NCBI GenBank assembly: GCA_902524895.1
Contig: CABZFH010000005.1
Span: forward strand, 1 to 64,000
Direction: 5' to 3'
DNA length: 64,000 bases
Source of the DNA: an uncultured Alphaproteobacteria bacterium
GTDB taxonomy: Bacteria; Pseudomonadota; Alphaproteobacteria; Methylaequorales; Methylaequoraceae
Shown here: positions 1 through 64,000 of the stretch, piece after piece
How positions within the stretch are numbered: the stretch's first letter is position 1
How the letters are laid out: every line of letters begins with the position of its first letter
Program-made: the position numbers and the translations under genes
The notes under the pieces: model-generated
The model's database searches: none
Told to the model about the DNA's origin: nothing
What the model saw: the letters and a program-made list of their open reading frames with translations, nothing else

Positions 1-445
1 CTTCTTGAGTTTGCACATCAGTCACTTTATCTTCTTTAGTATCAGATGCAGGTTGTTCATTTGATTTTTTTTCTTTATTTTCAGTTGGCTGAGATGCCTC
101 CTTATTTTTAATTTTCTCCTCTTTAGCTTTAATCTTTTCTAATGTTTTAGACTTAGGTTTATGCTTTTTTGTCTGTTCATGAATGACGGGCTTATCACCA
201 ATTCCTTGTAAGAACAAAAATTTTGCAACTCTGTCAGTTGGTTTTGCCCCAACTGAAAGCCAATATTTAGCTCTATCCTTATTTATTAAAACCCTTTGAT
301 CATCATCTTTTACCTTCATAGGATTATACGTACCTATTCTTTCAATAAATCTTCCATCTCTTGGGCTTCTCACATCTGCTACTACAATTCTATAGAAAGG
401 TCTTTTTTTTGACCCTCCTCTTGATAATCTTATTGCCACTGCCAT
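1..445 (-). CDS. rpsP: 30S ribosomal protein S16 (partial, C-terminus cut by window edge)
   Basis: Translating the minus strand from the ATG at 445 gives [20 protein letters not shown], the universally conserved S16 start, followed by [11 protein letters not shown] and a region ending near [17 protein letters not shown]16 binds 16S rRNA during 30S assembly. The S16 core (about 85 residues) is followed by a Lys/Glu/Gln-rich low-complexity tail of at least 60 residues that runs off the window; such extended tails are common in alphaproteobacteria. It lies 10 bp downstream of ffh and probably shares its transcript. The ORF track missed it because no stop codon is inside the window. Confidence 0.96.
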
Positions 446-455
446 TTACTTTTCC

Positions 456-1820
456 TTATTTGTTGATTAAAGACCCTAAATTCTTAAATTGAGGGGAATT
501 CATTATTTGATCCATATTTTTGTTTTTTCCAAATTTTTTCATCATTTGACTCATTTTTTTAAACTGTTTAAGAAGTTTATTAACATCTTGAACCCTTGTT
601 CCGGATCCTTTTGCAATCCTAACTTTTCTTGATGCTTTAATAATATCTGGAAAAATTCTCTCTTTTTTTGTCATTGAATTTATCATAGCTTTTTGGATCT
701 CAACTATTTTACTATTCTCGATAGATTCATTTACGTTATTCTTTAGGTTAGATAAACCAGGAAGATATTTTAGCAAACTTTGAACACCTCCTAATTTTGA
801 TATTTGATCTAGTTGTTTTGAATAATCAATTAATGAAAACCGACCTTTTAGAATTTTTTTTTGGAGATTCTTTGCCTCCTCCTCGTCAATGTCTTCTGCA
901 GCTTTTTCAACTAGGGTAACTACATCTCCCATTCCAAGAATTCTACTAGCAATCCTATCAGGAAAAAATTCATCTAATTCTTCAACCTTTTCGCCAACTC
1001 CAATAAACTTTATAGGTTTTTGGGTAATAAACCTCATTGAGAGTGCTGCTCCCCCTCGAGCGTCTCCATCAAGACGAGATAAAATTATCCCAGTTACATT
1101 CAGTTTATCTGAAAAATGTTTAGCTACATTCGCTGCGTCTTGACCTGACATAGAGTCTACGACTAACAGGGTTTCTGAAATTGAAATTCTATTTGAAATA
1201 TCAATTAATTCATTCATCATTTTTGTATCAATATGATTTCTTCCAGCAGAATCTAGGATTAAAATATCATAATTTTCATTTTTGGCTTTTTGTTCGGCTC
1301 TCAATACAATCTGACTGGGTTTTTCACTCATTATAATTTCTAATGAATCGATGTTGTTTTTTTTTGCCAATGATTCTAGTTGTTCTCGAGCTGCTGGACG
1401 GTAAGTGTCCAAGGAAGCAACCAAAACAGATTTTTTAAATTTATTTTTGAGGCGATAAGCTAATTTTGCTGTTGTGGTGGTTTTTCCTGAACCTTGAAGT
1501 CCCGCCATTAAAATAACCAAAGGGGGCCTGTTATTAAAATTTATTTCGTGATTTTTTGAACCTAAAAATTCAATTAATTCATCATTAACAATTTTAACAA
1601 CCATCTGAGCTGGACTTACGCTCTTAATTACAGTTTGACCAATGGCTTTACTGCGAATTCTCTCTATAAAATCTCTTGTGGCTGTGAGAGCAACATCAGC
1701 TTCTAAAAAAGCAATTCTTATACTTCTAAGAGCTTCTTCAAGGTTTGATTCTGTAATGGTACCTTTCCCTTTAAGTACTTTAAAAGTTTCATTTATTTTT
1801 TCTGATAACGATTCAAACAT
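456..1820 (-). CDS. ffh: Signal recognition particle protein Ffh
   Basis: Ffh is the SRP GTPase that binds 4.5S RNA and signal sequences and delivers ribosomes to FtsY at the inner membrane. The 454-residue protein is full length: N domain (about 1-85), P-loop GLQGSGKTTTT near 107-117, DSAGR at 190-194 (DTAGR in most homologs), SRLDGDARGGAA near 248-259, and a methionine-rich M domain from about 325 to the end (for example KKMSQMMKKFGKNKNMDQIM). It is the first gene of the leftward unit with rpsP. Its receptor FtsY is encoded 2.2 kb away on the other strand. A strong hairpin sits in its leader (see 1831-1867). Confidence 0.98.
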   Translation of the reverse strand: MFESLSEKINETFKVLKGKGTITESNLEEALRSIRIAFLEADVALTATRDFIERIRSKAIGQTVIKSVSPAQMVVKIVNDELIEFLGSKNHEINFNNRPPLVILMAGLQGSGKTTTTAKLAYRLKNKFKKSVLVASLDTYRPAAREQLESLAKKNNIDSLEIIMSEKPSQIVLRAEQKAKNENYDILILDSAGRNHIDTKMMNELIDISNRISISETLLVVDSMSGQDAANVAKHFSDKLNVTGIILSRLDGDARGGAALSMRFITQKPIKFIGVGEKVEELDEFFPDRIASRILGMGDVVTLVEKAAEDIDEEEAKNLQKKILKGRFSLIDYSKQLDQISKLGGVQSLLKYLPGLSNLKNNVNESIENSKIVEIQKAMINSMTKKERIFPDIIKASRKVRIAKGSGTRVQDVNKLLKQFKKMSQMMKKFGKNKNMDQIMNSPQFKNLGSLINK

Positions 1821-1830
1821 AATATTTTAA

Positions 1831-1867
1831 ACAAGAAAAAGTCAGTGCACGAAACTCGTGGACTGAC
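1831..1867 (-). terminator. Terminator- or attenuator-like hairpin in the ffh leader
   Basis: Read on the minus strand, GTCAGTCCACGA-GTT-TCGTGCACTGAC forms a 12-position stem with a single C-C mismatch and a 3-nt loop, followed at once by TTTTTCTT. This is the form of an intrinsic terminator, but it lies about 20 nt upstream of the ffh ATG rather than after a gene. It could stop transcription antisense to dapF, attenuate ffh-rpsP, or be a protein-binding leader structure. On the plus strand there is no T tract after the stem, so a role for dapF is less likely. The structure is read by eye; its function is inference. Confidence 0.5.
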
Positions 1868-1937
1868 TGAATATTTATATTGAGTTTATAACAAAAAAAT
1901 ATTAAGTCTTAAAGATATTTATAAAGAAATTTGAAAC

Positions 1938-2765
1938 ATGGTTAATTTTTTAAAAATGCATGGTTTGGGAAATGATTTTGTAATAATTGATATGAGAACA
2001 AATATTTCAAAATTAGAGAATTCCTTAATAAAAAAAATCTCTGACAGAAAAAAAGGAATTGGGTGTGACCAGCTGATCTCAATTTACAGAAGCGATGATG
2101 GTATAAGTGATTGCAAAATTAAAATATTTAATTGTGATGGTACAGAAGCTGAAAGTTGTGGAAATGCAATTAGGTGCGTTGGAAGCGAGCTTTTAAAAGA
2201 ACTTGATAAAGACAATCTTCTAATAGAAACTAAAGCTGGACTTGTTGATGTCGAAAAACAATCTGATGGTTTGATTTCAGTTGATATGGGATTAGTAAAA
2301 TTTAACTGGGATCAAATTCCTCTAAGTCACCCTCAGGACACACAAGACTTGATGATAGAGACCAGGAAACTAAAAAAGGGTATAGCAGTAAACGTAGGGA
2401 ATCCTCATGTAATATTTTTTTGTAAAGATTTAGTCGAATCACAATTACTTGAAGATTGTAAAAAAGTAAGCAAAATGAAAATATTTCCTATGGGAGTAAA
2501 CATCAGCATGGTTAAAGTCGAAAATAAAAATAAGATTAACTTAATTACTTTCGAAAGAGGATGTGGTTTTACGCAAGCTTGCGGTACTGCTGCATGCGCA
2601 TCAGTTGTTGTTTGTAATAAAATGAATCTATGCGAAAAAAGAACTGATGTATCAATGAGAGGTGGAAAATTGACAATTGATTATTTGAGTGATGGACATG
2701 TTCTAATGACAGGACCAGTTTCAAAGATATTCGAAGGAAATTATAATGAGAGTGATTTAGAGTAA
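1938..2765 (+). CDS. dapF: Diaminopimelate epimerase
   Basis: DapF converts LL- to meso-diaminopimelate for lysine and peptidoglycan synthesis in the cytoplasm. The 275-residue protein starts MVNFLKMHGLGNDF, the family's standard opening, and has both catalytic cysteines in context: Cys74 in NCDGTEAESCGNA and Cys215 in ACGTAAC. Length is normal. It opens a rightward unit with mtaB (3 bp gap) and ftsY; this dapF-mtaB-ftsY order is known in alphaproteobacteria. Its promoter must lie in the 117-bp gap shared with ffh. Confidence 0.98.
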   Translation: MVNFLKMHGLGNDFVIIDMRTNISKLENSLIKKISDRKKGIGCDQLISIYRSDDGISDCKIKIFNCDGTEAESCGNAIRCVGSELLKELDKDNLLIETKAGLVDVEKQSDGLISVDMGLVKFNWDQIPLSHPQDTQDLMIETRKLKKGIAVNVGNPHVIFFCKDLVESQLLEDCKKVSKMKIFPMGVNISMVKVENKNKINLITFERGCGFTQACGTAACASVVVCNKMNLCEKRTDVSMRGGKLTIDYLSDGHVLMTGPVSKIFEGNYNESDLE

Positions 2766-2768
2766 AAA

Positions 2769-4028
2769 ATGAAAATGAATACAAAAATAATTAACTTAGG
2801 TTGTCGACTTAATGCATATGAGTCAGAAGTAATTAGAGATATTTTAGAAAAAAATAGTATAAACAATACTGTTGTTATTAACACCTGCGCAGTAACAAAT
2901 TTAGCGGTAAAGAAATCGAAACAAATTATAAAAAAAGTAAAAAAAGAAAGACCCAATGATAAAATCTTAGTTACCGGCTGTGCTTCTCAAATTGAAAAAC
3001 AAAAATTTATTAAAATGAAAGAAGTTGATAGAGTAATTGACAACAAACGTAAAACTGATGAAAATTCATACAAATACGATTCATTTTCTTTTGAATCAGA
3101 AATTAAAAATAAGTTAAAACATTTCCCTCATATTATTTCTAAACTGAAGAATAAAACAAGAGCTCTTCTCCAAATCCAACAAGGATGTGATCATAGGTGT
3201 ACTTTTTGTATAATTCCATTTGGACGGGGTGAATCCGTCAGTCTTCCGATAGGAGAAATAGTTGAAAGAGCCAATACTTACATAGAATCAGGTTATAAAG
3301 AAATTGTTATTACAGGAGTGGACATTACCTCATACGGTAATGATCTGCCAGGAAAACCTAAGTTAGGAGAAATAATTAAAAGATTGCTTGCTATTGTACC
3401 AAATCTTAAAAGATTGAGATTTTCTTCTATTGATCCAGCCGAGATGGATGAAGATCTGATCGATCTGATTAGTAACGATCCGAGATTATTGCCTCACATT
3501 CATTTATCCGTTCAATCAGGTGATAATATGATCTTAAAGCGAATGAAAAGAAGACATTCCAGAACAGATGTTATTGAAATTTGCCAGAAAATTAAAAAAA
3601 AAAGAGAATCAGTAACTTTTGGAGCAGATTTTATATCTGGTTTTCCTACAGAAAGTAGAGAAAATCATAAGAACACTCTTGACTTGATAAATAAATGTAA
3701 TTTTACGAATTTACATATTTTTCCATTTTCTCCAAAAAAAGGTACTCCTGCTTCAAGAATGCCACAAGTTGAAGAAAAAATTAAAATCATTAGAGCTAGT
3801 CAATTAAGAGAACTAGGGAAAAGTTTAAAATTAAAATACTTTGACTCAAAAGTTGGGAAAACTTCAAAAATACTGTTTGAAAGTAATCGACTAAGTTATT
3901 CAGACGATTTTTTAAAAGTATTTATTCCAGATATCAATAAATATAAAAATAACAAACTCAAAGGAAAGTTAGTAAAAGTAAAGTTTTATGATTACGATGA
4001 CGAAGCAATTTTAGCTAAATTAGTGTGA
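2769..4028 (+). CDS. mtaB: tRNA (N6-L-threonylcarbamoyladenosine(37)-C2)-methylthiotransferase MtaB
   Basis: A radical-SAM methylthiotransferase that converts t6A37 to ms2t6A in tRNAs. The N-terminal UPF0004 domain carries three cluster-binding cysteines (C12, C40 in NTCAVTN, C71), the radical-SAM motif is QGCDHRCTFCIIP (C140-x3-C144-x2-C147), and a TRAM-like region closes the 419-residue protein. The single-sulfur site set and the MKxxxxxLGCRLNAYES start fit MtaB better than MiaB or RimO. It sits between dapF and ftsY, overlapping the ftsY start. Confidence 0.92.
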   Translation: MKMNTKIINLGCRLNAYESEVIRDILEKNSINNTVVINTCAVTNLAVKKSKQIIKKVKKERPNDKILVTGCASQIEKQKFIKMKEVDRVIDNKRKTDENSYKYDSFSFESEIKNKLKHFPHIISKLKNKTRALLQIQQGCDHRCTFCIIPFGRGESVSLPIGEIVERANTYIESGYKEIVITGVDITSYGNDLPGKPKLGEIIKRLLAIVPNLKRLRFSSIDPAEMDEDLIDLISNDPRLLPHIHLSVQSGDNMILKRMKRRHSRTDVIEICQKIKKKRESVTFGADFISGFPTESRENHKNTLDLINKCNFTNLHIFPFSPKKGTPASRMPQVEEKIKIIRASQLRELGKSLKLKYFDSKVGKTSKILFESNRLSYSDDFLKVFIPDINKYKNNKLKGKLVKVKFYDYDDEAILAKLV

Positions 4029-4951
4029 TGGTTGTAACTTGGATTAAAAATTTAAAAAAGAGTCTATCTAAATCTTCTTCAGTAATTGGAGAGGGAATAA
4101 AGAAAATTATAAAAAGTAGAAAAATTGACGATTCAACTTTAGAAGAACTCGAGAATCATTTAATTTCATCTGACATAGGAATAGTTTTTTCAGAAGAAAT
4201 TATAACAGAAATTAAAAACAAAAAATACCTAGACACTAGTGTTGAGGCAGTTAAAAAAATAATATTGAATTCAATAATTAAGGTTTTAAAACCTCTAGAA
4301 AAGGAAGTTTTGATAGGTAAAATCAACACACACCCTTTTATAATTTTAGTGGTTGGAGTTAATGGTGTTGGAAAAACTGCTACAGTCGGAAAATTAGCTT
4401 ATAAATTTTCATCTCAAGGTAAAAAAGTAGGTATTGTTGCAGCTGATACTTTCAGAGCTGCAGCGGTTGAACAATTAGAAATTTGGTCGAAAAGAACAAA
4501 TTCAACTTTTTTTTCCTCTAAAATTGAAAACGCTGATCCTGCTTCACTTTCTTATTCATCATACCTAAAAGCAAAAGAGCAAAAAATTGATATATTAATA
4601 ATTGATACCGCAGGAAGATTACACAACAAATCTAATTTAATGGATCAACTTACAAAAATAATTAGAGTTTTAAAAAAAATTAATGCAAGTGCCCCTGATG
4701 AAGTGATTTTAGTACTTGACGGAAACACAGGACAAAACTCAATAAAACAGGCTAGTGTTTTTAAAGAAATATGTGACATTAATAGTTTAATAATTTCAAA
4801 ATTAGATGGCACAGCTAAGGGCGGTGCAGTAATTCCAATAGGTAAAACTTTAAAAATACCTATTATCGGTTTAGGAGTGGGTGAGCAAAAAGAGGATTTA
4901 GTAAAATTTGAAGCTGATGAGTTTGCTAGGGCATTATTAGATATTAATTAG
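4028..4951 (+). CDS. ftsY: Signal recognition particle receptor FtsY
   Basis: SRP receptor GTPase, partner of Ffh at the inner membrane. The NG domain is clear: VGVNGVGKTATVGKLA near residue 110, DTFRAAAVEQL, DTAGRLHNKSNLM and SKLDGTAKGG. The acidic A domain of E. coli FtsY is absent, giving about 307 residues, as in other small genomes. I take the ATG at 4028, whose A overlaps the last base of the mtaB stop (TGATG); a GTG at 4025 in the same frame is the alternative. Its 3' end overlaps the convergent sugar dehydrogenase gene by 8 bp. Confidence 0.96.
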   Translation: MVVTWIKNLKKSLSKSSSVIGEGIKKIIKSRKIDDSTLEELENHLISSDIGIVFSEEIITEIKNKKYLDTSVEAVKKIILNSIIKVLKPLEKEVLIGKINTHPFIILVVGVNGVGKTATVGKLAYKFSSQGKKVGIVAADTFRAAAVEQLEIWSKRTNSTFFSSKIENADPASLSYSSYLKAKEQKIDILIIDTAGRLHNKSNLMDQLTKIIRVLKKINASAPDEVILVLDGNTGQNSIKQASVFKEICDINSLIISKLDGTAKGGAVIPIGKTLKIPIIGLGVGEQKEDLVKFEADEFARALLDIN

Positions 4952-6110
4952 CTTTTTCTATTCTCCATAAACTAGATTTGCTGTCATCTATTATAAAAAA
5001 TATTTCCCCTTTATGATTAATTTCTAAATCCCTTATTCTTCCAAATTTTTTATCAAGAATTAATTCTTTCCTTTGAATTTTATTATTTTTAATTTCAAGT
5101 CTTATAATATTTTCGATTTTTGTTGCAACTATCATTAAATCTCCTGACCATTCTTTAAAAACATCACCTTTGTAAAATAAAAAATTACCAACTCCAATCG
5201 ATGGAACCCATGTGATAAAAAGCTTGTCATATTTTTTTTTAAAAGGTCTATTACCAATTTTTTTGCCTGAGTATTCTTTCCCTCCCCAAGCAATATTTTT
5301 CCAACCTAAGTTACCTCCAAATTTTACAGTTGCAATATTGTCACCGCCCATCGGACCATGTTGTGAAAAGTAAATATTTCCGTCGTGAGGAGATTTAGAA
5401 ATACCTTGAGGATTTCTTAAACCTATTTGAAAAATCTCTGGGAGCCAATTAGGATAACCTGCGTATTTGGGGTTATCTTCTGGTATTGCTCCATCAATTT
5501 TTATTCTTATAATACTTCCTGGATGTTTGGTTGGGTCTTGGGCGATCATTCCCTGATCTCTCTCGCCAATACCCGCATACAAAAAATTATCTTCAATTAT
5601 TATTCTAGAGCCCCAATGTTTATTATTATTAAATTTAGAATTAGATATAAAGAGAATTTCAAAGTTCTTGATTTCATTATCTACTAATTTTCCGCGACCA
5701 ATGGCAGTACTTCCAGATTTTACTTTTTGGGTGGGGGTAGTATTTGAGTGTAAGTGACTGTAAGAAATGTAGACGTAACCATTATGATATAAAATATCAA
5801 GCAAGCCTCCTTGTCCAAAGATCATTCTACTATTAAAATATTTTAAGCTATTTATATTATGTTTAACTAAAGTTTTTTTACCATTACTTGTATTAACTTT
5901 GAATATTTTGCCATTTTTCTCAGTAATTAAAATATTATTTTTATTTATAAATGTCATTCCCCAGGGATAATTAAAACCTTCGGAAACGCTAGAAACCTTT
6001 AATTTGGTTTTACTTTTTTTATATTTTTTGAAATCACTGTACAACTCTGTGGCTTCCATTATTTCTGAAAAGCACGCTAGAAAAATTAATAAAAATAAAT
6101 TAATCCACAT
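4944..6110 (-). CDS. PQQ-dependent sugar (aldose) dehydrogenase, GSDH/YliI family
   Basis: A six-bladed beta-propeller quinoprotein of the glucose/sorbosone dehydrogenase family (PF07995), which oxidises aldoses in the periplasm with pyrroloquinoline quinone. Seen in the 388-residue sequence: an N-terminal hydrophobic signal (WINLFLLIFLACF), PWGMTFI, GQGGLLDI, HWGSRII, a family-typical QIGLRNPQG and HGPMGGDNI. Export is predicted; a lipobox is not convincing. The gene overlaps the start-side partner (WaaL-like) by 11 bp and ftsY by 8 bp. Substrate is unknown. No PQQ biosynthesis gene is in the window. Confidence 0.85.
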   Translation of the reverse strand: MWINLFLLIFLACFSEIMEATELYSDFKKYKKSKTKLKVSSVSEGFNYPWGMTFINKNNILITEKNGKIFKVNTSNGKKTLVKHNINSLKYFNSRMIFGQGGLLDILYHNGYVYISYSHLHSNTTPTQKVKSGSTAIGRGKLVDNEIKNFEILFISNSKFNNNKHWGSRIIIEDNFLYAGIGERDQGMIAQDPTKHPGSIIRIKIDGAIPEDNPKYAGYPNWLPEIFQIGLRNPQGISKSPHDGNIYFSQHGPMGGDNIATVKFGGNLGWKNIAWGGKEYSGKKIGNRPFKKKYDKLFITWVPSIGVGNFLFYKGDVFKEWSGDLMIVATKIENIIRLEIKNNKIQRKELILDKKFGRIRDLEINHKGEIFFIIDDSKSSLWRIEKAN

Positions 6111-7314
6111 TTAATTTTCTCATCTGGTATTTTGATACACTATAAAGTAGAGTTAGAATTAAAAAATAACTTCCTTGCCACCAAGCAGCCCAAAATGAAA
6201 AATTTACCATTGATGCTGACCAAAAATATCCATTAAAAAAAATTATATAACTTTTACAATAAAAATTTAATTTTTTTACTAAAAAATAATTAGTAAAGAA
6301 AACTAATAACAAAAAGTTTAACAATCCAAATATTCCAGTTTCAAGTAATAATTCAAGAAAAAAATTGTGAGGATGACTTGGAATATAAGCCATATCGCCT
6401 GTAAGAGCATGACCAATTACATCTTGGCTATTATTTATAAAATTAGACGTGTCAGCCCCAACCCCAAAAAAAGGATTTTTTTTAAATTCTGAAAAGGAAA
6501 ACCCCCATATTATTTGACGATGTGCATCTAAGATATCAGTGGAAATTAAAAAATTTTCATTGTTTTTTATAACTTTTTCAACTTTATAGGATAAACTATT
6601 AAATAAGCTTATAATCGCTACAAAAGTGACTATAACAAAGGTAAGAGCTATTTTTTTCTTATTCCTGGAGTTGTTAATAAACCAAAAAATTGACAACCCA
6701 ATAAAACCTCCAATAATACCCAATAAAGCTGAATTACAATTACTCAAAAAGATTATTGGGAAGATTAGAATAAGCATAATAAAAGAAAGATAAGGTTTTT
6801 GATTTTTGGCTACACTTTCAAAAAATGGACATAAAAAAACTAATATAGTTAATAAATTAACAAACCCTTTATATTTTCGTATTTCATTGTTATCTAGAAA
6901 TACAGTCTTAAAATTTGAAATATTGTAAAAAAATACTAATGAAAATGAAAAAAAAATTGAAATTATGAGAAAGTTTAAAGTCAGTAATAATCTGTCATCT
7001 TTTTTTTTAAAGAATGAAAAAAAAAGATAGGAAACTAAAAAAAAAGAAAAAAAGTAAATCGTCACCAAAAATGATCGAAGAGGTAAAGTCGAAAGAATTG
7101 AGCTTATTGAAAAAGACAAAAGAGTTAAAGAAAAATATGGAATTATGGGATTTTGATTAATAAATTTAAAAATGGAAAAATTTTTCTTTTTTTCTTCAAT
7201 TAGTATGAATATCAGTGAAATTGCTATTGAAGCACCATATGCTAGTGGTGTGTGAAGTCTTAAAGAAAAACTGATTCCTATAAGAATGCACGATATTTTT
7301 GCAATAGTAGTCAT
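6100..7314 (-). CDS. O-antigen ligase family membrane protein (WaaL/Wzy_C)
   Basis: A 404-residue, strongly hydrophobic protein with about ten or more membrane segments. The region GVGADTSNFI ... IPSHPHNFFLELLLETGIFGLL matches the Wzy_C/O-antigen ligase signature (a periplasmic loop with HPHN then a Glu-rich helix). Members either ligate undecaprenyl-linked glycan to lipid A-core or polymerise glycans. It overlaps the downstream sugar dehydrogenase gene and appears cotranscribed. No other O-antigen genes are nearby, so ligase versus polymerase cannot be settled. Confidence 0.82.
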   Translation of the reverse strand: MTTIAKISCILIGISFSLRLHTPLAYGASIAISLIFILIEEKKKNFSIFKFINQNPIIPYFSLTLLSFSISSILSTLPLRSFLVTIYFFSFFLVSYLFFSFFKKKDDRLLLTLNFLIISIFFSFSLVFFYNISNFKTVFLDNNEIRKYKGFVNLLTILVFLCPFFESVAKNQKPYLSFIMLILIFPIIFLSNCNSALLGIIGGFIGLSIFWFINNSRNKKKIALTFVIVTFVAIISLFNSLSYKVEKVIKNNENFLISTDILDAHRQIIWGFSFSEFKKNPFFGVGADTSNFINNSQDVIGHALTGDMAYIPSHPHNFFLELLLETGIFGLLNFLLLVFFTNYFLVKKLNFYCKSYIIFFNGYFWSASMVNFSFWAAWWQGSYFLILTLLYSVSKYQMRKLNVD

Positions 7315-7387
7315 TATATATTTTAACTACTATAATTAATAAATAAATTTAAGATACAGAAAATTTTAAATGAGTTAATGTAAATTT

Positions 7388-7393
7388 AGGAGA
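7388..7393 (+). promoter_or_regulatory. Strong ribosome binding site of the maoC-like gene
   Basis: AGGAGA ends 8 nt before the ATG at 7402. It is one of the few clear Shine-Dalgarno sequences in this AT-rich window and fixes the start of the gene that opens a long rightward unit. Confidence 0.75.
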
Positions 7394-7401
7394 AAATTAT
7401 A

Positions 7402-7845
7402 ATGAATGTAGATTATTTCAAAAAATTACACGGGTATTTTCTAGAGGATATTTTTTTAGGACAAGAAGCTGACTTGATCTCTTTGGTAAAGGAAGAAGAT
7501 ATTAACACATTCTCGAGGGTTACAGGTGACACAAACCCAATTCATATAGATGACAAATTTGCAAAAAAATCAATTTTTAAAAAGAAAATTGCACATGGCT
7601 TTTTATCAGCTAGTTACATTTCAGCAGTTATTGGAACCAAGTTACCAGGACCAGGCTGTATTTATGTAAGACAATCTTTGCGATTTTTAGCTCCTGTTTT
7701 TCCTGGAGATGAAATTATTACTAAAGTAAAAGTAAAATCGATCACAATACCAAAAAAAAGAATTATATTGGAAACTTTTTGTAGTAATAGTAATAAAAAA
7801 GTTCTCGATGGAGAAGCAGAAATTTTGGTTAATTCAAAGAATTAA
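7402..7845 (+). CDS. MaoC-like (R)-specific enoyl-CoA hydratase
   Basis: A 147-residue single hot-dog-fold hydratase. The hydratase-2 motif is intact: GDTNPIHIDD with Asp43 and His48, then KIAHGFLSASYISAVIGTKLPGPG. PhaJ-type members hydrate trans-2-enoyl-CoA to (R)-3-hydroxyacyl-CoA; others act in side pathways of acyl-CoA or C5 dicarboxylate metabolism. It is 2 bp upstream of ribF and likely cotranscribed with it. Precise substrate cannot be read from the sequence. Confidence 0.88.
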   Translation: MNVDYFKKLHGYFLEDIFLGQEADLISLVKEEDINTFSRVTGDTNPIHIDDKFAKKSIFKKKIAHGFLSASYISAVIGTKLPGPGCIYVRQSLRFLAPVFPGDEIITKVKVKSITIPKKRIILETFCSNSNKKVLDGEAEILVNSKN

Positions 7846-7847
7846 TA

Positions 7848-8801
7848 ATGGAGTTAATTAATTTAAATCAAATTCCTAAAAGCGCATTACACTCTATCGT
7901 TGCAATTGGTAATTTTGATGGAGTGCACTTAGGGCATAGAAAAGTTATAAATAAAGCTAAAAAAATCTCAAATGCTCAAAAAAAAAAATTATCAATTATT
8001 ACTTTTGAACCACACCCAAAGTGTTTCTTTAAAAAAGAATTCAAAAAATTTAGGATTACACCTTTTAGAAAAAAATTCGAAGAAATAAAAAATCTTGGTG
8101 TTAATTATTATTTTAATTTTAAATTTACACAAAATTTTTCTAAAATGTCTGCCGAAGAATTCATTGAAGACATTTTAATTAAAAAAATGAAAGTAAGTTA
8201 CTTAATAACTGGGTTTGATTTTGTTTTTGGTCACAAACAATCTGGCACTGTTGAACTTTTAAATAAATATTCAGTAAAACATAATAAATTTAACTTTATA
8301 TCTGTAAAAGAATTTAAAAAACAAAATGTTAGAAATGTCTCATCCTCTGAAATTAGAACTTTTCTCAAGGAAGGTGATCTAAAAAAAGCAAAACAAATTT
8401 TAGGAAGAGATTGGTCAATAATCTCAAGAGTTATGAGAGGAAAGGGTATCGGCAAGGATCTTGGATTTCCAACCGCAAATCTATTCATAAACAACTATTG
8501 CGAATTAAAATATGGGGTGTATGCTGTTGAGATCAATTTAAAAAATAATTTAAATAACTGTTTTTTTGGTATTGCAAATTATGGTATCAAACCAACATTT
8601 TCAAAATCTGAACCTGTATTAGAGATTCATTTTTTTGATTTTGATAAAAATATTTATTCAGAATTAATTGAAGTAACGTTTAAATTCTTTATAAGGGAAG
8701 AAAGAAAATTTGAGAATATTGAACAGTTAAAATCTCAAATAAGTAAGGACATAATAAATTGTAAAAAATACTTTAATGAAAAATCTTTCACAAACAATTA
8801 A
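7848..8801 (+). CDS. ribF: Bifunctional riboflavin kinase / FAD synthetase
   Basis: Makes FMN from riboflavin and FAD from FMN. The N-terminal nucleotidyltransferase domain has AIGNFDGVHLGHRKVI (HxGH-type site) and the C-terminal flavokinase domain has GKGIGKDLGFPTANL. The 317-residue length is normal. The ribF-ileS-lspA order is widely conserved. Its end overlaps the ileS start by 26 bp. Confidence 0.97.
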   Translation: MELINLNQIPKSALHSIVAIGNFDGVHLGHRKVINKAKKISNAQKKKLSIITFEPHPKCFFKKEFKKFRITPFRKKFEEIKNLGVNYYFNFKFTQNFSKMSAEEFIEDILIKKMKVSYLITGFDFVFGHKQSGTVELLNKYSVKHNKFNFISVKEFKKQNVRNVSSSEIRTFLKEGDLKKAKQILGRDWSIISRVMRGKGIGKDLGFPTANLFINNYCELKYGVYAVEINLKNNLNNCFFGIANYGIKPTFSKSEPVLEIHFFDFDKNIYSELIEVTFKFFIREERKFENIEQLKSQISKDIINCKKYFNEKSFTNN

Positions 8802-11559
8802 TTTACCAAATACTTCTTTTTCAATGAGAGCTAATTTGTCTAAAAACGAACCTAAGTGGATTCAGTTTTGGAAGCAATTAGATATTGTAAATAAAATAAA
8901 AGAAATTAATAAAGGGAAAAAACCTTTTATTCTTCATGATGGTCCCCCTTACGCAAATGGAAATCTTCATTTAGGACACGCTCTAAATAAGATTTTAAAA
9001 GATATTATTAATAGGTTTCATTTTAAGCTAGGTTTTGACGTTGATTATATTCCAGGATGGGATTGTCATGGTTTGCCCATTGAGTGGAAGATTGAAGAGA
9101 AGTATAAAAAAGCTGGGAAGGACAAGAATACGATTAGTAATCTTAAATTTAGAGCTGAATGTAGAGACTTTGCAAAATCATGGATCGAAATCCAATCAAA
9201 AGAATTTGAAAGACTTGGTATTAATTGCGATTGGAAAAAAATTTATACTACAATGGCAAAAGACTCAGAAGGAATTATCGTAGCTGAACTTTTAAAATGT
9301 TTTGAAGAAGGTAGACTTTATTTAGGTAATAAGCCGGTGATGTGGTCAGTTGTCGAGCAAACAGCTCTCGCAGAAGCAGAAGTTGAATATAAAGACAAGA
9401 GGTCAAAATCAATTTATGTAAAATTCCCAGTTAAAGATTTTCCGGATACAAATATTATTATTTGGACAACAACACCGTGGACATTACCAGGTAATAGAGC
9501 AATTGCTTTTGATAAAAATATAATCTACCAAAAAGTAGTTTTTAAAAATAATTACGAAAAATTTAATATATCAAAGGGAGAAAAAATACTTTTCTCTAAG
9601 AAGTTATTTAAATCGTTTTCAGAATTTAATGGACTTGAAAAATTTGAAATTGAAAAAGAATTTGAAGGAAAAAATTTAGAAGGACTTAATTGTTATCACC
9701 CATTAAAAGATTTAGGATTTAATTTTGATGTACCTTTGTTATCTGGAGATCATGTAACAGAAGATGCCGGTTCAGGATTTGTACACATAGCACCTGGACA
9801 TGGAATTGAAGATTTTGAATTAGGCAAAAAAAATAATATTTCTCCTCCAAAAATTGTAGCAGATGGGGGAATTTATTATGATGAAGTGCCATTTTTTTCG
9901 GGTGTGCATATTTTTAAAGCTGATAATTTGGTGGTAGAAGAATTAGAAAAAAAAAAAATGTTGATAGCTTCTAATGATTTTTCTCACAGTTATCCTCATT
10001 CATGGAGATCTAAAGCACCATTGATATATAGAACTACCTCGCAATGGTTTATTTCAATGACAGAAAAAAATTTAAGAGCAACCGCTCTTGATTCAATAGA
10101 GGATGTAAAATGGTACCCGCCATCAAGTAAAAATAGAATAAAGTCAATGATTGAGGATCGTCCTGATTGGTGTGTGTCAAGACAAAGATCTTGGGGTGTC
10201 CCAATTACTATAATTTTAGACAAAAAAAACAACAGGCCTTTAGTAGATACTGAGATTAATAAAAAAATTATAAAACTTATAAAAGAAAATGGAACTGATA
10301 TTTGGTTTATTAAGCCAGTAGATTTTTTTTTAACAAATAAATATAATCCAGAAAATTATGAAAAAGTTGAAGATATTTTGGATGTCTGGTTTGATTCTGG
10401 TTCAAGTCACGCATTCGTTTTAAAACAGAGGGGGATTAATGAAAAAGCTGACCTATATCTCGAAGGCTCAGATCAGCACAGAGGATGGTTCCAATCTTCT
10501 TTGTTACAATCGTGTGCGAATTATGGGGATGGCCCTTATAAATCAGTTCTAACTCATGGTTTCGTACTTGATAGTAGTGGGAAAAAAATGTCAAAATCTC
10601 TTGGCAACGTAATTTCGCCAAATGATGTGATTAGTAAATATGGAGCAGATATACTCAGATTATGGGTCGCAACCACAAATTATAACGAAGACTTAAGAAT
10701 AAGTTATGAAAGTTTGGATAGGCAAACAGAGACATACCGAAAGATAAGAAATTCCTTAAGATTTTTACTAGGTAACTTAAAGGACTGGAATGATAAAGAA
10801 AAAATTCAACATACCAATTTACCAGAATTAGAAAAATATATTCGCGCAAGATTATTCGAAATTAATTCAAATTTTATTAAAAGTTTAAAAAATTATAATT
10901 TTTATAATGTTTATCAAATAGTTTCAAATTTTTGTAATAACGAACTTTCTTCGCTTTTTTTTGATATAAGAAAAGACACTTTATACTGTGATCATAAAGA
11001 TTCCTTAAAAAGAAATTCAGCAAGAACAGTAATGGTAGATGTATTTAAAACTTTAATTAATTGGCTATCACCTGTTTTAGTTTTTACAAGTGAAGAAGCT
11101 TGGCAAACGTGGAAAGATGAAATTGATAATGGAGCCATTCAAAGTTGTCACTTTGAATTGTATGAAAACCTTCCAAGTGAATGGGAGGATAAAAATTTAA
11201 TTACAAAATGGGAAAAAATAATAAAAGTTAAGAGGGCTGTAAATAACACGATTGAAACCAAAAGGAACGAAAAATTAATTAAAACAAGTTTAGAATGTGA
11301 AGTTTCTATTTACTTCAACAAAAAAGAATACTTCCAAATACTAGAGGATCTAGACTTGAACGATTTTTTCATTACTTCTAAAACTAAAATAAGTCAAAAA
11401 AAAGAAGAGGACTTCGTGTGTTTTGAAGAAGATAAAAATATTTATGTAAAAGTTGAAAAGATTAATGGGAAAAAATGTGACCGCTGTTGGAAGTTTTTCG
11501 ACGAGTTAAACAAAAATTTGATTTGCAATAGGTGTGATGAAGCTATTAAAATATCTTAA
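8776..11559 (+). CDS. ileS: Isoleucyl-tRNA synthetase
   Basis: Class Ia aminoacyl-tRNA synthetase, 927 residues, full length. PYANGNLHLGHAL holds the HIGH-type motif (HLGH near 65-68), GKKMSKSLGNVI is the KMSKS loop, an editing domain lies between (TTTPWTLPGNRA), and the C-terminal zinc finger is CDRCWKFF ... CNRC. The N-terminus NLPNTSFSMRANL is family-typical and supports the ATG at 8776 inside ribF. An A12 run lies in the gene at 9947-9958 without breaking the frame. Confidence 0.98.
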   Translation: MKNLSQTINLPNTSFSMRANLSKNEPKWIQFWKQLDIVNKIKEINKGKKPFILHDGPPYANGNLHLGHALNKILKDIINRFHFKLGFDVDYIPGWDCHGLPIEWKIEEKYKKAGKDKNTISNLKFRAECRDFAKSWIEIQSKEFERLGINCDWKKIYTTMAKDSEGIIVAELLKCFEEGRLYLGNKPVMWSVVEQTALAEAEVEYKDKRSKSIYVKFPVKDFPDTNIIIWTTTPWTLPGNRAIAFDKNIIYQKVVFKNNYEKFNISKGEKILFSKKLFKSFSEFNGLEKFEIEKEFEGKNLEGLNCYHPLKDLGFNFDVPLLSGDHVTEDAGSGFVHIAPGHGIEDFELGKKNNISPPKIVADGGIYYDEVPFFSGVHIFKADNLVVEELEKKKMLIASNDFSHSYPHSWRSKAPLIYRTTSQWFISMTEKNLRATALDSIEDVKWYPPSSKNRIKSMIEDRPDWCVSRQRSWGVPITIILDKKNNRPLVDTEINKKIIKLIKENGTDIWFIKPVDFFLTNKYNPENYEKVEDILDVWFDSGSSHAFVLKQRGINEKADLYLEGSDQHRGWFQSSLLQSCANYGDGPYKSVLTHGFVLDSSGKKMSKSLGNVISPNDVISKYGADILRLWVATTNYNEDLRISYESLDRQTETYRKIRNSLRFLLGNLKDWNDKEKIQHTNLPELEKYIRARLFEINSNFIKSLKNYNFYNVYQIVSNFCNNELSSLFFDIRKDTLYCDHKDSLKRNSARTVMVDVFKTLINWLSPVLVFTSEEAWQTWKDEIDNGAIQSCHFELYENLPSEWEDKNLITKWEKIIKVKRAVNNTIETKRNEKLIKTSLECEVSIYFNKKEYFQILEDLDLNDFFITSKTKISQKKEEDFVCFEEDKNIYVKVEKINGKKCDRCWKFFDELNKNLICNRCDEAIKIS

Positions 11560-12028
11560 TTTAAGAAAATCATTATTTTTTTTATTATCAATACTGTTAT
11601 TTTTTTTTGATCAGTTAACTAAATATTATGTGGTGTTAAACAGTGAGTTATTAATTTATGGTATTAAAATTACGTCATTTTTTAATTTGGTCTATGTTAT
11701 TAATAAAGGCATTAGTTTTGGTTTGTTGGCAGATTTTAATATTTCGTTTTACTTAGGAATTTTTTCATTTTTGGCATCTATTTTTATAATCCTTTGGATG
11801 TTAAAAACAAAAAATATTTATGAGACTTTAGCATTGAGTATGATTTTAGGAGGAGCACTTGGAAATGGGTTTGATAGAATAAAAGATTCCTACGTTGTCG
11901 ACTTTATTGATGTTCATATTGCAGATTATCACTGGCCGGCTTTTAATTTTGCAGATCTATGTATTTCGTTAGGCGCAATACTTTATATAAGTTATAATTA
12001 TTTATTTATTATTGAACGAAAAAAATAA
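11537..12028 (+). CDS. lspA: Lipoprotein signal peptidase (signal peptidase II)
   Basis: Inner-membrane aspartyl protease that cleaves prolipoproteins ahead of the lipidated cysteine. Four hydrophobic helices are visible, with the conserved blocks FDQLTKYY, NKGISFG, GALGNGFDRI-VVDFIDVH and FNFADLCISLG; the catalytic aspartates are in VVDFID and FNFAD. The start is either GTG 11534 or ATG 11537, both within the end of ileS; I use the ATG. Lipoproteins encoded immediately downstream are likely substrates. Confidence 0.95.
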   Translation: MKLLKYLNLRKSLFFLLSILLFFFDQLTKYYVVLNSELLIYGIKITSFFNLVYVINKGISFGLLADFNISFYLGIFSFLASIFIILWMLKTKNIYETLALSMILGGALGNGFDRIKDSYVVDFIDVHIADYHWPAFNFADLCISLGAILYISYNYLFIIERKK

Positions 12029-12049
12029 ATTATATACTTTGAAAATACT

Positions 12050-12078
12050 TTAACAAATGTTATCTATAATATTATACT
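12050..12078 (+). promoter_or_regulatory. Possible sigma-70-type promoter
   Basis: TTAACA and TATACT are separated by exactly 17 bp, about 50 bp before the lipoprotein ATG at 12129, in the widest gap (100 bp) of this rightward unit. In DNA this AT-rich such matches occur by chance, so it remains a candidate internal promoter for the lipoprotein-BamF-M16 genes. Confidence 0.35.
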
Positions 12079-12128
12079 ATATGTATTAACATATTGAAAT
12101 TAAAAACAACATTTAGTGTTATTATTTT

Positions 12129-12779
12129 ATGAACAAGCTTTTACCAACATCATTTATTACAAATAAAAATAAAACCATTTTGCTGACAATAATTTTTACT
12201 TTTTGTCTGAATTCATGTTCCACAATTGAGTCTGGCTGGGACTCAATAACTAGTGCTGGCACTTATGTTTACGACTCAGCAGTTGGACTCTGGGAGGACG
12301 AAGAGCCAGAAGAAAGTGAGGCTGTCGTAATTGAGGAAGTTTATGAAATTCCAGATTTTGATGTCCCAAATACTGAAAACAACTTTACCAATCAATTTAA
12401 TAACCCAAATGAATTTAATATGCAAAATTCTCAAGTTCCTCAATTCTATGATCCAGTTTATAGAAGTGCAAGACAATATTATAGTGTAAGTCCTAATGGT
12501 TCGCCATTACCTGCACCACCCCCACCTCCATTTCCACAATATTCAATTGAACCTAATGATGGATATTATGGATTTTCTCCTTCACAAAAATTTGGTTTGG
12601 GATCTCAAATAACACCCACCTACAATGAAAATCTAATAATTAACGATAATATTAGTGGTAACATCTCAAGTAATCTGTCTGAAGAGGAAGAGATGGAGTT
12701 GTACGGGATAGAAAACAATTGCATAAGAGTAATAAATGACTATATGAACGGTGGATATAAATGTGATGATTTCGATTAG
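12129..12779 (+). CDS. Predicted lipoprotein, function unknown
   Basis: I do not recognise a family for this 216-residue protein. Visible parts: a basic N-terminus, a hydrophobic stretch (TILLTIIFTFCLNSC) ending in a lipobox whose Cys is residue 30, an acidic segment (EDEEPEESEAVVIEEV), an Asn/Gln/Pro-rich middle, a polyproline PPPPPFP, and an acidic tail with two cysteines (NNCIRVINDY, GYKCDDFD). It follows lspA and overlaps the start of the BamF-like gene, so an outer-membrane or Bam-related envelope role is a reasonable guess from context only. Base composition is like its neighbours. Confidence 0.75.
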   Translation: MNKLLPTSFITNKNKTILLTIIFTFCLNSCSTIESGWDSITSAGTYVYDSAVGLWEDEEPEESEAVVIEEVYEIPDFDVPNTENNFTNQFNNPNEFNMQNSQVPQFYDPVYRSARQYYSVSPNGSPLPAPPPPPFPQYSIEPNDGYYGFSPSQKFGLGSQITPTYNENLIINDNISGNISSNLSEEEEMELYGIENNCIRVINDYMNGGYKCDDFD

Positions 12780-13380
12780 ATTGTATATTAAGTTATTAGT
12801 TTTCATTCCATGTCTTTTACTAGGATCATGCGAATCATTAAAAAATGCAACTGGTTTTTCAAAACCATCAGTAGAAGATAACATCGCATCAGAAACACCT
12901 GAGTTGGTTTTACCACCGGACTTTGAAGCCCGGCCACGTATACAATCAAGAAACACATATGATGTTCAAGATAATCAATTTAATGATCAAGATTTTTTGG
13001 TTCAAGATAGAAAAAGTACAGGTATGTTTGTGGTTCCAAAAGCTCAAAATTTCGTTGCTCCTGAAGTGATTGTTCCTTCGGCCAAATCTCCATCAGAGTC
13101 AATAGAAAAGTTTAGAAGAAATAAAAAGTTTTCAATTGGTCAATGGATTTATTCTCAGTCAGTCAACAATTTTAGAAATGGGAATCTATATTACAGACCA
13201 AACTATGATAAAGGGTATAACTTCTCAAGACGTTATATACCAGATTCTTATAGTAATGGTATAGAATCTAATTTCGGTAATAATCTACAAAGCAGAGAGA
13301 TTTCTGATTTACCTGACCAAGAATTTCTTACTGGTGAAAATCTAATAAAAGATTTTGAAAATCTTCCGACAATCGAATAA
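12766..13380 (+). CDS. bamF: BamF-like lipoprotein (DUF3035), beta-barrel assembly
   Basis: A 204-residue lipoprotein from ATG 12766 (GTG 12763 and GTG 12751 are alternatives) with signal and lipobox CLLLGSC. After the cysteine, ELVLPPDFEARPR matches the short conserved LPPDFxLRPP motif of DUF3035/BamF, an alphaproteobacterial accessory lipoprotein of the BAM outer-membrane protein assembly complex. The rest is low-complexity and poorly conserved. The order lspA-DUF3035-M16-M16 is familiar in alphaproteobacteria and supports the call. It overlaps the preceding lipoprotein gene by 14 bp. Confidence 0.72.
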   Translation: MISIRLYIKLLVFIPCLLLGSCESLKNATGFSKPSVEDNIASETPELVLPPDFEARPRIQSRNTYDVQDNQFNDQDFLVQDRKSTGMFVVPKAQNFVAPEVIVPSAKSPSESIEKFRRNKKFSIGQWIYSQSVNNFRNGNLYYRPNYDKGYNFSRRYIPDSYSNGIESNFGNNLQSREISDLPDQEFLTGENLIKDFENLPTIE

Positions 13381-13386
13381 TTTACG

Positions 13387-14697
13387 ATGAAACTGATTTT
13401 TTTTTTTATTATTTTCTTTTCTTTCACTAGTTCAAAATCAAAACTTTTTGATGCAAAACAATTTAAATTAGAAAATGGTTTGCAAGTTATAGTAATTGAA
13501 AACTCAAGAGCACCAGTTGTGTCACAGATGATTTGGTACAACGTAGGATCCATAGATGAGAAATTTGGAAAAAGCGGTTTAGCTCATTTTTTAGAACATC
13601 TAATGTTCAAAGGTACAAAAAAGTATCCAAGCGGATACTATTCAAAATATATTTCTAAAAATGGCGGTACCGAAAACGCGTTTACAAGTTTTGATTATAC
13701 TGCTTACTATCAAATTGTACCAACTGAACATTTAGAAAAAATTGTGGAATTAGAAGCAGATAGAATGATAAATCTAACTTTAACTGATGAACAAGTTGAA
13801 ACTGAAAAAAAAGTTATTTTGGAAGAAAGATATCAAAGAATTGATAGCAAACCTTCAGCTATTCTTGATGAGTCAATTAGAAAAAGTTTATTTCCGAATC
13901 ATACATATGGTACACCTATAATTGGTTGGGAACATGAAATAAAGGCATTAACAATTGATGATGTCAGAAAATTCTACAATGACTATTATAATCCGAAAAA
14001 TGCGATTTTAATTCTCTCAGGCGATGTAAGTTTAAAAAAAGCAAAAGAATTTTCAAAAAAATATTTTGGTAAAATTAAGGTTAAAAATCAAATTAATATT
14101 AATAGAATTAAATTAAATGACCCTGTTTTAAGGACAAATATCAGGATCAATTATGATGACGAAAATGTTAAACAGAAAATTTGGAAACGTTCATTTAAAA
14201 CTAGTTCATACAAAGAATCTATAAAAAATGGCATCGCATTAGACTTGGGACTAAAAATTCTTACTGGAGGATCAACTAGTATATTATATAGAGAATTAGT
14301 TGAAAAAAAGAAGTTAGTTTCATCTATTGGTGGATACTATCAAGGCATGTCAAGAGATAAAGCAACTGTAAATTTTTATGCTATTCCTAATGAAAATGTT
14401 GAAATTTCTAATTTAGAAAAACAAATATACGAAATTATGAAAAAATCTGTAGTTAATGGAATTACCGAAGATAGATTTACTCTTCAAAAAAAAAAATATG
14501 AATACGAATCTATTTATCTTAGAGATAGTATTTTTCAACCTGCTCAAATAGTTGGTGAAGCATTATCTGTTGGAATTGCGTTGGAAGAAATCGAGCGTTG
14601 GGATGAATTTTTAAATGAGATAACTATTGACGACGTAAAAAATGAGCTCAAGAAATTCATTAAAAATAATAATTACGTAACTGGATTGCTTGGATAA
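13387..14697 (+). CDS. M16 family zinc peptidase (catalytic member), exported
   Basis: A 436-residue inverzincin with an N-terminal hydrophobic export signal (FFFIIFFSFTSS). The zinc site HFLEH is at 67-71 and the distal glutamate lies in VILEER near 146-147, so the enzyme should be active. Family motifs NGLQVIVIENSRAPVV and GSIDEKFGKSGLAH are present. It is followed by a second M16 protein lacking the zinc motif, the usual active/inactive heterodimer. Likely a periplasmic peptidase; the substrate is unknown. Confidence 0.93.
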   Translation: MKLIFFFIIFFSFTSSKSKLFDAKQFKLENGLQVIVIENSRAPVVSQMIWYNVGSIDEKFGKSGLAHFLEHLMFKGTKKYPSGYYSKYISKNGGTENAFTSFDYTAYYQIVPTEHLEKIVELEADRMINLTLTDEQVETEKKVILEERYQRIDSKPSAILDESIRKSLFPNHTYGTPIIGWEHEIKALTIDDVRKFYNDYYNPKNAILILSGDVSLKKAKEFSKKYFGKIKVKNQININRIKLNDPVLRTNIRINYDDENVKQKIWKRSFKTSSYKESIKNGIALDLGLKILTGGSTSILYRELVEKKKLVSSIGGYYQGMSRDKATVNFYAIPNENVEISNLEKQIYEIMKKSVVNGITEDRFTLQKKKYEYESIYLRDSIFQPAQIVGEALSVGIALEEIERWDEFLNEITIDDVKNELKKFIKNNNYVTGLLG

Positions 14698-14698
14698 A

Positions 14699-15988
14699 AT
14701 GATAATATATGTTTTTCTATTCTTTTTGTTTAATTCTATAAATCTTTTAGCTTTGGATGTTGAAGAAATTGTATCTGAAAGAAACGTTAAAGCTTGGATA
14801 GTTGAAGATAACTCAGTTCCTATCATTAGTATGAACCTTACTTTTAAAGGTGGGGCTTATTTTGATACGTTTGGTAAAGAAGGGACTTCGACGTTCGTAG
14901 CAGCTTTATTGGATGAGGGCGCAGGAAGTCTTACTAGTAAGGAATTCAAAGACGAAATGAATAAGCTAGGAATGAAACTTGATTTTAGGTCCTCTAAAGA
15001 TGAACTTTCGGTATCTTTTCAGACAATATCCAAAAATAAAAAAAAAAGTTTTAAACTTCTGAGAAGTGCTCTAATAGAACCTCGATTTGATTCCGAAGAG
15101 ATTGAGAAAATTAGAAATCAAATCATTTCAAGTATAAAGATTAATGAATCAAATCTTCGATCTTTTTCTTCTCAACAATTTGAAAAAAACTTTTATTTAG
15201 ATCACAAGTTTTCGAGAAATGTAGAGGGTTCTTTGAAGTCAATTAAAGATATAAAAAAAACTGATCTTGAGGAATACCAAAGAAAAAACTTTACTAAGTC
15301 AAATTTAATAGTTGGTATTTCTGGAGATATATCAAAATCAGAAATGAAAGAACAATTAGATGTACTATTTGGAGATCTACCTAAAGGAGATAAGAAGAAT
15401 TTTTTCATAAATGGAATTAAAGAATTGAGAGCCGGAGAATTAAAGATAAAGAAGAAATCGCCTCAAACCTCAGTTATTTTTGGGCACAATGGTTTTCACA
15501 GAAATGATGAAAAATACTTTGCTGCACGAATAGCAAATTATGTATTAGGTGGTGGTGGTTTTCAATCTAAACTTTACAAAAAGATAAGAGAAGAAAACGG
15601 GTTGGTTTATTCAATTTATTCTTACTTGCTTCCAAATGCAGCTGGGGGAATTATTCTTGGAGGATTTCAAACAAAAAATGAAAATGTTCATACGACACTC
15701 GATCTACTTAAAAAGGAGTGGTTGAATATTAAAGAAAAGGGAATAACCCAAGAAGAATTAAATAATGCAAAATCATATTTTATTGGATCATTCTCAAGAA
15801 GTTTTTCAAGCACAAAATCTATTGCTGCATTATTAAACACCGTTCAAACATACAAACTTGGAATTGACTATTTCGATAGACGTTCAAAAATTATTGAAGA
15901 TATAACCTTGTCATTTGTGAATAAAGTTTGTAAAGATTTTTTTAGACCAAACGAATTATTCTTTACAATTGTCGGAGATATTTCTTAA
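14699..15988 (+). CDS. M16 family peptidase, non-catalytic partner, exported
   Basis: Homologous to the gene before it but with TFVAALLDEGAG where the partner has the HxxEH helix, so the zinc ligands are lost. The N-terminal hydrophobic stretch (IIYVFLFFLFNSINLLA) is a signal peptide. C-terminal blocks such as NYVLGGGGFQSKLYKKIREENGLVYS are well kept, as expected of a structural subunit that shapes the peptidase chamber. I chose ATG 14699, one base after the preceding stop; the track begins at a TTG at 14690. About 429 residues. Confidence 0.92.
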   Translation: MIIYVFLFFLFNSINLLALDVEEIVSERNVKAWIVEDNSVPIISMNLTFKGGAYFDTFGKEGTSTFVAALLDEGAGSLTSKEFKDEMNKLGMKLDFRSSKDELSVSFQTISKNKKKSFKLLRSALIEPRFDSEEIEKIRNQIISSIKINESNLRSFSSQQFEKNFYLDHKFSRNVEGSLKSIKDIKKTDLEEYQRKNFTKSNLIVGISGDISKSEMKEQLDVLFGDLPKGDKKNFFINGIKELRAGELKIKKKSPQTSVIFGHNGFHRNDEKYFAARIANYVLGGGGFQSKLYKKIREENGLVYSIYSYLLPNAAGGIILGGFQTKNENVHTTLDLLKKEWLNIKEKGITQEELNNAKSYFIGSFSRSFSSTKSIAALLNTVQTYKLGIDYFDRRSKIIEDITLSFVNKVCKDFFRPNELFFTIVGDIS

Positions 15989-17241
15989 TGAGATATGAGC
16001 AAAACTTTTATAATATTAATTACAAAATTACTAAATCTGAAAAAAATAAATTAAAAAAAACTTTTATAAAAATAAATGAATCAATTGAAAAATTAAATCT
16101 ACCTTGCTTATCGATTGTTAAAAACAACTCTTATCTTAAAGAAATGCGAGATATGACAAAAAAATATGGAAAATTTAAGAATATTCTTATCTGTGGTACC
16201 GGAGGTTCAAGTTTGGGAGGTAAAACTCTCTGCGAACTTAATAAAACCAAAAATTTGAATAAAAAAATTCCAAATTTGTATTTTATCGAAAACGTAGACC
16301 CAACGCCTATACTAAATATTTTAAATAATATAGATTTGGAAAAAACTGCAACTATTGTTATTTCTAAATCTGGGGAAACAATTGAAACATTATGTCAATT
16401 TTTCTTAATATACAACTTCTATAAAAAAAAACGAAAAAGTTTAAAATCCAAACTTTTAGTTATCACAGAAAATAAGATAAGTACGTTAAAAAAGATATAT
16501 GAAGAAACAAATTGTGACTATCTGATTCATGATAACAAAATAGGTGGCCGTTTTTCTGTATTTTCAAATGTGGCTCTTTTACCAGCTTTGCTCTCCTCAG
16601 TTGATATCGATGGTATTATTAGGGGAGGAAAAGAGGTTCTTGAAGATTTTCAAAATTCTAAGGATTTGTTTTCAATAAAACCTATCCTATCAGCTTATTA
16701 CAGTTTTAAACTTATGCGTTCAAAGTTTAAACAATTTGTATTAATGCCTTATTCAGATGCACTAGTTAACTTTTCGTTATGGTATAGGCAACTTTGGGGA
16801 GAAAGCATTGGAAAAGAAGGAAAGGGGTCAACTCCTATAAATGCAATTGGAACTATTGATCAACATAGTCAATTACAGCTTTATTTAGATGGTCCAAAAG
16901 ATAAATTTATAAGCATTGTTGGAATTAATCGTTATTGTAGAAGTTTTAGTCTAAAAACAAATCTTTCAAAACAATTTGTATATTCACCATTAGATAAGAA
17001 GAGTATGGAGAGCCTGTTTAAGGCAGAACAGAAAGCTACTTTTGATACAATCAAAAAAAAAAAAATTCCGTTAAGAAAAATCGACGTTGATTTCTTAGAT
17101 GAAATTAGTTTAGGATCATTGTTAATGCATTTTTTTTTAGAAACAATTTTTACTTGTTATCTATTAAATATTAACCCATTTGATCAACCTGCGGTTGAGG
17201 AAGGAAAAATTCTTACGAAAAAATATCTTAAAGATGAATGA
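15988..17241 (+). CDS. pgi: Glucose-6-phosphate isomerase (short form)
   Basis: Interconverts glucose-6-phosphate and fructose-6-phosphate. Two SIS-fold halves are visible: GTGGSSLGGKTL and ISKSGETIET in the first, ESIGKEGKGSTP and GTIDQHSQLQLYLDGP in the second, with the C-terminal NPFDQPAVEEGK motif. At 417 residues it is well below the 550 of E. coli Pgi but in the range of compact alphaproteobacterial forms. Its ATG overlaps the preceding stop (TAATG), implying translational coupling. An A13 run lies at 17053-17065. Confidence 0.95.
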   Translation: MRYEQNFYNINYKITKSEKNKLKKTFIKINESIEKLNLPCLSIVKNNSYLKEMRDMTKKYGKFKNILICGTGGSSLGGKTLCELNKTKNLNKKIPNLYFIENVDPTPILNILNNIDLEKTATIVISKSGETIETLCQFFLIYNFYKKKRKSLKSKLLVITENKISTLKKIYEETNCDYLIHDNKIGGRFSVFSNVALLPALLSSVDIDGIIRGGKEVLEDFQNSKDLFSIKPILSAYYSFKLMRSKFKQFVLMPYSDALVNFSLWYRQLWGESIGKEGKGSTPINAIGTIDQHSQLQLYLDGPKDKFISIVGINRYCRSFSLKTNLSKQFVYSPLDKKSMESLFKAEQKATFDTIKKKKIPLRKIDVDFLDEISLGSLLMHFFLETIFTCYLLNINPFDQPAVEEGKILTKKYLKDE

Positions 17242-18979
17242 AATAAAAGAATTACCTCAAGAGTTAATAAATAAAATATCTGCAGGCGAAGTTATTGAAA
17301 GACCATCATCAGTTGTAAAAGAATTGGTCGAAAACAGCATCGATGCGAAATCTTCTATTATTGATATATATATAAGAAATGGTGGAAAGACCGAAATTAG
17401 AGTTTCAGACAATGGAGTTGGTATAAATTCAAAAGATGTGAAATTAGCTTTTAAAAGACACGCCACATCAAAGTTATCAGATCATAACCTTCAAAAAATC
17501 AGTACTTTAGGTTTCAGAGGTGAGGCATTATCTTCTATCGCATCAATATCTAGAATGAAAATATACACAAGTATATCTGATATAGCTGATGGAAAAAGTT
17601 TTGAGGTTAACTCTGGACTAATTGGGGAATTAAAGCCATCACCAAGGAAAATAGGAACGACTATTGAAGTTAATGAATTGTTTTACACTACTCCAGCAAG
17701 GTTAAAGTTTCTAAAAACTGAGAATTATGAAACTTTATTAATTAAGCAGTGTATTCAAAAATTAGCACTTTCAAACCCCGAAATTGAATTTAATTTTTAT
17801 AGTAATGAGAAAAAAATCATATCTTCTTTAGCATCTAACAATCCTAATTCTAATAAAAAGTTAGAACATAGGATTGTATCATTATTTGGATCTGAGTTTT
17901 TTAAAAATTTAATATGGTTTAATGAAAAAATTGACTGTTATAACTTTTATGGATTTATAGGTCTTCCAACCTTTCATCATTCTAATAGTGCAAAGCAGTT
18001 TACTTTTGTCAACAAAAGACCAATTCATGATAGATATTTATATAATTCAATTAAAGCAGCCTATAAAGATTTTTTATCGTATGATAGATTTCCTCAAGTA
18101 GTTCTTTTTATAAATTCTCCTTTAGAGGACGTTGATATAAATGTGCATCCAACAAAAAATGAAGTTCGTTTTAAAAATATGCAAAATCTTAGATCTTTAC
18201 TAGTAAGATCAATCAAAAAAGGTTTAGAATCAGCAGGACATAGATCGAGTACTATTAATACTTTCAAGACTCTAGATATTATAAATAAAAATAAGAATAA
18301 TTTAAATTTCATGACAAAAAAGGTTGAAGATCCCCTTTTATCTAATAACTATTTTAAAGAAGCAAATAGTAAAAATTCAACTGAAGAAATTTGTCAAGAT
18401 TATCCTTTGGGTCTAGCGAAAAGTCAATTTCACGAAACTTATATTATTTCACAAACAAAAAATGGTATTGTGATAATCGATCAGCATGCTGCACACGAAA
18501 GGATAGTTTATGAAAAATTAAAAAAAAATTATAATCAAAATAATTTAGAAACCCAAATATTGTTAATACCCGAAATCATAGAAGTTATTTCTGAGGAACT
18601 AGATATACTTTTAAATCATCGAGATTTTCTAGCTAGATATAGTTTATTAATTGAAAAGTTTTCGAATGAATCCATTATAGTCAGAGAAGTTCCATTAATA
18701 CTAATAAATTGCAATATAAGTCTGCTTATGAAGGATATAATTTCTGACTTGATTGAAATTGGTGATAGTCAAATTTTAGAGACAAATATTAATAAGATAT
18801 GTTCTTCAATGGCTTGTCATGGTTCAATTAGAGCTGGTAGGCAAATGTATCAAGATGAAATGAATAAGCTCCTCAGGGAAATGGAATCTACACCATTTTC
18901 TGGCCAATGTAATCATGGCAGACCTACCTACATAGAACTTAATTTAAATCAAATTGAAAGTCTATTTGGAAGAAAATAA
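17234..18979 (+). CDS. mutL: DNA mismatch repair protein MutL
   Basis: GHKL ATPase coordinating mismatch repair. From ATG 17234 the protein begins MNEIKELPQELINKISAGEVIERP, the canonical MutL start, with ELVENSIDA, DNGVGI and TLGFRGEALSSIASIS ATPase motifs, and a C-terminal dimerisation domain containing IIDQHAAHERI and GQCNHGRPT. Length 581 residues. The longer ORF start at 17180 lies within pgi and is rejected. It overlaps pgi by 8 bp and ends directly against convergent rsmD with no gap. The C-terminal DQHAAHERI and CNHGRP-like motifs resemble those of endonuclease-active MutL proteins. Confidence 0.97.
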   Translation: MNEIKELPQELINKISAGEVIERPSSVVKELVENSIDAKSSIIDIYIRNGGKTEIRVSDNGVGINSKDVKLAFKRHATSKLSDHNLQKISTLGFRGEALSSIASISRMKIYTSISDIADGKSFEVNSGLIGELKPSPRKIGTTIEVNELFYTTPARLKFLKTENYETLLIKQCIQKLALSNPEIEFNFYSNEKKIISSLASNNPNSNKKLEHRIVSLFGSEFFKNLIWFNEKIDCYNFYGFIGLPTFHHSNSAKQFTFVNKRPIHDRYLYNSIKAAYKDFLSYDRFPQVVLFINSPLEDVDINVHPTKNEVRFKNMQNLRSLLVRSIKKGLESAGHRSSTINTFKTLDIINKNKNNLNFMTKKVEDPLLSNNYFKEANSKNSTEEICQDYPLGLAKSQFHETYIISQTKNGIVIIDQHAAHERIVYEKLKKNYNQNNLETQILLIPEIIEVISEELDILLNHRDFLARYSLLIEKFSNESIIVREVPLILINCNISLLMKDIISDLIEIGDSQILETNINKICSSMACHGSIRAGRQMYQDEMNKLLREMESTPFSGQCNHGRPTYIELNLNQIESLFGRK

Positions 18980-19537
18980 CTAATTTATTTTTATAAATGA
19001 AAATTTAGAATTACCATTTTTCTTAATTTTCATTAAACTTACGAAACTATCTTCAGAAATGTCTTCTTTTTTAAAGGTTTCTACAACACCAATAGAACCT
19101 GTGTTTATAAGTTTACAAAAAACAAGATTGGAAATTACATGATTACTTATAGTTTTTATATATGGAGCATCAAGAAAAAAAATATCAAATTTCTTACTAA
19201 TTTTTACTTTTTTAGTTAAGTCAAGTTTATAAAAATTACATTGCGATAAAATATTTAAATTTTTGCAATTTTTTTTTGTAATTCTTAGAGATTTTTCGGA
19301 ATTATCAATGAATGTTACAAATTTTGCTCCTCTTGAAATTGTTTCAATTCCTAGAGATCCAGTTCCACAAAAACCGTCAAGAACATTTGAACCACTAAAT
19401 GAAGTATTTTCCTTAATTAAAAGAGATTCTAGCGTGCTAAAAATCATTTCTTTTGCACGATAAGAGGTAGGTCGTAATTTTAATTTACCTGAACTAATTA
19501 TTTTACTTTTTTTAAGTTTACCTGAAATAATTCTCAC
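18980..19537 (-). CDS. rsmD: 16S rRNA (guanine(966)-N2)-methyltransferase RsmD
   Basis: A 185-residue SAM-dependent methyltransferase. It begins MRIISGKLKKSKI, then LRPTSYRAKEMIFSTLES and the SAM-binding NVLDGFCGTGSLGIETISRGA, all typical of RsmD. The catalytic (D/N)PPY motif reads LDAPY, with alanine for the first proline, which is unusual. Its start overlaps the end of rluB by 20 bp and its stop abuts mutL. Confidence 0.9.
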   Translation of the reverse strand: MRIISGKLKKSKIISSGKLKLRPTSYRAKEMIFSTLESLLIKENTSFSGSNVLDGFCGTGSLGIETISRGAKFVTFIDNSEKSLRITKKNCKNLNILSQCNFYKLDLTKKVKISKKFDIFFLDAPYIKTISNHVISNLVFCKLINTGSIGVVETFKKEDISEDSFVSLMKIKKNGNSKFSFIKIN

Positions 19538-20261
19538 TTTTAAAACCTAACTCCTTGAGTTTCTTTTTAAGAATAATTTTGTTAATTTCAAGAACATTAT
19601 TTAATTTTAATTTATTAATTTTAAACGGACCAAATTGAATTCTTTTCAGTTGTTTAATTTTAAGTTTATAAAAACTACAAATTTTCCTAATTTCTCTGTT
19701 TTTTCCCTCTATTAAGGTAAATTTTAAAATACTATTTTTGTTTTCTTTAATTATTTTTAAATTTATTGATTTATAGTTCACTCCCTCAATCTCTATTCCT
19801 TTTCTTAAGGCATTAATATCTAGGTTTTTAACATCCCCTTTAACTGTCACCAAATATTTTCTTACAATTTTATTTTTAGGATTTTCTAAGAAAGATGAAA
19901 ATTCTGTATTATTTGTTAGTAGTAATAATCCCTCTGAATTTAAATCTAACCTACCAATAGAAACAACCCTTGGTAAATATTTCGGAAGCACATCAAATAT
20001 TCTTTTTTTTCCATACTGATTACTGTTGGAGCATATCAGACCAATAGATTTATTAAAGCACCAAACCCTTGTTGGAGGAATAATTATATTTTTTTTATGA
20101 ATACGAATTTGATTAATTTTGTCTATACTTATTATGTGATTTTTGTAGATCGAACCATCTACAAAAACCTTTCCTTGATCTATTAATTCTTCAGCTTCTC
20201 TTCTCGAACACAAGCCCGAACGAGATATAACTTTTACTAATCTTACAATTTTATTTTTCAA
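19518..20261 (-). CDS. 23S rRNA pseudouridine synthase, RluB/RsuA family
   Basis: An S4-like RNA-binding domain (VKVISRSGLCSRREAEELIDQGKVFVDG) is followed by the RsuA-type catalytic domain with SIGRLDLNSEGLLLLTNN, where the Asp of GRLD is the nucleophile, and EGKNREIRKICSF. Homologs modify 23S U2605 (RluB) or related sites. I prefer the TTG at 20261, which gives the expected distance to the S4 domain and a short overlap with the puuD-like stop; the track start at 20345 (also TTG) would add 28 unlikely residues. Confidence 0.88.
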   Translation of the reverse strand: MKNKIVRLVKVISRSGLCSRREAEELIDQGKVFVDGSIYKNHIISIDKINQIRIHKKNIIIPPTRVWCFNKSIGLICSNSNQYGKKRIFDVLPKYLPRVVSIGRLDLNSEGLLLLTNNTEFSSFLENPKNKIVRKYLVTVKGDVKNLDINALRKGIEIEGVNYKSINLKIIKENKNSILKFTLIEGKNREIRKICSFYKLKIKQLKRIQFGPFKINKLKLNNVLEINKIILKKKLKELGFKSENYFR

Positions 20262-20973
20262 TTTTTTTTGCTGATTCAATAAGAGAGGAGAATATTTTTT
20301 CGTCAGAATCGTCAATAAGAAATTCTGGGTGCCATTGAACACCAAGACAAAAATCTAGCTCTGTAAATTCTATTCCTTCAATTATTCCGTCTGGTGCAGT
20401 GGCATTTATAATTACATTTTTTGCAACTGTTTTAACAGATTGGTGATGTGCAGAATTAACATACATTTTTTTTTTTTTAGTTATTGAAAATAATTTACTT
20501 TCTTTGATTATGTTTACCCAATGACTAGCTTGATCCCTTGGATTCTCCTGCTCATGAGAAATATTTGTCCTATATTCGTCGGGAATATGTTGAAATAGTG
20601 AACCACCAAGGATGACATTTAAAAGTTGTTGACCTCCACAGATTCCAAGTAAAGGAATTTTTTTTTTCATTGCTGTTTCAGTTATTTTTAATTCAAAATT
20701 TGTTCTATCTGGTTTAAGGACGACATTAGGATTTATATCTTTTTCTCCATAAAGATTAGGATCAACATCAAAATCTCCTCCAGTGATAATCAAACCGTTT
20801 ATAATTTCAAGATAGTTATCAATTCTACTTTCAACATGAGGTAGAAAAATAGGAACACCACCACATAAAGTTACACATTCAGCATAATTTTTTCTAGCCG
20901 CATACCACGGAAAATTAGAATAAGTTTTTTTATTCTCTTGATCAAGTGTTATTCCAATAATAGGTTGATTCAT
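20251..20973 (-). CDS. Class I glutamine amidotransferase-like hydrolase, PuuD family (peptidase C26)
   Basis: A 240-residue gamma-glutamyl-gamma-aminobutyrate hydrolase-type protein. Nucleophile motif LGICGGQQLLNVILGGSL, the preceding GLIITGGDFDVDP, and the LGVQWHPEF His-Glu pair complete the triad. PuuD cleaves gamma-glutamyl-GABA in putrescine breakdown; other members act on related gamma-glutamyl compounds. No other putrescine genes are adjacent, so substrate is uncertain. First gene of the leftward puuD-rluB-rsmD unit. Confidence 0.85.
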   Translation of the reverse strand: MNQPIIGITLDQENKKTYSNFPWYAARKNYAECVTLCGGVPIFLPHVESRIDNYLEIINGLIITGGDFDVDPNLYGEKDINPNVVLKPDRTNFELKITETAMKKKIPLLGICGGQQLLNVILGGSLFQHIPDEYRTNISHEQENPRDQASHWVNIIKESKLFSITKKKKMYVNSAHHQSVKTVAKNVIINATAPDGIIEGIEFTELDFCLGVQWHPEFLIDDSDEKIFSSLIESAKKIEK

Positions 20974-21006
20974 AAAAAAAGAACTTGTTATAATTTAAAC
21001 TAACAT

Positions 21007-21381
21007 ATGCTTAAAAAATGTAAAATTACTATTCATGATATCTCAATTATTGTTAATATGAAGAAAACTCTTACATCCATAAAGATTTGGGAGACATTAC
21101 CACATACTTCAATTAATAAAAAATGGGGTGATGAGAACTATTTTCGTTTTAATATTAATTGTCCATTAGAATGTGACGCAAAATTTGTTTTTGAATTTGG
21201 GGATATTGTTTTTTGGCCAGAATGCAAATGTATTGCAATTGGATACGATCCAACACCATTATCGAACAATCAAGAGATTAGGTTGATTTCAAAATGCAAC
21301 ATTTGGGGAAAGTCGACTTGTAATATGCACAGGCTTAAAAAGTTTTCAGGACAAGAAAAAGTAAAGATTGAGAGATTATAA
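21007..21381 (+). CDS. Cyclophilin-like fold protein (TM1367-type, PF04126)
   Basis: A 124-residue protein aligned by memory with the TM1367 structural-genomics family: an N-terminal strand region, WETLPHTSINKKWGDENYF, then EFGDIVFWPECKCIAIGYDPTPLSNNQEIR and a final strand KIERL. The FGDIVFWP...IAIGYDPTP block corresponds to the family's GDxxYWPxGxAxxxFFGxTP signature. The fold resembles cyclophilin but peptidyl-prolyl isomerase activity has not been established for the family. It precedes tadA by about 30 bp. Confidence 0.7.
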   Translation: MLKKCKITIHDISIIVNMKKTLTSIKIWETLPHTSINKKWGDENYFRFNINCPLECDAKFVFEFGDIVFWPECKCIAIGYDPTPLSNNQEIRLISKCNIWGKSTCNMHRLKKFSGQEKVKIERL

Positions 21382-21412
21382 AATTAATAAATTACAATAT
21401 ATTAAAGATCCT

Positions 21413-21844
21413 ATGTCATTAGCATTAGAACTAGCGAAAAGTTGCAATGTTTCAAATGATGTTCCGGTGGGCTGTGTGATAGTTAATGAAGATTCAAAGC
21501 TTATTAGCTATGCCAGAAATTCAGTAATTAAAAATAAAGATGCAACCGCACATGCAGAAATATTAGCAATAAGATCCGCTTGTGATTTCTTGAAATCTTA
21601 TAGACTATCAGATTATATATTGTATGTTACACTTGAACCATGTGCAATGTGTGAAGCAGCAATTCATCAATCAAAAATAAAGAAAGTTTTTTTTGGAGCT
21701 TACAATCAAAATTTCAAACAAATACAAAAAAACATCAGAAAAAAATACCTTTTTTCTCAAAAACAATCTCATTATTTTGGTGGTTTTAGTGAATCTCAAA
21801 GTTTAAGACTCATTAAAAATTTTTTTAAAGAAAAGAGACCTTAA
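21413..21844 (+). CDS. tadA: tRNA-specific adenosine deaminase
   Basis: Deaminates A34 to inosine in tRNA-Arg(ACG). The zinc-site motifs are HAEILAI (His ligand and proton-shuttling Glu) and EPCAMCEAAI (two Cys ligands). I chose ATG 21413, giving MSLALELAKSCNVSNDVPVGCVIV, the normal distance to the PVGC/A segment; the track start is a TTG at 21368 inside the previous gene. About 143 residues. It ends 8 bp from convergent purD. Confidence 0.94.
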   Translation: MSLALELAKSCNVSNDVPVGCVIVNEDSKLISYARNSVIKNKDATAHAEILAIRSACDFLKSYRLSDYILYVTLEPCAMCEAAIHQSKIKKVFFGAYNQNFKQIQKNIRKKYLFSQKQSHYFGGFSESQSLRLIKNFFKEKRP

Positions 21845-21852
21845 ATTTAAAA

Positions 21853-23109
21853 TTATTTACCAATATCTTTCCTAAAAAAACCATTTTTCCAATTTAATTT
21901 TTTTAAAACACTATAAACACGTTTTCTTGCAATTTTAATACTTTTACCCGTTGCTGTGATTGTTAACACTCTACCACCAGATGAGAAAATTTTATCCATA
22001 TTTTTTTTTGTTCCTGAATGAAAAATCTCTACACCATCTTTATTTTGAATTTTATTCAAATTTTTTATCAAAATATTTTTCCTAAATTTTAAAGGGTATC
22101 CTTTTGATGTCAATACAACACATAGACATGGCTCTGATATCTTTTTTAGTTTTGAAAGATTAAGTTTATCATTTGAAACATTTTTTAAGTCTTTTATAAT
22201 GTCAGATTTATATCTTCTCATTATTACTTGGCATTCAGGATCTCCAAACCTTACATTATATTCAATCACTTTGGGGCCATTGTTTGTAACAATTAAGCCT
22301 AAAAATAAAACACCTCTGTAGGTTATATTACTTTTTTTAAGTCCTTGAAAAGTTGGATCTATTATTTCTTTTAAAATCTTTTTTTCAATTTCTGAGTTTA
22401 TTTTGTTCGAAGGTGTAAATGCGCCCATACCTCCAGTATTTGGCCCTTTTTCTCCATCAAAGAGTTTTTTATGATCAAGAGCATAATCAATTGGTAAATA
22501 GTTTTTTTTATCAACATAAATAAAATAACTAATTTCAAATCCTTCTAAATATTCCTCAATTAAAATTTGATTCCCTGCATTCCCGAATTTTTTTTGTATC
22601 AAAATCTCATAACAGTTTTTAATTGCTTCATCGGATTTTGTGGAAATTAGTACTCCTTTGCCAGCTGCTAATCCACTTACCTTGATGACAAAAGGACCTT
22701 TGTTACTGTCAATGTATTGTTTAGCTTTTTCAAAATTAGTAAATTTGCTGTATTTAGCAGTTGGAATATTAAATTTTTTCATAAATTGTTTTGAAAAAAC
22801 TTTAGATGTTTCAAGTTTGGAGGCTTGTTTCGATGGACCAAAAACAGCAATATTTCTTTTTATTAGATAATCACTTAAACCTTGTTCAAGATAAGTCTCT
22901 GGACCAATGACAACGAAATCAATTAAGTATTTTATACAAAATTTATAAATATCTGATTTTTTTCTTGGATCAATCACAAAACACTTTGCAATTGAGGAGA
23001 TTCCACCATTACCAGGTATACAGTAAAGACTTTTACATTTAGGTGATTGTTTTATTTTCCAACATAAAGCATGCTCACGACCACCGTTACCTAAAACAAG
23101 AATATTCAA
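21853..23109 (-). CDS. purD: Phosphoribosylamine-glycine ligase (GARS)
   Basis: Second step of purine synthesis. The 418-residue ATP-grasp enzyme begins MNILVLGNGGREHALCWKI and contains GPFVIKVSGLAAGKGVLIS, GPNTGGMGAFTPSN and RFGDPECQVIMRR, all GARS hallmarks. It is a single-gene leftward unit with a 47-bp divergent gap to xseA. Confidence 0.97.
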   Translation of the reverse strand: MNILVLGNGGREHALCWKIKQSPKCKSLYCIPGNGGISSIAKCFVIDPRKKSDIYKFCIKYLIDFVVIGPETYLEQGLSDYLIKRNIAVFGPSKQASKLETSKVFSKQFMKKFNIPTAKYSKFTNFEKAKQYIDSNKGPFVIKVSGLAAGKGVLISTKSDEAIKNCYEILIQKKFGNAGNQILIEEYLEGFEISYFIYVDKKNYLPIDYALDHKKLFDGEKGPNTGGMGAFTPSNKINSEIEKKILKEIIDPTFQGLKKSNITYRGVLFLGLIVTNNGPKVIEYNVRFGDPECQVIMRRYKSDIIKDLKNVSNDKLNLSKLKKISEPCLCVVLTSKGYPLKFRKNILIKNLNKIQNKDGVEIFHSGTKKNMDKIFSSGGRVLTITATGKSIKIARKRVYSVLKKLNWKNGFFRKDIGK

Positions 23110-23156
23110 AAAAATTCCTTTTACTTTATTAATTTAATCATTCAATATAAACCCAC

Positions 23157-24473
23157 ATGGATTATTTAAATAATATCAAAGAGTATACAGTATCAGAACT
23201 AAATCATTCTATAAAAAAAATTATGGAAGGAAATTTTAATTTTTTAAAAGTTAAGGGTGAAATATCCCAAATAAAAAAACATAATTCTGGACATATTTAT
23301 TTGACATTAAAAGACCATGAAGAAATCATCTCGTGTGTATGTTGGAGGACTAATGTAAGATCGCTTAAGTCTATCCCTTCAGAAGGACAGAATGTTGAAA
23401 TAACTGGGAAAGTATCAGTTTATTCACCTCAATCAAAGTATCAAATAATAATAGATAAAATGGAAGATGAGGGTGAAGGGACTATATTAAAAAGATTAGA
23501 GATTTTAAAAAAAAAATTATTAGAAGAAGGTCTATTTGAAAAAAAATATAAAATTAACCTACCTTTGATTCCTAAAAAAATTGGTGTAATAACTTCAGAA
23601 TCTGGAGCGGTTTTTAGAGACATTGTTCACAGAATTGAAAATAGATTTCCAACAAATTTAATCTTATTTCCTGTAAATGTTCAAGGAAGAGAATGTGTAA
23701 GTCAAATAATAAATATGTTAGAGATTATAGAAGAAAGTGAGTTTGGATTAGATTTAATTATACTGGCAAGAGGAGGAGGTAGCATTGAAGATTTGATGCC
23801 TTTTAATGATGAAATGTTGGTTAGAAAAATATACAAATTTCAGATACCAATAATTTCAGCTATAGGCCACGAAACTGATACAACATTATGCGACTTTGTT
23901 TCAGACTTAAGAGCTCCTACACCAACAGCAGCGGCAGAGTTTGCCGTTCCTGTGAAAGAAGAGTACGATTTTAAGCTTAGACAAATTTCACTAAATTTAA
24001 TTAAATTAATAAGAAGGAAATTGGTGTTTCAGCAAAAGGATTTAAATAATATTTCTTTTCAATTGATTACTCCAAATGCGATTATTGAAAAAAATTATCA
24101 AACCCTAGATTTAATTGAGATAAAGTTGAAAAATTTCTCAATTTTCATTTTTAAAGCAAAACAAGCAAAGCTTAAAATATTTTCAGATTATTTGAAATTT
24201 TATGACTTTAAAAATAAATTCCTTTTAATTTTTGAAAAAATAAAAAATATTAATTTGCTCTCCCTCATTACTGAAAAGACTGAGTTGTACAAATTTAAGA
24301 TCAATGAGAAAAAAAAATTATTAGATTCTCTATCATATAAAAAAGTCTTAAGAAGAGGATTTAGTGTTGTAAGAAAAAAAAATAAAATCATAAAAGATAG
24401 TACTGTAATAGATAAAGGTGACATTGTTTCAATTGAGTTTAGTGATAATAAAATTGATGCTAAAAAAATATAA
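23157..24473 (+). CDS. xseA: Exodeoxyribonuclease VII large subunit
   Basis: A 438-residue nuclease subunit that degrades single-stranded DNA into oligonucleotides. N-terminal OB fold (FNFLKVKGEISQIKKHNSGHIYLTLKD), then the catalytic domain with IGVITSESGAVFRDI, LARGGGSIEDLMPFNDE and GHETDTTLCDFVSDLRAPTPTAAAE, followed by a Lys/Leu-rich coiled coil. The small subunit xseB is not in the window. The next gene starts inside its 3' end. Confidence 0.96.
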   Translation: MDYLNNIKEYTVSELNHSIKKIMEGNFNFLKVKGEISQIKKHNSGHIYLTLKDHEEIISCVCWRTNVRSLKSIPSEGQNVEITGKVSVYSPQSKYQIIIDKMEDEGEGTILKRLEILKKKLLEEGLFEKKYKINLPLIPKKIGVITSESGAVFRDIVHRIENRFPTNLILFPVNVQGRECVSQIINMLEIIEESEFGLDLIILARGGGSIEDLMPFNDEMLVRKIYKFQIPIISAIGHETDTTLCDFVSDLRAPTPTAAAEFAVPVKEEYDFKLRQISLNLIKLIRRKLVFQQKDLNNISFQLITPNAIIEKNYQTLDLIEIKLKNFSIFIFKAKQAKLKIFSDYLKFYDFKNKFLLIFEKIKNINLLSLITEKTELYKFKINEKKKLLDSLSYKKVLRRGFSVVRKKNKIIKDSTVIDKGDIVSIEFSDNKIDAKKI

Positions 24474-25272
24474 TTTTATATTTATTCTCATTTTCTTTTT
24501 TTCTAATTGGATTAGAGCAGATGAAATTAATTTCTTCAAAAAAATTAGAGGTTGTTTTTGCACAGGAGGTTTGATTGTTGGCAAGGTCGATAGAAGTGAC
24601 AAAATAGTAATTGATGGAAAATCTATTAAAATTTCTGAAGATGGTTTTTTTGTCTTTGGTTTTGACAGAAACTATCAAAATTCTGTAAACTTTAATGTTA
24701 ATGGTCAGAAATATACTCGTAACATCGAAAAAAAAAAATATAAAGTAGAAAGGATTAATAATTTACCAAAAAGAAAAGTTGAACCATCAAAAGATGATCT
24801 TGATCAGATCATTAAGGATCAAAAAAAAATAAAATTAGCAAAAAAAAATTCAATAAATAGAAAAATTTTCTCAAATAAATTTAGATTGCCCGTAGAAGGA
24901 AGGATCTCTGGTGTTTACGGTAGCCAAAGAATTTTGAATAAAATACCAAAAAGACCACATTATGGATTAGACATAGCTGCACCAAAAGGAAAAAAAATTT
25001 TTGCACCTAATAATGGTGTGGTTACCATGTCAGCTAAGAATATGTTTTTTACAGGTAATACTGTTATTTTAGACCATGGATTAGGCTTAATATCTATTTT
25101 TGCACATTTGGAAGATATTTTTGTTGAAGTTGGTGAGGCCGTAGAAGTTGGAAAATTAATAGCATCAGTAGGCATGACCGGCAGAGCAACTGGGCCACAT
25201 TTACATTGGGGAATGTATTTATCAAATATTCCAATAGACCCAATGTTAGTTGTAGAAGCAAATCTATTTTAA
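24457..25272 (+). CDS. M23 family metallopeptidase (LytM-type), exported
   Basis: A 271-residue periplasmic protein. An N-terminal signal (NFIFILIFFFSNWIRA), a beta-rich linker, then a LytM/M23 domain: RPHYGLDIAAPKG (His and Asp zinc ligands), LDHGLGLISIFAHL, and GPHLHWGMYL with the HxH motif. The zinc site appears complete, so a peptidoglycan endopeptidase is likely. ATG 24457 is preferred; the track start at 24418 is a GTG within xseA. It overlaps convergent lpxK by 9 bp. Confidence 0.92.
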   Translation: MLKKYNFIFILIFFFSNWIRADEINFFKKIRGCFCTGGLIVGKVDRSDKIVIDGKSIKISEDGFFVFGFDRNYQNSVNFNVNGQKYTRNIEKKKYKVERINNLPKRKVEPSKDDLDQIIKDQKKIKLAKKNSINRKIFSNKFRLPVEGRISGVYGSQRILNKIPKRPHYGLDIAAPKGKKIFAPNNGVVTMSAKNMFFTGNTVILDHGLGLISIFAHLEDIFVEVGEAVEVGKLIASVGMTGRATGPHLHWGMYLSNIPIDPMLVVEANLF

Positions 25273-26229
25273 ATTATTATTTAAAAATTTTAAAAATTGA
25301 TCTTTATTTTTAAAATCGATATTTAAATTCGCAACTATTATCCTATCTTGATATTTTTTTTCAATTTTCACAAAATCTTTTAATGTTGTTACTAAATCAA
25401 TTTTTTCATTCTCTGCAATTTTAACTAATTTTTCAATTTCCGAATTATCAAAATGGTGATGATCAGGAAACCATTTTTTTTTTTTAATTATTAAACCAAA
25501 ATTCTCAAGGCTATTAAAAAAACTTTCAGGATTCCCTAGTCCACAAAAAGCAAAGATTTTTCTTTTTGGTTTTTTGTTAAAACTTATTCTTTTTTTAGCA
25601 AAAAAAACAGGCAAAGAATTAGGAAGCTTTAAACTTGAATTTCTATTTTCGTTATCAATACATATAACTGCATCAGCTCTATCGAGTCCATCTCCAATTT
25701 TTTCTCTTAGAGGTCCAGCAGGAAGTAATTTTTCGTTTCCAAACATTCTGTCAGATTCAAAAACTACAATAGAAATATCTTTTTTAATATTTTTACTTTG
25801 AAAGCCATCATCTAAAATAATTAGATCGGACATTAATTTTTCACATAATAAAGCTCCTTCTTTTCTATTTCTGGCTATGCATATTTTTCCATACATTTTA
25901 TGAACACATGCTTCATCACCGACTTCTTTAGCAGTATCATGATTTGAAACAATTTTAGGTTTTCTGTTTAAGCTTTTATACCCACGAGATAATACAAAAA
26001 TATTTTTATAATTTTTTGATAACAATTTTCTCACTGCAATTGTGACTGAGGTTTTTCCAGACCCACCAACACTCAAATTACCAATGCATATTGTTGGAGT
26101 TTTTATTCTAATTTCTTTTTCAAGACATCTTTTTAACAAATGTCCGTGATAGTAAATATACGCTAAGGGCGAAAGAATAGTTGACAAAATATGGTTTTTT
26201 TTAAACCAAAAACTAGGTGTTTTAATCAT
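25264..26229 (-). CDS. lpxK: Tetraacyldisaccharide 4'-kinase
   Basis: Phosphorylates the lipid A precursor at the inner membrane. The 321-residue protein has an N-terminal membrane-associated helix (ILSTILSPLAYIYYHGHLLKR), Walker A in NLSVGGSGKTSVTIAV, ILDDGFQ with the conserved DDGFQ motif, and GPLREKIGDGLDRADAVI. It is last in the msbA-DUF374-waaA-lpxK run and overlaps waaA by 4 bp (ATGA). Confidence 0.96.
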   Translation of the reverse strand: MIKTPSFWFKKNHILSTILSPLAYIYYHGHLLKRCLEKEIRIKTPTICIGNLSVGGSGKTSVTIAVRKLLSKNYKNIFVLSRGYKSLNRKPKIVSNHDTAKEVGDEACVHKMYGKICIARNRKEGALLCEKLMSDLIILDDGFQSKNIKKDISIVVFESDRMFGNEKLLPAGPLREKIGDGLDRADAVICIDNENRNSSLKLPNSLPVFFAKKRISFNKKPKRKIFAFCGLGNPESFFNSLENFGLIIKKKKWFPDHHHFDNSEIEKLVKIAENEKIDLVTTLKDFVKIEKKYQDRIIVANLNIDFKNKDQFLKFLNNNLK

Positions 26230-27497
26230 TTTAAATGATTTTTAAAAAAAATATTTAATTCCGTCCAAATAGCATTTGCTCCCTGTTTTTCTTTTAAACA
26301 AAAATTGTTTAAATTTCTACTTAATTTTTCTATTTTTTTAGGGTTTGTCATCAGATCCTTAATGATTTTTTCAATAGATGACGCTGAATCTGTTTTGATA
26401 GCTGCTTGGTTCTTTAATAGATTGTCAGAAATATTTTTGAAGTTTTGCATATAGGGACCAAAAATTAATGCACAATTAAAATGTGAGGGTTCAATTGGAT
26501 TTTGTCCTCCATGATTAACATAGGAGCCACCCATTATTACAATTTTAGCAATATAGAAGAATAATGAAATCTCTCCTATGGTATCAGCCAAATAACAAAA
26601 AGTTTCTTTTTCTATAATTTCTTTCTTGGACCTAACTTTAAAATCAATTTTTTTTGAATATAAATAATTTTGAATCTCTGATGACCTATTTACATGCCTA
26701 GGTACAATAATAAAAAGTAAATCATTAAAAGTTTTGCTTAATTTTTTTATTTTTGAAACTATTAATTTTTCTTCGCCCTGATGACTACTTGCCAGTAAAA
26801 TAACTCTTCTTTTTGTGATCATTTTTTTTAAATTTAATAATTCATTTTTATTAATAGGTAATTTTTGGGAAAGAAATTTTAGATTGCCGACATTTTTTAT
26901 ATTTTTGATATTAAATCTTTTTAGCATTTTTTGTGTTTCATTATCTTGAACCAGAAAAAGATTAAAACTATTCAGAAGTTTTTGAGTAGTTTTTTTTATA
27001 AGATTCCATTTTTGGTAGGTTTTTTTTGAAATTCTAGCATTAATAACAATTGAAGGAATTTTATTTTTTTTAGCTCTAAAAATTAAATTTGGCCAAAATT
27101 CTGATTCAACAAAAATTATTAAATCAGGAGCCCAATATTCGTAAAATTTCTTTGCAATAAAATCTATGTCTAAGGGTGAAAATTGATGAACAAATTTTTC
27201 TGAAGGTCTTTTTTGCAAAATTTTAAAGGATGATACAGTGCTTGTTGTAACTAAAATATTGTACTTTGGAAAATTATAGTTTATTTTTTTTATAATGGGT
27301 AATATTGAAAGTGATTCTCCAATACTTGAGGCATTAAACCAAATTAATTTACCTCTGGGTCTTTTTTTTGAAAAAAAACCCATTTTTTCCATAATGCTTT
27401 TTTTAGTTTCTTTTTTTCTAATCAATCTTAAAAAAAAAAAAATTATGATCGGGGCTGAAAAAATAAATGTGAAAAATTTGTAAATATTATAAAACAT
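26226..27497 (-). CDS. waaA: 3-deoxy-D-manno-octulosonic acid (Kdo) transferase
   Basis: A GT-B glycosyltransferase that adds Kdo to lipid IVA on the inner-membrane face. It has an N-terminal membrane anchor, WFNASSIGESLSILPII containing the catalytic Glu of SIGE, FVESEFWPNLI, LASSHQGEEKLI and GGSYVNHGGQNPIEPSHFNCALIFGP. The 423-residue length is normal. A 13-bp T/A run at 27430-27442 encodes part of the N-terminal hydrophobic anchor. Confidence 0.96.
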   Translation of the reverse strand: MFYNIYKFFTFIFSAPIIIFFFLRLIRKKETKKSIMEKMGFFSKKRPRGKLIWFNASSIGESLSILPIIKKINYNFPKYNILVTTSTVSSFKILQKRPSEKFVHQFSPLDIDFIAKKFYEYWAPDLIIFVESEFWPNLIFRAKKNKIPSIVINARISKKTYQKWNLIKKTTQKLLNSFNLFLVQDNETQKMLKRFNIKNIKNVGNLKFLSQKLPINKNELLNLKKMITKRRVILLASSHQGEEKLIVSKIKKLSKTFNDLLFIIVPRHVNRSSEIQNYLYSKKIDFKVRSKKEIIEKETFCYLADTIGEISLFFYIAKIVIMGGSYVNHGGQNPIEPSHFNCALIFGPYMQNFKNISDNLLKNQAAIKTDSASSIEKIIKDLMTNPKKIEKLSRNLNNFCLKEKQGANAIWTELNIFFKNHLK

Positions 27498-27506
27498 TAA
27501 AACTTA

Positions 27507-28163
27507 TCAACTAGAAAGGTTGTCGGCAAGATTGGTTATTCTTTTTAACTCCTGTTCCAGTTGATTTTTTTTATGTTCAATCAAATCTTTTTTTTTGAAG
27601 TATATTGGATTTCCCCATACAACTACAATTTTATTAAATGGATACACAAAGTTAAATTTATCCCAAGAATTCAAAGATTTTTTATATTTTGCTCCTAAAC
27701 TTAAAGTAATAATTGGGGTATTAGTTTTTTTAGCCAAAGATATTAAACCCTCCTTAACTTGTTGATTTGGTCCTCTTGGTCCATCAGGGGTGATACCAAC
27801 TATATGATTATTATTAAGTTTTTGAATAATATTTTTCACAGATGAAATTTTTGTATTAGATGAAGAGCCCGTTATGGTTTCAATACCAAAATATCTAACC
27901 GCTTTTGAGATTAATTTACCATCTCTGTGTGCAGATATTAACATAAAAAATTTTTTTTCAAAATACCAGCAAAGTGGCATCATCAGTAATCTTCCGTGCC
28001 AAAAACATACTATGAAGCTCTTTTTTTGTGATATTAAGGCTTCTATATTTGAACCCTCTTTCACAATCCATTTAGAAGTATGAAAACATATTTTAATGTA
28101 CACACTGATAACCCAACTTAAAAACAATCTAAATTTTTCACTTTTAGCGAACTTTTTTATCAT
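27507..28163 (-). CDS. DUF374 acyltransferase (possible lipid A secondary acyltransferase)
   Basis: A 218-residue membrane-associated protein of the DUF374 branch of lysophospholipid acyltransferase-like proteins. Motifs are SFIVCFWHGRLLMMPLCW (the HxxxxD-type site region) and GITPDGPRGPNQQVKEGL. LpxJ of epsilonproteobacteria, a lipid A secondary acyltransferase, belongs to this family. Position between msbA and waaA-lpxK supports a lipid A role, by inference. ATG 28163 is preferred over ATG 28190 because it overlaps msbA less. Confidence 0.82.
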   Translation of the reverse strand: MIKKFAKSEKFRLFLSWVISVYIKICFHTSKWIVKEGSNIEALISQKKSFIVCFWHGRLLMMPLCWYFEKKFFMLISAHRDGKLISKAVRYFGIETITGSSSNTKISSVKNIIQKLNNNHIVGITPDGPRGPNQQVKEGLISLAKKTNTPIITLSLGAKYKKSLNSWDKFNFVYPFNKIVVVWGNPIYFKKKDLIEHKKNQLEQELKRITNLADNLSS

Positions 28164-29937
28164 CACTCTCAACTTTAAATTGAATCTCATAAAGATTTTT
28201 ATAAATTCCTGATCTAGATATTAATTTTTCGTGCGAACCGCGATCCAAAATCTTCCCTTTTTCCAAAACAACTATCTCATCTGCATCATTAATAGTTGAC
28301 AATCTATGCGCAATTACAAGAGAGGTTTTTCCAACTAATAATTTTTTTAATGCTTTTTGTATTTTTTCTTCAGAAACTGAATCAAGTGCGGATGTTGCTT
28401 CATCCAACAGCAGGAATGGAGAATTTTTAAGAAAGGCTCTTGCAATTGCGATCCTTTGTCTTTGTCCTCCAGAGAGCTTAACCCCGTTTTCGCCTATCTC
28501 TGTATTTATTCCATTAGGGAATTTTCTTATAAATTCTTCACATCCAGAGTTCTTACAAATTTCCTTTAGTTTATTTTCAGAAACAGATTGCGTTCCGTAC
28601 ACTATGTTGTATTTTATTGATCCATCAAAAAGAATTATGTCTTGACTGACAAGAGAAATCAAATTTCTTAACGAGGATATTTTTATATTCTTTATGTCAA
28701 CATCATTCAAAAAAATATTTCCTTTTTGAGGTTGATAAAATCTTGGTATCAAATTAAGTAAAGTAGTTTTTCCGGCTCCTGAGTGTCCAACTAAAGCAAT
28801 CTTTTTCCCATGCGGAATTATAAAACTACAATTATTCAGTATTTTATTTTTTGAATTTTTGTACCTAAAACTTACGTTTTTAAATATTATACTTTTCTTT
28901 TTTTCATTGAGTATATTCTTATTTGGAATTATTTTTTCATCGGTAATTTCAGGACACATGTCAATAATAGAAAATATTCTTTGAGCTGATGCCATAGCAG
29001 TTTGTAAAGTAGCGTTAAGACTTGCAATTGATTTTACTGGTTGATAAGCCATAATAAGTGCCGTCATAAAAGAAAAAAATGTTCCAGGTGTAGTTTCTCC
29101 TGTAATTACTTGATTTCCTCCAATCCAAATTACTGATGCTATTGCTATTCCACCTAAAGTCTCCATTAATGGTCTGGCTACTGAACTTACTTTATTAGAT
29201 TTGTATGTAAGTTTGAATATTTTTTCTATGGAGAAATTTATATTTTTTTCTTCGTATTTTTGTGTGTTAAATGATTTAATTGTTTTAATTGCTGAGAATA
29301 CTTGATTTAATTTCGATGTTAAGTCACCAAAACCAACTTGAGTTTGTGTGGAGATTTTTCTAATTCTTTTTCCAATTCTTATAATCGGAAAAATAGAAAT
29401 TGGGAAAACGACAAATGCCATTAGAGCTAATTTCCAATCATGATAAAACATTACAGAAATAAGAAAAAAAATTGTTAAAAAATCTTTAACAATATTTGTT
29501 AAAACATTATGAACACCTCTAGTTAATGAACCTACATCTGATATAAATCTTGATATCAGTGTTCCTGAATTAGTTTCGTTAAAAAACGAAAGATCACACT
29601 TCATTATTGTTCTAAACATTTCAGACTGAACATCTGCAACAATTCTAAAACCAATAAAATTCATTAATATTGATTGAAAGTAAGACGCAGCACCTTTTGA
29701 CATTGAAATTATTAAAATAGCAATTGGCAGAATGACAAGCATCTGAGCATTTTTTTCTAAAAATATTTCGTCTAAAACTGGCTGCATAATCCATGCATGA
29801 ATTGCTGTTGAGGCTGATACAATTACCATACAAACGAGTGCAAGAAATAGTTTAAAATAGTGTTTTTTTACATATTTTTTTACTAGTCTTTTTAATAAAA
29901 CTTTTGTTGAGTTTTGATTTATCTCTTTATTTTTCAT
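28144..29937 (-). CDS. msbA: Lipid A export ABC transporter, MsbA type
   Basis: A 597-residue half-transporter: about six membrane helices in residues 20-310, then an ATPase domain with Walker A GHSGAGKTTLLNL, signature LSGGQRQRIAIARAF, Walker B FLLLDEATSALD and the IAHRLSTI H-loop. Flanking lipid A genes point to flipping of lipid A-core across the inner membrane. It overlaps cysQ by 11 bp and the DUF374 gene by 20 bp. Confidence 0.92.
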   Translation of the reverse strand: MKNKEINQNSTKVLLKRLVKKYVKKHYFKLFLALVCMVIVSASTAIHAWIMQPVLDEIFLEKNAQMLVILPIAILIISMSKGAASYFQSILMNFIGFRIVADVQSEMFRTIMKCDLSFFNETNSGTLISRFISDVGSLTRGVHNVLTNIVKDFLTIFFLISVMFYHDWKLALMAFVVFPISIFPIIRIGKRIRKISTQTQVGFGDLTSKLNQVFSAIKTIKSFNTQKYEEKNINFSIEKIFKLTYKSNKVSSVARPLMETLGGIAIASVIWIGGNQVITGETTPGTFFSFMTALIMAYQPVKSIASLNATLQTAMASAQRIFSIIDMCPEITDEKIIPNKNILNEKKKSIIFKNVSFRYKNSKNKILNNCSFIIPHGKKIALVGHSGAGKTTLLNLIPRFYQPQKGNIFLNDVDIKNIKISSLRNLISLVSQDIILFDGSIKYNIVYGTQSVSENKLKEICKNSGCEEFIRKFPNGINTEIGENGVKLSGGQRQRIAIARAFLKNSPFLLLDEATSALDSVSEEKIQKALKKLLVGKTSLVIAHRLSTINDADEIVVLEKGKILDRGSHEKLISRSGIYKNLYEIQFKVESDDKKVR

Positions 29938-30730
29938 TGGCCTTGATATCCTCTATCATTTTTCTCTGAATTCTCAGATTTGAAGCAATAATTGATGGAA
30001 TTTCAAGATTATCAGTATTGTAGATTATTGGCTTACCACTTTTTTCTGTAATAACGCCTCCAGCTTCTTCTATAATTAATGCACCAGCAGCAAGATCCCA
30101 ATCACTTTTTTTTGTTAAACTCAGAGCGATATCAATTTCACCTTTAGCGACTAGAGCGATTTTATATGCTATTGAACCCATTCTTGTAATTTTTAAATTT
30201 TTTAAACTAGGGAATTTCTTTAAACTTTCAAATTCTGAATTACTAATTCCTAAATTACATTCTTTAATATTAATTTTGTTATTTACTTTTATTTTTTTAT
30301 CATTACAAAAAGCACCATTTTTTTTTTCTGCATAAAAAAGTTCTTTAGTTTTAGGATTGTATATTATTCCAAAAATAGGATTAGATTTATACACTAAGGC
30401 AAGAGATATTGTATATTCTGGCTTACCATTTAAAAATGATCGAGTTCCATCAATTGGATCTAAACACCAAAAGTTTTTTTTCTTATTTCTTGAACCATCA
30501 TCTAAAGTTTCTTCGGATAACCAACCAAAATCTGGATATTTTTCAAGAAGAAAACTCTTTAAATAATTATTAATTTCTATGTCGGCATCTGTTACGGGTT
30601 GATTTTTTGATTTATACCAAAAATTAATTTTTTTTTTTTCAAATTCTAAGGCAATTTTTCCTGCATTCTTTACCGCATTAAAGATTAATTGTTTGCAATT
30701 TTTTAGTAATTGCTTATTTTCAAAATTCAT
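29927..30730 (-). CDS. cysQ: 3'(2'),5'-bisphosphate nucleotidase CysQ / inositol monophosphatase family
   Basis: A magnesium-dependent phosphatase of 267 residues. Metal-binding motifs: WLSEET, LDPIDGTRSFLNG and SDWDLAAGALIIEEAGG. CysQ recycles PAP from sulfur assimilation; the family also includes inositol-phosphate phosphatases, so the substrate is not certain. ATG 30730 shares a base with the tldE stop (TAATG); the track start 36 bp upstream is rejected. tldE-cysQ-DUF4170-ubiA is a known alphaproteobacterial neighbourhood. Confidence 0.86.
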   Translation of the reverse strand: MNFENKQLLKNCKQLIFNAVKNAGKIALEFEKKKINFWYKSKNQPVTDADIEINNYLKSFLLEKYPDFGWLSEETLDDGSRNKKKNFWCLDPIDGTRSFLNGKPEYTISLALVYKSNPIFGIIYNPKTKELFYAEKKNGAFCNDKKIKVNNKINIKECNLGISNSEFESLKKFPSLKNLKITRMGSIAYKIALVAKGEIDIALSLTKKSDWDLAAGALIIEEAGGVITEKSGKPIIYNTDNLEIPSIIASNLRIQRKMIEDIKANEK

Positions 30731-32070
30731 TAAATACCAGCTATAGTTAAATTTTCGATCAAACAAGAGGGTGCATTAATACCATATTTAAAAGTTAGAT
30801 CATTGGCAGGAATAAGTTTTTTGAACATATCCAACAAATTTCCAGCAATTGTTACTTCTGATACTGGGTATTGAATCTCTCCATTCTCAATCCAAAACCC
30901 AGAAGCCCCTCTACTATAATCTCCATTTGCCAGATTAATTGAACTGCCCATAAGTTCGGTAACAAGCAAACCTGTTTTCAAATTTTTAATAATATTTTTT
31001 TTTGTATGAGGTCCTTTATCTAAATATAAATTTGTTGCAGATGGATAGGGAACAGACGAAACACTTCTTGAAGCATTTCCGGTAGGTGGACTCTTTAGCT
31101 GTCGAGATTGTTCAAGAGAATTTATAAAATATTTTAAATATCCATTTTCAACAATATTCTTTTTTCTGCATTTAATTCCTTCACAATCTATTATTTTGGA
31201 TTTGATTTTTCTTTTCATATTTGGGTTGTCAACAATATTTACGTCTTTTGAAAAAATTCTTTTATCTAATTTGTTTTTTAAAAAACTTGTACCTCTTGCT
31301 ATACTGGTTGCATTACAGGCATTTATGAAGTTATTAAGCAAACTTGATGAAATTCTAGAATCAAATATTACGTTTGATTTTGTAGTTTGTATTTTTCTTG
31401 AATTTAACTTTTTTATAGCTCTTTCTGCTGTTTGCATTCCAACTTGTTCCAAATTATCAAGATCATCAAAATATACTTCAGATTTATAATCATATGCTCT
31501 TTCCATATTGTCATCTTTTCCAGCTAATATAGCAAGTATGTAGCTACTTTGTGTCTTGCTAAATTGTTGAGTAATACCATTAGATCCCAGCAAAAAGTAA
31601 TCACTTTTGGACCATTCGACTTCTGCACCTTCGGAATTAGTTATAAATTTATTCTCTAAAGCACTACTTTCTAACTTCTCTGCTTTAGAAGTCAACTCAG
31701 AGAATTTTGGAATTTTACTATCAAAAAGATCTAAAAGTTCAAACTCGTTTTGAGAAAAGTTAGAAATTGAACTTTCTTCAGCTAATCCGCAGTAATTATT
31801 TTCTGGAACATGCGATACCATTTCGTAAAGTCTATCTAACAATTTATCGATATTATTTAAATCAAGATTATTTGACGAAATAATAGATTGTTTCTTGCCT
31901 ATTATAGCTCTTATTCCAATTTCAACGTTTTCAGATTGCTCGTTTTTTTCAATCTTTCCAAGTCTTTTTGATGAGCTCATTGAAAAATTTTTAACATAGA
32001 AAATGTCAGACTGGTCACAACCTCTTTTTTTTAATTTTAAAATAATATCAGAAAGAAAATTTTTATCCAT
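30730..32070 (-). CDS. tldE: Metalloprotease accessory subunit TldE (PmbA)
   Basis: A 446-residue TldE/PmbA protein: ISSSLLNNFINACNATSIARGTSF and a C-terminal NLANGDYSRGASGFWIENGEI segment are family landmarks, and no HExxxH motif is present, as expected for the non-catalytic partner of TldD. TldD/TldE degrade unfolded or unstructured peptides. TldD is encoded at 35662-37065, same strand, 3.6 kb away, so both halves of the pair are in the window. First gene of the leftward lipid A unit. Confidence 0.95.
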   Translation of the reverse strand: MDKNFLSDIILKLKKRGCDQSDIFYVKNFSMSSSKRLGKIEKNEQSENVEIGIRAIIGKKQSIISSNNLDLNNIDKLLDRLYEMVSHVPENNYCGLAEESSISNFSQNEFELLDLFDSKIPKFSELTSKAEKLESSALENKFITNSEGAEVEWSKSDYFLLGSNGITQQFSKTQSSYILAILAGKDDNMERAYDYKSEVYFDDLDNLEQVGMQTAERAIKKLNSRKIQTTKSNVIFDSRISSSLLNNFINACNATSIARGTSFLKNKLDKRIFSKDVNIVDNPNMKRKIKSKIIDCEGIKCRKKNIVENGYLKYFINSLEQSRQLKSPPTGNASRSVSSVPYPSATNLYLDKGPHTKKNIIKNLKTGLLVTELMGSSINLANGDYSRGASGFWIENGEIQYPVSEVTIAGNLLDMFKKLIPANDLTFKYGINAPSCLIENLTIAGI

Positions 32071-32138
32071 ATTTTCTTTTATAATTAAAATGATATATTA
32101 GCAATATTTTAGTATAAATTTAATTATACACTGGAATC

Positions 32139-32324
32139 ATGCAATATTGGGTTATAGGGGGAAAATATAAGAATACCAAGTTTGATTCTCTTAAAGATGG
32201 TCACCAACTTGAAAAATATGGCCCTTATAAGACTTTTGAGTTAGCAAAAGAAAAATGGAGTGTACTATCTTGGGAAAATGTTGACGATTGTTATATTAAA
32301 TATTCCGTTATCAAACAAAATTAA
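32139..32324 (+). CDS. DUF4170 small protein
   Basis: A 61-residue cytosolic protein starting MQYWVIGGKYKNTKFDSL, with KYGPYKTFELAKEKW. This matches DUF4170, a short alphaproteobacterial family usually found beside tldE/cysQ and ubiA, exactly as here. No function is established. It ends 1 bp before the end of convergent ubiA. Confidence 0.82.
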   Translation: MQYWVIGGKYKNTKFDSLKDGHQLEKYGPYKTFELAKEKWSVLSWENVDDCYIKYSVIKQN

Positions 32325-33200
32325 TCAAAAATTAAAGTTATTAAAAAAAAGTAACACAAATATTATTGCTCCTAAAAAAACATTTGATTTAAAAATACTC
32401 ATTAAATGATTTTTCTTATTTAAGTTAATTTTTTTGATTTGATAAAACAAACATAGACCGATTGTAAATAAAAACAGTGTGTTCAAATAATTAACGTTAT
32501 TAACTTGAAAAACTGACAGTAACAAAAAAATTAGAGTCAAAAAATAAATGAAACCCACAGCTTTTTTTGGAAAGTTTTTTGTTATAATAGATAATGATTT
32601 TACTCCTATTTTTGTGTCATCTTTAATGTCTTGAAAACCATATATGGTGTCATATCCTGTTGTTAGAAATACACCTGCAAAATATAAGAAGATGATCCCC
32701 ACATCAATTGACTCATAGTTACAAAAAAAACCTAAAAAAATACCCCAGTTAAAAATTAATCCTAAAAATATTTGAGGAAAAAATGTTATCCTTTTTAAAT
32801 AAGGATAAATAAAAACAAACGGTAAGATTAATAAGCCATAGAATATTACTCTTTGATCAAAATTCAGTAGAACTAGAAAACCGATTAAGAGTTGAAAAAA
32901 AAGAAAAAGCAGTCCTTCAACGACGTTAATTTTCTTACTAGCAATCGGTCGATTTTTTGTCCTTGCAACTTTTGCGTCAATTTTAGAGTCTATTATATCG
33001 TTAAAAGTACATCCGGCTCCTCTCATAACAATCGCGCCAACAAAAAATAATAAAGAATATTTAATGAAATTTAAATCAAAAGTATTATTGTAGGCTAGTC
33101 CCCAAAAACATGGCCACATTAATAAAAACGCTCCACTGAGGTTATTATATCTTCCTAATGAAATTAAATAAAAAATCTTATGAAAAAAAGTTTTAACCAT
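32325..33200 (-). CDS. ubiA: 4-hydroxybenzoate polyprenyltransferase
   Basis: Integral membrane prenyltransferase of ubiquinone synthesis, 291 residues. First Asp-rich motif is CTFNDIIDSKIDAKVARTKNRPIAS (NDxxD) and the second is TGYDTIYGFQDIKDD; about eight to nine helices are evident. It serves the ubiquinone pool used by ETF-QO and the respiratory chain encoded nearby. Divergent from rsmE across 83 bp. Confidence 0.95.
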   Translation of the reverse strand: MVKTFFHKIFYLISLGRYNNLSGAFLLMWPCFWGLAYNNTFDLNFIKYSLLFFVGAIVMRGAGCTFNDIIDSKIDAKVARTKNRPIASKKINVVEGLLFLFFQLLIGFLVLLNFDQRVIFYGLLILPFVFIYPYLKRITFFPQIFLGLIFNWGIFLGFFCNYESIDVGIIFLYFAGVFLTTGYDTIYGFQDIKDDTKIGVKSLSIITKNFPKKAVGFIYFLTLIFLLLSVFQVNNVNYLNTLFLFTIGLCLFYQIKKINLNKKNHLMSIFKSNVFLGAIIFVLLFFNNFNF

Positions 33201-33283
33201 TTGTTAAAATATATACTATGATTTAATTATTTTCATTTAATATTAACATCTACATATTTTCTAGAAAACGCTAATTTTACAGA

Positions 33284-34003
33284 ATGTCAAAAATAAGAAT
33301 TTTTTTAAATTCAGAGTTAAAGAAATCTTCTGAGATCTTACTTTCAAGAGAAAATTCACATTACTTGAAAAATGTTTTGAGAAAAAAAAAAGGAGAAAAT
33401 ATTTTGTGTTTTAATGATATTTTTGGAGAATGGTTAGCTCAGATCATAGATATTGATAGATTGGTAAAAATTAAAATTTTAACATCATTAAAAAAACCAA
33501 ATTTAGTTTTGGAGAGTGATATTTGGATTTGTTTTGGACTTATAAAACCAAGAAATATTAATTTTTTAGTTGAAAAAACTTCTGAGCTAGGTGTTACAAA
33601 ATTAATACCAATGGAAACATTTTTTTCAGAAAGAAAAAAAATAAATATTGATAGACTTAATAAAATTTCTACTGAGGCAGTTGAACAATCGAGTGGAATA
33701 ACAATTCCTGAAATAACCAAAGTGAAAAAAATTTCAGAGATATTATTTAATTGGGACAAAGAAAGAAGCATTATAGTTTGTAATGAAAAAAAAAATTGTC
33801 AGAATATTTTAAAATTATTTTCTGGTAAAAAATTTAAAAAAATTGCAATATTTATAGGACCAGTTGCCGGATGGTCATCTGAAGATTTAAAGATTTTCGA
33901 AAATTATGATGTCATGCATATATCTTTGGGACCAAGGCTATTGAAAGCAGATACCGCGGCAGTTGCTGCTCTTTCTTGCATAAAACTTTTCTTAGAGAAT
34001 TAA
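33284..34003 (+). CDS. rsmE: 16S rRNA (uracil(1498)-N3)-methyltransferase RsmE
   Basis: A SPOUT-class methyltransferase of 239 residues: an N-terminal PUA-like domain (SHYLKNVLRKKKGENILCFND), the middle KTSELGVTKLIPMETFFSER, and C-terminal SLGPRLLKADTAAVAAL. The glycine-rich SAM loop, usually GPEGGFS, reads GPVAGWS. It leads the rsmE-gshA-aroQ unit; gshA starts 1 bp after its stop. Confidence 0.92.
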   Translation: MSKIRIFLNSELKKSSEILLSRENSHYLKNVLRKKKGENILCFNDIFGEWLAQIIDIDRLVKIKILTSLKKPNLVLESDIWICFGLIKPRNINFLVEKTSELGVTKLIPMETFFSERKKINIDRLNKISTEAVEQSSGITIPEITKVKKISEILFNWDKERSIIVCNEKKNCQNILKLFSGKKFKKIAIFIGPVAGWSSEDLKIFENYDVMHISLGPRLLKADTAAVAALSCIKLFLEN

Positions 34004-34004
34004 T

Positions 34005-35342
34005 ATGAAACAAAAACTGTTATCAAAAATAGATTTAATAAGTGAGTTAGAAAATGGTTGTAAACCCATAACAAAATGGAAAATAGGAACAGAACATGAA
34101 AAATTTGCATATGACAAAAAGAGTTTGAAGCCTATCCAATACGAAAAAATAAAATTATTATTTTTATCTCTTACCAAAGATTTTAATTGGGAAAAGGTTT
34201 TTGAAAATGAGAAATTAATTGGTTTAAAAAAAAACGGGAGTTCAATTACACTTGAACCTGGCGGACAAATTGAACTTTCTGGAGCACCAGTTGAAAATCT
34301 TTTTCAAACTTGTCAACAAGTTAATACGCACAAAAATGAGCTTAAAGATGTCTCAGATTCATTAAATATTGATTATATGGGTATGGGAGTTTTACCAAAA
34401 TGGAATCTTTCAGATATTCCGATTATGCCGAAAAAAAGATATGAGATAATGAGAGACCACATGAAGAAAGTTGGAACGCATGGACTTGACATGATGTTGA
34501 GAACTTGTACGATTCAAGCAAATTTAGATTTTGATTCCGAGTCAGATATGGTAAAAAAAATGAGAGTTGCTTTGGCAATTCAACCAGCCATTATTGCTTT
34601 GTATGCTAATTCACCTTTTGTTGAGGGTAAATTAACTGATTTTTGTAGTTATAGGTCAATGATTTGGACCAAAACAGATGATAAAAGGTGTGGATTTCTG
34701 CCTTTTGTTTATGATAAAGGTTTTTCTTTTGAATCATATGTTGATTATCTTCTGGATGTTCCAATGTATTTTGTTAAAAGAAATGGTGCTTACATTAATT
34801 GTGCAGGAGAATCGTTTAAAGATTTTATGAAGGGAAAACTTCCAAGTTTTACAGGAGAGTTTCCAACTTTAATTGATTGGAATGATCATATGACAGTTTC
34901 TTTTCCTGAAGTCAGATTGAAAAAGTTTTTAGAAGTGAGGGGTGCTGATGGAGGACCTTGGTCAAGCGTGTGTGCTTTACCAGCATTTTGGACAGGAATT
35001 TTATACGATAAAAATGTTTTAGATGAAGTCTGGGACTTAGTCAAAAAATGGGATCTTGAACAAAAGCAAACTTTTTATTTAGAAGTTGCAAGAAATGGTT
35101 TGAGATCAAGATGCCCAGAAAACAATGATATTAAGGATTTGTTAAAAAGACTATTAGATTTATCAAAATCTGGTTTAAAAAAAAGAAAAATTATTATTGA
35201 TAAAAAAGATGAAAGTTTTTTTTTAGATCCTCTGTACAAAGTGCTTAAATCAAAAAAATCTCCTGCTGAAAAATGGAATGAATTATTTTTAAAAAAATGG
35301 AATAAAGATCTCGATAAAATTTATGAAATCAATTTCTTTTAA
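34005..35342 (+). CDS. gshA: Glutamate-cysteine ligase (plant/alphaproteobacterial type)
   Basis: First step of glutathione synthesis. The 445-residue protein contains WKIGTEHEKFAY, SITLEPGGQIELSGAP, MGMGVLPKW and MMLRTCTIQANLDFDSE, diagnostic for the PF04107 class shared by plants and alphaproteobacteria rather than E. coli GshA. gshB is not in the window. RsmE-GshA adjacency is common in alphaproteobacteria. Confidence 0.95.
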   Translation: MKQKLLSKIDLISELENGCKPITKWKIGTEHEKFAYDKKSLKPIQYEKIKLLFLSLTKDFNWEKVFENEKLIGLKKNGSSITLEPGGQIELSGAPVENLFQTCQQVNTHKNELKDVSDSLNIDYMGMGVLPKWNLSDIPIMPKKRYEIMRDHMKKVGTHGLDMMLRTCTIQANLDFDSESDMVKKMRVALAIQPAIIALYANSPFVEGKLTDFCSYRSMIWTKTDDKRCGFLPFVYDKGFSFESYVDYLLDVPMYFVKRNGAYINCAGESFKDFMKGKLPSFTGEFPTLIDWNDHMTVSFPEVRLKKFLEVRGADGGPWSSVCALPAFWTGILYDKNVLDEVWDLVKKWDLEQKQTFYLEVARNGLRSRCPENNDIKDLLKRLLDLSKSGLKKRKIIIDKKDESFFLDPLYKVLKSKKSPAEKWNELFLKKWNKDLDKIYEINFF

Positions 35343-35371
35343 TATTATAAAAAATTGTTTACATTTGATTA

Positions 35372-35659
35372 ATGAAAAAATTTGAAACTATAAACGAAGT
35401 AAGAGAATTAATTGATTCTATTGACGACAAAATCCTTAATCTAATCGCTGAGAGAAAAAACTTGGTAATTGAAGCAGTTAAACTTAAGTCGAAGGAGCAG
35501 ATTGTGGATTTAGAAAGGATTGAAAAAATAATTCAAAAACTTTCAAAACAAGCAGTTGAAAAAAAATTACCTGACGGACTAGTTGAAAAACTATGGAACA
35601 CGATGATTCAGGAATTTATTGACTACGAGACAAAAATTTATGATGAAATTCATAAATAA
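35372..35659 (+). CDS. Chorismate mutase, AroQ class
   Basis: A 95-residue all-helical protein: NEVRELIDSIDDKILNLIAERKNLVIEAVKLK is the type II chorismate mutase helix 1 pattern (R..ID..D..I..L...R). It converts chorismate to prephenate for phenylalanine and tyrosine. It is monofunctional, without a prephenate dehydratase or DAHP synthase fusion. Ends 2 bp from convergent tldD. Confidence 0.88.
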   Translation: MKKFETINEVRELIDSIDDKILNLIAERKNLVIEAVKLKSKEQIVDLERIEKIIQKLSKQAVEKKLPDGLVEKLWNTMIQEFIDYETKIYDEIHK

Positions 35660-35661
35660 AC

Positions 35662-37065
35662 TTAGGCCGTACCCCCAACAGTCAAATTATCAACTTTAAG
35701 ACTTGGTTGGCCGACCCCCACGGGAACTGATTGACCCTCTTTACCGCAGGTACCAATACCTTTATCAATCTCTAAATTATTAGCCACCATTGACACCCTT
35801 TTTAAAATATCAGGACCATTTCCAATCAGCGTTGCACCTTTAATAGGCCTATCAATTTTACCATCTTTAACCAGATATGCTTCTGATGCGCTGAAAACAA
35901 ACTTTCCTGATGTAATGTCAACTTGACCTCCACCAAACTGAGTGGCATAAATACCATTTTTGGTTGATTCGATTAATTCTTCATGTTCGTATTGTCCATT
36001 TAACATGTAAGTATTTGTCATTCTGGGCATAGGAATGGATGAGTAACTTTCTCTTCGTCCATTACCCGTTGGTGATATATTCATTAGCCTTGCATTAAGT
36101 CTATCTTGCATGAAGTTCTTCAAAATACCATTTTCAATCAAAACAGTATTTTGAGTAGGTGTTCCTTCATCGTCTATTGTTAAAGAGCCTCTTCTATTTT
36201 TGAGAGTTCCATCATCAACGATTGTAATTTGTTTGGATGCAACTTGCTTTCCTACAAGATTAGCAAATACTGAAGTTTTTTTTCTATTGAAATCTCCTTC
36301 CAAGCCATGTCCGATTGCTTCATGCAGAAGGATACCAGGCCATCCAGGTCCTAATATCACAGTTTGTTCTCCTGCTGGAGCTGGTATGGCAGACAATCTT
36401 ACAATCGCTTGTTTATATGCCATGTCAACAGCCTTTTTCCAAGTGTTTTCATTAAAAAAATCATCATAGGTGTAGCGACCACCAAAACCGTAGGACCCAT
36501 TTTCTACCATTCCATTACTATCAAGGGTTATATTTACATTTAACCTAACAAGTGGTCTTAAATCGTTAAAAAATTGTCCATTATCTCTAAAAACTTCAAT
36601 TTTTTGGAAATTACCAGCTATAGTAATTGATACTTGCTTTACACGAGTGTCTTTTGACCTTGCGTAATCATTTATCTTACCTAAAAGTGAAACTTTCTTT
36701 TCAAATTTTACAAGTTCGATAGGATTTTCATCGGTGTACAAACTTTTATTAGTTTTAAGTGTTTTATTACGATTAAGATTTTTGCCTTTTTCAAGATTTT
36801 TTACTGATTCTAATGCCCTACGAAGTGCCTTTTTTGTTAACTCAGAACTGTGTGCAAAACCGACTGAGTCTCCCTTAATAACTCTTAAACCGAAACCTTT
36901 GTCTTCATCATAATTAGCATTTTTAATTTTGTTGTCATCAAATAAAAGATTTTCGCTTACAACTTCCTCAATAAAAAGCTCACCATCATCATAGTTTGAA
37001 ATAGCCTTATCAATTAATAAACTAGTTTCTTTTTCAGTAAATTCTTTGTTAATTTTCGTAACCAT
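35662..37065 (-). CDS. tldD: Metalloprotease TldD
   Basis: The catalytic half of the TldD/TldE peptidase, 467 residues. The zinc-binding HEAIGHGLEGDFNRK contains the HExxxH motif; downstream, EGTPTQNTVLIENG and GGGQVDITSGKFVFSASEAYLV are typical. It is transcribed alone, leftward, sharing a 93-bp divergent gap with the cytochrome oxidase operon. A placement of tldD next to coxB is seen in several alphaproteobacteria. Confidence 0.96.
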   Translation of the reverse strand: MVTKINKEFTEKETSLLIDKAISNYDDGELFIEEVVSENLLFDDNKIKNANYDEDKGFGLRVIKGDSVGFAHSSELTKKALRRALESVKNLEKGKNLNRNKTLKTNKSLYTDENPIELVKFEKKVSLLGKINDYARSKDTRVKQVSITIAGNFQKIEVFRDNGQFFNDLRPLVRLNVNITLDSNGMVENGSYGFGGRYTYDDFFNENTWKKAVDMAYKQAIVRLSAIPAPAGEQTVILGPGWPGILLHEAIGHGLEGDFNRKKTSVFANLVGKQVASKQITIVDDGTLKNRRGSLTIDDEGTPTQNTVLIENGILKNFMQDRLNARLMNISPTGNGRRESYSSIPMPRMTNTYMLNGQYEHEELIESTKNGIYATQFGGGQVDITSGKFVFSASEAYLVKDGKIDRPIKGATLIGNGPDILKRVSMVANNLEIDKGIGTCGKEGQSVPVGVGQPSLKVDNLTVGGTA

Positions 37066-37158
37066 AATGCATCTAAAATTAAACTATATATAATTAAAAT
37101 ATTTAAATAAACAAACAATTGTTTTTTTATTTTAGATTATTATATTAATAAATATCTA

Positions 37159-37986
37159 ATGGGAAAGAAAATTATGAGATTTTTATATATATTAACATGT
37201 GGTTTGATGCTTCCAACCCTTTTAGCCGCTTTAGGGCAACCAGAAGATTGGCAACTTAGTTTTCAAGATCCAGCTTCACCACTAATGAGAGAACTTATTA
37301 ACTTTCATGATCTTGTATTTTGGATTATCACAGCTATTACAGTTTTTGTTTTTTTACTTTTAGCCTATGTCTGTTGGAAATTTAGTGCTAAAAACAATAA
37401 AAAACCTAGCAAAACAACTCATAATTCGACTTTAGAAATCGCGTGGACACTTATCCCTGTGCTTATTTTAGTTTTTATAGCAGTTCCATCGTTTAGACTT
37501 CTTTACAAGCAAAATGATTTTTCTAACATTGATATGACAGTTAAGGCTGTCGGATATACATGGTTCTGGGGTTACGAATATCCCGATCATGACGATATAA
37601 CCTTTGATGCGGTAATGCTTGAGGAAGAGGAATTAGAAGAAGGCCAACCTAGACTTCTTTCCACAGACAACGTTTTGGTTTTACCGGTAAAAAAAAATAT
37701 TAAGATGTTAATCACAAGTGATCCCTCAGGGGTTATCCATTCATGGTCTGTACCTTCTTTAGGTGTTAAAATGGATGCTATACCTGGTAGATTAAATGAA
37801 ACATATTTTTACATTGAAAAACCTGGAATGTATTATGGACAATGTTCGGAACTTTGTGGCCCAGGTCATGGCTTTATGCCAATATCAATAAAAGCTGTTA
37901 CGGAGGAAGAATTTGCGGTTTGGTTAAACTATGCAAAAAAGGAATTTGCGAGCAATAATGATCCAATGGATTACGTTCAGAAATAA
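37159..37986 (+). CDS. ctaC: Cytochrome c oxidase subunit II
   Basis: CuA-bearing subunit of the aa3-type terminal oxidase, 275 residues. A signal-like N-terminus (GLMLPTLLAAL), two membrane helices, WTLIPVLILVFIAVPSF, the aromatic GYTWFWGYEYPDHD and the CuA site CSELCGPGHGFMPI are present. It opens the rightward cox operon. The start ATG 37159 has no strong Shine-Dalgarno; ATG 37174 is also possible. Confidence 0.97.
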   Translation: MGKKIMRFLYILTCGLMLPTLLAALGQPEDWQLSFQDPASPLMRELINFHDLVFWIITAITVFVFLLLAYVCWKFSAKNNKKPSKTTHNSTLEIAWTLIPVLILVFIAVPSFRLLYKQNDFSNIDMTVKAVGYTWFWGYEYPDHDDITFDAVMLEEEELEEGQPRLLSTDNVLVLPVKKNIKMLITSDPSGVIHSWSVPSLGVKMDAIPGRLNETYFYIEKPGMYYGQCSELCGPGHGFMPISIKAVTEEEFAVWLNYAKKEFASNNDPMDYVQK

Positions 37987-37992
37987 TAAATT

Positions 37993-39572
<1,580 letters not shown>

Positions 39573-39592
39573 GCTTATCAGAATTATAGATC

Positions 39593-40516
39593 ATGGTTTT
39601 AGAGTATACAAAAGAAAATTTAGGGCATGATTCTTTGCCTGGTAAATCAGTAGAAAGCTCTGTTTCCGATTATATTTCTTTGTTGAAACCGAGGGTAATG
39701 ACTCTTGCAGTTTTTACAAGCATTTGCGGTCTTTTACTCGCTCCTGGATATTTGCATCCTTTTTTATGTGTCACTGCTATTTTATGTATTTCAGTTGGAG
39801 CAGGCGCATCTGGTGCAATCAACATGTGGTATGACAGAGACATAGATTGTATTATGAAAAGAACAAAAGGAAGAGCAATACCAACTGGAAAAATTGATCC
39901 TAATACTGTTCTTGGCTTTGGCGTATTCTTGGCTTGTGCCTCAGTAATTATTTTAGGTTTAACTATAAATTATTTTGCTGCGATACTTTTAGCATGTTCA
40001 ATTGCCTTTTACATCTTTATTTATACAATTTGGCTAAAGAGAAAAACGCACCACAATATTGTTATTGGGGGTGCGGCAGGCGCATTTCCCCCAATCATTG
40101 GCTGGGCATGCGTAACTGAAAGTTTGTCACTTTTTCCAATTATTTTGTTTTTAATAATCTTTATATGGACTCCTCCTCATTTCTGGGCATTAGCCCTGTA
40201 TAAAGATACCGAGTATTCAAAAGTTGATGTACCTATGTTGCCGGTTGTTCATGGAAAGAAAAATACTAAATTCCAAATTCTGTGTTACAGTCTTCTTCTG
40301 TTTTTAACGTCATCACTACCATATATATTAGGATTAAGTGACCAAATTTATTTAGTAGCTTCCCTCATTTTGAATCTATCATTTATTTTTTTCGCAATTA
40401 GACTAACTTTAAGTAATGATCATAATAATGATATTAGAGCATCGCATCTTTTCAAGTTTTCAATTTTATATCTCTATTTAGTTTTTACTTCTTTTGTAGT
40501 TGATAAATTTTTCTAA
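39593..40516 (+). CDS. ctaB: Protoheme IX farnesyltransferase (heme O synthase)
   Basis: Converts heme B to heme O for the aa3 oxidase. The 307-residue membrane protein has LLKPRVMTLAVFTSICGLLLAPG and NMWYDRDIDCIMKRTKGRAIPTGKI with the paired Asp-rich motif. Position between ctaD and ctaG is standard in alphaproteobacteria. Its stop overlaps the start of a 30-codon gene (TAATG). Confidence 0.97.
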   Translation: MVLEYTKENLGHDSLPGKSVESSVSDYISLLKPRVMTLAVFTSICGLLLAPGYLHPFLCVTAILCISVGAGASGAINMWYDRDIDCIMKRTKGRAIPTGKIDPNTVLGFGVFLACASVIILGLTINYFAAILLACSIAFYIFIYTIWLKRKTHHNIVIGGAAGAFPPIIGWACVTESLSLFPIILFLIIFIWTPPHFWALALYKDTEYSKVDVPMLPVVHGKKNTKFQILCYSLLLFLTSSLPYILGLSDQIYLVASLILNLSFIFFAIRLTLSNDHNNDIRASHLFKFSILYLYLVFTSFVVDKFF

Positions 40517-40608
40517 TGAATAATAAAAAAAAAAAAAATATTGCTCTTGGTTTAGCCCTTTTTTCTCTAGTTATAATATTTTATGTAGTAACAATAATAA
40601 AAATGTAA
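40516..40608 (+). CDS. 30-residue single-pass membrane protein between ctaB and ctaG (CoxF-like)
   Basis: Read directly: ATG at 40516 overlapping the ctaB stop, four lysines, one hydrophobic helix (IALGLALFSLVIIFYVVTIIKM), stop at 40608, 4 bp before ctaG. It is too short for the ORF track. A tiny basic-then-hydrophobic protein ending in YVVTIxKM recurs at this position in alphaproteobacterial cox operons; I recall it as CoxF-like, with no firmly assigned biochemical role. TAATG coupling, an exact fit between genes and the membrane helix argue that it is real. A run of 14 A at 40525-40538 encodes the lysines. Confidence 0.8.
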   Translation: MNNKKKKNIALGLALFSLVIIFYVVTIIKM

Positions 40609-40612
40609 ATTA

Positions 40613-41143
40613 ATGAATATTTCTAAAATAAAAAAACAGGCAATTCTACTTTCGCTATTTGTATTCTTGATGATCGGGCTTAGTTATGCATCAGTCCCAT
40701 TGTATGACTTATTTTGCAAAGTAACCGGTTACGGGGGTACGCCAATGATTGCAGAAACTGAAAATGAGGACATTGTTCAACAAGAAATTGTTGTTAGACT
40801 TGATTCATCCATTAAAAAAAACTCGCCATTATTTTTTGAACCCACTAAAAAATCTGTAAAAACTAAGATTGGAAAAAATAATTTAGTTTTTTTTAAGGCA
40901 ATTAACCGCTCTCAAAATAAGGTGGTTGGTACTGCAACATTTAATGTCACACCTTTAATTGCAGCAAAGTATTTTAATAAAATTGAATGTTTTTGTTTTG
41001 AAGAACAATTATTTTCTGCTGGAGAAGAAGTTGAAATGCCGGTTTCTTTTTTTATAGATCCTGATATAATGAATGATAAAATCTTAAACGGGATTAATGA
41101 GATGACACTATCTTACACAATGTATTTAAAAAATAATAATTAG
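40613..41143 (+). CDS. ctaG: Cytochrome c oxidase assembly protein CtaG/Cox11
   Basis: Copper chaperone for the CuB site. The 176-residue protein has one N-terminal membrane helix followed by VPLYDLFCKVTGYGGTP, the copper-binding ECFCFEEQLFSAGEEVEMPV, and FFIDPDI. All copper-ligand cysteines (CFC and the FC near the membrane) are present. It lies 4 bp after the micro-ORF. Confidence 0.96.
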   Translation: MNISKIKKQAILLSLFVFLMIGLSYASVPLYDLFCKVTGYGGTPMIAETENEDIVQQEIVVRLDSSIKKNSPLFFEPTKKSVKTKIGKNNLVFFKAINRSQNKVVGTATFNVTPLIAAKYFNKIECFCFEEQLFSAGEEVEMPVSFFIDPDIMNDKILNGINEMTLSYTMYLKNNN

Positions 41144-41153
41144 AAAGGTTATT

Positions 41154-41975
41154 ATGAGCTCAGATCAAAAACATCCATATCACTTAGTTGATCCTAGTCC
41201 ATGGCCTTTAGTCACAGCTTTTTCAGCTTTACTGATGGCTTGGGGAGGGATAGTCTACATGCATGAAGAAAAATCACTTATTTTTTTGTTAGGATCTCTG
41301 GCGGTAGTATTATCAAGTGTTTTTTGGTGGAGAGATGTTGTTAAAGAGTCTCGTACTGGGATTTACCATAATAAAGTTGTACAGATTGGTTTGCGTTATG
41401 GAATGCTTTTATTTATTGCTTCTGAGGTAATGTTTTTTGCGGCTTGGTTTTGGGCTTTTTTTGATGTTGCTTTATATCCTGGTGTTGATAGTCCTGAATT
41501 GACTGGCAGAATGGAAGCAATCAATGGTATTTTTCCTCCAGAAGAAATTAATTTAATCAATCCATTTGGCATTCCACTTCTCAATACTGTAATCTTACTG
41601 ACGTCGGGTGTTACAATAACTTGGGCTCATCATGCATTGAAAGTTGGCAATAAAAAAAACTTTTTAATTTTTTTATTACTAACTGTCATTTTAGGTGCAA
41701 TTTTTACTGGGTTTCAAGCTTATGAATATATGGTTGCTGAATTCTCCATAGACGAAGGAATTTATCCATCTACATTTTACATGGCTACTGGATTTCATGG
41801 TGCTCATGTACTAATAGGATCAATTTTTTTACTAGTATGTTTTTTTAGAGGATTAGGAGATCACTTTCAGCCAGAAAAGCATTTAGGTTTTGAATTTGCT
41901 GCTTGGTACTGGCACTTTGTTGATGTAGTTTGGTTATTTTTATTCGCTTTTGTTTACTGGTGGGCATCAGTATAG
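41154..41975 (+). CDS. ctaE: Cytochrome c oxidase subunit III
   Basis: A 273-residue, seven-helix subunit. HPYHLVDPSPWPLV, FIASEVMFFAAWFWAFF, AYEYMVAEFSIDEGIYPSTFYMATGFHGAHVLIG and AAWYWHFVDVVWLFLF are typical. It follows ctaG directly. The DUF983 gene often found between ctaE/ctaG and surf1 in alphaproteobacteria is absent here. Confidence 0.98.
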   Translation: MSSDQKHPYHLVDPSPWPLVTAFSALLMAWGGIVYMHEEKSLIFLLGSLAVVLSSVFWWRDVVKESRTGIYHNKVVQIGLRYGMLLFIASEVMFFAAWFWAFFDVALYPGVDSPELTGRMEAINGIFPPEEINLINPFGIPLLNTVILLTSGVTITWAHHALKVGNKKNFLIFLLLTVILGAIFTGFQAYEYMVAEFSIDEGIYPSTFYMATGFHGAHVLIGSIFLLVCFFRGLGDHFQPEKHLGFEFAAWYWHFVDVVWLFLFAFVYWWASV

Positions 41976-41984
41976 TCATAAGCA

Positions 41985-42707
41985 ATGAAGTTCAGATTAT
42001 TTGGTATAAAATTATCATATGAACCGAAGTTGGTTCCCTCAATTGCCACACTTTTAGGTTTGGCTATCCTTTTAACACTATCGGGTTGGCAAATTCATAG
42101 GTTAAAATGGAAAGAGAACCTGATAAGTGAAAGAATAAATAGATTTGAAGGAGAATCCTCTAATTTAAAAAACTTCAAAATACCAAGTAATAATGAATTT
42201 AGAAAAATAAGAATTAATGGAAAGTTTTTGAACGATAAAGAGATGTTTATGCCAGCTTTGAGTAAAAACGGTAATAACGGATTTCACATTCTCGTACCGT
42301 TTAGTGATGAAAAAGATAACCTTTTTATTTTTGATACCGGTTGGGTCCCTTCACAAAAAAAAAACCAGCCCATGAGAATCAATAACTTAGACAACTCTTT
42401 TTCTATAAAAGAAGCCGTTATAAGGTTACCAGGTAGAAAGGGAAAATATCAACCTGATAATGAGCCCAATAATAATTTTTGGTTTTTTGTTGACACTGCA
42501 GAAATGTCCAAATTTACAGGACTAAATTTTGAGAAATCTTTTTATCTTGAAGCCGTAAACAACGGACCAAATGGTTTTCCCTTGGGTAGTCAAACTCGAA
42601 TATATATAAGAAACAATCATCTCCAATATGCAATTACATGGTTTTTGATTGCTTGTGGTCTTTTAGGTGTATATTTAACATCAAGTTTAAGTATTACCAA
42701 AAGATAA
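41985..42707 (+). CDS. SURF1 family cytochrome oxidase biogenesis protein
   Basis: A 240-residue protein with N- and C-terminal membrane helices flanking a periplasmic domain; GWQIHRLKWKENLI, FDTGWVPSQKK and the C-terminal YAITWFLIACGLLGVYL fit SURF1, a heme a insertion factor for subunit I. It ends the oxidase part of the operon and overlaps thrC by one base. Confidence 0.93.
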   Translation: MKFRLFGIKLSYEPKLVPSIATLLGLAILLTLSGWQIHRLKWKENLISERINRFEGESSNLKNFKIPSNNEFRKIRINGKFLNDKEMFMPALSKNGNNGFHILVPFSDEKDNLFIFDTGWVPSQKKNQPMRINNLDNSFSIKEAVIRLPGRKGKYQPDNEPNNNFWFFVDTAEMSKFTGLNFEKSFYLEAVNNGPNGFPLGSQTRIYIRNNHLQYAITWFLIACGLLGVYLTSSLSITKR

Positions 42708-44086
42708 TGCTTTATTCATCTACAAGAGGAAAAGATAAAAACGTAAAGTTTGATGATGTACTTATTAATGGTTTGGCAAAAGATGGAGGTCTTTATGTTC
42801 CAAACAAATTCAAGTATTTCGATCAAAAAGAAATTTTAGGTTTTAAAGACCTAAAATATTATGAACTAGCTTATACCATTACATATGACTTTGTTAAGGA
42901 TTCTATTTCATCACAAGATTATTTAAAAATATGCAAAAAAACATACGAATTTTTTTCTGAAGATAAAATATTATCTCATACTAAATTAGATGATAATGAG
43001 TTTATATTGAATTTATTTCACGGGCCAACGTTGGCATTTAAGGACTTTGCTTTACAATTATTGGGTAACATATACGATTACTTTCTTAAGAAGATGAAAA
43101 CTCAACTCACAATTATTGGAGCTACATCAGGTGATACCGGATCTGCAGCTATTGAAGGTTGTTCTAAATCTAAGTTAATTAAAATATTTATTTTATTTCC
43201 TCATGAAAAAGTTAGTGAGATACAGAGGAGACAAATGACTACGCTTAAAAAAAAAAACGTTTTTAATATTGCTATTAGAGGTGATTTTGACGATTGTCAA
43301 AATTTAGTGAAATCATTATTTGAAAGAAATAATAAAAAAAAAATATTTAATTTTGCAGCTGTTAATTCTATTAATTGGGTAAGAATAATGGGTCAAATTG
43401 TTTATTATTTCTGGTCATATTTAAACAATTGTAGTTACAAAAAAAATGTAAATTTTATTGTTCCAACAGGTAATTTTGGAAATATATATGCTGGATATAT
43501 AGCGAAAAAAATGGGTCTTCCCATAAATAAACTTGTTGTCGCTTCGAATGCTAATGATGTATTACCCAGATTCTATAAAACAGGTCATATGTCAAAGAAG
43601 AAAACGATAAAAACATTAAGTCCTAGTATGGACATTCAAATTTCAAGTAATTTTGAAAGACTTCTATTTGACTTTAGTAAAAATATGAATATCACAGAAC
43701 TATTTAATAACCTTAAGAAAAACGGTAGTTTTTTCGTAAATGATAAGAAGCTTGATGAAATTAAAAATTTTTTTTACTTTGGAAGTGTCTCGGATACAGA
43801 TACTATTAACACAATTAAACAAATATATAATGATTACAAGATTGTAATTGATCCTCACACGGCCGTTGGAATAAGTTTAGGGAGGTCAATTTTAGGCTCT
43901 GAAAATTTAAATACTTATTTAGCAACTGCTCATTATGGAAAATTTATTGACACTATTAATGAATCATTAAAAAGGAAAGTAGATTTACCTAAAAGATTAA
44001 AAAGTCTTAACCAAAAAAAGGAAAAATTTAAAGTTATTGAAAATAATTTAGATTTAATTGAAAACTATATAAGTGAGAACATATAG
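42707..44086 (+). CDS. thrC: Threonine synthase
   Basis: PLP enzyme making threonine from O-phosphohomoserine. From ATG 42707 the 459-residue protein begins MLYSSTRGKDKNVKFDDVLINGLAKDGGLYVP, with GPTLAFKDFALQLLG (the PLP lysine), GATSGDTGSAAIEG and VPTGNFGNIYAGYIAK. The ATG shares a base with the surf1 stop (TAATG); the longer track start lies inside surf1. Its substrate supplier, homoserine kinase, is encoded 3.5 kb away on the other strand. Threonine synthase at the end of a cox operon is a known alphaproteobacterial arrangement. Confidence 0.96.
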   Translation: MLYSSTRGKDKNVKFDDVLINGLAKDGGLYVPNKFKYFDQKEILGFKDLKYYELAYTITYDFVKDSISSQDYLKICKKTYEFFSEDKILSHTKLDDNEFILNLFHGPTLAFKDFALQLLGNIYDYFLKKMKTQLTIIGATSGDTGSAAIEGCSKSKLIKIFILFPHEKVSEIQRRQMTTLKKKNVFNIAIRGDFDDCQNLVKSLFERNNKKKIFNFAAVNSINWVRIMGQIVYYFWSYLNNCSYKKNVNFIVPTGNFGNIYAGYIAKKMGLPINKLVVASNANDVLPRFYKTGHMSKKKTIKTLSPSMDIQISSNFERLLFDFSKNMNITELFNNLKKNGSFFVNDKKLDEIKNFFYFGSVSDTDTINTIKQIYNDYKIVIDPHTAVGISLGRSILGSENLNTYLATAHYGKFIDTINESLKRKVDLPKRLKSLNQKKEKFKVIENNLDLIENYISENI

Positions 44087-44093
44087 TCTAAAT

Positions 44094-44654
44094 TTAGGCA
44101 TTTCCTGAATAAAAAGAAAATTTTGTAAAATCTATACCAGTATTCTTTATTGCGTGATCCCATCTTTTTTCAACATCAATATCAAAAATCAAATCTAATT
44201 TTTCATTCATTTTTATCCAGCTATTTTCTATAAATTCTTTTTCTAATTGACCTGGCCCCCATCCAGCATATCCTAATGAAATGAAAAACTTTCTGGGACC
44301 GTTATTTTCTGCAATATCCTCAAAAATTTTGGTTGAGCAACTAAGATTAATTTGTTTGGAGATTTTTATCGTATCTTTAGTTTTATATTCTTTTGTGTGC
44401 AAAATGAATCCATTGTTTTGACTCATAGGACCGCCAATATGTAAAGAAAATTCTTTTGGATTTGGAATGCTAATATCTAACTGTTGAAATAAATCCTTAC
44501 TATTAACGTTCATAATCTTATAATTAAGTACTATTCCTATTGCTCCGCTTTTGTTGTGATGAGTAATATATATTATACTTTTTGAAAAAAAAATATCCTT
44601 TAATTGTGGCAGTGCACAGATTATATTACCAGAAAGGTATTTTGACTTACTCAT
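44094..44654 (-). CDS. YqgE/AlgH family protein (UPF0301)
   Basis: A 186-residue protein: LSGNIICALPQLKDIFFSKSIIYITHHNKSGAIGIVLNYKI and LHIGGPMSQNNGFILHT, then SLGYAGWGPGQLEKEFIENSW. These are the YqgE/AlgH blocks; the fold is known but the function is not well defined. ATG 44654 is used because it starts the conserved region; the track start at 44711 is a TTG inside dsbD. No Shine-Dalgarno precedes the ATG (see the promoter entry). Confidence 0.93.
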   Translation of the reverse strand: MSKSKYLSGNIICALPQLKDIFFSKSIIYITHHNKSGAIGIVLNYKIMNVNSKDLFQQLDISIPNPKEFSLHIGGPMSQNNGFILHTKEYKTKDTIKISKQINLSCSTKIFEDIAENNGPRKFFISLGYAGWGPGQLEKEFIENSWIKMNEKLDLIFDIDVEKRWDHAIKNTGIDFTKFSFYSGNA

Positions 44655-44660
44655 TCGTAA

Positions 44661-44689
44661 ATTATGGCAAAATATTGACTTTTTTTCAA
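44661..44689 (-). promoter_or_regulatory. Possible promoter giving leaderless algH mRNA
   Basis: On the minus strand TTGAAA (44689-44684) and CATAAT (44666-44661) are 17 bp apart, and the algH ATG begins 7 nt after the -10 box, where transcription should start. No ribosome binding site is visible. If genuine, algH mRNA is leaderless. Chance matches are common in DNA this AT-rich. Confidence 0.35.
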
Positions 44690-44701
44690 ACAGAACATGA
44701 C

Positions 44702-46681
44702 ATGAAATCAATTTTTTATTTTTTCTTTATTTTTTTATGCTTTAATAACTTGCATTCTGATGATCTAGATTTTTCATTTCAAGATCATAGTAATGTAATT
44801 CTACTTAATGAAAGTAAATTAATAAAATTTGAAGGTGACTATTTTTTAGGAATAAAAATTAATTTAAAAGATAAATGGAAAACATACTGGAAAAACCCAG
44901 GAGATTCGGGCGCACCAATACAAGTGTACTTGAAAACCGAAGACTCAGAAAATATTTTAAAAGAATTATTATTTCCTGTTCCAAATAGATATTTTGAATC
45001 AGAAATTGAAACACTAGGTTATGAAAAACAAGCAGTATTTTTAGCTAAAATAATTAAATTAGATGACTCAAATATTCATAAAACTATGCTTACAATGGAT
45101 TATTTGGTTTGCAAAGAGATTTGCATACCTATAACAGTATCCAAAGAACTAAATCTAGATTTTAAAAAAGCTGAGTCTGGTTTATTGAATGAAGATTTTT
45201 TGAATGCTTTCAAAAAAATTCCTGATAAAAACAATAAAGTTTTTAAAATAATTAAAATTGATCAAAAAAATAGTAAAGAAATCGTTGTTCATATAGAAAC
45301 TAATAGGACTTTAGAACAAAAAAAATTAGGAATATTTAATTATTCTCCAGATTTATCATTAAAAAATACTCATTCACTTTCAGATGACTTAATCAGAGTG
45401 AATATAAAATCTGATGAGGTAATCTCATCTAATAACAAAATTGAGCTTTTAATAACTGATGGAGTTGTGGCAGAGGAATTAATGTTGAATTTTGAAAAAT
45501 CCAATGTTGAAACTCTTTTATTGAAAATGATGATTTTTGCATTTCTAGGTGGGATTATTCTAAATTTCATGCCATGTGTTTTACCCGTTATCTCAATAAA
45601 AGTTTTTTCCTACTTAAAATTGATAGGTAATAATAAAAATAGAATACAAAAAGAAATAGCATCAACAATATTTGGTATTACATTTTCTTTTTTTTTAATT
45701 TCACTCATTACTGTTATTTTTAAGACCTTTGGCAATCAAGTAGGCTGGGGTTTACAATTTCAGAATTTTTATTTTCTCAGTTTTTTTTCCATATTACTTT
45801 TCTTTTTTTCTTTGAATCTTCTTGGATATTTTGAGTTTATAATTCCAAGTACTTTAATAAACAAGTTAAACTTTAAAAATGATAATTATTATATTAATTC
45901 ATTTTTAACCGGTTTTTTTGCAACACTTCTCGCAACACCTTGTACTGCCCCATTTTTAGGTACTTCTATGGGTTTTGCACTTACACAAGATAATTATACA
46001 ATATTCTTAATTTTCTTATTTTTATCTTTGGGTTTTTCTCTTCCATATTTTTTGCTTCTTTTTTTTCCAAAAACTTTATTGTTTTTACCTAAACCAGGCT
46101 CATGGTTGATTTTGTTTAAAAAAATTCTTGGCTTTTTGGTTTTACTTACTGCAGTGTGGTTTTTTTATCTTCTAAAATTTAATATTTCTTTTTTGCTTTT
46201 GTTTTCTTTTTTAATACTATTCTCATCCTTTTTTATTGAGAAAAGTTCATCCATTGTAAAAAAAATGTTTTTGATCTCATTCTGTATAATTCCAATAATC
46301 CTGTTATTCTTTTATTTTGATAAAAATGAAAATTCTAAAATATGGACTGCATTCGATGAAAATGTACTTCAATCTTCTATTAATGATAATAATATAGTAT
46401 TTGTAGACATAACTGCTGATTGGTGTTTAACCTGTCAAACAAATAAGATTTTCGTCTTAAATTCAAAGAAAGTGGTTGATTTTTTTAATGAAGAAAATGT
46501 TATACTTTATAGAGGTGATTGGACATACAAGAACCAAAAAATTTTAGCTTACCTAAATAGGAACAAAAGATCAGGAATACCTTTTAATATTGTTTATGGT
46601 CCATCTAATCCTGATGGGTATATACTCCCTGAAATTTTAACAGAAGAAACTATGATTGAAGCTATAAAATTGGTAAAGTAA
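44702..46681 (+). CDS. dsbD: Thiol:disulfide interchange protein DsbD-like
   Basis: A 659-residue three-part protein: signal peptide, an N-terminal periplasmic domain (LKDKWKTYWKNPGDSGAPIQV), a membrane domain with paired cysteines in LNFMPCVLPVISIKVFSYLK and LLATPCTAPFLGTSMGFALTQ, and a C-terminal thioredoxin domain with DWCLTCQTN. The chain passes electrons from cytosolic thioredoxin to periplasmic thiol proteins. ATG 44702 is taken; the track start at 44582 lies inside algH. Cotranscribed with a peroxiredoxin 3 bp downstream. Confidence 0.93.
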   Translation: MKSIFYFFFIFLCFNNLHSDDLDFSFQDHSNVILLNESKLIKFEGDYFLGIKINLKDKWKTYWKNPGDSGAPIQVYLKTEDSENILKELLFPVPNRYFESEIETLGYEKQAVFLAKIIKLDDSNIHKTMLTMDYLVCKEICIPITVSKELNLDFKKAESGLLNEDFLNAFKKIPDKNNKVFKIIKIDQKNSKEIVVHIETNRTLEQKKLGIFNYSPDLSLKNTHSLSDDLIRVNIKSDEVISSNNKIELLITDGVVAEELMLNFEKSNVETLLLKMMIFAFLGGIILNFMPCVLPVISIKVFSYLKLIGNNKNRIQKEIASTIFGITFSFFLISLITVIFKTFGNQVGWGLQFQNFYFLSFFSILLFFFSLNLLGYFEFIIPSTLINKLNFKNDNYYINSFLTGFFATLLATPCTAPFLGTSMGFALTQDNYTIFLIFLFLSLGFSLPYFLLLFFPKTLLFLPKPGSWLILFKKILGFLVLLTAVWFFYLLKFNISFLLLFSFLILFSSFFIEKSSSIVKKMFLISFCIIPIILLFFYFDKNENSKIWTAFDENVLQSSINDNNIVFVDITADWCLTCQTNKIFVLNSKKVVDFFNEENVILYRGDWTYKNQKILAYLNRNKRSGIPFNIVYGPSNPDGYILPEILTEETMIEAIKLVK

Positions 46682-46684
46682 AAT

Positions 46685-47164
46685 ATGAAAATTAAAGAAA
46701 ATGATATGTTACCTGAGATAAATTTTTTTTATTTGGCAAATAATGGACCCAAAAGTATTTCAACTTCAGAGCTTTTCAAAAATAAAAAAATTCTACTTGT
46801 TGGAGTTCCAGGAGCTTTTACACCTACTTGCTCTTTAGAACATCTTCCTGGTTTTATTGAAAATAAAAGTATATTTTACTCCAAAGGCATCGACAAAATA
46901 ATATTTGTTTCAGTTAATGATCCTTTTGTAATTTCTGAATGGGCAAAATCTAAAAACGAGACAGATATTCAATTTATTGGTGATCCTAATGGAGACTTCG
47001 TTAAACAAACAGGTTTGATAATTGATTTGTCAGTTATTGGTCTAGGAACAAGATTATCAAGGTTTGCGATGGTTGTAGACAATATGAGAATATCATTACT
47101 TATAGATGAAGATGGTGGTGATTTAAAACTCAGCGCTGCTGAAAAGGTTTTAGAATCTATTTAA
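46685..47164 (+). CDS. Peroxiredoxin, Prx5-like (redoxin domain)
   Basis: A 159-residue thiol peroxidase. VGVPGAFTPTCSLEHLPGFIE holds the peroxidatic Cys in the PGAFTPTCS motif characteristic of the Prx5 group; FVSVNDPFVISEWAK and GTRLSRFAMVVDNM follow. No other cysteine is obvious, suggesting a 1-Cys mechanism or an external thiol. It overlaps convergent rnhA by 8 bp. Confidence 0.92.
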   Translation: MKIKENDMLPEINFFYLANNGPKSISTSELFKNKKILLVGVPGAFTPTCSLEHLPGFIENKSIFYSKGIDKIIFVSVNDPFVISEWAKSKNETDIQFIGDPNGDFVKQTGLIIDLSVIGLGTRLSRFAMVVDNMRISLLIDEDGGDLKLSAAEKVLESI

Positions 47165-47606
47165 ATTTTAATGCCTCTATTTGGGCAATTTTGTCTACTT
47201 TATCATTATACTCGTTTCCACTATGACCTTTTACCCAATGCCAATTAATATTCAAATTAGTATTATAAAAATCAATTTTTTTCCATAACTCATAGTTTTT
47301 AACAGGCTTATTATTACTTGTTCGCCATTCATTATTTTTCCAATTATTAATCCAATTTGATATTCCGTTTATTACATACTTACTATCAGTATATAAATTA
47401 ATAACAGCTTCGTTTGATGCTTTTTTTAATGCTTCGATTACTGCCAACATCTCCATCCTATTATTTGTAGTCTTTTTTGAACCACCGGAGATAATTTCTT
47501 CACGTTTATTGATTATAATTATTGCACCCCAACCACCAGCTCCTGGATTACCTAGGCACGCACCGTCAGTGTAAATTACAATTTCTCTGTCATTTTCCAT
47601 ATGCAT
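47157..47606 (-). CDS. rnhA: Ribonuclease HI
   Basis: Degrades RNA in RNA-DNA hybrids. The 149-residue enzyme has IYTDGACLGNPGAGGWGAI, RMEMLAVIEALK, LYTDSKYVINGI and WHWVKGHSGNEYND, holding the DEDD catalytic residues. ATG 47606 is chosen because AAGAG lies 5 nt upstream; ATG 47600 and a TTG at 47609 are alternatives. Last gene of the long leftward ATP synthase run; overlaps thrB by 17 bp. Confidence 0.96.
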   Translation of the reverse strand: MHMENDREIVIYTDGACLGNPGAGGWGAIIIINKREEIISGGSKKTTNNRMEMLAVIEALKKASNEAVINLYTDSKYVINGISNWINNWKNNEWRTSNNKPVKNYELWKKIDFYNTNLNINWHWVKGHSGNEYNDKVDKIAQIEALKFK

Positions 47607-48549
47607 CAAAGCTCTTAATTGATTGATGAAATTTTAGCTTTAAAAAATATTCTTTTGGATCTTTTATAATCACATTACTATCTTTTTTAACATTTAATTT
47701 ATCAAATATTCTTGTCATTAAAAATCTAACTGACGCACCTCTAAGAAAAATATTTAGCATTTTTTTTTCCTGATTAGTTAACTTTCTATGGGTTTCGTAT
47801 CCCTTTAAAATTGAAAGAAACTTTTGTTTATCTAATTCATTGTTTTTAAAAGCCCAAGCATTTAGAAGTATTGCAAGATCATATATTAAAAAATCATAAC
47901 AAGAGAAATAAAAATCAATTATTCCTGATATTTTTCCTTTATCGAATAGAACGTTATCAGGAAATAAATCTGCATGAATTAATCCCTTTGGCAGACTAGC
48001 TATCTTCCATTTTTTTTTGAGATAGTTAATTTCTTTAAGGATTATATTCTGTGAATTAGGTAGAATTAAATTGATTTTTTTGAAACATCTATCATACAAA
48101 TTTTCCCAGCATTCAATGCTAAAATTGTTTTTTTTTTTTTTTAAATATTGATAGTTTCCTGTGTGAAATTTAGCTAAAATTTTTCCAACGTCAAAGCAAT
48201 TTATTTCTTTCCAGGTTTTTAAACATTTACCGTTTATAAAGCTAAAAATTGCAGCTTTTTTGTTGTGAATATCAAATGTTGTATTTTGATCGGTTCTGTA
48301 CAACACGGTAGGGCAATTAATATTTTTTTCATAAGTACTCTGCATCAGTTGAAAATAAAATGGCAAGTCATTTTTTTTCACTCTTTTTTCAAAAATAGTT
48401 AAAATATACTTATTAACATCAGTTATAATTAAATAGTTGGTATTTTCGATTCCTTCTTTAATACCTTTAAACTTTATGAGATTACCAATATTGTATTTTT
48501 CAAGTATGTGCTTGATATCACTTTTATTAAGAATTGAATGTACAGCCAT
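47590..48549 (-). CDS. thrB: Homoserine kinase (ThrB, APH-fold type)
   Basis: A 319-residue kinase of the aminoglycoside-phosphotransferase fold, the alphaproteobacterial-type homoserine kinase: IKEGIENTNYLI, the catalytic loop GLIHADLFPDNVLFDKGKISGIIDFYFS, and LAILLNAWAF. It phosphorylates homoserine for ThrC. thrB-rnhA adjacency is typical in alphaproteobacteria. A 15-base T/A run at 48128-48142 lies within the coding sequence (four lysines). Confidence 0.93.
   Translation of the reverse strand: MAVHSILNKSDIKHILEKYNIGNLIKFKGIKEGIENTNYLIITDVNKYILTIFEKRVKKNDLPFYFQLMQSTYEKNINCPTVLYRTDQNTTFDIHNKKAAIFSFINGKCLKTWKEINCFDVGKILAKFHTGNYQYLKKKKNNFSIECWENLYDRCFKKINLILPNSQNIILKEINYLKKKWKIASLPKGLIHADLFPDNVLFDKGKISGIIDFYFSCYDFLIYDLAILLNAWAFKNNELDKQKFLSILKGYETHRKLTNQEKKMLNIFLRGASVRFLMTRIFDKLNVKKDSNVIIKDPKEYFLKLKFHQSIKSFDAYGK
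48128..48142. repeat. A15/T15 homopolymer within thrB
   Basis: Fifteen consecutive T on the plus strand (A in the thrB sense strand), encoding a Lys4 stretch after a Leu codon. The longest mononucleotide run I found in the window; a likely slippage site. The frame as given is intact. Confidence 0.95.
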
Positions 48550-48554
48550 AAAAA

Positions 48555-49046
48555 CTACAAATCTATTTTAGATTTTATATTTTCAATAGAGGCTTCAATT
48601 ATCAAATTATCTTTTTTTGGATTTAAGTTTTTTTTAATTCTTTTTTCTGTAACATGAATAACATTTTTAATTATTTCATCAGATACTTCTTTTTCAAATC
48701 TATCATTAAGTTGTCTTACTCTTTGATCAAATAATTTATTTTTCTTACTGGTAATATCTTCAACCCGTTCTGAAAACTTTTTTTCTATATTTTCAGAGTC
48801 TTTATCTGCTTTTTTGAACATATTTTCTATATCTTTTTTAACACTATATTGTTTTGTTTTGTATTCCTCCAAAACTTTTGATGCTTCTATCATAAGTTTC
48901 TCTGAATCTTCGATTTCTTTTTTGACATTCTTTATTTTTTCTTCCAAAAGTTCAGCCAAACCCCTTGAAGCAGGCCTAATGATTAAAGCTAAAAAAATTA
49001 TAAATGAAATACTTACCCACAATGTTGAATTATCTAAAACACTCAT
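48555..49046 (-). CDS. atpF: ATP synthase F0 subunit b
   Basis: A 163-residue protein with a single N-terminal membrane helix (TLWVSISFIIFLALIIRPA) and a long charged coiled coil (EEKIKNVKKEIEDSEKLMIEA...), forming half of the peripheral stalk. Its ATG overlaps the b' stop by 4 bp (ATGA). Alpha, beta, gamma, delta and epsilon genes are not here, in line with split ATP synthase operons of alphaproteobacteria. Confidence 0.93.
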   Translation of the reverse strand: MSVLDNSTLWVSISFIIFLALIIRPASRGLAELLEEKIKNVKKEIEDSEKLMIEASKVLEEYKTKQYSVKKDIENMFKKADKDSENIEKKFSERVEDITSKKNKLFDQRVRQLNDRFEKEVSDEIIKNVIHVTEKRIKKNLNPKKDNLIIEASIENIKSKIDL

Positions 49047-49603
49047 TTATCTTCAACCATTAATTTTTTAAATTCATTGCTTGAGATTTCATTTTTTTCA
49101 TTAACTATTTTATAATAAATTAGATTAGATATTTCGAAAGAATATTTTGAAACATCATCTATAAATTCATTTTTTTTATCTTTGAGTTGTTCTTCAATTA
49201 GTAAAATTCTTTTCTCTAAATTGAGGTCAATCTCTTTGATTTTTTTTTCTACAAGTTCACTATTTTTCTTAATTAATTCGTTAATATTCTTATCTATTTT
49301 CGTCTTAGCTGACTGAAGTTCATTTTCTGTTTTAAGTTTCAAACTATTAGCCTCTGCATTGATTCTTTCAGCATTTTCAATCAAATTTTCAACTTTGTTT
49401 TCTCTTAGTATTCTTATTTTCTCAATTTTTGGGATAAAAAAAAAGTTAATTATTAAAAATAATGAGGCAAATGTAAGTATTAGCCAGAATGTTTGAGACA
49501 CGTATGATGAAGGGTCTAATTGAGGCATTCCACTTTCAGCATATATCTTAGTTGAATAAGAATATGCTGAAAAAAAAAAAATTTTTTTAAAAAACTTATT
49601 CAT
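49043..49603 (-). CDS. atpF': ATP synthase F0 subunit b'
   Basis: A 186-residue stalk subunit from ATG 49603. A hydrophobic N-terminal stretch is followed by GMPQLDPSSYVSQTFWLILTF, the b' signature of alphaproteobacteria and chloroplast-type synthases, then a membrane helix and a charged coiled coil. It pairs with b. The track start at 49636 overlaps atpE and is rejected. Confidence 0.92.
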   Translation of the reverse strand: MNKFFKKIFFFSAYSYSTKIYAESGMPQLDPSSYVSQTFWLILTFASLFLIINFFFIPKIEKIRILRENKVENLIENAERINAEANSLKLKTENELQSAKTKIDKNINELIKKNSELVEKKIKEIDLNLEKRILLIEEQLKDKKNEFIDDVSKYSFEISNLIYYKIVNEKNEISSNEFKKLMVEDK

Positions 49604-49607
49604 TAAT

Positions 49608-49835
49608 TTAAAAAACAAATAATAGAAGTAGTGCAATAATCAAAGCAAACAATGCCAATGCTTCTACTAATGCGAATCCTAACATTGTCATTGTAAATAC
49701 GTGTTCTCTCGCTCCTGGATTTCTTCCAACAGCAGATATAAATGCAGCAAAAATATTACCTATACCAATACCTGAACCAATAACCCCTAAAACAGCAATG
49801 CCAGCACCTAAAAGTTTCGCAGCTTCAATATCCAT
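49608..49835 (-). CDS. atpE: ATP synthase F0 subunit c
   Basis: A 75-residue hairpin of two membrane helices forming the rotor ring. GSGIGIGNIFAAFISAVGRNPGA holds the glycine-rich helix and the RNP loop; the ion-carrying carboxylate is Glu58 in FALVEALALFAL. No sodium-type liganding pattern is evident, so proton coupling is expected. A strong ribosome binding site precedes it. Confidence 0.98.
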   Translation of the reverse strand: MDIEAAKLLGAGIAVLGVIGSGIGIGNIFAAFISAVGRNPGAREHVFTMTMLGFALVEALALFALIIALLLLFVF

Positions 49836-49841
49836 ATTTTT

Positions 49842-49848
49842 CTCCTTT
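49842..49848 (-). promoter_or_regulatory. Strong ribosome binding site of atpE
   Basis: AAAGGAG on the minus strand, 6 nt before the atpE ATG, in the widest gap (27 bp) of the atp genes. It fits the need to make many more c subunits than other F0 subunits from one transcript. Confidence 0.8.
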
Positions 49849-49862
49849 GTTAAGTTGATAGA

Positions 49863-50603
49863 TTAATGCAAATGTATTGCATCGTTTATATATAAACAAG
49901 TTAATATTGCAAATACATAAGCTTGTAAAAAAGCAATTACAATTTCTAGCCCAGTAAGCGCGACCAGAAAAGCTAACGGTAGTGCGCCGCCAATTATAAA
50001 AGAATTGGCTCCTAAAACAAACACGAAACCACCAATAACTTTTAGAAGCGTGTGTCCTGCCATCATATTCGCAAAAAGTCTTACAGATAAACTGACTGGT
50101 CTAGATATATATGAAATTATTTCAATAGGAACAAGTAATAACAACATTGGTTTAGGAACTCCACTCGGAGCAAAAAAACCTAGAAATTTAAATAATCCAT
50201 GCTTAAAAATTGCAATGAAAGTAGCTACAAGAAATATAAAAAATGCTATTGCAAAGGTAACAATAATATGGCTTGTCCACGTAAAACTTAAAGGCATCAT
50301 TCCAACTAAGTTACCAATTAAAATGAAAAAAAATAAAGTAAAAATGAACGGTAAGTACCTTAAACCCTCTTTACCAATATTATCTCCAATCATATTACTA
50401 ATAAATTCGTAACTAAGTTCAACAAGAGCTTGAATTTTGCTAGGAACAATTTTTAGATTCTTTAATCCAAAAAATAATATAGTTAAGATAAAAACTACAG
50501 ATAGAACCATTGCCAATGATGAATTTGTAAAAGAAATATCAAAATCACCAACGTTTAAGTGGATAAGTTTATTTATTTCAAATTGAGCTAAAGGACTTGC
50601 CAT
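49863..50603 (-). CDS. atpB: ATP synthase F0 subunit a
   Basis: A 246-residue stator membrane subunit with five to six helices. PVSLSVRLFANMMAGHTLLKV contains the essential arginine, and LVALTGLEIVIAFLQAYVFAILTCLYINDAI is the C-terminal helix pair. It lies 1 bp after atpI. Confidence 0.97.
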   Translation of the reverse strand: MASPLAQFEINKLIHLNVGDFDISFTNSSLAMVLSVVFILTILFFGLKNLKIVPSKIQALVELSYEFISNMIGDNIGKEGLRYLPFIFTLFFFILIGNLVGMMPLSFTWTSHIIVTFAIAFFIFLVATFIAIFKHGLFKFLGFFAPSGVPKPMLLLLVPIEIISYISRPVSLSVRLFANMMAGHTLLKVIGGFVFVLGANSFIIGGALPLAFLVALTGLEIVIAFLQAYVFAILTCLYINDAIHLH

Positions 50604-50604
50604 T

Positions 50605-50895
50605 TTATTTTTTTTTCTTTTTTTCTAAATTAATAAATGAACGATACATTTTCACAAAGCCAGCTGCAACACCTAGTAACAAAAAAATTAAAAAAAATAT
50701 TGGTTTAGTTGAAAATAATTTATCCATTCCAAGACCAATCATAATACCTACAAAAATACTTGCTATAAGATCAATTGATATTTTCAATCCAGGTCCAAGC
50801 ATACCGGAGGTATGTACATTACTTTTAAATCCAATATTTTTATTTTGTTTAAATTCATTAATCTTTTTTTTTAATTCTTCATTTTTATCTTGCAT
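50605..50895 (-). CDS. atpI: ATP synthase protein I (AtpI)
   Basis: A 96-residue protein with a charged N-terminus, two membrane helices (LIASIFVGIMIGLGMDKLF and FFLIFLLLGVAAGFVKMYR) and a Lys-rich tail. AtpI assists c-ring assembly. Its ATG follows the smc stop with no gap (TAAATG), so it depends on transcription through smc or a promoter inside smc. Confidence 0.9.
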   Translation of the reverse strand: MQDKNEELKKKINEFKQNKNIGFKSNVHTSGMLGPGLKISIDLIASIFVGIMIGLGMDKLFSTKPIFFLIFLLLGVAAGFVKMYRSFINLEKKKKK

Positions 50896-53800
50896 TTACA
50901 CAGCAGTTTTGAAGTTATTTGACTCAAAATCAACAGAAACGATGTCTGATATACCCTTTTGTTTCATTGTGACACCATAAATTCTATCAACCATAGCCAT
51001 AGTTGTTTTGTGGTGTGAAATTATTAAAAATCGTGTATCAGTCTCATTTCGAATAAATTTCATAATTTCACAAAATTTGTCAACATTGGCATCATCTAAA
51101 GCAGCATCTACCTCATCAAGGATGCATAGCGGGGAGGGATTAATGAGAAAAATGGAAAATATTAAAGCAATTGCAGTTAGTGTCTTTTCACCACCTGATA
51201 GTAAACTGATATTGGTTAATTTTTTCCCGGGAGGTTTCGCAAAAATTTCAAGACCTGTTTGAAGTGGATCTTCAGATTTAATGAGTTCAAGACTCGCCTC
51301 ACCGCCATTGAATAATTTTTTGAATAGTTTGGTATAGTTTTTATTAACTTGTTCAAAGGCTGAAAAAAGTTTACGTTTTCCCTCATTATTAATTTGTGAA
51401 ATCGCTAATCTTAATTTTTCTACAGCATCGTATAGGTCGTTCCTTTCCAATTCAATTCTATCGAATTCTTTTTTTGTATCTTGCTCTTCAATATATGCTC
51501 TCAAATTTACAGGCCCCATTTGCTCTCTTTGTAAAATGTATTTGTCCAACTGACTTTTTGTGTTATCGATTTGAATTTCTTCTTCATTAATAATATTTAA
51601 CCTTTCTTTCATCTCTTCTGGTTGGCAGTGAATTTTTTGAAAAATTATTTCTCTTAAGGTATCTTTTTTTTCTTTGAGATGATTTATATTTTCTTCTGAT
51701 CTAATTGTTCTATCTTTAATTTGCTCTATTTCCGATTCAGTTTTTTTAATTTCTTTATCAAAATGTTCTAATAAATCACTTTGTTGCTCAATTTGTTTAT
51801 TACCTGCATCTATTTCTAGGTTAAAATTTTTAACTTTATTTTCTAATGATGATAACTTTTCCTCTAATTCCATTGGAAACTCTTGAATTTTTTTTTTTTC
51901 ATTTTCAATTATTTTTTCTCTTGAATTAAAATTTGAAATTTGAGCTTCGGCTTCATTTTTTCTTTTTTTATTTTTTTTTAAATCCTCATACATGTAATTA
52001 TACTTTATCTTACTGCTGATTATTTCTTCATTTAATTTAGAAATTTGAAACCTTTTTTTGTTTATCTCATCCTTAATTTCTAGAATTAACTTTTCTGTTA
52101 AACTTTTTTCTCCTCTAGGATTTTTTCTGCTATGTTTATCTCTGATCTTCTGATGGTTGTTAATTTTTTGCAGTTCATCATCAATTAAAATAATTTCTTT
52201 GTTAATAAATGAAATTTTTTCTGTTAGTTTTTCAAAGTTGCTTTTATTATCAATATTATTTTCATTTATACTTGAAATTTCGTTGGTTATTTTGTTTATT
52301 TCGAGATATACCTTTTCTATTTCAGATTTATACTTTAATTCGTCGTTCTTATTTTGTTCACATTTTAACTTTAATTTTTTGATCTCATTTAATCCACCAA
52401 TTAATTGTTTATCATAAATGTTTGAATCCTTTTTCAGTTTTTCTATTCTTGAACTGTAGTTTATAATTTTATTTCTTTCTTTTTTTTCATCAACATAACC
52501 ATCCCATCTCCAAATTGTACCATCTGAACTTACAACCATTTGGCCAGTTTTTAATTTTTTTTGTTTTAAATAACCTGATTTGTTGTCATCTACATAGGTA
52601 ACTTGTGACAAAAAAGGTAAAATTTTTTTTGGAAAATTAACAAATTGGCTCAGAGGATTTTCAGCTGCGTCTAAATTACTGATTTCCACATCTACCCATC
52701 TTTTTTTAGATTTAGATAATTCTGCGTCTAATTCGTGTTTTAAAATTGAAAAAACTGCATTTTCATATCCCTTCTTTATTTTCAATAAATTAAAAATTGA
52801 ATCTTTTGGAATATCATTGTCTTCAATTAATTTATTTAATGTATGAATTTCCGTGGTGATTTCAGTCAACTTTTCCTTGAATTTAATTATTTCCTGATTT
52901 TTGGAGTTTAAAGTTTCAGAATTTATCTGATTTTCTTTTGTTATTTTTACGTTATTAGCTTTTAGTAATGATAACTTATTCTCTAAAGCTATTTTTTTGT
53001 CTTTAAGTATTTCTATTTTCGCTTCAAATTCCTTAAGACTATTTTCATTAATTTCACGTTGTGCATATTTTTTTTGTCCCAGAAGGTCATTTTTTTTATT
53101 TACCAAATACTCTTGAGATTCTTTTAAATTATCTGATTTGAATTCCTCTCCAAGGAGAAGCTGCATTTCATTAACAAAATTTGACTCACTAGCTTTAAGT
53201 TTTTCTTGCAAATGAAATTCTTCGGTTTGAGATTCCTTCAAATTTATTTTTAGTTTTTTAATATCCACAAATTTGTCTATATTTTTTGAAATTTCTTTTA
53301 TATTGCATGTGATTTCCTTAAGTCTATTTTTTTCAAGATTTCTATCCTTTTCTAAATTTTCAAGAAATTGTGTTATTTCTTTCTTTCTTGTATCAAGAAA
53401 GTTTTTTTTATTTAAAAGATTATTTTTTTCAGATAAGACTTTTTGTAAATTAGTATTAAAATTGAACACTAGGTCTTTTTGTTCTTCAATAAGCTTTCTC
53501 TTTTCTTCTTTAATCACCTGACTTTTATCTAATTCTATTTTTAGTTGATCTAACTTTTTTCTATAATCTGAAAAAAGATTTTTAACTTCATTAAATTTCT
53601 TATCTAACTCTTTCCACTCAAGGAATAATATCAAATTTTCATTTTTTTTTATGTTATTTGTTAACTGTTGGTATTGTTCTGCTTGTCTTGATTGTCTTTT
53701 TAGTGTTCTCATTTGAAAATCTAAGTTTTTTAAAATATCATCCAATCTTGCAAGATTGATCGCAGTTGCTTCTAGCTTTAGCTCGGACTCACGTCTTCTA

Positions 53801-54327
53801 GCCTGAAGTCCAGAAATTCCAGCAGCGTCTTCAAGTATAATTTTTCTTTCATTCGGTTTGAAATTTATTATTTGGTCAATATTACCTTGACCAATAATAG
53901 AGCTTGACCTTGAACCACTACCTGTATCTGAAAAGAAAACAGATACATCCTTGGCCCTTACCTCTTTATTATTCATTTTATAAAATGAACCAACGCCCCT
54001 TTCAATACTTCTAGATACAACCAAGTCGTCGTCTTTAAAAAACTTAATATCATTGTTATTTTTAGATTTTTCTAATTCTAATGAAACTTCGGCATAGTTT
54101 TTTGCTGGTAGAGTTTCAGTTCCATTAAATATGATCTCGTCCATTGAGCTTGATCTAAGCGTTTTGGAGGAAAGTTCTCCCATTACCCATCTGATAGACT
54201 CAAAAATATTTGATTTTCCACAACCATTTGGTCCCACTATGCCAGTTACACCATCGCTTATTTCAATTTCAGTAGGGTGCGCAAAAGACTTAAAACCGGT
54301 AATTTTTAATTTGGTAACCTTAAACAA
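50896..54327 (-). CDS. smc: Chromosome segregation protein SMC
   Basis: An 1143-residue condensin ATPase. Walker A GPNGCGKSN at 32-40, long coiled coils rich in K/E/N, a hinge around KKRWVDVEISNLDAAENPLSQF, the return coiled coil, then LLSGGEKTLTAIALIFSIF and Walker B CILDEVDAALDD. It is full length and intact despite many A/T runs. The antisense ORFs in this region are coding shadows. It belongs to a DUF721-dsbA-smc string that continues into the atp genes. Confidence 0.98.
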   Translation of the reverse strand: MFKVTKLKITGFKSFAHPTEIEISDGVTGIVGPNGCGKSNIFESIRWVMGELSSKTLRSSSMDEIIFNGTETLPAKNYAEVSLELEKSKNNNDIKFFKDDDLVVSRSIERGVGSFYKMNNKEVRAKDVSVFFSDTGSGSRSSSIIGQGNIDQIINFKPNERKIILEDAAGISGLQARRRESELKLEATAINLARLDDILKNLDFQMRTLKRQSRQAEQYQQLTNNIKKNENLILFLEWKELDKKFNEVKNLFSDYRKKLDQLKIELDKSQVIKEEKRKLIEEQKDLVFNFNTNLQKVLSEKNNLLNKKNFLDTRKKEITQFLENLEKDRNLEKNRLKEITCNIKEISKNIDKFVDIKKLKINLKESQTEEFHLQEKLKASESNFVNEMQLLLGEEFKSDNLKESQEYLVNKKNDLLGQKKYAQREINENSLKEFEAKIEILKDKKIALENKLSLLKANNVKITKENQINSETLNSKNQEIIKFKEKLTEITTEIHTLNKLIEDNDIPKDSIFNLLKIKKGYENAVFSILKHELDAELSKSKKRWVDVEISNLDAAENPLSQFVNFPKKILPFLSQVTYVDDNKSGYLKQKKLKTGQMVVSSDGTIWRWDGYVDEKKERNKIINYSSRIEKLKKDSNIYDKQLIGGLNEIKKLKLKCEQNKNDELKYKSEIEKVYLEINKITNEISSINENNIDNKSNFEKLTEKISFINKEIILIDDELQKINNHQKIRDKHSRKNPRGEKSLTEKLILEIKDEINKKRFQISKLNEEIISSKIKYNYMYEDLKKNKKRKNEAEAQISNFNSREKIIENEKKKIQEFPMELEEKLSSLENKVKNFNLEIDAGNKQIEQQSDLLEHFDKEIKKTESEIEQIKDRTIRSEENINHLKEKKDTLREIIFQKIHCQPEEMKERLNIINEEEIQIDNTKSQLDKYILQREQMGPVNLRAYIEEQDTKKEFDRIELERNDLYDAVEKLRLAISQINNEGKRKLFSAFEQVNKNYTKLFKKLFNGGEASLELIKSEDPLQTGLEIFAKPPGKKLTNISLLSGGEKTLTAIALIFSIFLINPSPLCILDEVDAALDDANVDKFCEIMKFIRNETDTRFLIISHHKTTMAMVDRIYGVTMKQKGISDIVSVDFESNNFKTAV

Positions 54328-54331
54328 TTTC

Positions 54332-54946
54332 TTATTTTAACATCGATTTAATTTTAGATTCAAGAGCTTCAATTGTTAAATCTCCATTATATTTTTCACC
54401 ATTTAAGTATAAAGTTGGTGTAGCTTTTATGTCATATTTTTTTGAAGAATTTAATCTTTGTTTTAATATGCCATCTTCAATAGATTTATTCCCAATACAA
54501 ACCTTTAGTTCTTCGTCTTTTAATCCACCAAACTTTGCTATCTTTAGTAAAGATTTAAAAGGATCTTTAGTTCTTGTCCAATCCTTTTGCTTTTTATAAA
54601 AGACATCCAAGAATTTAAAAAATTTTTCGTTTCCAGCGCATCTTGCTATTATTGAAGCCTTAAGTGCAAATTTATCTAACGGAAAGTCATTATACGTGAA
54701 ATGAATAAGTCCTTTTTCTATGTATTTTTCCTTTAATACTGGCATTACTTCATTGTGAAACTTTGCACAATGCCCGCATGTTAAAGATGCAAATTCTACA
54801 ACTTTAACCTTTGCATTTTCATCGCCGAAAGATTTAGATTCTAACGCCTCAATTGTGTCAACAACTCTTGCGTTTATTGAGGTTTCAAAACACGCGAATA
54901 TTAGAAAAAAAAAGAGATAAAATTTATTAATTTTTAATTTATTCAT
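54332..54946 (-). CDS. DsbA-family thiol:disulfide oxidoreductase
   Basis: A 204-residue exported protein: signal (YLFFFLIFACFETSINA), then VKVVEFASLTCGHCAKFHNEVMP with the C57-G-H-C60 active site, and TPTLYLNGEKYNGDL with the cis-proline. A periplasmic DsbA-like oxidase or, being of the alphaproteobacterial TCGHC group next to smc, an isomerase-like relative. DsbD at 44702 could be its reducing partner. Confidence 0.92.
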   Translation of the reverse strand: MNKLKINKFYLFFFLIFACFETSINARVVDTIEALESKSFGDENAKVKVVEFASLTCGHCAKFHNEVMPVLKEKYIEKGLIHFTYNDFPLDKFALKASIIARCAGNEKFFKFLDVFYKKQKDWTRTKDPFKSLLKIAKFGGLKDEELKVCIGNKSIEDGILKQRLNSSKKYDIKATPTLYLNGEKYNGDLTIEALESKIKSMLK

Positions 54947-54947
54947 T

Positions 54948-55262
54948 TCAAGTATATAGGGGTTTCTTAAATTTTATTCCAGATACTAATTCAAATTTAT
55001 AATAACTGTTAATTTTATTCATTATTTCATGATTCCTATAACTTATTTCAAATGTGTTATTACCAATAATCAACAGCTCAAGTATATTTTTATCATTTGT
55101 CTTGTGCATTTTGATTGGATAAATACTTTTAGAAAGTTTCTTTCCAATTATGTTTTCCCAATTCGATTGAACTTTAAATAAATTACTAGAAAATTTTTTG
55201 GTAATTGGTTTTAATACCTTTGGTAATATGGAGGAAATGTATCTTGGATTCTTTAAATTCAT
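54948..55262 (-). CDS. DUF721 / DciA-like protein
   Basis: A 104-residue small basic protein: NPRYISSILPKVLKPITKKF then VQSNWENIIGKKLSKSIYPIKM matches the short alphaproteobacterial DUF721 proteins. DciA, in this family, loads the replicative helicase in bacteria lacking DnaC; whether this version does is unproven. It leads the leftward run, starting only 22 bp from divergent mutY, the usual alphaproteobacterial arrangement. Confidence 0.8.
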   Translation of the reverse strand: MNLKNPRYISSILPKVLKPITKKFSSNLFKVQSNWENIIGKKLSKSIYPIKMHKTNDKNILELLIIGNNTFEISYRNHEIMNKINSYYKFELVSGIKFKKPLYT

Positions 55263-55284
55263 TTTAGATTCAATAATAACTTAT

Positions 55285-56340
55285 ATGAAATATATCAAAT
55301 TTAACAATTTTACTAAAGAAAAAAAACTTTGGGTTAACCGAATTATATATTGGTACGATAAAAATAAACGAAATTTAATGTGGCGAAAACCAGAAAATCA
55401 AAATTTTTATAGTGTATGGATTAGCGAAATCATGTTGCAACAAACTAATGTTCAAACTGTTGAAAAATATTTCTTAGCTTTTAAAAAAAAATGGCCAACA
55501 TTTGATTCTTTTCTTAATGCCAACCTAAATGATATATTAAAAATATGGCAGGGACTAGGATATTACCAAAGAGCTAAGAATATCTATAAAACTCTCCAAA
55601 TTTTAAAAAAAAAAAAAATTAAAGTGACTTATAATGAATTAATTAAACTACCTGGAATAGGTGATTATAGTGCTGCGGCAATTTCAGCAATTCTTGAAGA
55701 TCAGAATCATGCAGTTGTTGATGGTAACATAAAAAGAATACTCTCTAGAGTATTTAATATTGATAGTCAATCAAAAAAGTTTACGACTCAAGTTTACAAA
55801 AAAGCAAAGGAATTAACACCAAATTCAGGGAATGGCGATTATTGTCAGGCACTGATGGATATTGGTGCTACAATTTGTAAGCCTAAACAAGTTAATTGTA
55901 ATATCTGTCCATTGAAAAAATTTTGTGATTTTTTTATTACAAAAAAAAAAATTTTAAGGAAGAAACTTGTTGCAAAAAAAAAAAAAGTTGGAGTTACTTT
56001 TGTTTATGAGTTTGAAAACGAAATATACGTTGAAAAATCTGAAGAAGCTTTTCTACATGGATTAATGAAATTTCAAACTTCAGATTTTCTCGAATATCGA
56101 TCAAACTATGAATATACAAAAAAGAAAAAACTGTTAGATATGAAAAATAATTTTGTTTCAAAGAATTCAAATTTAGGATTCGTAGAGCATCATTTTACAA
56201 ATTTTCATCTTGTATTATTTATTAAAAAAATAGAAATTTATAAAAAATTCTATGATCCAAAAGGTTTGTGGATATTTAAAAAAGATTTTTTTAATTACCC
56301 ATTTTCTAATTTAATGATAAAAGTATTTAAAAAGATTTAA
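55285..56340 (+). CDS. mutY: A/G-specific adenine glycosylase
   Basis: Removes adenine opposite 8-oxoguanine. The 351-residue enzyme has WISEIMLQQTNVQTV (catalytic Glu), the helix-hairpin-helix LPGIGDYSAAAISAI with VVDGNIKRIL (catalytic Asp), and the 4Fe-4S ligands C-x6-C-x2-C-x5-C in CKPKQVNCNICPLKKFC. A shortened C-terminal Nudix-like domain ends with EHHFTNFHL. ATG 55285 replaces the track start, which lies inside DUF721. Three poly-A runs (A14, A11, A13) occur in the gene. Confidence 0.96.
   Translation: MKYIKFNNFTKEKKLWVNRIIYWYDKNKRNLMWRKPENQNFYSVWISEIMLQQTNVQTVEKYFLAFKKKWPTFDSFLNANLNDILKIWQGLGYYQRAKNIYKTLQILKKKKIKVTYNELIKLPGIGDYSAAAISAILEDQNHAVVDGNIKRILSRVFNIDSQSKKFTTQVYKKAKELTPNSGNGDYCQALMDIGATICKPKQVNCNICPLKKFCDFFITKKKILRKKLVAKKKKVGVTFVYEFENEIYVEKSEEAFLHGLMKFQTSDFLEYRSNYEYTKKKKLLDMKNNFVSKNSNLGFVEHHFTNFHLVLFIKKIEIYKKFYDPKGLWIFKKDFFNYPFSNLMIKVFKKI
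55605..55618 (+). repeat. A14 homopolymer within mutY
   Basis: Fourteen consecutive A encode Lys4 between Leu and Ile in the catalytic domain. Further runs in the same gene are A11 at 55941-55951 and A13 at 55974-55986, just after the iron-sulfur cluster. The reading frame is intact in this sequence. Confidence 0.95.
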
Positions 56341-56355
56341 AATTGATTAAAAATT

Positions 56356-56679
56356 ATGGGAATTTTTAAATTTATCTTTTATATTTTTTTTCTCTTAGTC
56401 ATAAACTTCGGTTTTGAAATTTCTAATGCTCAAATTAATGATCATGAAAAAGCTATCGAAGCAGTAAAAAGTGGTGAAATTCTTCCCTTAGATCAAATTC
56501 TCCTAAACATTAGAAATCAATTTGATGGAAGGGTCCTTGCTATAAACTTAAAAGATAATGAACAAGGTCTTTTTGGTTGGGTTTATGATATAAGAATGAT
56601 AAATTCTTACAACGAAGTTATAAATCTAAGAGTTGATGCTGGAACATCAACAGTATTAATGGTTGAAGGAGCTGACTAA
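56356..56679 (+). CDS. PepSY-domain small exported protein
   Basis: A 107-residue protein with a signal peptide (FIFYIFFLLVINFGFEISNA) and a PepSY-like region: AIEAVKSGEILPLDQILLNI, DGRVLAINL, WVYDIRMI and INLRVDAGTSTVLMVEG. It sits 5 bp before a PhoP-like regulator and its kinase, an arrangement seen in alphaproteobacteria, where PepSY proteins are thought to influence the periplasmic sensor. That role is inference. Confidence 0.8.
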   Translation: MGIFKFIFYIFFLLVINFGFEISNAQINDHEKAIEAVKSGEILPLDQILLNIRNQFDGRVLAINLKDNEQGLFGWVYDIRMINSYNEVINLRVDAGTSTVLMVEGAD

Positions 56680-56684
56680 AAGTC

Positions 56685-57347
56685 ATGAGAATATTAGTTG
56701 TTGAAGATGACCCTAATCTAAATAAACAAGTAAAAAATGCTTTGGAAGATAACGGATATTCTGTTGATATAGCTTTAGATGGTGAGGAAGGACATTTTTT
56801 AGGTGATACTGAACCCTATGATGCTGTTGTTCTTGACTTGGGATTACCAAAAATAGATGGTTTGACAGTTTTAGAAAATTGGAGGAAAGAAAATAAAAAA
56901 TTTCCTGTTTTAATCCTGACTGCGAGAGATAGATGGAGTGAAAAAGTAAATGGATTTGATGCCGGGGCTGATGATTATGTAACGAAACCATTTCAAATGG
57001 AAGAGTTGTTAGCAAGGTTAAGAGCCTTAATTAGGAGATCTGCTGGCCATGCTACCTCTGACATAGAATGTGGTCCACTTAAGATTGATACAAAATTAAA
57101 CAAGGTATTTATAAATGGTACTAAGCTAAAATTAACATCACATGAGTATAAAATTATTGAATATTTTTTGCATCATCAAGACAAAGTAATATCACGAACT
57201 GAGCTGACTGAGCATATATATGATCAAGACTTTGATAGGGACTCAAATACTATAGAAGTTTTTATAGGGCGACTTAGAAAAAAGATAGGAAATAATATGA
57301 TAAAAACCGAAAGAGGTTATGGCTATAGACTGTCACTCGATGAGTAA
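56685..57347 (+). CDS. Response regulator, OmpR/PhoP family
   Basis: A 220-residue two-domain regulator. Receiver domain: acidic pair in VVEDDPN, phosphoacceptor Asp51 in VVLDLGLPKIDG, and the conserved lysine in DDYVTKPFQMEELLARLRAL. The C-terminal winged helix has LTSHEYKIIEYFLHH and RLRKKIG...KTERGYGYRL. It resembles PhoP-type regulators. It pairs with the kinase 5 bp downstream; the target genes cannot be read from this window. Confidence 0.95.
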   Translation: MRILVVEDDPNLNKQVKNALEDNGYSVDIALDGEEGHFLGDTEPYDAVVLDLGLPKIDGLTVLENWRKENKKFPVLILTARDRWSEKVNGFDAGADDYVTKPFQMEELLARLRALIRRSAGHATSDIECGPLKIDTKLNKVFINGTKLKLTSHEYKIIEYFLHHQDKVISRTELTEHIYDQDFDRDSNTIEVFIGRLRKKIGNNMIKTERGYGYRLSLDE

Positions 57348-57352
57348 AGATT

Positions 57353-58708
57353 TTGAACTACATTAATTCTTTAGCATTAAGACTTTTTCTAAGTGCATTT
57401 GTTTGGATACTATTAACTTTAATGGGAGGTGGGTTATTATTATCGGATCTGTTTAGAGAGACAGCGGAAAAGTCATTTGAAGATAAACTAAATCTTTTTA
57501 TGGAAACATTGATTGGATCCAGTAAAATAGATTCAAGTGAGAGTATTACTGTAGTTAACCCCATTGGTGATCCAAGATTTTTTCAACCGTATTCCGGCTG
57601 GTATTGGCAAATTAACGAAGGTTCACAAACTTTAGTTAGATCACGATCTATGTGGGATCAAGTATTGACTTTAGATAAAAGATTAATTGGTGGTAGAGCA
57701 CAATTTTTAGATCCAAACTTACAAAATAAAAAAAACAAAAAAGTTATTTCATCCCAAAAACTTAAAATCTTACAAAGAGAGATTTCATTTCCTGGGTTTG
57801 ATAACCCTCTAACTTTTATGGTGAGTGGTGATACTGATGAGTTTGAAAAAAATATTTTAGCTTTCAATAATATTCTAATAATTTCACTTGTTATATTAGG
57901 CATGGGTTTATTGATCTCAGTTTATCTACAGGTAAAATATGGTCTTTTGCCTTTGCAAAAAATTAAAAATTCACTTTTTAAAATTCGAAATGGTGATGCA
58001 ATAAAATTAGAAGACAATTATCCTACGGAGGTTTCACCACTGGCAAAGGAAATAAATATTTTACTCGAGCATAATGAAAAGATTGTTGAGAGAGCAAAAA
58101 CTCATGTAGGTAATTTAGCTCATGCACTGAAAACTCCACTCACTATCATTAGTAACCATGTCGATGAAAAAAAAGATAAGGATATTAAACCGCAAATTGA
58201 CTTGATAAATAAAAATATTGATAGATATTTAAATAAAGCTAGATCTTCAACTAAAGTAAAAATTATTAAGAGTAAGGTTAAAATAGATAATCATGTTGAG
58301 AAGATAGCTAGTATATTTCAAAAGATTCATCCAAATAAAAATATAAAAGTCATAGTTAAAGATAAAAATCTGTTGATTCCAGGAAGTTCAGATGATTTAG
58401 ACGAAATTCTAGGAAATTTGTTAGAAAATGCCTGTAAATGGACAAAAAAACTTGTTGAGATAAAAGTTCAAAGATTTTCCAAGAATTTAGTGAAATTTAC
58501 TATTTCAGACGACGGACCTGGTCTCCCCGAGCACAAGCGGGCAGAGGTCTTTGCTCGTGGGTTTAGACTTGATGAACAAACACCTGGAACAGGTTTAGGT
58601 CTAAATATTGTAAAAGATACAGTTGAACAGTATTCAGGAAAAGTTTGGCTAACAAAATCAAATTTTGGAGGACTAACAGTGAATTTATTAATGCCTTTGT
58701 CTGTTTGA
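57353..58708 (+). CDS. Sensor histidine kinase, PhoQ-like
   Basis: A 451-residue membrane kinase: helix at about 8-31, a periplasmic sensor of about 140 residues, second helix at about 170-192, a HAMP region, the phosphoacceptor His257 in NLAHALKTPLTII, and ATPase boxes LLENACKWTKK, DDGPGLP and GTGLGLNIVKD. The NLAHALKTPL H-box is of the PhoQ type. The start is a TTG at 57353; no ATG or GTG is available upstream in frame before a stop. Confidence 0.93.
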   Translation: MNYINSLALRLFLSAFVWILLTLMGGGLLLSDLFRETAEKSFEDKLNLFMETLIGSSKIDSSESITVVNPIGDPRFFQPYSGWYWQINEGSQTLVRSRSMWDQVLTLDKRLIGGRAQFLDPNLQNKKNKKVISSQKLKILQREISFPGFDNPLTFMVSGDTDEFEKNILAFNNILIISLVILGMGLLISVYLQVKYGLLPLQKIKNSLFKIRNGDAIKLEDNYPTEVSPLAKEINILLEHNEKIVERAKTHVGNLAHALKTPLTIISNHVDEKKDKDIKPQIDLINKNIDRYLNKARSSTKVKIIKSKVKIDNHVEKIASIFQKIHPNKNIKVIVKDKNLLIPGSSDDLDEILGNLLENACKWTKKLVEIKVQRFSKNLVKFTISDDGPGLPEHKRAEVFARGFRLDEQTPGTGLGLNIVKDTVEQYSGKVWLTKSNFGGLTVNLLMPLSV

Positions 58709-58710
58709 TT

Positions 58711-59304
58711 TTATAAAAATCTAGTAATTGGTTTAAAACTCTTTCTATGAAACTTTGTAATACCAAAGCTTCTAATTGCACTTAAATGTTTTTTTGTACC
58801 ATAACCCATATTTGATTTCCAACCATATTCTGGATAAAAACAGTCCAAATAATTCATTATTTTATCCCTGAATACTTTTGCTAGAATTGAGGCAGATGCT
58901 ATTGCAATTGATTTCTGATCGCCTTTAATTAAAAAATGAGTGTTTTTTTTAAATTCAAACATTTTTCTCCCATCAATTTTTATGATTGTATCTAAATTAT
59001 TGAACTTCTCATAAGCTCTTTCCATAGCCAATTTTGTTGCAATGTTGATATTTTGATTGTCGATTTCTTCAACATAGGCAATTCCAAAGTTAAAATATGA
59101 GTGATTTTTTAGAAAATTTGATAATTCAACTCTTTTATCTTTTTTAATTTTTTTAGAATCATCAATCAAAGCTAAATTTGAGCACTTTAAGATTGTAGAT
59201 TTAAGTAATACTGCGCATGCTACTAGTGGACCAGACCATGACCCTCTCCCAACTTCGTCAATACCAATTGTTCTTTGTTCTATATCAGTGGTATAATCAA
59301 TCAT
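58711..59304 (-). CDS. rnhB: Ribonuclease HII
   Basis: A 197-residue RNase H2-type enzyme: GIDEVGRGSWSGPLVACAVLL (paired Asp-Glu with GRG), DDSKK, IKIDGRKMFEF, KGDQKSIAIASASILAKVFRD and GYGTKKHLSAI. It removes ribonucleotides and primers. The third gene of a leftward run with moaB and UDG; ends 2 bp from the convergent kinase gene. Confidence 0.96.
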   Translation of the reverse strand: MIDYTTDIEQRTIGIDEVGRGSWSGPLVACAVLLKSTILKCSNLALIDDSKKIKKDKRVELSNFLKNHSYFNFGIAYVEEIDNQNINIATKLAMERAYEKFNNLDTIIKIDGRKMFEFKKNTHFLIKGDQKSIAIASASILAKVFRDKIMNYLDCFYPEYGWKSNMGYGTKKHLSAIRSFGITKFHRKSFKPITRFL

Positions 59305-59305
59305 A

Positions 59306-59818
59306 TTATTTTTCTAATAAACGTGGAATTAATTCAATTAAGTTGCAAGGTTTATGATTGATATTAAGCTGAAATTTTAAAATATTATCCCAAGCGTCTA
59401 TACATGCTGATGGCGAACCAGGTAGAGAGAAAAAAAATTTACCTTTAGAAATTCCCGCCATTGCTCTTGATTGAAGAGCTGATGTACCAATTTTGTTGAA
59501 ACTAATTTGTCTGAACATTTCACCAAAGCCGGGAATATCTTTTTCGATTATTTTATTTAGCACTTCAGGAGTTGAATCTCTCCCAGTTAAACCTGTACCA
59601 CCTGTTGTTATAATTATATCAATTAAATTATTTTCAAGGCATGCCTTGAAGAAGTTTTCAATTTTTTTCATATCATCCTTGATTATACTTCTGGAAAAAC
59701 AATTATGATTATCTTCTTTAATTCTATTTTCTAAAATATCTCCTGATCTGTCATTTGCGCGTGTTCTGGAATCAGAAATGGTTGCAATAGCAATGTTAAG
59801 ATTTTTTTTTTGCATCAT
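59306..59818 (-). CDS. moaB: Molybdenum cofactor biosynthesis protein MoaB/MogA family
   Basis: A 170-residue MPT-binding fold protein: IATISDSRTRANDRSGDIL, IIITTGGTGLTGRDSTPEVL (the GGTG motif) and FFSLPGSPSACIDAWDNIL. Homologs adenylylate molybdopterin or play related roles. Its presence implies molybdoenzymes somewhere in the genome. The start may be ATG 59818 or the adjacent ATG 59815. Confidence 0.92.
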   Translation of the reverse strand: MMQKKNLNIAIATISDSRTRANDRSGDILENRIKEDNHNCFSRSIIKDDMKKIENFFKACLENNLIDIIITTGGTGLTGRDSTPEVLNKIIEKDIPGFGEMFRQISFNKIGTSALQSRAMAGISKGKFFFSLPGSPSACIDAWDNILKFQLNINHKPCNLIELIPRLLEK

Positions 59819-59821
59819 TTA

Positions 59822-60535
59822 TTAACTCTCTTTTATAATTTCATCAAGCTTGCATAGGTCTAACCAAGCATTTTTTTTTTCTGAGGGATTTTTTGTTAAA
59901 AATGAGAGGTTATGCATTATAAAGCTTTTTATCTTCAAATTTCCTACTTCATAAGTAAAGACTTTCCCCCTTAATTTTGCTATGGGGTCATTTTTTTTTA
60001 GTAAATATCTAGCAGTAAATCCCCCAAAAATTATCAATAATTTAGGATTAATAATTTTTATAAGTTCTTGAATTTTCGTAAGACATACTCCTATCTCTTC
60101 AATATTTGGTTCCCTATCTCCCGGAGGTCTCCAAAAAATTAAATTTGAAATATAAAAATTTTCTTTAGATTGACCGATATATGAGAAAATTTTATTAAAA
60201 AATTCACCCTTTTGCCCTGAAAATGGTACTCCGCTTTTGTCTTCTTCTTTATTTGGAGTACCGCTAATAATCATAAGTTTTGAGTTTATATTCTTATCTG
60301 AGAAAACGCAATTAGTTGCTGTCTCTCTGAGATTAAAATCTAAAGAAACCATCTGTTTTCTAAAATTACTAATACTTTCTCTTTTACTTTGAAAACTTAG
60401 CTTTTTTTCAGTATCAAAACTCTGCATTTCCAAAGAATTCTTAATAAATTTACTTGAGGTTTTTTTTCCTATGTTATCTTTAATTCCAATTTCATTACAA
60501 AATTCAATAAAAGACTTTGTGTTTTCAATAACCAT
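59822..60535 (-). CDS. Uracil-DNA glycosylase family 4-like protein, divergent motifs
   Basis: A 237-residue protein of the UDG superfamily, closest to family 4/alphaproteobacterial types: LRETATNCVFSDKNI, DKSGVPFSGQKGEFF, YISNLIFWRPPGDREP and LLIIFGGFTARYLL are recognisable. However, motif 1 reads ISGTPN where GEAPG is usual, the HPA/HPS motif reads MHNLSFL, and the cysteine usually preceding the L-x-TA-T segment (GCxL) is replaced by Phe (DFNL). So an iron-sulfur cluster or glycosylase activity may be lost. It heads the run with moaB and rnhB. Confidence 0.78.
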   Translation of the reverse strand: MVIENTKSFIEFCNEIGIKDNIGKKTSSKFIKNSLEMQSFDTEKKLSFQSKRESISNFRKQMVSLDFNLRETATNCVFSDKNINSKLMIISGTPNKEEDKSGVPFSGQKGEFFNKIFSYIGQSKENFYISNLIFWRPPGDREPNIEEIGVCLTKIQELIKIINPKLLIIFGGFTARYLLKKNDPIAKLRGKVFTYEVGNLKIKSFIMHNLSFLTKNPSEKKNAWLDLCKLDEIIKES

Positions 60536-60600
60536 TTCATATATAATAACTGTATTAGAAAAAAATTAAATTTATTTTGTATATTATAAAGGTAATTGTT

Positions 60601-62238
60601 ATGAGCAGGGAAAGTATGGAATATGATGTCGTTGTAGTTGGTGGAGGTCCATCAGGTCTTGCAGCAGCAATAAAGTTTAAACAGCTTTGTATAAAAAATA
60701 ATAAAGATTTTAGTATATGCGTTGTGGAAAAAGGTTCACAAATTGGCGCTCATACCCTTTCCGGGGCAGTTCTTGAAACAAGAGCTTTAGATGAACTAAT
60801 ACCAGATTGGAAATTGAAGGATTCACCAATCAAAACAAAAGTAACAAATGAAAAATTCATGTACTTGACCGAAACTGGTGCTATTAAAATTCCCACGATA
60901 TTTTTACCCAAAGTTATGCATAATAAGAATAATTACATAATCTCATTAGGCAATTTGAATATTTGGTTAGCAAAACAAGCAGAGGAACTGGGAGTTGAAA
61001 TTTATCCTGGTTTTGCAGCTTCAGAACTAATCATTGAGAACGAAAAACTTCTTGGAATAACAACAGGTGACCATGGTATTTTAAAGAACGGTGAAAAAGG
61101 CCCCAATTACCAGCAAGGAATAGATATTTTTTCAAAATATGTTCATTTCGCAGAGGGGTGTAGAGGACATTTAGGAAAGGAAATAATAAAAAATTTTGCT
61201 CTAGATATCAATTCCCAGCCCCAAACTTATGGAATTGGTTTAAAGGAGCTTTGGGAAATAAATAATGAAAAATCAAATCCTGGTGAGGTTGTTCATTCCG
61301 TAGGGTGGCCATTAGATCAAGAAACATACGGAGGTTCTTTTCTTTATCATTTAGACAAAAATCTTGTTTCTGTTGGGTTTGTAATTGGACTTGATTATAA
61401 AAATCCATATCTTTCACCATATGATGAATTTCAAAAGTTTAAAACTCATTCAAAGATCAAGGATATATTTAAAGGTGGTAAGAGAATATCCTATGGTGCA
61501 AGAGCATTAAATGAAGGTGGATGGCAGTCGCTTCCAGATCTAGTTTTTGATGGAGGGTGCTTAATTGGTTGTGAAGCTGGGACTTTAAACACCCCTAAGA
61601 TCAAAGGAACCCACACAGCCATGAAATCCGGCATGATTGCCGCTGAAGAAACATTTAAAGCTTTACTAGTTGGAAGAAGGAATGACAAGCTAGACACTTA
61701 TCAAAAAATATTTAAATCATCATGGGCTGGCAAAGAACTATATAATGCTAGAAATGTGAGACCTGCATTTAAATGGGGATTAAAAATAGGTATGTTGCTG
61801 TCAGGCATTGATCAAAATATTTTTCGTGGTAAAGCTCCTTGGACACTATCTCATCACGTTGAAGACCATAAATCTTTACTTGATATTTCAAAAGTAGAAA
61901 AAATTAATTATCCAAAACCAGATGGCATATTAACTTTCGACAAATTGACCAATGTATCTTTTACTTCAACTTACCATGAAGAAAACCAGCCTGGACATCT
62001 TAAAATTATTAACGAAGAAATCCCTATAAGTTATAATAATAGACATTTTGACTCACCAGAACAAAGGTATTGTCCCGCTGGTGTTTATGAAATAGTAAAA
62101 GATTCTGAAAAATTAAAACTTCAAATAAACGCACAAAATTGTATTCATTGCAAAACATGTGATATTAAAGATCCAAGCCAAAATATTAGATGGGTGGTTC
62201 CAGAAGGAGGTGGAGGTCCAAATTATACAAATATGTAA
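60601..62238 (+). CDS. Electron transfer flavoprotein-ubiquinone oxidoreductase
   Basis: Passes electrons from ETF (fatty acid, amino acid, dimethylglycine or sarcosine dehydrogenases) to ubiquinone at the inner membrane. The 545-residue protein has an FAD-binding VVVGGGPSGLAAAIKF, GSQIGAHTLSGAVL, GTHTAMKSGMIAAEE and a C-terminal 4Fe-4S site CPAGVYEI ... CIHCKTCDIKDP. ATG 60601 follows AAAGG and replaces the upstream TTG of the track. Confidence 0.97.
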   Translation: MSRESMEYDVVVVGGGPSGLAAAIKFKQLCIKNNKDFSICVVEKGSQIGAHTLSGAVLETRALDELIPDWKLKDSPIKTKVTNEKFMYLTETGAIKIPTIFLPKVMHNKNNYIISLGNLNIWLAKQAEELGVEIYPGFAASELIIENEKLLGITTGDHGILKNGEKGPNYQQGIDIFSKYVHFAEGCRGHLGKEIIKNFALDINSQPQTYGIGLKELWEINNEKSNPGEVVHSVGWPLDQETYGGSFLYHLDKNLVSVGFVIGLDYKNPYLSPYDEFQKFKTHSKIKDIFKGGKRISYGARALNEGGWQSLPDLVFDGGCLIGCEAGTLNTPKIKGTHTAMKSGMIAAEETFKALLVGRRNDKLDTYQKIFKSSWAGKELYNARNVRPAFKWGLKIGMLLSGIDQNIFRGKAPWTLSHHVEDHKSLLDISKVEKINYPKPDGILTFDKLTNVSFTSTYHEENQPGHLKIINEEIPISYNNRHFDSPEQRYCPAGVYEIVKDSEKLKLQINAQNCIHCKTCDIKDPSQNIRWVVPEGGGGPNYTNM

Positions 62239-63892
62239 GATTTATTGTGTATTTATTATTATTTGCTTAATATCTAGTTCTTTACCATCAAAAGAAAGTA
62301 AATATATAAAAAATAAAGTTTCTGAATCTTTACCTACAGAATCTGGAACTTATCTATCTTGGATTATAGCAGAAAAAAACGGTAATTTTAAGAAAGCATT
62401 CGATTTAGTATCAAAAACCAAGTCGTCTTTAACTGAAATTGATATCTTAAAGAAGGCATTTTTTTTGTCATTAAATCATGGAGATTGGGAAACCACCATA
62501 TTTTTTGCCAAAAGAATTGATAATTTAGATTCTAATTTTTTTTTTTCTAAATTAGTTTTAGCTACTCATGAGTTTATTACGGGTGATCCAAAAAAATCTG
62601 AACAGCTATTTAAAAAAATAGATTTTTCAATAACAAACAAAAAGTTTATTAATATAATTTTAGCATGGATAAATTTTTCATTTAATAATAATCCCCAAAT
62701 TTTAAATGCAATTAATGGGAAAGAAATAAGACCTGAAAATTGCTCACCCCTTGAATGCTTACATTCCGCACTTCTAAACGAAATCTCAGGAAAAACTGAA
62801 AAGTCCAACAAATTTTTTGAAAAGCTTAAAATAAACAATCAATCTTATAGAATTTTGGAAATTCTTTTAGTTAACTATCTTGAGAAAAAAGAAATTGATT
62901 CTTACAAAGAAATTCTTGAAAAATTAAAAAATGAAAATCTTTCTGTTTCTAACTTTAATAACTTAACTAATACAAAAAAACAATTTAGCTCGATAGAAAA
63001 TCCAAATGATGGTTTGGCAGAGGTTTTTCTAAATATTGCAGGTTGGTTTTATGAAAATAAAATTTACGATATTTCAAGTTACTTTTGTAATATTGGATTG
63101 AAAATAAGACCTGACTTTTATTCTTTAAAATTTTTATTAGCAAATGTTTATGAAAAACTTGGATACAAAGAGGCTTTGTTAGATTTTTTAAATGATTCAT
63201 CTCAACCAAATATTTATGATCTTCATTTGTCAAAAATTAAGTTACGTGCTCTAAATAGTTTAGAGAAAAAAGATAAATCGATTCAAATCTTAAAAAAACT
63301 CTTGAAAAGAAACCCTCATAATAATGAAGTAATTTTAATATTAGCTGATTCTCTCAGAAGCATAGGCAAGTTCAAAGAATCAATTGCTTACTATGATAAT
63401 GTCATAGAAAAAATTGATCAAGAAGATCCTCGATATTGGAATATATTTTATTCTAGAGGAATTTCATATGAACGCTTAAAAAAATGGAAGTTAGCAGAGC
63501 GTGATTTCCTATTGTCATTAAAATTAAACCCTGAAGCACCTTATGTTCTTAATTATCTTGGGTACAGCTGGTTAGAACGAAAAAAAAATCTAAAAAAAGC
63601 ATTAGGTCTAATTAAAACAGCTTCTGAGATTCAACCAAATGATGCATATATAACTGATTCACTTGGATGGGCATACTTTTTGTTAGGAGAATATGAAATG
63701 TCTATTAAAATTTTGGAGCATGCAATTAGAATGTTACCATCTGATCCAACTCTCAATGATCATCTTGGAGATGCTTATTGGAAGGTAGGCAGAAAATCTG
63801 AGGCAATTTCTCAGTGGAAAAAAGTTCTTGTTTTTAAACCAAGTAAAGAGTTAAAAAGAAAAGTTGAACAAAAAATCTTTAAACTGCGATGA
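62210..63892 (+). CDS. Tetratricopeptide repeat protein, probably exported
   Basis: A protein of about 560 residues with an N-terminal hydrophobic stretch (IYCVFIIICLISSSLPS) and many TPR units; the last, such as PYVLNYLGYSWLERKKNLKKAL, YITDSLGWAYFLLGEYEMSI and LNDHLGDAYWKVGRKSEAISQWKK, are clear. This TPR type usually follows ETF-QO in alphaproteobacteria. The start is uncertain: GTG 62210 or GTG 62159, both inside the ETF-QO gene, or a non-standard codon after the AGAAGGAGG at 62201-62209. Function unknown; scaffold or lipoprotein-like periplasmic adaptor is a guess. Confidence 0.85.
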   Translation: MEVQIIQICKIYCVFIIICLISSSLPSKESKYIKNKVSESLPTESGTYLSWIIAEKNGNFKKAFDLVSKTKSSLTEIDILKKAFFLSLNHGDWETTIFFAKRIDNLDSNFFFSKLVLATHEFITGDPKKSEQLFKKIDFSITNKKFINIILAWINFSFNNNPQILNAINGKEIRPENCSPLECLHSALLNEISGKTEKSNKFFEKLKINNQSYRILEILLVNYLEKKEIDSYKEILEKLKNENLSVSNFNNLTNTKKQFSSIENPNDGLAEVFLNIAGWFYENKIYDISSYFCNIGLKIRPDFYSLKFLLANVYEKLGYKEALLDFLNDSSQPNIYDLHLSKIKLRALNSLEKKDKSIQILKKLLKRNPHNNEVILILADSLRSIGKFKESIAYYDNVIEKIDQEDPRYWNIFYSRGISYERLKKWKLAERDFLLSLKLNPEAPYVLNYLGYSWLERKKNLKKALGLIKTASEIQPNDAYITDSLGWAYFLLGEYEMSIKILEHAIRMLPSDPTLNDHLGDAYWKVGRKSEAISQWKKVLVFKPSKELKRKVEQKIFKLR

Positions 63893-64000
63893 TTAGTAAC
63901 TCTATAAAAATCTTTGATACATTTGCTGAAGCATTCCCTATGAAATGTTCACGTCTTATTGTCACGGCTGAAACAGAAAAGTGGGCAAGAATTGCCGCCA
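63889..64000 (+). CDS. ftr: Formylmethanofuran-tetrahydromethanopterin formyltransferase (partial, N-terminal 37 codons)
   Basis: Translating from ATG 63889 gives FDTFAEAFPMKCSRLIVTA then EKWARIAA, running off the window. This matches the N-terminus of Ftr (FhcD in methylotrophs), whose family start is a DTFAEAF-M--R-I-TA---WA--AA pattern. The enzyme transfers the formyl group between tetrahydromethanopterin and a methanofuran analogue in bacterial formaldehyde oxidation. In many alphaproteobacteria ispE follows this TPR gene; it does not here. The ATG overlaps the TPR stop (ATGA), suggesting cotranscription. Only a quarter or less of the gene is visible and the call is from memory of the family. 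Confidence 0.8.
   Translation, partial: MISNSIKIFDTFAEAFPMKCSRLIVTAETEKWARIAA

Follow-up and report, generated by a model that had tools for sequence, protein, structure and literature searches.

The window, a stretch of 64,000 nucleotides that corresponds to C5:1-64000 of the 119,415-bp contig C5, ends inside the 5' part of a formyltransferase gene. With high confidence, this fragment can be regarded as the start of a functional fhcD of an uncultured marine member of the order TMED127/Methylaequorales, the product of which would form part of the Fhc complex in the oxidation of methanol-derived formaldehyde, with fhcDC having been moved to its present place by a genus-level rearrangement. A small, AT-rich ocean genome with an apparently full H4MPT formaldehyde-oxidation route is thereby confirmed, in a lineage for which active methylotrophy in the open ocean had already been described.

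The fhcD gene and its neighbours

The features around the right edge of the window are as follows.

60577..62238, plus strand: ETF-QO (electron-transfer flavoprotein:ubiquinone oxidoreductase); an ORF whose function was read from the sequence, without a family scan
62159..63892, plus strand: TPR-repeat protein; TPR families and synteny, exact ORF start uncertain
63889..64000, plus strand: 5' part of fhcD/ftr, 37 codons; PF01913, TIGR03119 and PDB match
C5:64782-65588: fhcC, directly downstream of fhcD with a 4-base overlap; TIGR03122
C5:65585-66187, strand opposite to fhcC: MlaC-family gene, read as hpnM

The first-pass annotation had recognized the 37 terminal codons as the N-terminus of Ftr, and the complete gene bears this out. 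The reading frame opens with the ATG at 63889, runs past 64000 without a stop, and occupies 63889-64785 on the parent contig, encoding 298 aa; neither an early stop after 64000 nor a match to a different family was seen. In profile searches, the protein scored 200 bits against PF01913 (E 1.4e-59), 412.3 bits against TIGR03119 (cut-off 292.6), with profile positions 1-288 of 288 covered, and 428 bits against NF002554. Its best PDB match, over residues 4-297 (E 2.8e-97), is chain D of 6s6y, which we take to be the Fhc complex of Methylorubrum extorquens. The gene is intact and its family match is far above chance; by family, FhcD is predicted to have formylmethanofuran:H4MPT formyltransferase activity.

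Directly upstream, the stop of the TPR gene overlaps the fhcD start by 4 bases (ATGA, 63889-63892), and the placement of ETF-QO upstream of the TPR gene is conserved across TMED127. Downstream, FhcC reaches 184.9 bits against TIGR03122 (cut-off 130.65), and past the MlaC-family gene the family scan identified an epimerase, a probable ispH and a radical SAM/DUF3463 protein. From their families and order, the genes beyond fhcC may represent a hopanoid-type set of hpnM, hpnA, ispH and hpnH. The expectation that a full fhc/mch/fae cluster would start at the right edge was thus not borne out: only fhcC lies there, followed by the HpnM/HpnA/IspH/HpnH-type genes, and the ORFs and family scan of the downstream stretch contain no fhcA, fhcB, mch or fae on C5 after fhcC. 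The genome carries two HpnH-like radical SAM genes on separate contigs, at L007:2450-3565 (C1) and L002:8205-9332 (C5), and in MED657 (L038) two such genes stand in tandem.

The remaining genes of the H4MPT and XoxF pathway

The genome (1.43 Mb in 27 contigs, 84.5% complete) has a GC content of 29%, in agreement with the first description of its source as an AT-rich alphaproteobacterium with a small genome. The following genes of the pathway, together with a sugar dehydrogenase gene in the window, are relevant here.

C22:1616-3268: fhcA, adjoining folE and hisI; 634.7 bits, cut-off 392.75
C1:41643-42719 (L007:11643-12719), minus strand: divergent fhcB candidate, a 358-aa ORF; position, partial profile match, weak PDB matches
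C1:58904-60736: xoxF; best PDB matches 6oc5/6oc6
C1:62394-65520, strand opposite to the xoxF set: probable pqqE, D, C and B; assigned by eye
Window 4944-6110, minus strand: probable PQQ sugar dehydrogenase of the GSDH family; PF07995

The C1 gene set, from fhcB through a solute-binding protein, spans about 41.6-62.4 kb (~20 kb). After fhcB follow genes for a pterin-4a-carbinolamine dehydratase (PCD), a beta-RFAP-synthase family protein, an Mpt_N (MtdB-type) dehydrogenase and Mch; then several ATP-grasp proteins, a CitG-family protein, Fae, a hydantoinase-family protein, 4HFCP_synth, DUF447 and a DHPS-like protein; and finally a flavoprotein, an amino-acid-kinase protein, a FolB-type protein, XoxF, a cytochrome c and a family-3 solute-binding protein. 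In the family scan, Fae scored 252.6 bits, Mch 398.2 bits and the Mpt_N (MtdB-type) protein 116.7 bits, and the beta-RFAP-synthase, DHPS-like, 4HFCP_synth, ATP-grasp and FolB genes match families of H4MPT/methanofuran synthesis. XoxF has the lanthanide XoxF structures 6oc5/6oc6 as its best PDB matches (E 4.6e-262), and alignment to 6oc5 and 6dam showed that it retains the DEWDYDG motif, including the extra Asp of the DYD motif, presumably a lanthanide ligand. The cytochrome c encoded next to it is of the methanol-metabolism type, below the family cut-off.

FhcA, like FhcD, finds its best PDB match in 6s6y, here to chain A and over nearly its full length; fhcA lies divergent to folE (GTP cyclohydrolase I) and beside hisI at L009:855-3268 and in L117-L127. 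FhcB is the weakest assignment: the divergent candidate matches TIGR03129 partially, at 53.5 bits and below the cut-off of 327.8, and its PDB matches to FwdB/FhcB are weak, with the gene occupying the fhcB position seen in relatives. The fhc genes are therefore spread over three loci, on C5 (fhcD, fhcC), C1 (fhcB) and C22 (fhcA), and do not form one cluster; a single cluster is the usual arrangement and not a functional requirement.

The first-pass proposal of an H4MPT route with methylotrophy is sustained by the presence in the genome of fhcA, the fhcB candidate, fhcC, mch, mtdB, fae, XoxF with its cytochrome, and probable pqqBCDE. It had asked, as support, for fhcABC and mch in one cluster with a full-length Ftr; the genes themselves were recovered, with FhcB below cut-off, but not in the same cluster. 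The PQQ-type dehydrogenase gene that it had noted in the window is probably PQQ-linked, but belongs to the GSDH-family sugar dehydrogenases (PF07995), whereas the methanol dehydrogenase XoxF is encoded on C1; the window gene is possibly the gdh reported to be diel-transcribed with xoxF in PMC12542740. Its appeal to moaB, as a sign of the cofactor of formyl dehydrogenase relatives, carries little weight: that gene is part of the general housekeeping of the molybdenum/tungsten cofactor and tells little about Fhc.

The reactions, complex formation and physiological use can be predicted from the homology to Methylorubrum extorquens. XoxF would oxidize methanol to formaldehyde, which Fae would couple to H4MPT, and MtdB and Mch would then convert the adduct to formyl-H4MPT. 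FhcD would transfer the formyl group from H4MPT to a methanofuran analogue, and FhcA would hydrolyse the resulting formyl-methanofuran analogue to formate, with FhcD, FhcA, FhcB and FhcC together making up the bacterial formyltransferase/hydrolase (Fhc) complex.

H4MPT enzymes can serve detoxification in other proteobacteria, and the occurrence of Ftr in several alphaproteobacterial families of the sample described below would also suit a heterotroph in which the pathway is real but mainly removes formaldehyde rather than drawing energy from methanol. This explanation is improbable in view of the location of XoxF, the methanol-metabolism-type cytochrome and the solute-binding protein close to the H4MPT genes, and also because, according to PMC12542740, xoxF5 tops the transcripts of a TMED127 genome in abundance and 2-oxoglutarate dehydrogenase is absent from 64 genomes.

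Break-up of the fhc cluster

In TMED127 outside the window's genus, every fhcD locus complete enough to be read has the order PCD-fhcB-fhcD-fhcC, in most cases with hpnM and hpnA next in line, and every well-matched TPR locus, bar one second copy (L170), has the order ETF-QO-TPR-ispE, or TPR-ispE at contig ends. From this gene order, ispE and not fhcD appears to be the ancestral neighbour of the TPR gene. Both the window's genome and G028/AG-337-B08 have the tails of the two blocks exchanged, giving ETF-QO-TPR-fhcD-fhcC and PCD-fhcB-ispE (window 63889-63892; L007:11643-11646; L174). G028 and AG-337-B08 (L037) are apparently one genome, since their contig coordinates coincide, and the exchange therefore rests on two independent genomes. 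Like the TPR/fhcD junction, the fhcB/ispE junction, placed by ORF coordinates at L007:11643-11646, is a 4-base start/stop overlap. A single inversion would yield exactly both junctions, provided that the two blocks stood in opposite orientations. The reciprocal rearrangement split fhcDC from fhcB and set it behind the ETF-QO/TPR genes with the junction genes undamaged.

Contamination by, or misassembly with, a contig of another methylotroph is hardly credible as the source of the fhcD locus. Its TPR-fhcD order is unlike that of other TMED127 genera, but AG-337-B08, from the same genus, shares this order, has the reciprocal fhcB-ispE junction and carries an fhcD that is 98.7% identical. Moreover, resemblance to other TMED127 extends to FhcD, FhcC and the hopanoid-type neighbours, and GC is 29% throughout.

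The fhcA gene adjoins folE-hisI in all 12 of the 12 TMED127 fhcA loci inspected, with hisI beyond the end of one truncated locus, whereas in most other sampled alphaproteobacteria and in methanotrophs it adjoins fhcD. The break-up of the cluster thus had two stages: fhcA was separated across the order, and fhcB was then parted from fhcDC in one genus. It is a doubtful, though conceivable, consequence that the exchange rewired regulation, placing fhcDC in the ETF-QO/TPR transcription unit and ispE in the fhcB unit, so that the Fhc subunits would no longer be coordinated from one operon. In the main text of PMC12542740, the fhc genes, the fhcB/fhcD split and the tail exchange were not found; the exchange and break-up seem to be a small, undescribed detail of gene order. 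Its value is modest, as a clean case of operon break-up in streamlined genomes in which both new junctions preserve the genes.

Lineage, distribution and comparison with known systems

On the basis of its relatives, the genome can be placed in TMED127/Methylaequorales. A close named relative is the single-cell genome AG-337-B08 (FhcD 98.7% identical), and MED657 (L038) and MED715 (L045), which carry close Ftr copies, fall together with the window in both Ftr identity and gene order; both are listed among the TMED127 'Clade X' genomes in PMC12542740, Clade X being the name under which the same clade was noted earlier. An assignment to AEGEAN-169/HIMB59 was rejected, as that group's main papers give no methanol link and the relatives of the genome are TMED127. 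The order was sampled with 32 genomes in one family and 12 genera, matching the account in PMC12542740 (Glass et al. 2025), which describes one family, 12 genera, genomes of ~1.5 Mb and XoxF5, and proposes the name Methylaequorales. The same paper describes a 'methylotrophy island' with XoxF5, H4MPT synthesis and C1 transfer, and adjoining hopanoid genes, and a 2026 review repeats the finding of methylotrophy in TMED127. As this system was published in 2025, the present finding is an instance of it.

Of the 32 TMED127 genomes, 22 have Ftr, 22 have Mch and 27 have an FhcA that exceeds the cut-off. In several genomes one of the three occurs without another; with a completeness of 50-90% for most of the set, such absences probably reflect assembly gaps. 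Across a spread sample of the class, Ftr occurs in 21 of 385 alphaproteobacterial genomes, consistent with the first-pass view of the H4MPT route as rare. As put there, for small AT-rich marine genomes, the view holds in part: the enzyme is rare in the class, but families f23, f118 and f130 of the sample, with genomes of 0.9-1.4 Mb, also have it, as does TMED127 order-wide. Across TMED127 genera, FhcB (L007:11643-12719) and FhcC (L002:4782-5588) diverge much faster than FhcD, with identities to the proteins of the window's genome of about 30-44% for FhcB/FhcC and 64-75% for FhcD.

In the Ftr tree, all TMED127 copies form one group (support 100/98); the deep branches that place this group among other alphaproteobacteria and gammaproteobacterial methanotrophs have weak to moderate support. 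Acquisition of the TMED127 Ftr from gammaproteobacterial methanotrophs, an idea raised by the high FhcD identity to these organisms, is not supported: the tree keeps both groups separate, with other alphaproteobacteria beside them, and because the deep branches are only moderately supported, no transfer is claimed. FhcD is 63-66% identical to that of the gammaproteobacterial methanotrophs Methylobacter and Methylovulum, closer than many alphaproteobacterial copies, whereas fhcB-A-D-C is contiguous in those organisms and their Ftr forms a group separate from TMED127. Compared with the Fhc complex of Methylorubrum extorquens (6s6y), chains D and A are the best structural matches of FhcD and FhcA, but the window's genome differs in its three dispersed fhc loci and very divergent FhcB. 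The closest likeness is to the TMED127 island of PMC12542740, with which the genome shares the order, XoxF5, H4MPT synthesis and C1 transfer, PQQ synthesis, adjoining hopanoid genes and the ~1.5 Mb AT-rich genome type; in the window's genus, by contrast, the island is divided between fhcB and fhcD.
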